A DNA stretch of 38,420 bases from a candidate division WWE3 bacterium RIFOXYD1_FULL_43_17 (GTDB lineage: Bacteria; Patescibacteriota; WWE3; UBA101185; UBA10185): assembly GCA_001773385.1 (NCBI GenBank), contig MEWJ01000057.1:1-38420 (forward strand), written 5' to 3'. Shown in pieces: positions 1 to 38,420 of this stretch; within the stretch, counting starts at the first letter, position 1, and each line of letters begins with the position of its first letter. The translations under genes were made by a program, and so were the position numbers. The notes beneath the pieces are model-generated. The model ran no database searches. It was not told where the DNA came from and saw only the letters and a list, made by a program, of their open reading frames with translations.

Positions 1-49
1 CATTATGTATATTAAACTAGAAAATTCGTTTGTTGACTATAGCAGGGTA

Positions 50-58
50 TGTTATAAA
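50..58 (+). promoter_or_regulatory. Extended -10 (TGTTATAAA) exactly 6 nt before the ATG at 65; leaderless-type promoter
   Basis: TG-T-TATAAA, N6, ATG; TTGACT present at 33-38 but with short spacing. Confidence 0.55.
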
Positions 59-64
59 TAACGT

Positions 65-448
65 ATGCCAGATAAAACAAAAAACAAAGTATTAATAATT
101 GAAGATGAGCAGGACATAAGAACTATATACGCAGAAGTCCTGCAAAATGCAGGTTACACAGTTGACCAGGCTCCTAACGGAGAGGTCGGTGGAGAAAAAA
201 TAAAAAACACCGACTGGAGCATACTCCTTTTGGATATAATGCTTCCGGGTAAAGACGGTTTGAAGATATTGAAAGACCTTAAGGAAACTCCGGAATTGAA
301 AAAAGGGCCCGTGGTTGTTCTGACTAATCTGAACAGCGAGCACATTATTCAGGAAGCCTTTAAGTTAGGTGCCGACGGATATTTGATAAAGTCCGAGGTT
401 AATCCTGACAAGGTTGTTGAAGAAGTCGGTAGGTTTTCGGGCGTTTAA
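65..448 (+). CDS. Response regulator receiver domain protein (CheY-like)
   Basis: VLIIEDEQDIRTIYAEVLQNAGY, LLLDIMLPGKDGL, VVVLTN and K in GYLIKSE match the receiver-domain signature; no output domain. Confidence 0.95.
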   Translation: MPDKTKNKVLIIEDEQDIRTIYAEVLQNAGYTVDQAPNGEVGGEKIKNTDWSILLLDIMLPGKDGLKILKDLKETPELKKGPVVVLTNLNSEHIIQEAFKLGADGYLIKSEVNPDKVVEEVGRFSGV

Positions 449-516
449 ATTACACCAATAACTTTAGTTACCTCGCTAGCTTCTCCCTTTACCTCTATGG
501 GTTAGTTGTGCTATTC

Positions 517-540
517 TTGCCCCAATATTATTCGGGGCAA
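517..540 (+). terminator. Hairpin after response regulator (TTGCCCC...GGGGCAA), no clear U tract
   Basis: 7-bp perfect stem. Confidence 0.35.
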
Positions 541-584
541 TAATCCCAATATAAAAATCACTCGCGACGGAAGGAGACGAGAAG

Positions 585-1343
585 ATGAAAAAGAACCCAA
601 TTTTCTGGGTAAGACTTGCTGTTGCTGTCGTAGCGGCGGTTACTCTAGGGTACGTTCTTGTGTCAAAGTTTGTGACTGGTCCGCAGGAAATTGCTGTCGC
701 GACCGCTACTCCGGTTCCGACCCGGTCTGTGCCTACCGTAACACCTACCGTAACACAAGTTCCGACAGGTACGCAGACGCAGACACGGGTACCCACAGAA
801 ACGCCAGAACCTTCGGCTACCGTGGTCGTGTCTGCCACACCACCCACCGGTTTTACCTTTTACGGAGCTCAATTGGAATTTCTCCGTACGGTCTTGGGGT
901 GGGGTTACGAAGTTTCTGACTGCCTATACAACCTTGAAGAAGCTGCAAATCTCAAAGTGAGCGAACCGGGAAAATGTGTCATGGGAGTAAATGTCTATCC
1001 TTCGAAAAAGGAAAGATTGGTGGGTAACTATTTGTTCCTGGCAAATTATTACAAATTTGTCGGCGACTCGAGGTCAGCCATCCCCTATGAGTACTTTTTT
1101 TATCATTACGACGGTACTTTTGTGGACCCCGCAGTGGACTGGTTAAGCCTAGATCCTCACGCCGTGTGGAGGTGGACAGCTGATAACGGTTTTATGAGAA
1201 AGGTGGCCAATTACTACGGACTTGATTACCCGGATGAACTGCCGCCGGACCCTATTAGAATTTTGCCTTTGACAACAGAAGAGTATCTGACAATTCTATC
1301 CAGACCCGATCTTTTCCCCGGGTGGGTCGAAAGTCATAAATAG
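585..1343 (+). CDS. Membrane-anchored protein with Thr/Pro-rich linker and extracytoplasmic domain, unknown function
   Basis: N-terminal TM helix, TPVPTRSVPTVTPTVTQVPTGTQTQT linker, globular C-terminus; SD GGAAGGAGA upstream. Confidence 0.8.
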   Translation: MKKNPIFWVRLAVAVVAAVTLGYVLVSKFVTGPQEIAVATATPVPTRSVPTVTPTVTQVPTGTQTQTRVPTETPEPSATVVVSATPPTGFTFYGAQLEFLRTVLGWGYEVSDCLYNLEEAANLKVSEPGKCVMGVNVYPSKKERLVGNYLFLANYYKFVGDSRSAIPYEYFFYHYDGTFVDPAVDWLSLDPHAVWRWTADNGFMRKVANYYGLDYPDELPPDPIRILPLTTEEYLTILSRPDLFPGWVESHK

Positions 1344-1350
1344 TTGTAAC

Positions 1351-1395
1351 GGGAGCCTTAGTTCGCGAAAACGCTAACAGGCTCCCATTTTTTGT
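1351..1395 (+). terminator. Intrinsic terminator
   Basis: GGGAGCC...GGCTCCC stem followed by ATTTTTTG. Confidence 0.85.
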
Positions 1396-1405
1396 TAGGC
1401 GGTCA

Positions 1406-1435
1406 TTGACCAGGGATAAAGGTTATTCGTATAAT
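1406..1435 (+). promoter_or_regulatory. Promoter TTGACC-N18-TATAAT, leaderless
   Basis: -35 at 1406-1411, -10 at 1430-1435, then exactly 6 nt to ATG at 1442. Confidence 0.75.
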
Positions 1436-1441
1436 TTTCCT

Positions 1442-1978
1442 ATGAAACGTTACCTGCCCGCCATCTTTGTTTTCCTTTTAGTTATATCGGTGGGTTTATT
1501 TATTTCCACAGGTTACATTAAAACTTTATTATCTCAAAAAACTATTGAAACAACCGAAGACTTGGGATTTTCGAAAACAGCCGATGCCCCGTTCGTTGAA
1601 AAGCCGGGAATTGGAAGATTCCCCGGAGTGGCCGAGCACAACGTTGGTTCAAAAGAATTTTCGGGTTACCTGCAAAATCAGAGTGCACGGGCCAAGCTTC
1701 CTGAGAACTATGAACTTTACGTTGTAAAAGAAGTATTAAACAGGAATGAAGGCAGGGTTTCACTTATGATATCTAACGTCTTGTCTGAACATGTTTTTAA
1801 GTGCACACCAGAACGAACTGCTGCTTTCACGTTTATTAACCAGAATTTTATTTCTTCAGGATTTGATTTTATGAGTACAATAACGCCGGGTGACATGGTA
1901 TATGCTAAGTGTTACAAAGAAGATTGTGTCGAACTCGGCCCTGACTGCATTATCTTGAAAGGAAGCTATGAGGATTAG
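1442..1978 (+). CDS. Membrane-anchored hypothetical protein, first gene of pilus locus
   Basis: Start corrected from TTG at 1406 (which is a -35 element) to ATG 1442; MKRYLPAIFVFLLVISVGLFIS N-terminal TM. Confidence 0.75.
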   Translation: MKRYLPAIFVFLLVISVGLFISTGYIKTLLSQKTIETTEDLGFSKTADAPFVEKPGIGRFPGVAEHNVGSKEFSGYLQNQSARAKLPENYELYVVKEVLNRNEGRVSLMISNVLSEHVFKCTPERTAAFTFINQNFISSGFDFMSTITPGDMVYAKCYKEDCVELGPDCIILKGSYED

Positions 1979-4223
1979 GTATAGTCTTCAAACTACCCTC
2001 TTTCGCAATGTTTTTAATCTTATGCTGACCTCTTTATTTTTCTTTTTTCTGTTTACGGTAACTTCCGGTTTGTATCAGGCCAACGGAGCTACGTGTACGC
2101 CCGGAGAATGCCCTTCAGGATGGTACGTGTGTGATTCTGCTCCTTATGCGTCTCCTCCACAGACAGATGACACGTGTTGCTACGAGAATGGCTGCCCTAG
2201 CTCGGAGTGCGAGGACGTAAATAAATGTTGTTGGTATGGAGAGTCTAACGCTTGTACATACGCTACGTCTGGGGTGTGCCCCTCCTCGAACACCGAAACT
2301 TCAAACTGCTGGGCAACTACAAGATCTGAGTGTTTAGCCGATGGTTGTTGTTGGGTAGGTCTAAAATGCGTAACAAAAAAGCCTTCAAGCTGCCCGGCCT
2401 CAAAAGTAAATTTCGAATGTAGTATAGACCCGGACGATAAATGTTCACCCTGCAGTGGTAACACAGAAGAATCTTGTACAGATACAGCTCCCGATGCTGC
2501 TTCACTGATTAATCCGGCAGATGGTGCTGAGTTATTTGGCAACACGACAGTACTTTTAGACTGGGGCACTCCCGCAGGCTGGGGCGAGAATTGTGCCGGC
2601 GCCGAATCTAACATTTACAGAGTATTTGTGGACAGCGGTGCGGGTTTTGTTCAGCAGGGCGGAGATATTTATGAGCCTACCACCGAACTTCTTTTTTCTC
2701 TCGATACAATGGCCGCTAAAAATTACAAGTGGTATGTTGTGACGGACAATGGCGTGAAGACTAATACATCCGCGACAAGGTCCTTCTCCAGTAACCCGTC
2801 TCTCAACCTAACTATAAATGTTCAGGAGATTTCGATGAGTTCTTCTTTTTGTCCGGCTTCGGCATTAAGAAGTCTAGCTGGTGTATCTATTACTGTTTCT
2901 GTTTCCGGAGTGACTGAAACTTACTCTGTAGTATCTGGCACGGACGGTTCTGTAAAAATCCCTGTAAAATACGCAACCGCAACACCTGCTCAAATGACAA
3001 TTTGTTCTACCTACAGTGAGGGGATGTGCCAATCATATGGTCTCAGGTGTGCCGATTTGGTCAGATACGACGCTCCACAAAATTGCGTCACCGTTCCTCA
3101 GACCACGGTGGCTACTACCCAAAGTACTACGCTTCAGCTATCCAAGATTAAAAAAGATCCCTGGGTTGCTGTAGTAGACGGAGATGCATATGCGAAGAGT
3201 TTTACAAACCCGGGCCCTTGTTCTACCGAAACCCAAGTGTTGGGAGGATTTTATGGCGGTATGCTGAACCTTAACAAGTTAAGCCTGGGCAGCAATATAT
3301 ACGCTTTATCCGTAGGTAACTCTTCTTTTCCGGGAGACATTTCTGAGGGAACCGGGGGCGGTTACGCAAAGAACATAGGTGTGGCGCAGGACGAAGCTGA
3401 AGAAATAAAAATACCGGAAAACGCCAAGAGCATGACGAATTTGGGCGGTTACATCAGACCGGACGTGTACAAAATGAGCATTACCGATTTCAACAATAGC
3501 TCGGGACTCTATTACTTTCTTAGGTCAGGCATAATCGAGGTATCTAATGCCGGAAGCATGTCCGCAATTTATGCGGGGGTCAAATGCTACCCAGGGGATA
3601 TAAATTACAGACCCGGATCGCTAGATGTTTGTATAGGTATTACAAAGACCACTAGAATAGTGGGATGTACACTGAGTTCTTGTTTTGTCTATAACGGAAA
3701 TATATCTCCCAGAGTTGGTTTCATATACGTCCAAGGTAATCCATCGCAGACATTGATTATTGATAGTCCGATTAGAGGGATAGGAGCAGTAGGTATGACA
3801 ACCGAACCCGGCACTGTTGTAATACTAACCAAGGCGCGTGTGAAGATAGACGCTTCGTTAGCCACTCCCCTAGCCTCTTATACAGTGGACTCTCCGCCTC
3901 AGGTAGAGGCAGTAATAATTTCCTCCAGCGGTATAGAAGTTGGTAGCAACTACACAGAAGCTACCCCCGACAATCCGGTAGTTTTCTACGGCTCTCTTAT
4001 AAGTACTAAACCAGGAGCCTCTCCCGGCAAAGGTATACAAATACTCCGTGACCTCGGTCTTGACAACAATACCTACCCGGCGGTTGTTGTTAATTACCCT
4101 CTGGATATGCTCGACCGTGTTAGTAAATCTATTAAATTCAATTCAAAATGGGGTAAAGAAACCGGGCTCGAGGTTTTTGACGTGAAGTACGAATTTGACG
4201 ATGTTACCGAAACAGTAGATTAA
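1968..4223 (+). CDS. Large secreted Cys-rich protein, candidate pilus-tip/adhesin-like component
   Basis: N-terminal signal/TM segment; clusters such as CCWYGESNAC and ECLADGCCWVGLKC; FN3-like segment; start overlaps the stop of the upstream gene; adjacent to prepilin genes. Confidence 0.75.
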   Translation: MRIRYSLQTTLFRNVFNLMLTSLFFFFLFTVTSGLYQANGATCTPGECPSGWYVCDSAPYASPPQTDDTCCYENGCPSSECEDVNKCCWYGESNACTYATSGVCPSSNTETSNCWATTRSECLADGCCWVGLKCVTKKPSSCPASKVNFECSIDPDDKCSPCSGNTEESCTDTAPDAASLINPADGAELFGNTTVLLDWGTPAGWGENCAGAESNIYRVFVDSGAGFVQQGGDIYEPTTELLFSLDTMAAKNYKWYVVTDNGVKTNTSATRSFSSNPSLNLTINVQEISMSSSFCPASALRSLAGVSITVSVSGVTETYSVVSGTDGSVKIPVKYATATPAQMTICSTYSEGMCQSYGLRCADLVRYDAPQNCVTVPQTTVATTQSTTLQLSKIKKDPWVAVVDGDAYAKSFTNPGPCSTETQVLGGFYGGMLNLNKLSLGSNIYALSVGNSSFPGDISEGTGGGYAKNIGVAQDEAEEIKIPENAKSMTNLGGYIRPDVYKMSITDFNNSSGLYYFLRSGIIEVSNAGSMSAIYAGVKCYPGDINYRPGSLDVCIGITKTTRIVGCTLSSCFVYNGNISPRVGFIYVQGNPSQTLIIDSPIRGIGAVGMTTEPGTVVILTKARVKIDASLATPLASYTVDSPPQVEAVIISSSGIEVGSNYTEATPDNPVVFYGSLISTKPGASPGKGIQILRDLGLDNNTYPAVVVNYPLDMLDRVSKSIKFNSKWGKETGLEVFDVKYEFDDVTETVD

Positions 4224-4224
4224 T

Positions 4225-5103
4225 ATGAATAGACGGTTTAAAGAATTAAATAACAACGGACAGGCCCTATTATTTGTTGTTGTTGCGATGACCATAGCGT
4301 TGTCTGTCGGAGTTGCAATAAGTAGCAGGACTTTGCAGATGTCTTCGCGCGTATCCAGGACCGACACCTCCGCAAGAGTACTTGCGGCAGCGGAGGGCGG
4401 TATAGACAGACTACTGGACCAACCCACCGTGTTACTTGATCGTTTGGCAGCTAAAACTCAGGATTGTACGGAATTGGGTTTTACCTCCGTAACAGGTGAC
4501 TTAACCAGGTGTATTTTAAATTTTCAGAAAGCTCCGTCGGACCCAATAGAGTCGAGAGCAATTTTGAGTGCCCGTACTTTCAACCACACCGATATTATGG
4601 GTAGCACGGGCTACTACGCGACGAATCTTTTGCCGGGTCAGTCAAAGAATATTGAGTTGACCGGCATGAATAATATAAGAATTTGTTGGCAAAACAGTAG
4701 TGCTGCCATTGAATATATTTTGTACGGTCCTGTAACAACGGAAAGAAATTTCTTGAAAGCTTCGGGAGGTGTGACTTTTAGTTCTGACATCTCTTCAACA
4801 GGTTTTAGCGATGCAAGTAGTGAGGCTATCCGTGAAGGCTATCCTATGCCGAACTGCTATAACGTAGCCGTTACAGGAATGACCGGTGTGAGAATAAGAA
4901 GTATTTTTCAAAATTCAGAAGTTGCAATCGTTCCTGTCGACCCCACTTCCCTACCAGTCCAAGGGTACAGATTGTATTCAAGAGGAGAGTTGGTGCAGGA
5001 GGACGATGTGAAAACTACGAAAGCGATTGTAGTATACAGATCTTACAGCAGCGCGCCCGCATTTTTTGATTACGCTATCTTCTCTAATGGAGATACGCCC
5101 TAA
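4225..5103 (+). CDS. PilX/GspK-like pilus assembly protein (copy 1)
   Basis: NNNGQALLFVVVAMTIALSVGVAISSRT...AAAEGGIDRLL N-terminus; paralogous to 8472..9293. Confidence 0.7.
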   Translation: MNRRFKELNNNGQALLFVVVAMTIALSVGVAISSRTLQMSSRVSRTDTSARVLAAAEGGIDRLLDQPTVLLDRLAAKTQDCTELGFTSVTGDLTRCILNFQKAPSDPIESRAILSARTFNHTDIMGSTGYYATNLLPGQSKNIELTGMNNIRICWQNSSAAIEYILYGPVTTERNFLKASGGVTFSSDISSTGFSDASSEAIREGYPMPNCYNVAVTGMTGVRIRSIFQNSEVAIVPVDPTSLPVQGYRLYSRGELVQEDDVKTTKAIVVYRSYSSAPAFFDYAIFSNGDTP

Positions 5104-5138
5104 TTTATTTATACCGACCCTCTAAAGGTGGAATCGTA

Positions 5139-5167
5139 TTGACACTAATTAGGGGCGAAGTCATAAT
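5139..5167 (+). promoter_or_regulatory. Strong promoter TTGACA-N17-CATAAT upstream of major-pilin candidate
   Basis: Consensus -35 at 5139-5144, -10 at 5162-5167; about 75-nt leader ending with SD AAGGAGGGGGGTG. Confidence 0.65.
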
Positions 5168-5249
5168 TTAAAAGATAAATGTTCATACTGCCTAAAATTA
5201 TTTTAAGATCTAGAAATGGATTAGATAGAAGGAGGGGGGTGAGAAGCAG

Positions 5250-5762
5250 ATGAAAGAATTGAAAAGAATAATTAATTCTGCTTCGGGATTTACGCTTATC
5301 GAGTTGTTGATAGTTATTGTTGTTATCGGTATTTTAGCGGGAGTCGTTTTGGCTGTTATAAACCCCGTCGCTACCCAATACAAAGCTAATCAGACTGTTT
5401 TAAGAACCAACGTTGAAAAAGCTTGTTTAGCATTACATTCCTGTGGTGCCACTACGACCAGAGCTACCAGATGTGACACGGCAGATGAAATAGGTGTTAT
5501 CTGGCCCCCGTCAGCACCAGCTGCAGGCGGAACGACTGATGCACAGTGGTGTATCGATACCGATGGTAATGAAGCGGCCTGTTCAGCAGCCCCCGCATCG
5601 GGAGATGGTAATACAGTTTATGTTTGGGGAGATATAGATAATCCCCTTGCGACAGGCGGTGCACGCTGTAGATATTATTGCGGTTATAACTTTACCTCAA
5701 GCCAGACAGTATCTTTGACTATGAGTGCTGTTGCAGCAAATCAGGGGTGTACCCTCGATTAG
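5250..5762 (+). CDS. Type IV prepilin, likely major pilin, Cys-rich
   Basis: SGFTLIELLIVIVVIGILAGVVLAVINPVA prepilin signature with E5; eight Cys; strong promoter and SD. Confidence 0.9.
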   Translation: MKELKRIINSASGFTLIELLIVIVVIGILAGVVLAVINPVATQYKANQTVLRTNVEKACLALHSCGATTTRATRCDTADEIGVIWPPSAPAAGGTTDAQWCIDTDGNEAACSAAPASGDGNTVYVWGDIDNPLATGGARCRYYCGYNFTSSQTVSLTMSAVAANQGCTLD

Positions 5763-5779
5763 TAAGTATTTAGCATTTG

Positions 5780-5804
5780 GGGGCACAGGAGCGTCCTGTG
5801 TCCC
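5780..5804 (+). terminator. Hairpin attenuator or terminator immediately after pilin gene
   Basis: GGGGCACAGGA-GCG-TCCTGTGTCCC, 11-bp stem with one G-T pair, followed by TTGTTACGTTT. Confidence 0.65.
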
Positions 5805-5818
5805 TTGTTACGTTTAAT

Positions 5819-6325
5819 ATGAAAGAACATAAAAAAGGTTTCACAATAGTAGAACTACTCATCGTGGTTTCTGTCATCGGAATACTTAGCGGAGTAACAC
5901 TGTCCGTTATTAATCCTGCAAAATTGCAGGCCCGCGCAAGAGACTCGCAAAGAATTTCGGATTTAAAGAAGATTCAAACGGCACTAGAAGCATACTTTTC
6001 GGATTTCCGCAGTTATCCTCCAAAAGCTACACCGGCCTCATACTATGCGGTGAGCACACTTAGCGGAGTGCTGGTGCCGAATTATATTTCCCAATTACCG
6101 ACAGACCCGAAAGGCTACAGTGCTGCCTATTCCTGTGCTGCTGATTTTGGTTACACGTATCGTACCAACAGTACTACAGGCGGCACAGCGTACGTTTTAC
6201 TGGCTAAAATGGAAACCACGTCCGTGGATTATTCAAAGTGTTCCGATTCCGGCATTAGCAACTGCGTGACATTCGGATGTAGTACGTGCGCCACTTACTG
6301 CCATGCAGTTCAAAACACCTTTTAA
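5819..6325 (+). CDS. Type IV prepilin-like protein, Cys-rich C-terminus
   Basis: KKGFTIVELLIVVSVIGILSGVTLSVINPAK; start corrected from 5777. Confidence 0.9.
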   Translation: MKEHKKGFTIVELLIVVSVIGILSGVTLSVINPAKLQARARDSQRISDLKKIQTALEAYFSDFRSYPPKATPASYYAVSTLSGVLVPNYISQLPTDPKGYSAAYSCAADFGYTYRTNSTTGGTAYVLLAKMETTSVDYSKCSDSGISNCVTFGCSTCATYCHAVQNTF

Positions 6326-6328
6326 AAA

Positions 6329-6820
6329 ATGAGAAAGTTTCTCAATCCTAAAGCATTCACACTTCTCGAAATCACTATTGTTACGGCTATTCTTCTTGTG
6401 CTCCTGGGCACCACCATTTCATTAATCGCCCCTTCAAATTCAAAAGGCAGGTCGCGGGATGCAAGAAGAATGTCGGACATTTCTAATTTAGATAGAGCTT
6501 TAAACGAATACAAGATGGATTTTGGAGTTTATCCCGGGGAAGAAAATACCCTTTATACAAGTAATGTTGTTCCCTCAGGTTCGCCCAGCATCTACTCCCC
6601 CACTTCAGGCTGGGTACCCGCGGACTTGTCGGATTATTTTCCAAAATACCCGACAGATCCTGTTAACGACGCCACATATCATTATGAGTACGTACATAAT
6701 TCTGTAAGCTACGAAATTTCCGCGCGTGCGGAACAGTTGGTGCAGGAACCTTCCAATGACGGTGGAAACGACCCGTCCAGTTACGAATTAGGCAACAACT
6801 TATTGCTGATCTCACCATAA
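6329..6820 (+). CDS. Type IV prepilin-like protein
   Basis: KAFTLLEITIVTAILLVLLGTTISLIAP. Confidence 0.85.
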   Translation: MRKFLNPKAFTLLEITIVTAILLVLLGTTISLIAPSNSKGRSRDARRMSDISNLDRALNEYKMDFGVYPGEENTLYTSNVVPSGSPSIYSPTSGWVPADLSDYFPKYPTDPVNDATYHYEYVHNSVSYEISARAEQLVQEPSNDGGNDPSSYELGNNLLLISP

Positions 6821-6826
6821 TTTTTG

Positions 6827-6835
6827 TGCTACTAT
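6827..6835 (+). promoter_or_regulatory. Possible extended -10 (TGCTACTAT) 6 nt before ATG at 6842
   Basis: TG-C-TACTAT, N6, ATG; no convincing -35. Confidence 0.4.
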
Positions 6836-6841
6836 TTATAT

Positions 6842-7384
6842 ATGAAACTGCCCCACTACGTTAAGAGTGTTATGTCACACGGCAACGGATTCACGCTGGT
6901 AGAGCTAATGGTGGTGGTTGGAATTTTGACGCTTGTTTCGGGAATAATGATTCCTTCTTTTTCAACTTACACAAGAAATCAGATGTTAAAACAGGCTCAG
7001 GAAAATTTGAAAAGCGATTTGAGGAGTGCTCAAAACAGGGCGTTAACAGGTACAGGTTCGGACCAGACAATTGGCGGCCAACCGGTTTTATACTGGGCGG
7101 TTTCTTATTCTCAAACATCCGGTTCTAACGCCACGTACAGCTTTTATTTAACAGCTTCCAATAACTGTGTAACTAACGCTACGCTCCAGCAAACTGTTAA
7201 ACTTCCGGAAAATATTACGGTTGCGGCCAGCCCTTCGTCGGGGACCCATTGTTTGCTTTTCAGTTTAGAAGATGGCTCGGTCTTTGAACGAAACATTAGT
7301 GTGCCTGCTAATACAGACCCCATACCGGATACTTCTATTTATCTTGTACATTCTTCTGACACTTCAGTTACAAAAAGCGTATAG
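6842..7384 (+). CDS. Type II secretion/type IV pilus pseudopilin-like protein (GspH/FimT-like)
   Basis: NGFTLVELMVVVGILTLVSGIMIPSF; start corrected from 6824. Confidence 0.85.
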   Translation: MKLPHYVKSVMSHGNGFTLVELMVVVGILTLVSGIMIPSFSTYTRNQMLKQAQENLKSDLRSAQNRALTGTGSDQTIGGQPVLYWAVSYSQTSGSNATYSFYLTASNNCVTNATLQQTVKLPENITVAASPSSGTHCLLFSLEDGSVFERNISVPANTDPIPDTSIYLVHSSDTSVTKSV

Positions 7385-7423
7385 ATTAATAAAACCGGGA
7401 TGATAGTCAGCTCGAATTAAAAT

Positions 7424-7915
7424 ATGAAAAAAAACTTTATAAAAATATTAGCTCAACAAAAAGGATTAGGACTTGTGGAAGTAATAGCAGCTTTAGGAAT
7501 TTCTGTTGTGGTAATCACTTCCCTACTCTCTCTTACCTTATTTTCCCTAAGGACATCAACACAAAGTACGCTCCTGATGGAAGGTACTAAAGCAGCGAAC
7601 TATCAAATGGAACTACTAAGAGCACATAGGGATCAGATCACTACTGCATGGGACACCGGTGCCAATAACTTTGTGGACTCTGTGGTTACATGTAACACAA
7701 CCACTCCCTGCTATGTGACGGACGCTTTTGCGGTAGTCCAGAACAGTAGGCGGACAACAAATGCAGGTAGCACACAGATTCTTACAGGATTTTATGCAAC
7801 GACCGAACCCGGTGGAACTACGGTGCATATAACTGTGGAATCGTCTTGGAATTTGGGAGCTCAGTCAAAAAACACGTTCGTTTACACTGATTTTACTAAC
7901 TGGCAATTAAAATGA
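7424..7915 (+). CDS. Prepilin-like protein (PilV-like)
   Basis: QQKGLGLVEVIAALGISVVVITSLLSL. Confidence 0.75.
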   Translation: MKKNFIKILAQQKGLGLVEVIAALGISVVVITSLLSLTLFSLRTSTQSTLLMEGTKAANYQMELLRAHRDQITTAWDTGANNFVDSVVTCNTTTPCYVTDAFAVVQNSRRTTNAGSTQILTGFYATTEPGGTTVHITVESSWNLGAQSKNTFVYTDFTNWQLK

Positions 7916-8460
7916 AAAAAATAGCCGCCGTTACGGATACAACTACACAAAATAAAGGATTTACTCTTGTAGAACTGTTGGTAGTTATTGCGCTTCTTGG
8001 CATATCCGTAGGCGTGACAAACGATATTTTGGTCTCTCTAGTCCGCAGCTACAGTAAGACGCAAATTAAGAACGAGATAGAACAGCAGGCTAACTTTGTC
8101 GGGCTAAAGCTGGAACGGGAACTTAGAAGCGCGGAAAGTGTTGTCCCCCCGACAGTACCTCCCTACACCAGTCGTCTTGTCATTTTGAAAGGTGGCGGGG
8201 TGAGTGTAACGTACGAGTTGGTCGGCGATGTATTAAAAGTTCAAAACCCCACAGGTTCTGCGGCCGTGGCGCTAACGAGTAAGGATGGGGTGAGCGGAGT
8301 TTCGGTTACCTGCGGACTTTCGTCAGGAACAGCTTGTTTTTCGGTCACCGGTTCAGACCCACAGACCGTAGTGATGAACATAAAACTTCAGGCAGTAAAA
8401 GGAAACGCCAAAGAATATTCCGAAATCGTCAACGCCATAACAATAAGAAAAAGCTACTAA
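7912..8460 (+). CDS. Prepilin-like protein (PilW/GspJ-like)
   Basis: NKGFTLVELLVVIALLGISVGVTNDIL; ATGA overlap with upstream gene. Confidence 0.85.
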   Translation: MKKIAAVTDTTTQNKGFTLVELLVVIALLGISVGVTNDILVSLVRSYSKTQIKNEIEQQANFVGLKLERELRSAESVVPPTVPPYTSRLVILKGGGVSVTYELVGDVLKVQNPTGSAAVALTSKDGVSGVSVTCGLSSGTACFSVTGSDPQTVVMNIKLQAVKGNAKEYSEIVNAITIRKSY

Positions 8461-8471
8461 ACCGGGGGATT

Positions 8472-9293
8472 ATGAAAATATTGCCTATACACAAAGACAA
8501 TTCAGGACAGACGCTTATAGCGATAGTTTTTTTGATGATCGTCGCAACAACGATCGGTGTGACAATATCTAACCGTTTTATAAGCACTTTAAGGGGACTG
8601 GTAAGGACAGACGACAGCGTAAAAGCTCTCAAGGCTGCAGAAGCATTGGTTGAACGTCTGCTCATAGTTCCCAACGAAACGCTGGAAGGTTACATAGCGT
8701 TCGGAAATTGCGGGAGTGTTTGTAACTACACTATCACGGAGCCTAACGGTAATGTAGTCAGTGCGGATGTGACGTTAGCCTACTCCGGAAATACTGCCGA
8801 CCCCTTTTCCCTTAATTTAGCACCCGGCGAAGCAGGACAGGTAAACCTGGCCGGATACGGCACAGGATCTTCCGTTGACGTCTGCTGGAACGGCGCCGCA
8901 TCTATTCACGCGGCGTACATTTATGAAGAAGGCGGCGTGACAAAAATTGCGTCATACGCCGTAAACTCAGTGTCCTCACCATATAATGACAACGGCTTTG
9001 ATTTTGCAGTAGCCGGCAACGGATTTCCGAATTGTTTTTCAGTGAACACAATCTTTACCCCGAAATTTTTACGGTTGCGCCCCTACTATGAAGCAGGGGG
9101 CATTTATGTGGTTCCGGCCATCGGGCAGACTATACCAAGGCAGGGGATAATAATGGACGCGCACGGGTATTCCGGAGAATCCGCAAAACACATCATAGTT
9201 CTTAAAACCGACCCAATGGCCCCGTCATTTTTTGATTATGCCCTGCTTCAGACAGGGGGAACTTCGGATCTTACCAACAGCTACGCACAATAA
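8472..9293 (+). CDS. PilX/GspK-like pilus assembly protein (copy 2)
   Basis: DNSGQTLIAIVFLMIVATTIGVTISNRF...KAAEALVERLL; C-terminal PSFFDYALLQTGGTS resembles PAFFDYAIFSNGDTP of copy 1; start corrected from 8334. Confidence 0.7.
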   Translation: MKILPIHKDNSGQTLIAIVFLMIVATTIGVTISNRFISTLRGLVRTDDSVKALKAAEALVERLLIVPNETLEGYIAFGNCGSVCNYTITEPNGNVVSADVTLAYSGNTADPFSLNLAPGEAGQVNLAGYGTGSSVDVCWNGAASIHAAYIYEEGGVTKIASYAVNSVSSPYNDNGFDFAVAGNGFPNCFSVNTIFTPKFLRLRPYYEAGGIYVVPAIGQTIPRQGIIMDAHGYSGESAKHIIVLKTDPMAPSFFDYALLQTGGTSDLTNSYAQ

Positions 9294-9327
9294 CGCTTGC
9301 AGCCGTAAGATAAGCGCAAAATCAGGC

Positions 9328-9356
9328 TTGTCTGAGCCTTGAAAGGATAGTAGAAT
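9328..9356 (+). promoter_or_regulatory. Promoter TTGTCT-N17-TAGAAT, leaderless, for pilM
   Basis: -35 at 9328-9333, -10 at 9351-9356, then 6 nt to ATG 9363. Confidence 0.7.
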
Positions 9357-9362
9357 TTTAGT

Positions 9363-10394
9363 ATGCCCATCGTAGGTTTAAATTTTGGAAGAAGCACATT
9401 TAGAGCTGTAGAACTGGATAAACGCAAGGAAGGATTGATAGTTTCCAACATCGGTACATACGAAAACCCTAAAATTAACTTTTTATCCGATAAAAATGAG
9501 GATATGGACTCGATTGCCGAGCATATTGCCGAGTTTTTTAAAGAAATGGGGTTCGGGACCTCCCACGTGGTTATGGGACTTGATGAGAGCCAGGTGTTTA
9601 TGCGTGTCATAAAAGTTCCGGTGATGAGCGACAAAGAGCTTAAAAGTGCTGTCAGATACGAAGCGGAACAATACATTCCCCTGCCCCTCGATCAGATAAA
9701 TCTTTCCTACCAAAGACTGGATCCCGATCTTACTGAGAAGGACAAAATAAATGTCCAGGTGGTTGCCGCCAAAAAAGATGTACTCGAAAGGTATGTGGCT
9801 ATCGCCAAGAAAGCAAAACTCGTTCCCTATGCGATAGAGCCGGAGACCATAGCGTTGGGTAGAGTCTTGGGCGACTCCTCCGCCGCTCCTCTTGGAACCA
9901 TAGTGATGGATATGGGATTTTCAGGCTCGATAATTGTTGTTACTTACGGAGGTGCGGTAAGGTTTACAAGAACTATTCCGGTGGGTGGGGACATAATTAC
10001 AAAAGCAATCCAACAGGAACTTAATCTGGATATTCAACAGGCCGAAGAATACAAAAAGGTTTATGGAATGGACCCAATGCAGGCAGAAGGCAAGATATTT
10101 AATGTCATCAGGCCGGTAATGGACAACTTAATTCTCGAAATAAAAAGAGCAACTGTATTCTTCACAAAGCATAATAGCTCTGCTAACATTAAGAGGTTGA
10201 TACTGACCGGAGGAACTGCCCTAATGCCCGAACTTTTAACTTACATAGCAAAAAATGTTGATTTTGAAGTACAGCTTGCCAATCCATTGGCAAACTTCCA
10301 ACTTTCACCAAAATTAGAACCAAGAAGAAAGGATCTCAGCCTGGACGGCCCGATGTACTCTACTGCTGTCGGTTTGGCCTTGAGGGAGGTTTAA
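9363..10394 (+). CDS. pilM: Type IV pilus assembly protein PilM
   Basis: GLNFGRSTFRAVEL, AVRYEAEQYIPLPLDQINLSYQ, VMDMGFSGSIIVV, LTGGTALMPELL: actin-like PilM signature. Confidence 0.93.
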   Translation: MPIVGLNFGRSTFRAVELDKRKEGLIVSNIGTYENPKINFLSDKNEDMDSIAEHIAEFFKEMGFGTSHVVMGLDESQVFMRVIKVPVMSDKELKSAVRYEAEQYIPLPLDQINLSYQRLDPDLTEKDKINVQVVAAKKDVLERYVAIAKKAKLVPYAIEPETIALGRVLGDSSAAPLGTIVMDMGFSGSIIVVTYGGAVRFTRTIPVGGDIITKAIQQELNLDIQQAEEYKKVYGMDPMQAEGKIFNVIRPVMDNLILEIKRATVFFTKHNSSANIKRLILTGGTALMPELLTYIAKNVDFEVQLANPLANFQLSPKLEPRRKDLSLDGPMYSTAVGLALREV

Positions 10395-10970
10395 ATGGAA
10401 AATATTAACCTTATTCCACAGGAAGAAATACAGTATCAGGCTAAGGGTAAGGCTGTAAAAGGCACAACAGTATTTTTCATTTTGTTGACCGTCGCGGCTC
10501 TTGGTGTCTCAGGGTATCTTTACTACACGCACTCTGAAATTTCTACAAAGGCGGCTGACGTAGCCAACCAGATAGAGAGCCAGAGAGCAAAAATAAAATC
10601 CCTCTCCGCAACCGAAGTAATCGTCAGAAACCTGGATAAAAAATACAACTCTATCTCGAAACTAATCGCAGAGCGTCCCCACTACTCCCGTCTACTTGCT
10701 GAACTTCAGGTGAGACAGCCGGAAGGTGTGAGAATTGAGTCCATGGACATAAAGGACGGAATCGTAAACTACACTGGTGACGCGGATAATTACATCTTGA
10801 TCGCCAATTTTATAAATAGTCTATTAAATAAGGATTTTCCGGGAGGTGACCCGGAACTAAAGGATTTGTTCACCGAGGTGAAGCTTAATTCCGTCACTCT
10901 CGACCAGAATAAAAGCACCGTAAGATTCTTTATTGTAGTCAACTACGACACAACAAAAATAAAATTATGA
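10395..10970 (+). CDS. pilN: Type IV pilus assembly protein PilN
   Basis: INLIPQEE start, single TM, coiled coil; follows pilM. Confidence 0.85.
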   Translation: MENINLIPQEEIQYQAKGKAVKGTTVFFILLTVAALGVSGYLYYTHSEISTKAADVANQIESQRAKIKSLSATEVIVRNLDKKYNSISKLIAERPHYSRLLAELQVRQPEGVRIESMDIKDGIVNYTGDADNYILIANFINSLLNKDFPGGDPELKDLFTEVKLNSVTLDQNKSTVRFFIVVNYDTTKIKL

Positions 10971-11836
10971 ACGAAGAAAATATAGAAAATAAAATTAAGG
11001 AATTAAACCTAAGCGCAATTAAAGATGTAATTGTGGATTTTGTATTTCCGATTATCGGTTTGGGTATTACAGTTGTGTTGTTCTTTGTCTACATCAAACC
11101 TACCTACGCCAAAGTTAATGAACTTAAACAACAGGTGACTGAACGAACTGCGGTGCTGGAAGTTTTAAACACCAAAGCTGCGGCCCTTACAAAAATGAAA
11201 GACTTTAACACGGTTTTGGAAGAAAATGCCAGCCTGGTGGAAAGATTGTATGTTTCGGAGTCAAACGTTCCTCAACTTCTCGACCAGGTTCATCAAATCG
11301 CAACTAACGCAGGAATGTCCGTGGACCGTTTGAATTATTCTTACTCCGGAGGAACAACAGGTGCGAACGCTGATGCTATCGCAGATCAAAGGAAAGAAGA
11401 TATTAGCGGGGTTGTTAATGTTGCTGCGACGGTAACCGGTTCTTATGAGCAGATGGTCGTGTTCATGCAGGAAATTGAGAAGGCAGCGAGAATTGCCTAC
11501 GTCACCACTTTCAGATTTGGGAAAGATTCAAATATAAGTGCTGATACTTTGATAAACGTAAATGTAAATGTTGACTCACCCTACATGTATGTACAATCTA
11601 TCGCCGTGACCGATGATCCTATTACTTTGGATATTACTTCACCGGCTTTTGTCGCGTTCATGAACAGTGTGAAAGATTACAAATATTACGAATTTCTTAA
11701 CCCCGATATAGTCACTACCGAAGAAGTTGAAACCACGGAAACAGCTGTTCCTGCAGGAGAAACTTCTGAGCAACCACTTGTGGAACAACCGGCCGTAGAA
11801 CAACCTGATGAGCCAGAGACACCGTTTGACTTGTAA
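10967..11836 (+). CDS. pilO: PilO-like pilus assembly protein
   Basis: N-terminal TM, coiled coil, position after pilN, overlapping start. Confidence 0.75.
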   Translation: MNEENIENKIKELNLSAIKDVIVDFVFPIIGLGITVVLFFVYIKPTYAKVNELKQQVTERTAVLEVLNTKAAALTKMKDFNTVLEENASLVERLYVSESNVPQLLDQVHQIATNAGMSVDRLNYSYSGGTTGANADAIADQRKEDISGVVNVAATVTGSYEQMVVFMQEIEKAARIAYVTTFRFGKDSNISADTLINVNVNVDSPYMYVQSIAVTDDPITLDITSPAFVAFMNSVKDYKYYEFLNPDIVTTEEVETTETAVPAGETSEQPLVEQPAVEQPDEPETPFDL

Positions 11837-11850
11837 AAATCTCTGAAAAA

Positions 11851-12519
11851 TTACGCGTCCGGAGAATTATCCTTTTTCCACTTCTCTATCTCTTTGTGAT
11901 TGCCTGAAAGTAAAACATCCGGAACCTTTTTCCCTTTGAATATTTCCGGCCTTGTGTATTGTGGATATTCTAAACTTCCGTTAGAAAATGATTCGTTTGT
12001 TACGGCGTCTTCTTTTTCTATGACCTGTGGTAACAGTCTGGTGACGCTTTCCAGTATCGTTAATGCCGGTACTTCCCCGCCCGAAAGAACATAGTCCCCG
12101 ATACTTATGATGTCGGTAACATAATTTTCTTCTACTCTGGCGTCAACTCCTTCGTATCTCCCGCATATTAAAGTGACTTCTCGCGCTTTAGTTAATTCTT
12201 CCGCGTATTTTTGATTATATTTTTTGCCGCGGGGTGACAGCAATATCACGCGGGTGCCCCCTTTTTTTATTGTGTCCTCAGGCGACTCTCCGTGAATATC
12301 GTTTAGTGCATCGTAGATAGGTTGAGGCATAAGCAACATTCCGGTGCCCCCTCCAAATGGTTTATCGTCGACAGTTCCTCTTTTGTCGAGGGCATAATCT
12401 CTGAGGTTCCACAGCTTGTATTCGGCTGCGTTTTTTTCCACTGCCCTTTTGAAAGGTAAAAATTCTAAATGAGGTTGTATAAGTTCGGGAAATAAAGTGA
12501 GAACGTTAAATCTGATCAT
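11851..12519 (-). CDS. trmD: tRNA (guanine-N1-)-methyltransferase TrmD
   Basis: FNVLTLFPELI, KPFGGGTGMLLMPQPIYDAL, LICGRYEGVDARVEE, SIGDYVLSGGE. Confidence 0.97.
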   Translation of the reverse strand: MIRFNVLTLFPELIQPHLEFLPFKRAVEKNAAEYKLWNLRDYALDKRGTVDDKPFGGGTGMLLMPQPIYDALNDIHGESPEDTIKKGGTRVILLSPRGKKYNQKYAEELTKAREVTLICGRYEGVDARVEENYVTDIISIGDYVLSGGEVPALTILESVTRLLPQVIEKEDAVTNESFSNGSLEYPQYTRPEIFKGKKVPDVLLSGNHKEIEKWKKDNSPDA

Positions 12520-12748
12520 CTTCTTTTATGTTAACACTTATTCTTATGTCGTCTTTGATTGCTTTAGCCTTGGCCATGTTTCTGATACTTTTGATGTTTC
12601 TTCCTTCTTTGCCTATTAATGTTCCCATGTCTTCTTTGGCCGCTGAAATTGTGTAAACAAAGACACCTTCTTCGTTAATCTCTTCAACTTCGATAGCTTC
12701 GGGTTTGGATACTATTTGTCGGACAATGTAAATTATGAAGTCTTTCAT
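12506..12748 (-). CDS. KH-domain RNA-binding protein (KhpA-like)
   Basis: IGKEGRNIKSIR KH motif; between rpsP and trmD. Confidence 0.9.
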   Translation of the reverse strand: MKDFIIYIVRQIVSKPEAIEVEEINEEGVFVYTISAAKEDMGTLIGKEGRNIKSIRNMAKAKAIKDDIRISVNIKEDDQI

Positions 12749-12749
12749 A

Positions 12750-13112
12750 TTAAGCCTGTTCGGGGGTTTCTTCGGTAGCTGGTGCAGTCTCTTCGGTTAC
12801 AGATTTTTCTTCTTTGACTTCTTTTTCTGTACCTTTTTCTGCAGTTTCTTCTTTACCGGGCCTGTATTTTGTGTATTCGTATTTTCCTTCTACAATTCTT
12901 TTCACTGCGTCCGATACAATTGCGCCCTTTGATATCCAATCCTGGAATTTTTTCTTGTCGTAGTCAAATGATGCGGGGGTTGTTGACGGATTATAATATC
13001 CGATCAAATCCAAATATTTACCGTCTCTTTTGGTTCTGGTTTGCGTAGCCACCATTCTGTAAGATGGTAAATTTTTTCGCCCTGTTCTTGTTAATCTGAT
13101 TGTTACCGACAT
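12750..13112 (-). CDS. rpsP: 30S ribosomal protein S16 with acidic C-terminal extension
   Basis: VTIRLTRTGRKNLPSYRMVATQTRTKRDGKYLDLIGYYNP. Confidence 0.95.
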   Translation of the reverse strand: MSVTIRLTRTGRKNLPSYRMVATQTRTKRDGKYLDLIGYYNPSTTPASFDYDKKKFQDWISKGAIVSDAVKRIVEGKYEYTKYRPGKEETAEKGTEKEVKEEKSVTEETAPATEETPEQA

Positions 13113-13121
13113 AACTGGTTG

Positions 13122-13130
13122 ATTTTAGCA
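13122..13130 (-). promoter_or_regulatory. Extended -10 TGCTAAAAT, 9 nt before rpsP ATG
   Basis: TG-C-TAAAAT on minus strand, N9, ATG at 13112. Confidence 0.5.
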
Positions 13131-13167
13131 GATGGGGTTGGGGTTGTCTACACCTCAACAATAACCT

Positions 13168-13866
13168 TTAATCGCCTTTTTCCATTCTTTTTAAACCACT
13201 TTCAGCCGCTGCCTGCTCAGCTCTTTGCTTGCTTTTTCCTTCTCCGATGCCCCAACTCTCTTTGCCTATGAAAACACCCATCTTAAAGGTTTTTTCGTGG
13301 TCAGGTCCCCAGGAATCTATTATCTGGTAAACCGGTGTTATGCCGAATTTGTCCTGTGCCATTTCCTGAAATTGGGATTTTGAGTCTTTGAAGATGTCGT
13401 TGTCGACTATGTTGGAAATTTTGGAGAAGAGCTCTTTTTCCAGGAATTGACGGCATATTTCAAGTCCTCTATCAAGGTAAAGGGCACCCAGCACTGCTTC
13501 GAAAGTGTTGGCCAGTATATATTCCCGTTCTCTGCCTCCTGTTGCTTCCTCGCCGTTAGACAGGAGAAGAAGACTGCCATATCCCATCCTTTTAGCTTCC
13601 TGAGCCAGAGAGGATGTGCATACTACCGATGAGCGGTAGTTTGTCATTTCTCCCTCGGGAGCTTCGGGGTAGGTTTTGTAGAGAAATTCGCTGGATAGAA
13701 GCTGAAGTACGGCGTCCCCCAAAAATTCCAGCCTTTCGTTAGAAGGGTTTTCGCATTCGTGGTGTTCGTTTAAGTACGAGCGGTGAGTAAAGGCTGTTTT
13801 AAACAGATTTTCATCATCCAGGTCCGGACCTAATATTTGTTTTGTTTTATCGAAATCAAACGGCAT
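13168..13866 (-). CDS. rnc: Ribonuclease III
   Basis: NERLEFLGDAVLQLL, dsRBD-like C-terminus GEGKSKQRAEQAAAESGLK. Confidence 0.96.
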   Translation of the reverse strand: MPFDFDKTKQILGPDLDDENLFKTAFTHRSYLNEHHECENPSNERLEFLGDAVLQLLSSEFLYKTYPEAPEGEMTNYRSSVVCTSSLAQEAKRMGYGSLLLLSNGEEATGGREREYILANTFEAVLGALYLDRGLEICRQFLEKELFSKISNIVDNDIFKDSKSQFQEMAQDKFGITPVYQIIDSWGPDHEKTFKMGVFIGKESWGIGEGKSKQRAEQAAAESGLKRMEKGD

Positions 13867-13935
13867 TATCTACTTTTCCGTGCCCGTGCCGAACTTTCTC
13901 CGCGACACCCGTCACGGGTAAAATACGGCCGGATA

Positions 13936-14172
13936 CTAATCAATTTTCTCACTAAGCAGGTCTATTAAATCCTGCACTGTTACAATGTTTTCCTGCTCAG
14001 ACACCAGCTCTACCTGAAACATTTCTTCAAGTTCGGAAAGTATCTCGAGAAGCTCCATTTCACCTACGTTAAGATCGTCCTCGAAAAACGAGCTTTCGTG
14101 TATTTCAGAGGGAGAGACGCCCGCTTTTTCCTCTATAACCTTTTTAGTTTTTGCAAAATATTCGCTATTCAT
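13936..14172 (-). CDS. Acyl carrier protein-like protein lacking the phosphopantetheine Ser
   Basis: ESSFFEDDLNVGEMELLEILSELEEMFQVEL aligns to the ACP DSL region with GEM replacing DSL; adjacent to rnc. Confidence 0.8.
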   Translation of the reverse strand: MNSEYFAKTKKVIEEKAGVSPSEIHESSFFEDDLNVGEMELLEILSELEEMFQVELVSEQENIVTVQDLIDLLSEKID

Positions 14173-14602
14173 CTTTTTTCTCCAAATAAATTCCTATAAC
14201 TGTGCCGAGAACCCCGTTCACAAATTTGTGTGAAGTGTCGTTCCCGAACTCTTTGGCCAGTTCGACGGCTTCGTCCACCACAACCTTGACCGGTGCCTTT
14301 TTACCGAACAGCAACTCAAAGACCGCAATTCTGAGTACTACTAAATCAACTTTGGCTATTTTGTCAATAGGCCACTCCGGCGCACTTTCTTCGATTACCT
14401 TATCTATCTCGTTAATATGGGATTTGACACCCTCAAAAATGTACTCAGTCAGCTCGGTGTCTTGTTCACCCGGCTGTTCTTCCAAAAGGTCTTTTGACAA
14501 CATAATTGCGTCCGTTTTATCGGTTTCCGTAAACAGCCAGCAAAAAATAGAGGTCAAAGCTAGTTTTCTGGAAGTGTGCCTCGGATCCGCGAAAGATTTC
14601 AT
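14165..14602 (-). CDS. nusB: Transcription antitermination protein NusB
   Basis: SRKLALTSIFCWLF, VDLVVLRIAVFELLF, VVVDEAVELAKEFG, KFVNGVLG. Confidence 0.93.
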   Translation of the reverse strand: MKSFADPRHTSRKLALTSIFCWLFTETDKTDAIMLSKDLLEEQPGEQDTELTEYIFEGVKSHINEIDKVIEESAPEWPIDKIAKVDLVVLRIAVFELLFGKKAPVKVVVDEAVELAKEFGNDTSHKFVNGVLGTVIGIYLEKKDE

Positions 14603-14608
14603 TATGTA

Positions 14609-14614
14609 ATTATA
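14609..14614 (-). promoter_or_regulatory. -10 TATAAT exactly 6 nt before nusB ATG
   Basis: Minus strand GATATAATTACATAATG. Confidence 0.6.
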
Positions 14615-14623
14615 TCCGAATTA

Positions 14624-14770
14624 TTAAAGCTCGATATACTCTTCAACGTGAGGTCTTTTGTAAGCTTTGTTGTCCGAAGTTTTTACAGCCTGAACGCGCA
14701 CTCTTTTGTAGTGAGCGCCTCTCTTTTTTCTTGTTCTTGATAGAGAATGTTTTCTTTTTGGTACTGCCAT
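14624..14770 (-). CDS. rpmF: 50S ribosomal protein L32
   Basis: MAVPKRKHSLSRTRKKRGAHYK; start corrected from 14842. Confidence 0.93.
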   Translation of the reverse strand: MAVPKRKHSLSRTRKKRGAHYKRVRVQAVKTSDNKAYKRPHVEEYIEL

Positions 14771-14779
14771 ACAGTGTGA

Positions 14780-14808
14780 AATATAAAGGTTTGAGGCTTT
14801 GCTGTCAA
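14780..14808 (-). promoter_or_regulatory. Promoter TTGACA-N17-TATATT for rpmF, near-leaderless
   Basis: -35 at 14808-14803, -10 at 14785-14780, 9 nt to ATG. Confidence 0.75.
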
Positions 14809-14826
14809 ATAGAATCGATTCCCGAG

Positions 14827-14855
14827 TTGCCAAGACCCCCAAAATATGCTATAAG
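14827..14855 (+). promoter_or_regulatory. Promoter TTGCCA-N17-TATAAG (extended TGC) for small ORF 14904
   Basis: Spacing 17; about 42-nt leader with SD AAAGGAG. Confidence 0.5.
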
Positions 14856-14903
14856 TTACTTTGCTTTTCCGGAAACCATTGATATCTTAAAGGAGATGTA
14901 CTA

Positions 14904-15128
14904 ATGACCGCAGAACTTGAAATGCAACTTGTAAAAATGGGATGGGAGTTTATGGGTACAATTGTTGGGTCGAGGAAGGTCTATAAAGACAAACAGGGTT
15001 CCTTTCGGATTGTCACAATGGATAACGGCCAGTTTTCCTATGTGATTAAAAGCATTGGCCCCGGTTTCTCGACAAAACAAGATGTTGAAAAATCAGTTCT
15101 TCCGACATCTGTTGCCTGGATTGGTTAA
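14904..15128 (+). CDS. Small hypothetical protein (74 aa)
   Basis: SD AAAGGAG, own promoter, followed by terminator hairpin. Confidence 0.75.
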   Translation: MTAELEMQLVKMGWEFMGTIVGSRKVYKDKQGSFRIVTMDNGQFSYVIKSIGPGFSTKQDVEKSVLPTSVAWIG

Positions 15129-15166
15129 TCGGTAAGTTTTAGTTGAAAAGCTGGAAAAGCAAAAAG

Positions 15167-15198
15167 GGGTTGTTGAATTACTCGAGTATCAACAACCC
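15167..15198. terminator. Bidirectional terminator overlapping the rsmD 3' end
   Basis: GGGTTGTTGA...TCAACAACCC 10-bp stem flanked by AAAAA and CTTTCTTTTTT. Confidence 0.8.
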
Positions 15199-15746
15199 TC
15201 TTTCTTTTTTATAATGTCGAACACACTAACACCGAACTTCCTGGTATTGGCTACTTCAAATATCGTCTTTTCAAGGATTTGTGCTATGTCTACCCCATCC
15301 TCGTGAAAATAAAATATTACGCCCCCATCTTTTAGAGAGTTACCCAGATTTTTAAATAAATGCGCGTGGGAAGTATCGTTGTAAAAAGGGTCCATAAAGA
15401 TCAGGTCATACTTCGTTTCGGTGCTTGCAACGTACTTAACGGCATTTTTTAGCGTAACAGAAGATTTTTCAAAAAAATTACAGTCTTCCACGTTTTTTCT
15501 TATAGCTTCGGCACTCTCCTTATTCCCGTCCACGAAGTCACACCAGGACGCTCCTCTGCTCAGAGCCTCGATACCTAAATTCCCACTACCCGCAAACAAA
15601 TCCAGACACACTGCCCCTTCAATCTTTTCTCCGATAATAGAAAACATAGAGGATTTAGCAATTTCCTGAACTGCCCTAAAACCGGGTATTTCCGGTGCAA
15701 TAAGCTTTTTATTTTTTGCGGAGCCTGTTGTGATTCTTAATTCCAT
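15189..15746 (-). CDS. rsmD: 16S rRNA (guanine(966)-N(2))-methyltransferase RsmD
   Basis: VCLDLFAGSGNLGIEALSRGA, YDLIFMDPFY. Confidence 0.93.
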   Translation of the reverse strand: MELRITTGSAKNKKLIAPEIPGFRAVQEIAKSSMFSIIGEKIEGAVCLDLFAGSGNLGIEALSRGASWCDFVDGNKESAEAIRKNVEDCNFFEKSSVTLKNAVKYVASTETKYDLIFMDPFYNDTSHAHLFKNLGNSLKDGGVIFYFHEDGVDIAQILEKTIFEVANTRKFGVSVFDIIKKKEGC

Positions 15747-15747
15747 A

Positions 15748-17757
15748 CTAGTTGTTAGGTATATATTCTCCTGCTTCCTGTGTCAATCTTTCTTTTAGCA
15801 GAGGGTAATAGTCCAAAAATGGGTAAATTTCCTTGGCCTCATCTTTTGCTTCTTCCAGCATTTTTACGTTAAACATATCGGCTATTTTGAATTTTTTGAA
15901 CCCGTGTTGTATTGCCCCGAAAATATCGCCCTGCCCTCTCACCCTCATATCTATTTCTGCGAGCTCCATACCATTATCTATGTTTTCCAGGTTTTTCAGT
16001 CTTGAGTAGGCACCGGGTGAGTGGGTACTTAGAAAAGTCAGACAAAAGCCTTCTTTTGAGCCCCTGCCGACCCTTCCCCGCAATTGGTGTAAACTGGCCA
16101 GTCCGTACCTTTCTGCGCTCTCTATGACCATTACAGTGGCTTCAGGCACGTCAATTCCCACTTCTATGACCGGGGTGGACACCAGCACTTTTATCTTGCC
16201 CTTTCTGAACTTCTCAACGACCTCTTCTTTTTCCTTGGGTTTCATTTTTCCGTGGAGGAGACCCATTTCGACGTCCTTAAAGTAAGTTTTTTTGAGTGAT
16301 GCGTATTCGGCTTCGGCGGCTTTAACGTTTTCAAAGCTCAAAGTTTCGCTTTCTTCGATTAAAGGACAGACGATAAAAGTAGGTTCATTTTTCTGTCTTA
16401 TCCACCGGTAAGCCTTGTCCCTGGCGTTTTCGGGTATTACTTTGGTGGAAATTTTTCTTTCTTTATTTGGATGCGTGTCCAAAACCGATATTGAGAGGTC
16501 TCCGTAAATGGTAAGGGCAAGTGTTCTTGGTATTGGTGTGGCCGTCATTGCAAGTAAATGAGGCACTGTTCCGTCGTTAGCGATTTCCAGGATTTTTCCC
16601 CTCTGTTCTACTCCGAATCTATGCTGTTCGTCGATAACGACCAGTTCTACATTTTTAAATTTTTCTTTGGAGTAAATGAGAGCGTGCGTTCCTATTAAAA
16701 TGTCAAAATCGGCGCCATCAGGCTTTGTAGAACCCGTAATGAGGTCAATTTTTACCCCAAAGGGAGATAAGAGACGGGTAAATGTTTCATAGAGCTGAGC
16801 AGCCAATATTTCAGTAGGAGCCATGTAAAGGGTTTTAAATCCATTGAGATGTGTGTTGTAAGCGGCAATTAGGGCAACCAGCGTTTTTCCCGTTCCGACA
16901 TCTCCTTCAAGTAAGCGGTTCATAGGGTGTTTTTTAGTCAGATCTTCCAGGATTTCATTTACTGATTTTTCCTGCGAATTAGTAAGTTTAAACGGTAGTG
17001 ACGATATAAAAGCATCGATTTGGGTATCTTTTATAGCCATTCCGGTGCTTTTGAGCGTAGATTGCCACTGAACGCGCCTTTTTTCCACTTTTAGCAGTTC
17101 GAGGAACAACTCTTCGAACCGGAATCTCTTCCTTGATTTTTCAGCGTTAATTTCTGTGTCCGGAAAATGAATTTGTTTAAGTGACCAGTCGAATGTACTC
17201 AAATCGTGTTTTTTAATTGTGTTTTCGGGTAAAAATTCTTCAAGTTCGATTCCCCCCAATACGACGTCGTTAATTCTAGCCCTTAACCACTTGGATGAGA
17301 CTCCATAGGTTTCAGGATAAACCGGCACCAGACGCCCGGTGTTCAAATTCACTTCCCTACTCTCCTCAAGCTCGGGGCTGATAAAAGAAAGTTTCCTGTC
17401 AAAGGTACCGACCTTACCGCTTACCGTATATTCCCGTCCTGTTTTTATTGTTGTTTTAAGATAGTGTTGGTTGAAGAATATAAGATCGATTTTTTCTGTG
17501 CCGCTACTTACGGCAACTTTTGTAAGTCTTTTTCCGTTTCTCGTGAAAATATTTGTTACTGATTCGACAACTCCTTTGATAGTGGCCGTTTCATTTTCCA
17601 GCAGTGCGCTGATATTTTTTACATTAGAATAGTCCTCGTATCTAAAAGGAAAGTGGTACAACAAGTCCTGAACTGTCCCAATTTCTAAATTTTCCAGAAG
17701 TTTTTTGTATTTTGGCCCGATCTTCGGCACCACTCCGACGGGGGAAGTCAGTTTCAT
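15748..17757 (-). CDS. recG: ATP-dependent DNA helicase RecG
   Basis: LLEGDVGTGKTLVALIAA, DEQHRFGVEQR, MTATPIPRTLALTIYGDL, QLRGRVGRG. Confidence 0.97.
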   Translation of the reverse strand: MKLTSPVGVVPKIGPKYKKLLENLEIGTVQDLLYHFPFRYEDYSNVKNISALLENETATIKGVVESVTNIFTRNGKRLTKVAVSSGTEKIDLIFFNQHYLKTTIKTGREYTVSGKVGTFDRKLSFISPELEESREVNLNTGRLVPVYPETYGVSSKWLRARINDVVLGGIELEEFLPENTIKKHDLSTFDWSLKQIHFPDTEINAEKSRKRFRFEELFLELLKVEKRRVQWQSTLKSTGMAIKDTQIDAFISSLPFKLTNSQEKSVNEILEDLTKKHPMNRLLEGDVGTGKTLVALIAAYNTHLNGFKTLYMAPTEILAAQLYETFTRLLSPFGVKIDLITGSTKPDGADFDILIGTHALIYSKEKFKNVELVVIDEQHRFGVEQRGKILEIANDGTVPHLLAMTATPIPRTLALTIYGDLSISVLDTHPNKERKISTKVIPENARDKAYRWIRQKNEPTFIVCPLIEESETLSFENVKAAEAEYASLKKTYFKDVEMGLLHGKMKPKEKEEVVEKFRKGKIKVLVSTPVIEVGIDVPEATVMVIESAERYGLASLHQLRGRVGRGSKEGFCLTFLSTHSPGAYSRLKNLENIDNGMELAEIDMRVRGQGDIFGAIQHGFKKFKIADMFNVKMLEEAKDEAKEIYPFLDYYPLLKERLTQEAGEYIPNN

Positions 17758-17764
17758 TAAATAT

Positions 17765-17770
17765 ATTTTA
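17765..17770 (-). promoter_or_regulatory. -10 TAAAAT, 7 nt before recG ATG
   Basis: Minus strand GTAAAATATATTTAATG. Confidence 0.45.
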
Positions 17771-17827
17771 CTTGTTTTCAGAATTAACGTAACATTTATC
17801 GGTTAACCACATGAGAGGAGAGTAAAA

Positions 17828-18046
17828 ATGAGCGTGTTTGATGCTGAGACGTTACCTGTCGGATTCAGTGATATCAATATTGCTTCGATGATCGTTAAGG
17901 AATACACGGATTTGTTTCCCGAAGACGATTATGTGCCGGAGATTGAAAAGTGCTGCGATGCGAACGGTTTTTCAGTAGTAATAAATGTTCCTAAAGAAAA
18001 GTATACTAACTTCGATTTTGCGTTCATGGTAGTCACAGGTGGTTAG
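17828..18046 (+). CDS. Small hypothetical protein (72 aa)
   Basis: SD GAGAGGAGAG upstream, terminator downstream. Confidence 0.7.
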   Translation: MSVFDAETLPVGFSDINIASMIVKEYTDLFPEDDYVPEIEKCCDANGFSVVINVPKEKYTNFDFAFMVVTGG

Positions 18047-18056
18047 CAGTTTGTAG

Positions 18057-18095
18057 GCCGGGTTTTTGCTTCCCTTAAAGGATCAAACGCCCGGC
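18057..18095. terminator. Stem GCCGGG...CCCGGC between convergent small genes
   Basis: 6-bp GC-rich stem with potential internal pairing. Confidence 0.55.
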
Positions 18096-18100
18096 ATTTC

Positions 18101-18226
18101 TTAGAGGACGTAAGGAAGAACTGACGTCGCGATAAGAGCCAACGTGCTTACGATTATGACGGCTTTATAGATGTTGTCTTTTCTGAAAACTCTTTTTACT
18201 TTTTTCTTTACTTCTTTGCTGATCAT
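18101..18226 (-). CDS. Small membrane protein, 41 aa, translationally coupled to tyrS
   Basis: MISKEVKKKVKRVFRKDNIYKAVIIVSTLALIATSVLPYVL; basic N-terminus plus one TM helix; SD AGGAG; ATG overlaps the tyrS TAA by 1 nt (TAATG). Confidence 0.7.
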   Translation of the reverse strand: MISKEVKKKVKRVFRKDNIYKAVIIVSTLALIATSVLPYVL

Positions 18227-19440
18227 TATTTATCTCCTATTTTGAAATACTTTCTCTTTCCGAATTTTACTACTGTTCCGGATGTAAATTCTATTTCAAC
18301 TTGAGTTGTCGCAACTTTTTTTCCGTTTACCTCTACCCCACCCTGCTCTATTATTCTTTTAATGTGGCTGGCCGATTCGGAGTCCTTCATTGCTTTACGT
18401 AAAAATTCCGTAACGGACATCGTGCCGGTAACTGTTACTATTTCAGTGTCCTCATCGGAAATATCTTTTTTTTGAACTGTCCTTTCAAAATGTTTCTGAG
18501 CCTTATTAGCTTCTTCTGCGCCTTTAATAATTTTTACTACTTCAAAGGCCATTAGTTTTTTAAAGGTCATGGGATTTTCTCCGTCCTGGATTTTTTTATT
18601 TATTTCCCATATTTCTTCCATTGGCATATCTGTCAAAAGTCTTAGGCATTTTGTTATAAGTTCGTCCGGGTAAGACATTGCCTTTCCGTACATAACTTCG
18701 GATTTGTCGGCGAGGTTTATGCCGTTGCCTTTGGTCTTGCTCATAGTTAGGGCGTCGGGGGCCTCCATCATTTCGTTTGTCCTGACGAACTTGTCTTTAC
18801 CGAGGTATCTTTTAACCAGCTCCCTGCCCATGAGCATGTTAAATGTCTGGTCGGTGCCGCCTATTTCGAGGTCTACTCCCATTGCTACGCTGTCAAAGCC
18901 CTGCATGAGGGGGTAGATAAATTCCTGCAAACCGATGGGGCTATTTTTCTGAAGTCTTTTTGCGAAGAGGTCACGTTCGATCATTTGCTGGACTGTGGCG
19001 TTTGATAGCAGTTTTATAAGATCGGCTAACCCGATTTTCGAAAGCCACTCATGATTGCGCATAAATTTAACCGGATTTTCACCTTCGAAGTCTATTAATT
19101 GAGCTGCCTGTTCCTTCCAGCCGGCCATGTTCTTCTGAACCTGTTCTTCGGTCATAAGGGGTCTGGCGGTGTCTTTATCCGGGTCACCGACCAAAGTTGT
19201 AAAATCTCCGACCAAAAATATGGCTTCATGCCCGAGCTGCTGCAAAATTCTTAAGGCTCTTATTCCCATGGCATGCCCGACGTGCAAATATGGTCCTGTA
19301 GGATCAAAACCCTGGTAAGCTTTTATTTTTTCTCCTGAAAGTAGTTTCTTTTTTAGCGCATCTTTTGAGGGGTAAATCGAATCGACCCCTCTTTCAAGAA
19401 AAGTGTTTATCAATTTTTCATCGATACTGACTTTAGGCAT
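18226..19440 (-). CDS. tyrS: Tyrosyl-tRNA synthetase
   Basis: YQGFDPTGPYLHVGHAMG (HIGH), IGGTDQTFNMLMGREL, MSKTKGN, C-terminal S4 domain. Confidence 0.95.
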   Translation of the reverse strand: MPKVSIDEKLINTFLERGVDSIYPSKDALKKKLLSGEKIKAYQGFDPTGPYLHVGHAMGIRALRILQQLGHEAIFLVGDFTTLVGDPDKDTARPLMTEEQVQKNMAGWKEQAAQLIDFEGENPVKFMRNHEWLSKIGLADLIKLLSNATVQQMIERDLFAKRLQKNSPIGLQEFIYPLMQGFDSVAMGVDLEIGGTDQTFNMLMGRELVKRYLGKDKFVRTNEMMEAPDALTMSKTKGNGINLADKSEVMYGKAMSYPDELITKCLRLLTDMPMEEIWEINKKIQDGENPMTFKKLMAFEVVKIIKGAEEANKAQKHFERTVQKKDISDEDTEIVTVTGTMSVTEFLRKAMKDSESASHIKRIIEQGGVEVNGKKVATTQVEIEFTSGTVVKFGKRKYFKIGDK

Positions 19441-19505
19441 ATTACCAGTATATTATACTTCGGTTTTTAAAACTATATGGAGGGGGCGGTTCGGGTAAAA
19501 AAAGA

Positions 19506-19535
19506 GCCGCCGATACTTTTTGAGTATAAGCGGCC
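19506..19535 (-). terminator. Intrinsic terminator of minus-strand small gene
   Basis: Minus strand GGCCGCTTATACT-CAAAA-AGTATCGGCGGCTC followed by TTTTTTT. Confidence 0.8.
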
Positions 19536-19543
19536 CTGCGGGT

Positions 19544-19786
19544 CTAGATAAATCCTGCCGGTTTTGCTGCGTAACTGTATCTGTACTTCCCCGAACACTC
19601 CTGCGCGCATCCTTTTATTTGGTATACTGCCCTTTCCCCTACACGGATGAATATTCCTCTGGCGTACTCAACATCGGAGAGAAGTTCACTCCTGCCGGCA
19701 GCTTCCCCATTAAATTTTATTGGGTTTTCCAGGCTGCCGGGCGGATACTTACCATTTCTTTTGATATGGCCGTTTCTTTTATCCAC
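19544..19786 (-). CDS. Small hypothetical protein (80 aa, GTG start)
   Basis: SD GAGGAGGG upstream of GTG, terminator immediately downstream. Confidence 0.6.
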   Translation of the reverse strand: MDKRNGHIKRNGKYPPGSLENPIKFNGEAAGRSELLSDVEYARGIFIRVGERAVYQIKGCAQECSGKYRYSYAAKPAGFI

Positions 19787-19848
19787 TTCTCTACCCTCCT
19801 CTCAGTATGATTTCGGTAAAGAGTATCACTTTTTGAGCACAAAAAAAA

Positions 19849-19885
19849 GCCGGGAGCATCGAATTTCATTCGGTGTTGTCCCGGC
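19849..19885 (-). terminator. Intrinsic terminator of minus-strand small operon
   Basis: GCCGGGA...TCCCGGC stem, then eight U on minus strand. Confidence 0.85.
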
Positions 19886-19903
19886 CGGGGTGTTATTTAG
19901 TTG

Positions 19904-20056
19904 TTAAGCTCTTTTGGTTCGAAGTAATCCCAGTTTTGCCCAAAGGCCATTTAATTCTTTCCTTTCGGCCGTTGTCAGAGTGTCTTTCGCATGCTTATCG
20001 AGTAGGTCATTGTACCGAGGCAATTCTTTTCTTCCCAACTTTTTTTTACACCCCAT
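19904..20056 (-). CDS. Small hypothetical protein, 50 aa, coupled to upstream gene
   Basis: MGCKKKLGRKELPRYNDLLDKHAKDTLTTAERKELNGLWAKLGLLRTKRA; ATG begins 1 nt after the TGA of 20058..20333; SD GGGAG; terminator downstream. Confidence 0.65.
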   Translation of the reverse strand: MGCKKKLGRKELPRYNDLLDKHAKDTLTTAERKELNGLWAKLGLLRTKRA

Positions 20057-20057
20057 C

Positions 20058-20333
20058 TCAGCTCCCTTCGTGCATAGACAAGATTGGATCAGAATTCACC
20101 ACTGTATAAATACAGGGCAGTTCTGTTTCTGCAGAGTCGTGCTTGTAAAACGCGATTATCAGAGTGTGTGCTTGCCCCTTTGGGTCAGTAACTCTGACAG
20201 TCAGATTTCTGGTCACAAACACAGGAGTTTTCAACAGCAGTTTAGTGACGCCAAAAGCAGTTTCCTGCTCGATTTTGGCATTACACCAAACAACCGGTTG
20301 TCCTCCTTCTGTTGCCGCCAACCTAACATCCAT
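20058..20333 (-). CDS. Small hypothetical protein (91 aa)
   Basis: SD AGAGGAGAG, upstream promoter, in small operon. Confidence 0.7.
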   Translation of the reverse strand: MDVRLAATEGGQPVVWCNAKIEQETAFGVTKLLLKTPVFVTRNLTVRVTDPKGQAHTLIIAFYKHDSAETELPCIYTVVNSDPILSMHEGS

Positions 20334-20362
20334 TGTGCTCTCCTCTACGCAAGAATTGTCCT

Positions 20363-20391
20363 ATATTACAGCAAAAAGGAGCAATAATCAA
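20363..20391 (-). promoter_or_regulatory. Promoter TTGATT-N17-TAATAT for the 20333/20056 small operon
   Basis: -35 at 20391-20386, -10 at 20368-20363. Confidence 0.55.
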
Positions 20392-20423
20392 ACTGCTCCG
20401 GACTGCCCCACCCTGCTACATAA

Positions 20424-20432
20424 TGGTATAAT
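20424..20432 (+). promoter_or_regulatory. Extended -10 TGGTATAAT, 6 nt before ATG 20439 (leaderless)
   Basis: TG-G-TATAAT, TTTGTA, ATG. Confidence 0.7.
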
Positions 20433-20438
20433 TTTGTA

Positions 20439-23159
20439 ATGCCGGTCAGGAAAACGGGAAAATATAGAACATATAGACCGAAAAGTAGCTTTTTTTCAAA
20501 ATTTAAAATGCCGGACATCTTCGGTTCCTCGGGTGTAAAGGCAGTGACAGGTTTTTACAAAAAGAACAAGCCCGATACAATGAGTTTGGCAGGGCTCGGG
20601 GCAAAAAAACTGAAAACTTATACAGTTATCGCATCTATCGTATTAACTGTAATGGTCGTCGGCTTGTTCGGGACAATTGTTGTTTTTGCTTATTTTTCAA
20701 GAGAACTGCCCAACCCTACACAATTGCTCGAAAGAAGCTTTGAGCTATCCACGAGGTTTTATGACCGCAACGACAAGCTAATCTACGAAGTATTCGGAGA
20801 TAAGAACAGAACATTAATCAAGATGGAGGAGGTCAATCCTTACGTCACCTATGCTACGTTATCTACCGAGGATTCGGAGTTTTATCTCCACCAGGGTTAC
20901 TCTTTAAGGGGAATGGCAAGAGCCGTGAGAAACACTTTCACGGGCGAAGGGCTTCAGGGAGGCTCTACATTAACCCAGCAAGTCATAAAGAACACATTAC
21001 TAACTCAGGACAGGACTTTAGTGCGTAAGATAAAGGAAATGATCCTTTCTTTGCAGCTGGAGAACAGGTACAGCAAAGACGAGATTATCCAGATGTATCT
21101 TAATGAAACTCCCTACGGTGGACAGAACTACGGCATATACAGTGCCTCTAAAGCCTATTTTAACAAGCTTCCCAAAGACCTTACCATTGCAGAGTCAGCC
21201 TATCTTGCAGGACTTCCCCAAAGACCGAGCTATTACTCACAGTTCGGGGTTAGCCCTGAAGCCGGGATAGAAAGAAAAGACTACGTTCTCTATTTAATGC
21301 GTGAAAGAGGCTGGGTCGCCGGAGACGGAAAGAGACACTACCTAAGCCAGGAAGATTATGACGCAGCTAGGAACGAAGAGCTCAAGTTTGAGACCGCACG
21401 TGTGCCTCTGGAAGCTCCCCACTTCGTCTTTTACGCCAAACAGTACCTAATAGATATTTTAGGTGAGGATGCGGTTGAAAAGGGTGGGTTGAAAGTCAAA
21501 ACTTCGGTTGACCTGGATTTGCAGAAAGTGGCCCAGGAGACTGTTACCAACGAACTTGAGGAATCAGTAAATCTAAATGTTTGGAACGGGGCAATGGTTG
21601 TTTTGGATCCTAAAACAGGCCAAATATTGGCGATGGTCGGATCTAAGGGGTATAACCTTGATGCCCAGCCCGAAGGTTGTATATCCGGAACTTCCGGGGA
21701 GAATTCTTGTAAGTTTGACCCTTACGTCAACGTGGCAATATCAGACAGACAGCCGGGTTCGGCCATTAAACCCATAACCTACGCAAATATGCTTGCGCAG
21801 GGCTACTCAGCAGCCTACCCGCTTTTGGATATGCCCATTTCTTTTGAAGGTTCCGCGCCCGACAAGCCGTATATTCCTGAGAATTACGACGGTATTTTCA
21901 GAGGTGTCGTACCTTTGAGACGTTCGCTGGGCAATTCCTTGAATATACCTGCCGTTGAGGCACTGAAGATTGGCGGAATAGACAACATGATTGATCTGGC
22001 GGAAAAGATGGGCATTACAACGTTCAAAGACAGGCAAAGATATGGATTAGCACTGACTTTGGGCGGAGGCGAAACCAAGTTGCTGGAACTCACAGGGGCG
22101 TACTCAGTATTTGCTGCCGAAGGAATGTTCCATCAACCCGTGCCGATAATAGAAGTTCAGGATTCCAACGGAAAGGTTGTCTATAAACCTCAGGTGCAGG
22201 GGGTCAGGGCACTCGAAGAAGGAACCGCATTTTTAATCTCAGACATCTTATCTGATAACGGTGCACGTTCAGATGTATTCGGAACAGGGAGCTTATTGAA
22301 TATCCCCGGACATACCGTTGCAGTTAAAACGGGAACTACCGACGACAAAAGAGATAACTATGCCATGGGCTACACACCTTCCGTAGTTGTCGGTGTGTGG
22401 GTCGGAAACAGCAATAACGAAAAAATGAATCCTTATATCGCATCGGGTATTACCGGAGCTTCCCCGATCTGGAACACATTTATAAAAGAGTACCTGAAGG
22501 ATAAAACCGACGAAAAGTTTAAAATGCCTTCAAATGTTGAAAAATTCGAGGTCGACAGGCTTACAGGAGGCTTACCCTTTGAAGGTTTTGATAAACGGAG
22601 CGAGTGGTTTATAAAAGGCACCGAACCTACAGCTAAAAGCGATTGGTTTCAAAGACTCGAGGTCTGCAAAATAGACGGAAGAATCGCAAATGAGGGTTGC
22701 AAGGACGCAGGAGAAACCGATGAAATTAGTTTTGTCCGTGTAACTGCCCCTTACAGCGAGTGGCAGCCGGCAGTCGACGCTTACGTTAAGGAAAAATACA
22801 AAGAGGACGACAGGTTCTTCCCACCTCTGATGCAGTCTAAGCTTGAGTTCGATGGAGATGAGGTTTCAAACAAAGATGATGTTAATGTTCAGATTGTCGG
22901 GGTAAGAGACGGGCAGAACGTTCCATTGAGGTTTAGATTAAACGTCGAGGTGTCGGCTTACAACGACATTAAAATAGTACGCATTTACATGGACGGGGAC
23001 AAAGTGGCCGAGGATGATGCAAGTCCTTATGGTTACAACTTTGAACTCGACGCGTCAAAAATTGGAAGCCACGAATTCGAGGCTACCGTTACCGACGATG
23101 ACGACAATAAGGGAAGTGCCAAGATAAGACTTAACGTGGTTGGGTACGCGAGGCAATAG
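20439..23159 (+). CDS. Penicillin-binding protein 1A family (transglycosylase/transpeptidase)
   Basis: TEDSEFYLHQGYSLRGMARA, GGSTLTQQVIKN, QPGSAIKPITY (SxxK), SLGN (SxN), VKTGTTDD (KTG); C-terminal Ig-like domain. Confidence 0.96.
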   Translation: MPVRKTGKYRTYRPKSSFFSKFKMPDIFGSSGVKAVTGFYKKNKPDTMSLAGLGAKKLKTYTVIASIVLTVMVVGLFGTIVVFAYFSRELPNPTQLLERSFELSTRFYDRNDKLIYEVFGDKNRTLIKMEEVNPYVTYATLSTEDSEFYLHQGYSLRGMARAVRNTFTGEGLQGGSTLTQQVIKNTLLTQDRTLVRKIKEMILSLQLENRYSKDEIIQMYLNETPYGGQNYGIYSASKAYFNKLPKDLTIAESAYLAGLPQRPSYYSQFGVSPEAGIERKDYVLYLMRERGWVAGDGKRHYLSQEDYDAARNEELKFETARVPLEAPHFVFYAKQYLIDILGEDAVEKGGLKVKTSVDLDLQKVAQETVTNELEESVNLNVWNGAMVVLDPKTGQILAMVGSKGYNLDAQPEGCISGTSGENSCKFDPYVNVAISDRQPGSAIKPITYANMLAQGYSAAYPLLDMPISFEGSAPDKPYIPENYDGIFRGVVPLRRSLGNSLNIPAVEALKIGGIDNMIDLAEKMGITTFKDRQRYGLALTLGGGETKLLELTGAYSVFAAEGMFHQPVPIIEVQDSNGKVVYKPQVQGVRALEEGTAFLISDILSDNGARSDVFGTGSLLNIPGHTVAVKTGTTDDKRDNYAMGYTPSVVVGVWVGNSNNEKMNPYIASGITGASPIWNTFIKEYLKDKTDEKFKMPSNVEKFEVDRLTGGLPFEGFDKRSEWFIKGTEPTAKSDWFQRLEVCKIDGRIANEGCKDAGETDEISFVRVTAPYSEWQPAVDAYVKEKYKEDDRFFPPLMQSKLEFDGDEVSNKDDVNVQIVGVRDGQNVPLRFRLNVEVSAYNDIKIVRIYMDGDKVAEDDASPYGYNFELDASKIGSHEFEATVTDDDDNKGSAKIRLNVVGYARQ

Positions 23160-23220
23160 GCATAAAGGCGCCGTTTCCCTTGACAATACTGCCCTGCCCT
23201 GCAATATTTGGTTAGAGATT

Positions 23221-24255
23221 ATGAAATTAGATACAGAGGCAATCAAATCAGAAGCTAAGGAGATGCTGGAAAAATCCGGGGAACCGGGAAGCCTGGCCGA
23301 GTGGCATTCAAAATACCTCGGTAAAAAAGGTATTCTCAGAACACTAACATCTGACGTTTCAGACCTGGCTGTTGAAGAGAAAAAAGAACTGGGGCGGAAA
23401 GTGAACGAGCTTAAATCTTATCTTGAAGAAGCTTACGCGGGAAGCCTCAACTCAGTAACCTCCATAAAAAAAGACAAACCTCTGGAAAACTTTTACAAAA
23501 CGTTACCCGGAAAAAAGCCTGAAATTGGCCATCTTCACTTAATAACCCAGGCAATTCGCGAAATAAATGAAGTATTTTCCAAGCTCGGTTTTATAAGAGT
23601 CAGATACCCGGAAGTGGAGTGGGACTACTACTCTTTTGAAGCGTTAAATATGCCGAAAACCCACCCGGCGCGCGATGAGTGGGAAACATTTTTCATAGAC
23701 CTTCCGGAAGATCCTAAGCTGGGGAAAGTCGTCATCACACCTCACACATCGAACGGTCAGATACGCGAAATGTTAAAAGGCAACTTGCCTATACGAATGC
23801 TTAATATTTCCCGCTGCGGAAGAAGACAAAGCGACATTAACCACGTTCCTACCTTTTACCAGTTCGAGGGGCTCGTAGTGGATAAAAACATCAGTATTAC
23901 TCACCTAAAGGGCGTATTAGAGTATTTAATCTACAATTTTTTCGGTAAGGACACCAAGTTCAGGCTCCGCCCCTATGATTTCAGGTTTACTGAGCCGAGT
24001 TTTGAAGTCGATGTTACATGCGGGATATGCGGAGGAAAAGGATGCCGTTTCTGCAAAGAAGGATGGGTTGAGCTGGGCGGCGCAGGAATGGTACACCCCA
24101 ATGTCTTAAAAGCAGGCGGAATAGATCCGGAAGTGTATTCAGGATTTGCCTTCGGATGGGGCGTTGAAAGGGTGCTCATGATGAGAACCGGTTTAAAGAT
24201 TGATGACATACGATATCTTTTTGAAAATAATTTAAAGTTTTTGGAGCAATTTTAA
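23221..24255 (+). CDS. pheS: Phenylalanyl-tRNA synthetase alpha subunit
   Basis: HLHLITQAIREINEVFSKLGF, TPHTSNGQIREML, CGICGGKGCRFC, GFAFGWGVERVLMM; start corrected from 23140. Confidence 0.94.
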   Translation: MKLDTEAIKSEAKEMLEKSGEPGSLAEWHSKYLGKKGILRTLTSDVSDLAVEEKKELGRKVNELKSYLEEAYAGSLNSVTSIKKDKPLENFYKTLPGKKPEIGHLHLITQAIREINEVFSKLGFIRVRYPEVEWDYYSFEALNMPKTHPARDEWETFFIDLPEDPKLGKVVITPHTSNGQIREMLKGNLPIRMLNISRCGRRQSDINHVPTFYQFEGLVVDKNISITHLKGVLEYLIYNFFGKDTKFRLRPYDFRFTEPSFEVDVTCGICGGKGCRFCKEGWVELGGAGMVHPNVLKAGGIDPEVYSGFAFGWGVERVLMMRTGLKIDDIRYLFENNLKFLEQF

Positions 24256-24256
24256 A

Positions 24257-26119
24257 ATGAACGTACTAATACCTTTTTCGTGGCTTAAAGACTATGTGAA
24301 GACCAACGCGGGAGTCCGTGATGTGGCAAAAGCTTTATCTGAGCACTCGTTCAGCGTCGAAAAGATAGTAGACGACGACGTACTCGAGATTGAGGTAACT
24401 CCCAACAGAGGTGACGGCCTCTCGGTACTGGGTATAGCCCGGGAATTGGCAGCAGTACTTCCCGCGAAAGGTTTTTCCGCGGAATGGATTAAAAAGCCAT
24501 TTCCCGTAAAGAAATATTCAGGAAAGGACAAGTTAAAGGTAACGATATCCGATAACTCTTTAGTGCCCCGCTTCAGCGCTGCAGTAATAGATAAAGTTAA
24601 GGTAAAGGAATCTCCGGCACTGACTAAAGAAAGGTTGTCAAAGGTTGGTATACGGGCAATTAACAACGTTGTGGATGTTACAAATTATTACATGATCGAG
24701 CTGGGTCAGCCGATGCACGCGTTTGATTATGACAAAATAATGGGTCACGAAATGATTGTCAGAGAATCCAAAAAAGGTGAGGAAATTGTTACATTAGATG
24801 GGGTAAAAAGAATTTTGCCCGAAGGCGTGATTGTAATTGAAGACGGCGACGGCAGGCTAATAGACCTCTGCGGCATTATGGGAGGTTTAAACAGCGAAGT
24901 AGACGAAAACACAACCAAAGTCCTCCTTTTTGTTCAGGTTTACGACCCCGTCAGGATAAGGAAATCTTCGATGAGTTTGGGGCACCGAACTGAGGCTGCT
25001 CTCCGCTTCGAAAAAGGTGTGGATTTTGAGAGCGTTATCCCTTCCTTACAAACTGCGGTAGGAATGTTGACTGAATTGAGCGGGGGTGAAGTTTCATCAG
25101 AGCTTATAGATTTAACAGGAACCGTCTATACAAAAAAACATATTAAGATCGATTACGAAAAAATTAATAAAATCGCGGGCACTGAGATTAAAAAAGATTT
25201 TGTAAATGCGACTCTTACTTCTTTAGGTTTTGTGATTAAAGGAAATGATGTTTATGTTCCTTCGTGGCGATACGACGACATCGATATTATCGAAGACCTC
25301 GCAGAAGAGGTAATAAGAATATACGGCTATCAGGATTTGCCTAACGAACTTCCGGGCGGTACTCTACCCCACCACACCAAGACCAACAATTTCGCACTTG
25401 AAGATAAAGCTAAAGATTTTTTGAAACACATGGGATTTTTTGAATGCTATAACTATTCTGCTGTTCCCGGTAATATGGCGGGACAAGGTGCGCTAAAAGT
25501 AAAAAATCCGCTTAACGCCGATCTTGAATTTTTGAGAGTATCTTTAACGCCCAAACTTTTAGATGTTCTGAACAAAAACAGGGGTTACTCCGAAAGTGTA
25601 AAACTTTTTGAACTTTCGTCTGTCTATCTTCCCAAAAAGGGAGATTTGCCGGAGCAGCCTTATATGCTCGGCATAGCTGCAAAAGGCGTGGATTTCCTTG
25701 TATTTAAAGGAATCATCGAGGCTCTTTTTGAGGAGTTGGGTGTGTCGGCAGACTTTCCATTTGAAATTGGGGAACACGCGGGCGGAATTTTAAGTTGTGA
25801 GATATCTTTTGACGAACTTGCGGGAGTAGCCGGAAGCGGTAGAGTGTATTCACCTCTGACCGGATTTAATTCTATAAAAGAGGATATAACAATTATTGTA
25901 GGGGACACCACATCTTTTTCCGAAATAATAAGTGTGGTAAGTAACGCAGACGTGCGGGTTAACAAGGTCAGTTTCAAGGATGTATATGAAAATGCGCTGA
26001 CGCTCTCAATAGAATTTTTGGACCGTGCGAAACAAATTACATCCGAAGACACAAAAGCTATAAGGGACGGGATAATAAAAAATCTGGATTCTAAGTACGG
26101 AATTAAGTTAAAAGTCTAA
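24257..26119 (+). CDS. pheT: Phenylalanyl-tRNA synthetase beta subunit, short form without the EMAP/OB-fold domain
   Basis: LEIEVTPNRGDGLSVLGIARELAAVL, NNVVDVTNYYMIELGQPMHAFDYDKI, C-terminal FDX-ACB-like domain; 620 aa. Confidence 0.94.
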   Translation: MNVLIPFSWLKDYVKTNAGVRDVAKALSEHSFSVEKIVDDDVLEIEVTPNRGDGLSVLGIARELAAVLPAKGFSAEWIKKPFPVKKYSGKDKLKVTISDNSLVPRFSAAVIDKVKVKESPALTKERLSKVGIRAINNVVDVTNYYMIELGQPMHAFDYDKIMGHEMIVRESKKGEEIVTLDGVKRILPEGVIVIEDGDGRLIDLCGIMGGLNSEVDENTTKVLLFVQVYDPVRIRKSSMSLGHRTEAALRFEKGVDFESVIPSLQTAVGMLTELSGGEVSSELIDLTGTVYTKKHIKIDYEKINKIAGTEIKKDFVNATLTSLGFVIKGNDVYVPSWRYDDIDIIEDLAEEVIRIYGYQDLPNELPGGTLPHHTKTNNFALEDKAKDFLKHMGFFECYNYSAVPGNMAGQGALKVKNPLNADLEFLRVSLTPKLLDVLNKNRGYSESVKLFELSSVYLPKKGDLPEQPYMLGIAAKGVDFLVFKGIIEALFEELGVSADFPFEIGEHAGGILSCEISFDELAGVAGSGRVYSPLTGFNSIKEDITIIVGDTTSFSEIISVVSNADVRVNKVSFKDVYENALTLSIEFLDRAKQITSEDTKAIRDGIIKNLDSKYGIKLKV

Positions 26120-26121
26120 CG

Positions 26122-27954
26122 TTAAACCGTGTAGCCCTGTGCCTGGAGTTTGAATGCGTTAGCATAATTTCCATCTTGAGCCATTAAAGTTTCATGTGAG
26201 CCTGACTCAATTATCTGTCCATTTTCCATGACGACAATACGGTCGGCGTTGCGTACCGTAGAAAATCTATGGGAAACAATAATAACCGTTTTGTTTTTAA
26301 AAAATTCGTAAATTTTGTTAAAAATGTTGTATTCGGATACCGGGTCGATTGAGGCGGTAGGCTCATCAAAAATGACAATCGGCGAGTTCCGGTAAAAGAA
26401 TCTGGCGAGCGCAAGTTTTTGCCACTGCCCCGTGCTCGGCCTAATGCCGCCTTTAAATTTTTCACTCAAAACCTGATCGTATTTATTTGTGTATCTTTCG
26501 ATAAAGTTGTCGGCATCTGCAGCTTGGGCGGCAAGCCGGATTTTATCCATATCCAGATCACCATTGGGATTGCCGAGATAGATATTATCCTTAACTGAAA
26601 GGAAAGGATAAGAATTATAGTCCTGAAAGAGCACACTCATATTTTGATAAAGTGTGTCAATTTCGACTTCGTTAATACCGACTCCGTTCACTAAAATTTG
26701 ACCGTTTGAAACTCTGTAAAAGCGGGAAAGCAGTTTAATTAGTGTGGTCTTGCCTGCCCCGTTCTGACCTACAATGGCAATCTTTTCCCCGGGCTTTATA
26801 TTTAGCGTCAGATTTTCTATGACCTGCCTGTTTGTCCCAGGGTAAGAGAAAGAGATGTTATTAAAATCTATGGAAGGTCCTTTTGAAAGTACTCCAAGTT
26901 TTGTTTTCCCGTCTTCGAAAGCAGGTTCCATTCCGAAAAGTTTATACATCTCTTTTAATTGTAATGAAAGTTCAAAAAGGTCGTTAAACTCTTTTATTAC
27001 GTTTGTTATTGAATTTTGGAGTATATTCAAAGCTCGCATCCAGAATACTGTATCTCCCACAGTAATCGCTTTAGCAATAAGTTGCTTGAAAATTTGAATG
27101 TAACCACCGATTATTACTAAATCGTTAAGAAACCCAAATGCGTGCCCACCTATTCTTCCCCGTCTAAATATTTCAAGCCTCTTACCAATTAGATAGTCCT
27201 GTATGTCGGAGTATTTCCTATCTAAATAGTTAAAAGCGTTGTTTATATTTATTTCGTGAAGTCTTACAGAACTTGTGAGGTCCTTAATAATATTAGAACC
27301 TACCCTTCTTGTTTCGGTATTGTCGTAATCAAATTTGTAGATCTTCTTTCTAACGGATTTGTCGAATAGTAAATATGGAATTGATGTGGCGATAATCAGA
27401 GGTGCGAAAAGCGGCATAAAACTCAGTGTAATGGAAATTGTCGTAATCATCTTTACAATACTTGCCAAAAACGATATAGATTCCTGCGTATATGGCAGCA
27501 GGCTTCCAAGGTATTCATTAGTCCTGTTTATCGTGTTGTTTACTTCAGGTATTTCCAGAGTTTGAGTTCCCAGAGATTGTATTTTTTTATATTGCTGTTT
27601 TCGTACCTGGTAACCACTCACGGTTCTTATATGCATGTTTGAGTACGCGTTTAAAAAGTTTATTAGGGTTTGGAACAAGGAGTACCCAAGTAATATGAAA
27701 ATATATGGGTACAAGTATGTTATAGAGGCGCCCGGCATTTGCGCGACCTTTATGAGTTCATCTACAGCTTTAGCAAAAATATATGTGTAAACAATGTCGT
27801 TCCACTGTCTTATTATTGATGTTCCGATGAGGAGTGAAAAATATACGGGGTGTACGCGGTAGATGGTTGCCAGAGCCCACTTAGTTATCTTTACAAACTC
27901 GTTCAGATCTACTTTGTCGGTTTCGTATCTTGAAACTTTTTCGGCAGTATCCAT
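26122..27954 (-). CDS. ABC transporter, fused permease and ATPase
   Basis: Walker A IVGQNGAGKTTLIKLL, Walker B IVIFDEPTASIDP, N-terminal TM domain. Confidence 0.95.
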   Translation of the reverse strand: MDTAEKVSRYETDKVDLNEFVKITKWALATIYRVHPVYFSLLIGTSIIRQWNDIVYTYIFAKAVDELIKVAQMPGASITYLYPYIFILLGYSLFQTLINFLNAYSNMHIRTVSGYQVRKQQYKKIQSLGTQTLEIPEVNNTINRTNEYLGSLLPYTQESISFLASIVKMITTISITLSFMPLFAPLIIATSIPYLLFDKSVRKKIYKFDYDNTETRRVGSNIIKDLTSSVRLHEININNAFNYLDRKYSDIQDYLIGKRLEIFRRGRIGGHAFGFLNDLVIIGGYIQIFKQLIAKAITVGDTVFWMRALNILQNSITNVIKEFNDLFELSLQLKEMYKLFGMEPAFEDGKTKLGVLSKGPSIDFNNISFSYPGTNRQVIENLTLNIKPGEKIAIVGQNGAGKTTLIKLLSRFYRVSNGQILVNGVGINEVEIDTLYQNMSVLFQDYNSYPFLSVKDNIYLGNPNGDLDMDKIRLAAQAADADNFIERYTNKYDQVLSEKFKGGIRPSTGQWQKLALARFFYRNSPIVIFDEPTASIDPVSEYNIFNKIYEFFKNKTVIIVSHRFSTVRNADRIVVMENGQIIESGSHETLMAQDGNYANAFKLQAQGYTV

Positions 27955-27970
27955 AAAACTTCTTTTCGGG

Positions 27971-28321
27971 TTAGCCTTTCTTTACTGCGTTCACTACCTT
28001 TTCGAAGTCTTTAGGCTCGTTTATTGCCATTTCTGAAAGAGTTTTTCTATTGAGAAGAATGTCGGCCTTTTTTAGACCGGCGATGAATCTGGAGTACTTC
28101 ATATCGTACTGAATTAAAGCTGCACTTAAACGAGTTATCCAAAGTCTTCTCATATCTCTTTTTCTCTGTTTTCTTCCTTCAAACGCGTGTTCCCCGGCTC
28201 TTATTACGCCTTCCTGAGCTCTTCTAAAGAGCCTATTCCTGGTGCCTCTGTAGCCTTTTGCCAGTTTTAATACTTTTTTATGTTTTGCGTGAGCTCTTGG
28301 CCCGCCTTTTACTCTAGCCAT
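27971..28321 (-). CDS. rplT: 50S ribosomal protein L20
   Basis: KVLKLAKGYRGTRNRLFRRA, RDMRRLWITRLSAA. Confidence 0.97.
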   Translation of the reverse strand: MARVKGGPRAHAKHKKVLKLAKGYRGTRNRLFRRAQEGVIRAGEHAFEGRKQRKRDMRRLWITRLSAALIQYDMKYSRFIAGLKKADILLNRKTLSEMAINEPKDFEKVVNAVKKG

Positions 28322-28536
28322 TATTTAATTCCTTTACCTTTCTTAACCAATAAACTTCTCATAATTTTAATATGTCCTCTGTCGAGCTGTTCGCTCATCT
28401 GAGTTTTTCTGTGTTTCCTGCTTGAGCTCCATTTTCTTTTCAAATGACCTATGCTCACACTTTTTTTAATGAGTTTACCGTTTTTGGTAACCCTGATTCT
28501 TTTTAATAATGTTTTTTTCGATTTCATTTTCGGCAT
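28321..28536 (-). CDS. rpmI: 50S ribosomal protein L35
   Basis: MPKMKSKKTLLKRIRVTKNGKLIKK; between infC and rplT. Confidence 0.93.
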   Translation of the reverse strand: MPKMKSKKTLLKRIRVTKNGKLIKKSVSIGHLKRKWSSSRKHRKTQMSEQLDRGHIKIMRSLLVKKGKGIK

Positions 28537-28562
28537 AAATTTGTCCTTCTATCTGGAATAGA

Positions 28563-29069
28563 CTATTTGGGAATGAATATTTCCCAGACCATCTGTCCCA
28601 TTCTTTTGGGCGGAGACTCTATTTTTCCGTCTTCAGCCAGCCCTTCTTCTATCTTTTTTAATTTTTCAAACGCAACTTCGGGGAACATTCCTTCTCTTCC
28701 CCTCATTTTCACTGTTATCTTAACTCTGTTGCCGTCCCCTAAAAATTCTTTGGCCCTATCAATGTATCTGTTTAAGTCACCCTCGTCGGTGTGTGGCCCG
28801 AATCTCAATTCTTTCAGTTCACTTTTTTTACTTTTTACTTTTGCTGCACTTAGTTTCTTTCTTTCATCGTAAAGAAACTTAGAATAATCTACGATCTTGG
28901 CAACCGGTACCTGTGCGTTCGGCGCCACTAAAAGCAGATCGAGTTCCTTTTCACGCGCAATATTTAAAGCTTTGAAAGTCTCCAAAACCCCTAAATTCTT
29001 GCCTTCCTCATCAATTACCACTAGCTGACGTACCCGTATCCGGTCGTTTAGTATGTGTTGATTCTGTAT
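28563..29069 (-). CDS. infC: Translation initiation factor IF-3, apparent AUA start
   Basis: VIDEEGKNLGVLETFKALNIAREKELDLLLV; in-frame upstream extension (ATA)-QNQHILNDRIRVRQLV matches IF-3 N-terminus; SD GGGAGG at 29084-29079. Confidence 0.85.
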   Translation of the reverse strand: MQNQHILNDRIRVRQLVVIDEEGKNLGVLETFKALNIAREKELDLLLVAPNAQVPVAKIVDYSKFLYDERKKLSAAKVKSKKSELKELRFGPHTDEGDLNRYIDRAKEFLGDGNRVKITVKMRGREGMFPEVAFEKLKKIEEGLAEDGKIESPPKRMGQMVWEIFIPK

Positions 29070-29098
29070 AGCCTATTTCCTCCCATAACTGCAATAAA

Positions 29099-30898
29099 TT
29101 ACCACAAAGATAGGTCTCTGGTCAAATATATTTCCTTGATCTTGCTTATTATTTCGCCTGTTTTTATGGGACCGAGGTTTTCGCCCGTCCTTAAGCGGAC
29201 GCTGGCCGTTTCTGATTCTACCTCTTTATCACCGATTATCAACATGTAAGGGACTTTCATCATCTGTGCGTCCCTGATCCTTGCGTTCATAGGTTCGCTT
29301 CTGTTGTCTGTTTGGGCCCTCAAGCCCTCCTCTTTGAGCACTTTTTCAAGAGAAGCGGAATATTCGTGGTGTTTTTCGCCGATCGGTACCAAAACGATCT
29401 GAACCGGTGACAGCCAGACAGGCATGTTCCCCGCGTAGTGTTCGAGTAAAAACCCTATAAACCTTTCATCCGAGCCTAAAGGTGCACGGTGCTGTATTAC
29501 CACAGGTTTTTCTTTACCGTCTTTGTCAGTAAAGGTTAGTCCGAAACGTCCCGGCATATATAAATCTATTTGATTAGTGGAAATCGCGTACTCATTACCT
29601 ATCGCAGACCTGATTTTTATGTCCATTTTGGGGCCGTAGTGAGCTGCTCCGCCGATTTCTTCCTCATACTCTACCCCGGCTTTTTCCATGGCCATTTTGG
29701 ACATTTTTTCGGCCTTCTCCCACATTTCTTTGTCTCCATGGTATTTACCTTTTATCTCGGGGTCAGGAAGACCTAATACTATGCGGTAATCCTTTAATCC
29801 CAGCTTGTCGTAGTAGTACCTGTGCAGGTCCATTATTTCCACAAAAACATCTATGGCCTGTTCTTCAGAGCAGTAAACGTGCGCATCATTCTGGGTAAAT
29901 ACTCTTGGTCGTAATATACCGTTAAGGGAACCCCTATTCTCGTACCTTGCGAGCGTTCCGAATTCGGCAAGTCTTAGCGGAAGATCTCTGTAGCTGTGTG
30001 GTTTTGATTTGTAAATCAAATGATGGAAGGGACAATTCATGGGTTTTATAAAATAATCTTCTTCGCCCTCTCCCGGTATCTGTACTTTATACATTTCTTC
30101 TTCAAAGTAAGGGACGTGACCGGATATCTCGAAGAGAGTACGTTTGGTCATAAAGGGTGTGGATACTCTTTTGTAACCCCAATCCTCTTCGGTTTGTTTG
30201 CCCCATTTCTCAAGCTCTTCTTTCATTATTGTTCCGTTTGGGAGCCATAGCGGAAGACCGGGACCTACTTCTTCGCTGATCATGAATATCTCCAGATCTT
30301 TGCTTAGTTTTCTGTGGTCGCGTCTTTTTTGTTCTTCCAGAAGTTCGAGATACGCATCCAGTTTTTCTTTGGTGTCGAAAGCGGTGGCGTAGATTCGGAT
30401 AAGCATTTTATTTTTTTCGTCGCCTCTCCAGTAAGCTCCGGCGACACTTAATAGTTTGAAAGCTTTTATTTCTTTTGTATTGTCTACATGAGGTCCGGCG
30501 CACAGATCGATGTCGTAGTATTTATCGCCTTCTTCTCCGAATGTATAAAAAGTAAGTTTTTCACCGTCTTTAGAATGTTCTTCAATGAGCTCCAGTTTGA
30601 AAGGATTGCCCTTAAATATTTTTTTGGCTTCGTCCGGAGATAGTGTATGTTTTTTAACGGAAAGCCCGGCGTCTATAATTTCCTGCATTGCTTGCTCGAT
30701 TTTTGGAAAGTCCTCTTCGTTTATCTTACCGTCGTAATCAAAGTCGCAGTAAAAACCGTTTTCAATAGGTGGTCCCATGACTTTTTTTGCTCCGGGAAAA
30801 ACCTTCTCTACCGCAGTATGAAGTACATGTTCAGCGGAGTGACGCAGAGGCATCAACGGATCATTTTTTAGTTTATCTATTACTTTTTCTTTGGCCAT
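29099..30898 (-). CDS. thrS: Threonyl-tRNA synthetase, lacking N-terminal TGS domain
   Basis: HSAEHVLHTAV editing domain near N-terminus; MNCPFHHLIYKS, RPRVFTQNDAHVYC, APLGSDERFIGFLLEHY. Confidence 0.96.
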   Translation of the reverse strand: MAKEKVIDKLKNDPLMPLRHSAEHVLHTAVEKVFPGAKKVMGPPIENGFYCDFDYDGKINEEDFPKIEQAMQEIIDAGLSVKKHTLSPDEAKKIFKGNPFKLELIEEHSKDGEKLTFYTFGEEGDKYYDIDLCAGPHVDNTKEIKAFKLLSVAGAYWRGDEKNKMLIRIYATAFDTKEKLDAYLELLEEQKRRDHRKLSKDLEIFMISEEVGPGLPLWLPNGTIMKEELEKWGKQTEEDWGYKRVSTPFMTKRTLFEISGHVPYFEEEMYKVQIPGEGEEDYFIKPMNCPFHHLIYKSKPHSYRDLPLRLAEFGTLARYENRGSLNGILRPRVFTQNDAHVYCSEEQAIDVFVEIMDLHRYYYDKLGLKDYRIVLGLPDPEIKGKYHGDKEMWEKAEKMSKMAMEKAGVEYEEEIGGAAHYGPKMDIKIRSAIGNEYAISTNQIDLYMPGRFGLTFTDKDGKEKPVVIQHRAPLGSDERFIGFLLEHYAGNMPVWLSPVQIVLVPIGEKHHEYSASLEKVLKEEGLRAQTDNRSEPMNARIRDAQMMKVPYMLIIGDKEVESETASVRLRTGENLGPIKTGEIISKIKEIYLTRDLSLW

Positions 30899-31016
30899 AT
30901 CTTGCTCCTATAGCAATTAATCTATTATAAGACATCTTAGCAAAAAATATATGGTTTAGCGGTTGAACACGCGCACAATCAGTCGGGGGCATGGTATAAA
31001 GGTAAAGGAATGTCCT

Positions 31017-31700
31017 ATGATCCTAAACATATATAAACCTAAAAATTGGACCAGCTTTGACGTTGTAGCTAAGGCCAGAGGTGTCCTTAAAGTAAAGAAA
31101 GCCGGTCACGCGGGCACACTCGATCCCCTAGCTGAAGGCGTACTAATAGTACTAACTAACGACGACACTAAAAAACAGGCCAAGTTTATGGAGATGGAAA
31201 AAGAGTATGTTGCTGAAATTGCACTTGGAGCAGTATCCCCCACCTACGATCTTGAGATGTTGCCCGCTTTAACGGCTACTCCCGAAAGTGAAAAGATTTT
31301 CAAAGAGATAGAAAAGGTGCTCCCAATTTTTATCGGCGACATCGAACAAATAATTCCTTCCTACTCTGCTAAGAAAATTAAAGGTAAGGCGATGTACAAG
31401 CTTGCGAGGCAGGGAAAAGAAATACCCGAGCAACGCAAGAACGTAACTATTTCGTCCATAGATGTTTTGGAAGAAAAAATACGGGACCTGGATACGGACA
31501 GAGGAGTTAAAGCACTTCCCTGTGTAAAACTAAAAATAAAGTGTTCTTCAGGCACATTCGTCAGATCTCTTGCGCACGAACTTGGAGAAAAGCTTGGGAC
31601 CGGCGGAGTTTTAGTATCTTTGGTAAGAAGCGCTGTTGGAAGTTATAAAGTTGAAAATTCCGTCAAAATTGAAGATCTTGTTTCTCAACAGTCTGCGTGA
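31017..31700 (+). CDS. truB: tRNA pseudouridine(55) synthase TruB
   Basis: GHAGTLDPLAEGVLIV, SYSAKKIKGKAMYKLARQG, SGTFVRSLAHELGEKLG; start corrected from 30963. Confidence 0.95.
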   Translation: MILNIYKPKNWTSFDVVAKARGVLKVKKAGHAGTLDPLAEGVLIVLTNDDTKKQAKFMEMEKEYVAEIALGAVSPTYDLEMLPALTATPESEKIFKEIEKVLPIFIGDIEQIIPSYSAKKIKGKAMYKLARQGKEIPEQRKNVTISSIDVLEEKIRDLDTDRGVKALPCVKLKIKCSSGTFVRSLAHELGEKLGTGGVLVSLVRSAVGSYKVENSVKIEDLVSQQSA

Positions 31701-32553
31701 CAACTTTCAATAACCCTGTTTTCTTTGCAATAGATATGAGCAGTCCTACAAAAAGGCTATAAATTGCGTAGCTAACCGTTGCGTATAGTTGGAACAACCC
31801 GAAGACCAGAACCGCGATCAACGGCCTGACCAATTCTTTGTAAGGGGCAATCAAGTCATTAACCTGGGTCTGTATCATCGATTTAATATCCAGATTGTTT
31901 GTAATTGAGTCAGGGCTGGCGCCGGTTGTCTGAACTCCATATTCATCGAGGAGTTTTTGTATCTCCTCTGCCGAATAACCGGAGTAAATAGTTTGTCTTT
32001 CCATGGTTTGCTGAAGCTGCGAATTTACCGTGCTTTTTATTGGTTTTTCTGCCACTTCGGCAATCAGTTTTCCGAAATCAATTTCTTTAACGTTACTGGC
32101 ACCTAAAATAATAATAAGACCGGCGAGGATGCTGAATACAAGCAAAATCCCTCTGACGGCAAACCTCAATACAAGCAGGGCGTCAAATTTTATTAATAAC
32201 TTCTTAATTTTGTAACTTCTAAAGGATTCTGCGGCCATCAAAATAAACGCCACACCCGCAGCGATTAAAGCATACGTAGTGCTGGTTGCTAAAAGCGGTA
32301 CCATAATTCCGGTGGCTATTGCCAACGGGGTCAGAATATTAAAGTACCAAACATCCCAAGCCCCCACCGTAAGGGCAAAAGTCAGGATAATCAGAGTCAT
32401 AACTCCTACTACCTGCAAACTGAAGGGAATATTTATGTTAAAAAAATCGCCCTGGCTAACGAATCCATTGATAAGTGTTGTTAGAAAGAAGGTTTCGGAG
32501 AATAAAACAAGCATCAACACACCGAGCTTTACGTAGTACCATGCAGATTTCAT
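31663..32553 (-). CDS. Multi-pass membrane protein of unknown function
   Basis: Several TM segments; start corrected from TTG 32562 to ATG 32553. Confidence 0.75.
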   Translation of the reverse strand: MKSAWYYVKLGVLMLVLFSETFFLTTLINGFVSQGDFFNINIPFSLQVVGVMTLIILTFALTVGAWDVWYFNILTPLAIATGIMVPLLATSTTYALIAAGVAFILMAAESFRSYKIKKLLIKFDALLVLRFAVRGILLVFSILAGLIIILGASNVKEIDFGKLIAEVAEKPIKSTVNSQLQQTMERQTIYSGYSAEEIQKLLDEYGVQTTGASPDSITNNLDIKSMIQTQVNDLIAPYKELVRPLIAVLVFGLFQLYATVSYAIYSLFVGLLISIAKKTGLLKVVTQTVEKQDLQF

Positions 32554-32561
32554 ACCCTTCA

Positions 32562-32590
32562 ATGATACATATAAATAGCTGCTATATCAA
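32562..32590 (-). promoter_or_regulatory. Promoter TTGATA-N17-TATCAT, 8 nt before ATG
   Basis: -35 at 32590-32585, -10 at 32567-32562. Confidence 0.55.
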
Positions 32591-32637
32591 AGTATTTGGT
32601 AGGGACGGTTTAACTTTTGCTTAGTTCCCGCGCTTTT

Positions 32638-33012
32638 TTAGTGATGAGCTGCTTCGGCTTCTGCTTTTGTCCTGAAAACAACTCCGTCCGGGTGTTCGGC
32701 CGGGCTATATACCGTGTAGAGTTTCATTAGTTCAGTATCGGATGTATTTATAATGTCGTGTTCTGTCCCCGCCGGAATTACGATTGCGAAATCGTCAGAG
32801 ATGTCGGAGACTTCTCCGTCCAGTACTGCCTGTCCGGTACCATGTTCGATTCTGATAAATTGATCGACGTCGGGGTGTATTTCCATTCCGATGTTTTCTC
32901 CCGGCTGCAGTGCCATTACGACCAACTGACTAAATTTATTTGTCGCTAGAACTTTGCGGAAATTTTCATTACTAATTGTTTCGTCCAATATATTTGTTAC
33001 TAGTTTTGCCAT
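32638..33012 (-). CDS. Cupin domain protein
   Basis: LQPGENIGMEIHPDVDQFIRIEHGTGQAVLDG...IPAGTEHDIIN; SD GGAGG 5 nt before ATG 33012. Confidence 0.88.
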   Translation of the reverse strand: MAKLVTNILDETISNENFRKVLATNKFSQLVVMALQPGENIGMEIHPDVDQFIRIEHGTGQAVLDGEVSDISDDFAIVIPAGTEHDIINTSDTELMKLYTVYSPAEHPDGVVFRTKAEAEAAHH

Positions 33013-33083
33013 ATATTCCTCCGGAAATTTATACATCTACACTTTAAGGCTTACTGACGGATAGTTCAAGTTTTGGAATGTGA

Positions 33084-33112
33084 TTGAGGAAAGACAGAGT
33101 CCCAAGTAATAT
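33084..33112 (+). promoter_or_regulatory. Promoter TTGAGG-N17-TAATAT, leaderless, for the P-type ATPase
   Basis: -35 at 33084-33089, -10 at 33107-33112, 6 nt to ATG 33119. Confidence 0.7.
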
Positions 33113-33118
33113 AAGTGT

Positions 33119-35632
33119 ATGCGCTTTTCCAAGTTCACTGCCCTTACGCCTGAAAAGACGGTTGCCCTATTGGGGAGCGATATTGCAAGAGGATTAACTC
33201 AAAAGCAGATCGATTTTAACTTATTCAAGTACGGCCCCAACACCTTGCGCGATAACACTGTTTCCTGGGTGCAAATACTTCTAAAGCAAGTTCAATCTTC
33301 ATTTATATACCTACTGCTTTTTGCGGCCTTGATCTCGCTGGTTTTAGGAGAAAAGACAGATGCGTTTTTCATCGTCATTTTCGTACTTATAAATTGCGGT
33401 TTGGGATTTTTTCACGAATATAGAAGCGAAAAAACAATTCAGCTTTTGAGGAAGTTTGTCGCGGCAGAAGCGCACGTTATACGCGGAGGAGTTATTAAAT
33501 CTTTGGACACAAAAGAATTGGTGGTCGGCGACATCGTAGTTTTAGAAGCGGGAGATCTTGTTCCTGCAGACATCCGCTTAATTTTACTTACAGATTTTGC
33601 GGTAGACGAGTCGGCTTTGAGCGGCGAATCAGTAACAGTCAGAAAGCGCACCGCGGCATTGAAAAAAAATGTGGCTCATATTTTTCTCGCGGAAAATATA
33701 CTATTTTCGGGAACCCATGTTGTTTCCGGTCAGGCCCGTGGAGTTGTTATTGCTGTAGGAAAAGAAACACAAATCGGCAGAATCTCTGACCTTGCGACTA
33801 GCACCGTCAGAGAAGGAGCCTTTGAAAAAGAATTAAGAAAACTGAGCGGGTTCATTTTAAAATTAGTCTTCTCTACCCTACTTCTTGTTTTTATACTGAA
33901 TATTTTTGTAAAGCCCGGTGGGGCAGATTTAATCAAACTCTCCTTGTTCTCTATCGCTTTAGCTGTTTCGGTCATACCGGAAGCTTTGCCTGTAGTAGCA
34001 ACCTTTGCGTTGTCTAGCGGGGCTTTGAATTTGGCAAAAAAGCAGGTTGTTGTGAAAAGGCTGGCATCGATTGAAGATCTCGGATCTATTGAGGTTTTGT
34101 GCTCCGACAAGACAGGTACTTTAACAGAAAATAAATTGGAAGTCCGCGAAGTTTTATCAGCTGATATGGGAAAGACACTTTTCTACGGCGGGATTTGCAG
34201 TTCCGATATTGTCGATAAGAAAAACGCAAACAATTCTTTCGATTTAGCAATTCACCTGAAACTAACAGATAAAGCTCGGGAGCTGATGAAAAAAGTTCCT
34301 AAGATTTTGGAACTTCCTTTCGATCCCGACCGCCGTAGAAATAGCGTGCTTGTTCAACTTGGAGGAAGCTACGAGTTAATTGTAAGAGGGGCGCCCGACA
34401 CCCTTATTAATTACGCACCGATTAGTAATCAAGACCGTGAAAAAATTTTAAATTGGGTCGCTGCGCGGGGAAGATTAGGAGAACGCGTTTTGGCCGTGGC
34501 GTCTAAAAAACTTAAAAAGCCGTCGGATTATAAAGCTAAATTTGAGGAAACAGGACTCGAGATAATAGGGTTAATATCTTTTAGCGATCCTTTGAAAAAA
34601 ACCACTGTTGCTGCGGTACGAAAGGCACAAAAGCTTGGGGTCGAAATTAAAATATTAACCGGCGACAGCCGGGAAATCGCGGGTGCCGTGGCCTTTGCTG
34701 CGGGACTAACCCGGTCTCCTGAAGATGTTATTACAGGGATGGAACTCGAAGATTTGTCTGCCAACGAACTTGCCGATGCTTGTTTGAAATATAAAGTATT
34801 TGCGCGGGTTTCTCCGGAGCAAAAACACAAAATTATTCTGACTCTGAAGAACTTTTACTCCGTGGGATATTTGGGAGAAGGAATAAATGACGCTCCCGCT
34901 TTGAAAGCTGCAAATGTCGGAATTGTGGTTAAGGACTCCAGCGATATAGCCCGTGAATCTGCCGACATAATTTTGTTAAACAAGGGTCTCGAGGTTTTAG
35001 TAGACGGAGTGCATGAGGGACGCAAAGTATTCGCAAATGTGTCCAAATATATCCGCGCGACGCTAGCGTCTAATTTCGGAAATTTTTATGCTGTCGCTAT
35101 TTCCACTTTATTTATTGATTACTTGCCCATGCTGCCCGTCCAACTCCTGCTCCTTAATTTGTTAAGTGATTTTCCGATGATTGCTATTTCCGGAGATACC
35201 GTGGATTCAAATGAATTAACTAAACCGTCCAAATTTAATTTGAAACAATTTGCGGTTCTTGCCAGTTTGTTGGGTTTGGTGAGTACTGTGTTTGATCTAA
35301 CGGTATTTGGAATATTTTTTGAAAGTGGCGAAGGCACGTTGCAGACGTATTGGTTTATTGCCTCGGTTCTTACCGAGCTTGCGTTTATTTACTCAATCAG
35401 GACGAAGGGATGGTTCTTTAAGGCCAAGGCGGCCTCTGCAGGACTGGTCCTGCTTTCCATTGCCGCTGTTGCGGTTACCATAGCGCTACCCTTCTCTATT
35501 TTGGGACAGGTGTCATTTAATTTCGTCGCCCCCACTTATTATAATCTGGCGATTGTGGGTGTGCTGGTCGTTGCGTATTTTGGTGTGTCGGAGATTATAA
35601 AGAAGATGTATTTTGCCCGCGCTGAGTCGTAG
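33119..35632 (+). CDS. Cation-translocating P-type ATPase, MgtA-like
   Basis: ALSGESV, CSDKTGTLTENKL, LTGDSREIAGAVA, GEGINDAPALKAANVGI; C-terminal region resembles MgtA (NLLSDFPMIAISGDTVD). Confidence 0.92.
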   Translation: MRFSKFTALTPEKTVALLGSDIARGLTQKQIDFNLFKYGPNTLRDNTVSWVQILLKQVQSSFIYLLLFAALISLVLGEKTDAFFIVIFVLINCGLGFFHEYRSEKTIQLLRKFVAAEAHVIRGGVIKSLDTKELVVGDIVVLEAGDLVPADIRLILLTDFAVDESALSGESVTVRKRTAALKKNVAHIFLAENILFSGTHVVSGQARGVVIAVGKETQIGRISDLATSTVREGAFEKELRKLSGFILKLVFSTLLLVFILNIFVKPGGADLIKLSLFSIALAVSVIPEALPVVATFALSSGALNLAKKQVVVKRLASIEDLGSIEVLCSDKTGTLTENKLEVREVLSADMGKTLFYGGICSSDIVDKKNANNSFDLAIHLKLTDKARELMKKVPKILELPFDPDRRRNSVLVQLGGSYELIVRGAPDTLINYAPISNQDREKILNWVAARGRLGERVLAVASKKLKKPSDYKAKFEETGLEIIGLISFSDPLKKTTVAAVRKAQKLGVEIKILTGDSREIAGAVAFAAGLTRSPEDVITGMELEDLSANELADACLKYKVFARVSPEQKHKIILTLKNFYSVGYLGEGINDAPALKAANVGIVVKDSSDIARESADIILLNKGLEVLVDGVHEGRKVFANVSKYIRATLASNFGNFYAVAISTLFIDYLPMLPVQLLLLNLLSDFPMIAISGDTVDSNELTKPSKFNLKQFAVLASLLGLVSTVFDLTVFGIFFESGEGTLQTYWFIASVLTELAFIYSIRTKGWFFKAKAASAGLVLLSIAAVAVTIALPFSILGQVSFNFVAPTYYNLAIVGVLVVAYFGVSEIIKKMYFARAES

Positions 35633-36047
35633 TGTTTTTCTTTAGGTAACTTTCTATTACTAGTGCATGCATCAAGTCTTTTTCACTTCCGCGCATTTTT
35701 TTCCACCTAAGTGTTGTTTCCAAAGAGACAAAGGGGATGTCATCTATCATTTCCGCATTATTGATTAGCTCTCGGGTGTCCCAAGTCCCAGGCCTCCAGA
35801 TATTCCAAAGTTCTATCGAATCTTTGCACAGATAGACGTCCAAGTCCGTTTTCTTTATTTTCCACTTGGGTTTATTTCTATACTCTTGAAATAATTCGTC
35901 CGTTACTAGCACATCTAAGTCACGTCCTTCGGATAAATCTCTGGCGAGCATAGCGCCGCTTCCGAATACAACAAATTTTCCTATCGGTAGATGAAGTTCC
36001 TTGAGAGTTTTAAACAAAGCGATATTAGTTTCGTGTAAAGAATTCAT
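35595..36047 (-). CDS. Nucleotidyltransferase-fold protein
   Basis: VVFGSGAMLARDLSEGRDLDVLV (GS-x-DxD pattern) and later DLDVYL carboxylate. Confidence 0.65.
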   Translation of the reverse strand: MNSLHETNIALFKTLKELHLPIGKFVVFGSGAMLARDLSEGRDLDVLVTDELFQEYRNKPKWKIKKTDLDVYLCKDSIELWNIWRPGTWDTRELINNAEMIDDIPFVSLETTLRWKKMRGSEKDLMHALVIESYLKKNTTTQRGQNTSSL

Positions 36048-36054
36048 TTCTATC

Positions 36055-36131
36055 TGGTGGGCGGTAATGGACTCGAACCAATGACCTCCACAATGTCAAT
36101 GTGGCGCTCTAACCAACTGAGCTAACCGCCC
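36055..36131 (-). tRNA. tRNA-Val (anticodon GAC), CCA encoded
   Basis: GGGCGGT/ACCGCCC acceptor, CCACA-TTGACAT-TGTGG anticodon arm, TTCGAGT T-loop, A-CCA 3' end; one T-T mismatch in T stem. Confidence 0.92.
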
Positions 36132-36147
36132 GAAATTTCACCCACCT
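36114..36147. repeat. 34-nt direct repeat copy 1 (tRNA-Val 5' end plus leader)
   Basis: CAACTGAGCTAACCGCCCGAAATTTCACCCACCT. Confidence 0.95.
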
Positions 36148-36169
36148 CGATATACTTGTCGCGCTCTAA

Positions 36170-36203
36170 ATTCGCCTGCGGCGAAGCTTTGCTCCGCAAA
36201 GGA
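36170..36203. repeat. 34-nt palindromic insert: two adjacent hairpins
   Basis: TTCGCC-TGC-GGCGAA followed by CTTTGC-TCC-GCAAAG. Confidence 0.75.
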
Positions 36204-36237
36204 CAACTGAGCTAACCGCCCGAAATTTCTCCCACCT
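36204..36237. repeat. 34-nt direct repeat copy 2
   Basis: CAACTGAGCTAACCGCCCGAAATTTCTCCCACCT, one mismatch to copy 1. Confidence 0.95.
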
Positions 36238-36265
36238 AAAACCAATAATCTGGTTTAAACTACAA

Positions 36266-36877
36266 TCACTTCTTCTTAGGCTGCATTATCTTATCAATCA
36301 AGCCGTATTTCAAGGTCTCGTCTGCACTCATCCAGTAATCTCTTTCCATGTCTTTTAAAACTTCGTCCAACGGTCTGCCTACGTTATCTGCAGTAATCTG
36401 AGCTAGCTTGTGTTTCAGTTCCACCATGTGTTTTGCCTCGATTTCAATGTCAGTAGCCTGTCCTCCCATACCGCCTGAAATAATCGGCTGGTGGATCATT
36501 GCGTAAGAGTTAGGTAGTGCGTATCTTTTTCCTTTTGTACCGCTGGCCAGCAACAAAGATGCGGCGCTCGCGGAAAGACCAACATTTATAGTTACTATGT
36601 CGTTTTTAACGTGTTTTATTGTGTCGTACATGGCTATACCGGCGTAGACTTCTCCCCCCGGGCTATTGACGTAGATTTTGATGTCTCTGTCCGGATCCTG
36701 ATTCTCTAAAAAGAGCAACTGGGCAATAAAAGTGTTGGCAACGCCCATATCTATGGCGCCTGTTACGAAGACGATGAAGTCCTTTAACAAACGGGAATAG
36801 ATATCGTAAGAACGCTCCATTCCGTTCGGTTCTTTTTCTACTACTATCGGAACTAAAGTATTATTATTTATGCTCAT
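36266..36877 (-). CDS. clpP: ATP-dependent Clp protease proteolytic subunit
   Basis: VYAGIAMYDTIKHVK, GLSASAASLLLASGTKGKRYALPNSYAMIHQP; start at 36877 preceded by GGAG. Confidence 0.96.
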   Translation of the reverse strand: MSINNNTLVPIVVEKEPNGMERSYDIYSRLLKDFIVFVTGAIDMGVANTFIAQLLFLENQDPDRDIKIYVNSPGGEVYAGIAMYDTIKHVKNDIVTINVGLSASAASLLLASGTKGKRYALPNSYAMIHQPIISGGMGGQATDIEIEAKHMVELKHKLAQITADNVGRPLDEVLKDMERDYWMSADETLKYGLIDKIMQPKKK

Positions 36878-37763
36878 GGTGTTTATCTCCTTCGGCTTCT
36901 TCAACCAACTTACTAATAAGCTTATTTTTCTGCAAAATGCTCTTAATGTAAAGTTTCTGCATCGGATCTTCTGCCCTTACAAGGCTTGGATCGCCCGCTG
37001 CTTTTATCATCTCTTCGACTTCTTCATCTGAGACTTCGATGTTTTCAGTCTTTATTAATTCTGAAAGGACGAACTCAGCTTTAATATTGTTCTCGGCAAT
37101 TTTTATGTATTCGCTTCTTAACTGTTCCCCTGTTTTGTTCTGGGATTTTAAATACTGTTCGAGTGAAAGGCCGATTGATTGTGCCTGGTCCATAAATCTT
37201 GAAAGCAATCTGTCGGTTTCGTCCTCCAATAGAATGTCTGAGATCTCGGCGTCAGATACGGTCATTAACGTTTCCAAAACATCGTTTGTGGTCATATGAA
37301 CATGAGGTTCGTGAGCTTCTTTTCCTTCGGCTTTGTCCTTTTCCGATTCTTTTACTGCGGCGTCCCATTTCTGGTCAAATTTCTCTTTAAGTTTTTTCTT
37401 GTACTCCCCTATTTTCATTTCTGGTCGGACAGCCACCGTAGCTGTAAATTCGAGGTCTTTTTCCAGGTCGAATTCTTTTATTTCAACTTTCGGGTTGGAA
37501 ACAGGACTGACCAGGTTTTCTTTTAAAGCCTGGGGGTAGTAGGTTTCTAAGATGTCGTTTATGGCGTCTCCAAAGAGTTTTGACTGCCCTATTTTCTCTT
37601 TTACCATGTCTTTTGGCGCTGTTCCGGGTCTGAAACCTTCTACGGTTGTTGTTTTTATGGCGTTATCCAGGGTCTTTTCGTAGGCCTTTTTAACGGCGTC
37701 ATTGTCGACAGTTACGGTAATTTTTATAGTAGCTTTTGGTAATTTTTCGATTTTTGTTTGCAT
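36864..37763 (-). CDS. tig: Trigger factor lacking the PPIase domain
   Basis: VEGFRPGTAPKDMV ribosome-binding signature, helical C-terminal domain, no FKBP-like segment; adjacent to clpP. Confidence 0.88.
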   Translation of the reverse strand: MQTKIEKLPKATIKITVTVDNDAVKKAYEKTLDNAIKTTTVEGFRPGTAPKDMVKEKIGQSKLFGDAINDILETYYPQALKENLVSPVSNPKVEIKEFDLEKDLEFTATVAVRPEMKIGEYKKKLKEKFDQKWDAAVKESEKDKAEGKEAHEPHVHMTTNDVLETLMTVSDAEISDILLEDETDRLLSRFMDQAQSIGLSLEQYLKSQNKTGEQLRSEYIKIAENNIKAEFVLSELIKTENIEVSDEEVEEMIKAAGDPSLVRAEDPMQKLYIKSILQKNKLISKLVEEAEGDKHHEHK

Positions 37764-37772
37764 AACCTGACT

Positions 37773-37781
37773 ATATTAGCA
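37773..37781 (-). promoter_or_regulatory. Extended -10 TGCTAATAT, 9 nt before tig ATG
   Basis: TG-C-TAATAT on minus strand. Confidence 0.55.
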
Positions 37782-37809
37782 TAATGCTGGGTTGTTGGTA
37801 CAGTTCGGG

Positions 37810-38420
37810 TTAATAGATAGTCTCCGCAAGCTCTTTTTGAGGCATCCTGATTTTTTTAGGTACGACGATTAAACATACGACCGAGGTTACGAGTAAAAGA
37901 GCTCCGGTGAAAACAAAAGTTTGCTGAACTCCTGCTGTTGCTGCAATACCTCCTGCTAATAGCGGTCCGATTACATAGCCTACGCTGCTGGCAGTTTGTT
38001 CCAGACCTATCATATCGTTATTGAACTTACCCAGCCTTGAAACATAGTCTTCGTAGGCGGCATAAAGTGCGGGGTTTGCTATGGATAATAGGACTGAACC
38101 TGCAAACACGAGAAGTATGAGCAAATAAACATTGGAAGCGAGGCCGAAAAGTAACACGAAGGTCGCGGCAAAAAGAGCACTGATAAAAGCTGTTTTCTTT
38201 TTACCCAACCTGACGGTTATTTTCGGCAGGAGAAATCCCATAAATATGGGCGGGAACATGTAAGCTGTAATTATTAATCCTCCTGCAGGATGGGTACCGC
38301 GCATTTGTTCGGAAAAAATTATGCCCACAGTCCAAAAGGCCGCGTCCACCAACGTAATCACAAAATTAAAAACCCACAAAGGCCATATTTTCCCGAGCAA
38401 TGTTCTCCAAACTTGGAACG
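37810..38420 (-). CDS. MFS transporter, partial (frame open past window edge)
   Basis: Multiple TM segments, KITVRLGKKKTAF loop typical of MFS; upstream codons FQVWRTLLGKIW remain open. Confidence 0.8.
   Translation of the reverse strand, partial: FQVWRTLLGKIWPLWVFNFVITLVDAAFWTVGIIFSEQMRGTHPAGGLIITAYMFPPIFMGFLLPKITVRLGKKKTAFISALFAATFVLLFGLASNVYLLILLVFAGSVLLSIANPALYAAYEDYVSRLGKFNNDMIGLEQTASSVGYVIGPLLAGGIAATAGVQQTFVFTGALLLVTSVVCLIVVPKKIRMPQKELAETIY

Follow-up and report, generated by a model that had tools for sequence, protein, structure and literature searches.

A serine-less acyl carrier protein-like protein encoded between nusB and rnc in WWE3 bacteria

The gene acpL, found in a 38,420-nt stretch of DNA that was analysed as a whole (the window), encodes AcpL, a protein with the fold of an acyl carrier protein (ACP) and with glutamate in place of the serine that carries 4'-phosphopantetheine. 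Our analysis indicated that AcpL is very probably a serine-less ACP fold working outside fatty acid synthesis. A role of another kind is likely because the fold is non-modifiable, the protein appears to be under purifying selection, and searches of the host genome yielded no AcpS, no ketoacyl synthase and no further ACP. To that extent the structural or regulatory role proposed in the initial annotation held up, while its argument from the position beside the RNase III gene did not.

Results

The host genome comprises about 863 kb in 59 contigs, and its closest named relatives belong to candidate division WWE3 (Katanobacteria); one of them, RAAC2_WWE3_1, is a complete genome. The acpL ORF starts with ATG and lies in the gene cluster listed in Table 1, where profile matches to both neighbours bore out the nusB-ACP-rnc neighbourhood described in the initial annotation.

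Table 1 Features of the window at and around acpL
Feature	Position	Strand	Description
acpL	13936..14172	-	78-aa Ser-less ACP-like protein; profile, sequence and fold matches
Codon GAA (Glu38)	14059..14061	-	replaces the phosphopantetheine Ser (E. coli Ser36); by alignment
D33-L34-N35-x4-E40	14053..14076	-	four residues invariant in the WWE3 alignment, residue 38 variable
nusB	14165..14602	-	overlaps the acpL start by 8 nt; above the NCBIfam equivalog cut-off
rnc (RNase III)	13168..13866	-	downstream of acpL; above the NCBIfam equivalog cut-off
acpL stop codon and spacer	13867..13938	-	folds as a single long hairpin with interruptions, directly ahead of rnc
rpmF-like (ribosomal protein L32) ORF	14624..14770	-	upstream of nusB; named by eye
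rpsP-like (S16) ORF	12750..13112	-	downstream, same cluster as acpL; named by eye
Three consecutive ORFs	9363..11836	+	resemble pilM-pilN-pilO of type IV pilus; by eye only

As shown by profile searches, NCBIfam ACP models matched AcpL with E-values down to 1.5e-12, all scores being under the curated cut-offs; the protein scored 16.4 bits against PF00550 (cut-off 20.8) and 37.7 bits against TIGR00517 (cut-off 70.45). AcpL is acidic, with a pI of 4.05 and a net charge of about -16. Its AlphaFold model had a pLDDT of 88.6, with helix II beginning at residue 38, and was matched by Foldseek to the crystal structure of an apo-ACP (6lvu) with a TM score of 0.91 and an rmsd of 1.2 A, so that model and structure search both gave the four-helix ACP fold.

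The serine site was examined by alignment. The phmmer alignments of AcpL with solved ACPs were gapless across the DSL region (best E 6.7e-8) and matched Glu38 to the Ser36 position of E. coli AcpP, and a second alignment, with E. coli AcpP as the reference row, gave the identical register. AcpL therefore lacks the DSL motif with its 4'-phosphopantetheine serine, and the glutamate reported at this site in the initial annotation was confirmed by ORF, codon and alignment. Recovery of a serine by better alignment was ruled out by phmmer, by the WWE3 alignment and by the combined alignment. The earlier statement that the flanking helix-II residues are kept proved right in part: the equivalent of E. 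coli D38 is E40, which is invariant in the WWE3 alignment, and the equivalent of D35 is Gly.

The gene order nusB-acpL-rnc was kept across the WWE3 class, 34 of whose 45 genomes have acpL between its two neighbours. The gene is present in 26/27 genomes of the host's own family, where the single genome without it also lacks rnc, which is probably an assembly gap. Serine was absent from 32 of the 34 WWE3 copies, residue 38 being Glu in 20, Asp in four, Gly, Ser and Thr in two each, and Gln, Ala, Pro and Arg in one each, while D33, L34, N35 and E40 were invariant in a 29-row WWE3 alignment. In 30 nusB-linked copies from other CPR families the site was occupied by Pro (15), Asp (5), Ala (4), Glu (3) or, once each, Ser, Ile and Leu, so that 29/30 lacked serine. 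Taken together, 61/64 nusB-linked CPR copies were without serine, three had one and none had DSL, although a few divergent rows of the combined alignment have a gap or a shift at the serine-site column; the loss of serine thus extends to homologues at the locus, with varied replacements. By comparison, CPR ACP-like proteins away from nusB-rnc carried serine in seven of eight cases.

Within the host's genus, dN/dS was 0.04-0.09 for acpL, compared with 0.02-0.04 for nusB and rnc. These sequence comparisons indicate that the AcpL protein is constrained and under purifying selection, with the serine site free to vary. Beyond the class, a broad profile found matches at E <= 0.001 in 31 of the roughly 346 CPR genomes sampled, and some of these matches were ordinary DSL ACPs or multidomain enzymes. 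As far as the sampled genomes indicate, the serine-less linked form is the rule in the host's own family, frequent across the class and sporadic beyond it, though divergent copies may have been missed. Five families of the WWE3 class have lost acpL cleanly, which makes the gene dispensable there; in the nine acpL-less genomes of these families, nusB and rnc are directly adjacent.

The search for the machinery of fatty acid synthesis and ACP modification, called for in the initial annotation, gave no profile match in the host genome for AcpS (PF01648) or ketoacyl synthase (PF00109), and AcpS together with such enzymes was therefore not found alongside AcpL. A PF00550 search for a second ACP was likewise without match, and the idea of a canonical ACP elsewhere in this genome was dropped on that result. 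In the class as a whole, AcpS was not matched in 42/45 genomes and was matched in three, and ketoacyl synthase was matched in 0/45, compared with 14 of 14 control genomes, these absences being profile-search negatives in mostly draft genomes.

AcpS in the three class genomes was set aside as a sign of AcpL modification because of its context. In two of them, AcpS lies directly beside an AMP-ligase/ACP/acyltransferase protein with a PP-binding domain of its own, a single protein combining AMP-ligase, PP-binding and acyltransferase domains (L217 in G005 and L216 in G038). In the third (G016), its cluster includes an ORF that by eye resembles an AMP-ligase. The three-domain protein of G005 and G038, together with AcpS, could possibly form a route for using scavenged fatty acids. 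G038 has both AcpS and a serine-bearing nusB-linked copy, so a modified form of AcpL is possible in that genome.

To compare the locus with ordinary ACPs, we collected 29 ACP rows from 28 Chloroflexota genomes, chosen mainly for few PF00550 matches. Serine was present in 27 of the 29 rows. An ACP had nusB just upstream in 23/29 rows, 17 of them with fabD before nusB, and rnc followed the ACP in seven rows, the full nusB-ACP-rnc order occurring in only three. Many of these ACPs carry DLNADSL (EDLNADSLDLVELI), of which DLN is common to WWE3. The simplest reading is that CPR acpL would be a relict of a FAS-II operon, passed on by vertical descent with the enzymes lost and the serine decayed; the case for such descent is built on gene order and the DLN signature. 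An 81-column tree did not resolve a single origin of the CPR and Chloroflexota copies, and its use for dating the serine loss was dropped since the columns were too few. Transfer of acpP into Patescibacteria has been reported, in passages that make no mention of the nusB-rnc locus (PMC12455944).

One Chloroflexota group showed a parallel change. At L081, L083, L173 and L174 the nusB-linked ACP has Pro at the serine site, and the upstream FabD is without its catalytic serine (GHGVG or GHGAG), both genes being kept. L173 and L174 grouped in the tree with support of 100/95, and the L081 FabD still scored above the FabD cut-off. At L175, from a different Chloroflexota genome whose ACP has DSL, FabD keeps GHSLG. 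Genomes G314 and G402 each yielded one PF00550 match.

The spacer between acpL and rnc was also examined. Spacers of about 70-90 nt formed a single long hairpin with regular internal loops immediately 5' of rnc, and those matching the spacer in the window were found at L002-L006, L009, L011, L015 and L018. For the spacer alone, shuffling gave p values of 0.001-0.075, and covariation was slight; two shorter spacers that were tested had no such hairpin, and an Rfam search around the hairpin gave no match. This element is a candidate RNase III processing or self-regulation site.

Discussion

With moderate confidence, we read AcpL as a phosphopantetheine-free adaptor descended from a FAS-II ACP. 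AcpL would derive from an ancestral acyl carrier protein of this type; the synthase genes would have been lost in the lineage, the serine would have decayed, and the four-helix protein would have been retained as an adaptor without the carrier group. It would probably bind a partner protein through the start and the acidic face of helix II, the putative binding face being formed by D33-L34-N35, E40 and nearby acidic residues. In normal ACPs, this surface serves for partner recognition.

AcpL resembles bacterial AcpP of FAS-II in fold, length, acidity and helix II, and resembles the Chloroflexota nusB-linked ACP in lying beside nusB, with the DLN signature in many of the latter. Unlike AcpP, it lacks the serine, and its genome gave no match for AcpS or ketoacyl synthase. 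The closest parallel is the mitochondrial ACP of Plasmodium falciparum, which is without the phosphopantetheine group, persists although its compartment has lost FAS-II, and stabilises Isd11-Nfs1 (PMC8547962). Both have lost the carrier serine or its group, FAS-II is missing in the malarial compartment and apparently in the AcpL host as well, and both genes are conserved, a similarity of state that does not imply the same lineage. The malarial protein, which belongs to a eukaryotic organelle, is needed as a binding partner of Isd11-Nfs1, whereas such a role is only inferred for bacterial AcpL, which may work in principle in the same way, the same partner not being implied. ACPs also act as protein-binding partners outside fatty acid synthesis in E. 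coli, where AcpP acts on IscS (PMC13343975) and, according to two other reports, on MukB and SpoT (PMC8602292; PMC3340395). Unlike AcpL, E. coli AcpP is modifiable, and AcpL has neither D35 nor S36, on which the contact with IscS depends.

A more specific form of the adaptor reading would make AcpL a dedicated partner of NusB, binding or capping it and tuning rRNA antitermination or processing. NusB is the leading candidate partner, at a low probability, and fusions of the two proteins make it the best lead. In another CPR family, f60, NusB and AcpL form one ORF in 3 of the 14 genomes, spanning two genera (L123/L106 in G104, L127 in G324 and L132 in G323), and in G104 both the NusB and the ACP domain were recognised by NCBIfam models. 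This fusion is the only direct hint of a partner. The 8-nt overlap of acpL with nusB in the window, and the adjacency of nusB both to the linked CPR copies and to the 23 Chloroflexota rows, would also fit such a pairing; however, inheritance is the simplest explanation of the adjacency, and genes that overlap are readily fused. Moreover, the AcpL part has no DLN loop in 2/3 fusions, and five WWE3 families that have lost acpL still have nusB. The ACP part was seen to be reduced in L127 and L132. It is improbable, though of interest, that in WWE3 and in several further CPR families a phosphopantetheine-free ACP has become a standing subunit of the machinery, linked to NusB, that transcribes or processes rRNA.

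The initial annotation had pointed to RNase III as a possible partner from the adjacency of rnc. The adjacency of acpL and rnc, and the overlap of the acpL stop codon with the rnc start codon in several WWE3 genomes, would suit this proposal, which is nevertheless quite improbable. Ordinary DSL ACPs can have the same neighbour in Chloroflexota, and in the nine genomes without acpL the RNase III gene still follows nusB directly. If acpL is left over from a FAS-II operon, its place beside rnc would be inherited and is not evidence for RNase III as a partner, and the neighbourhood was set aside as such evidence after the Chloroflexota loci were seen. The structure prediction with RNase III that had been suggested, carried out on an AcpL-linker-RNase III read-through, gave two confident domains, a pTM of 0.55 and no docking signal, which, without PAE or a baseline, is a weak test.

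A very improbable reading is that AcpL takes part in Fe-S cluster assembly through contact with a cysteine desulfurase. The model for it is the malarial mitochondrial ACP, which binds Isd11-Nfs1 although it has neither carrier group nor FAS-II (PMC8547962). A complete relative (G001) does have two cysteine desulfurases by motif scan rather than profile search, but both best match the SufS family, one above and one just under its cut-off, and fall far under the IscS cut-offs. The ACP of E. coli interacts with IscS and not with SufS, an interaction that depends on D35, S36 and D38 (PMC13343975); AcpL has Gly, Glu and Glu at these positions. An IscS-type role was thus weakened by both the SufS-like desulfurases and the missing contact residues. 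The least probable reading is that AcpL is functionless and decaying, as the lost serine, the loss of acpL in five families and its degeneration in two fusions might suggest, since the dN/dS values, the invariant D33, L34, N35 and E40 and the presence of acpL in nearly all own-family genomes speak against it.

In the open-access full texts that were searched, no paper describing a serine-less nusB-rnc ACP was found. The nusB-linked position and the DLN signature held in common with Chloroflexota would fit a CPR-Chloroflexota relationship. AcpL seems to be a bacterial equivalent of the malarial ACP, in that an ACP has outlasted both fatty acid synthesis and its own carrier group. It offers a chance to ask which roles ACPs have besides acyl carrying, in bacteria apparently without the usual function.
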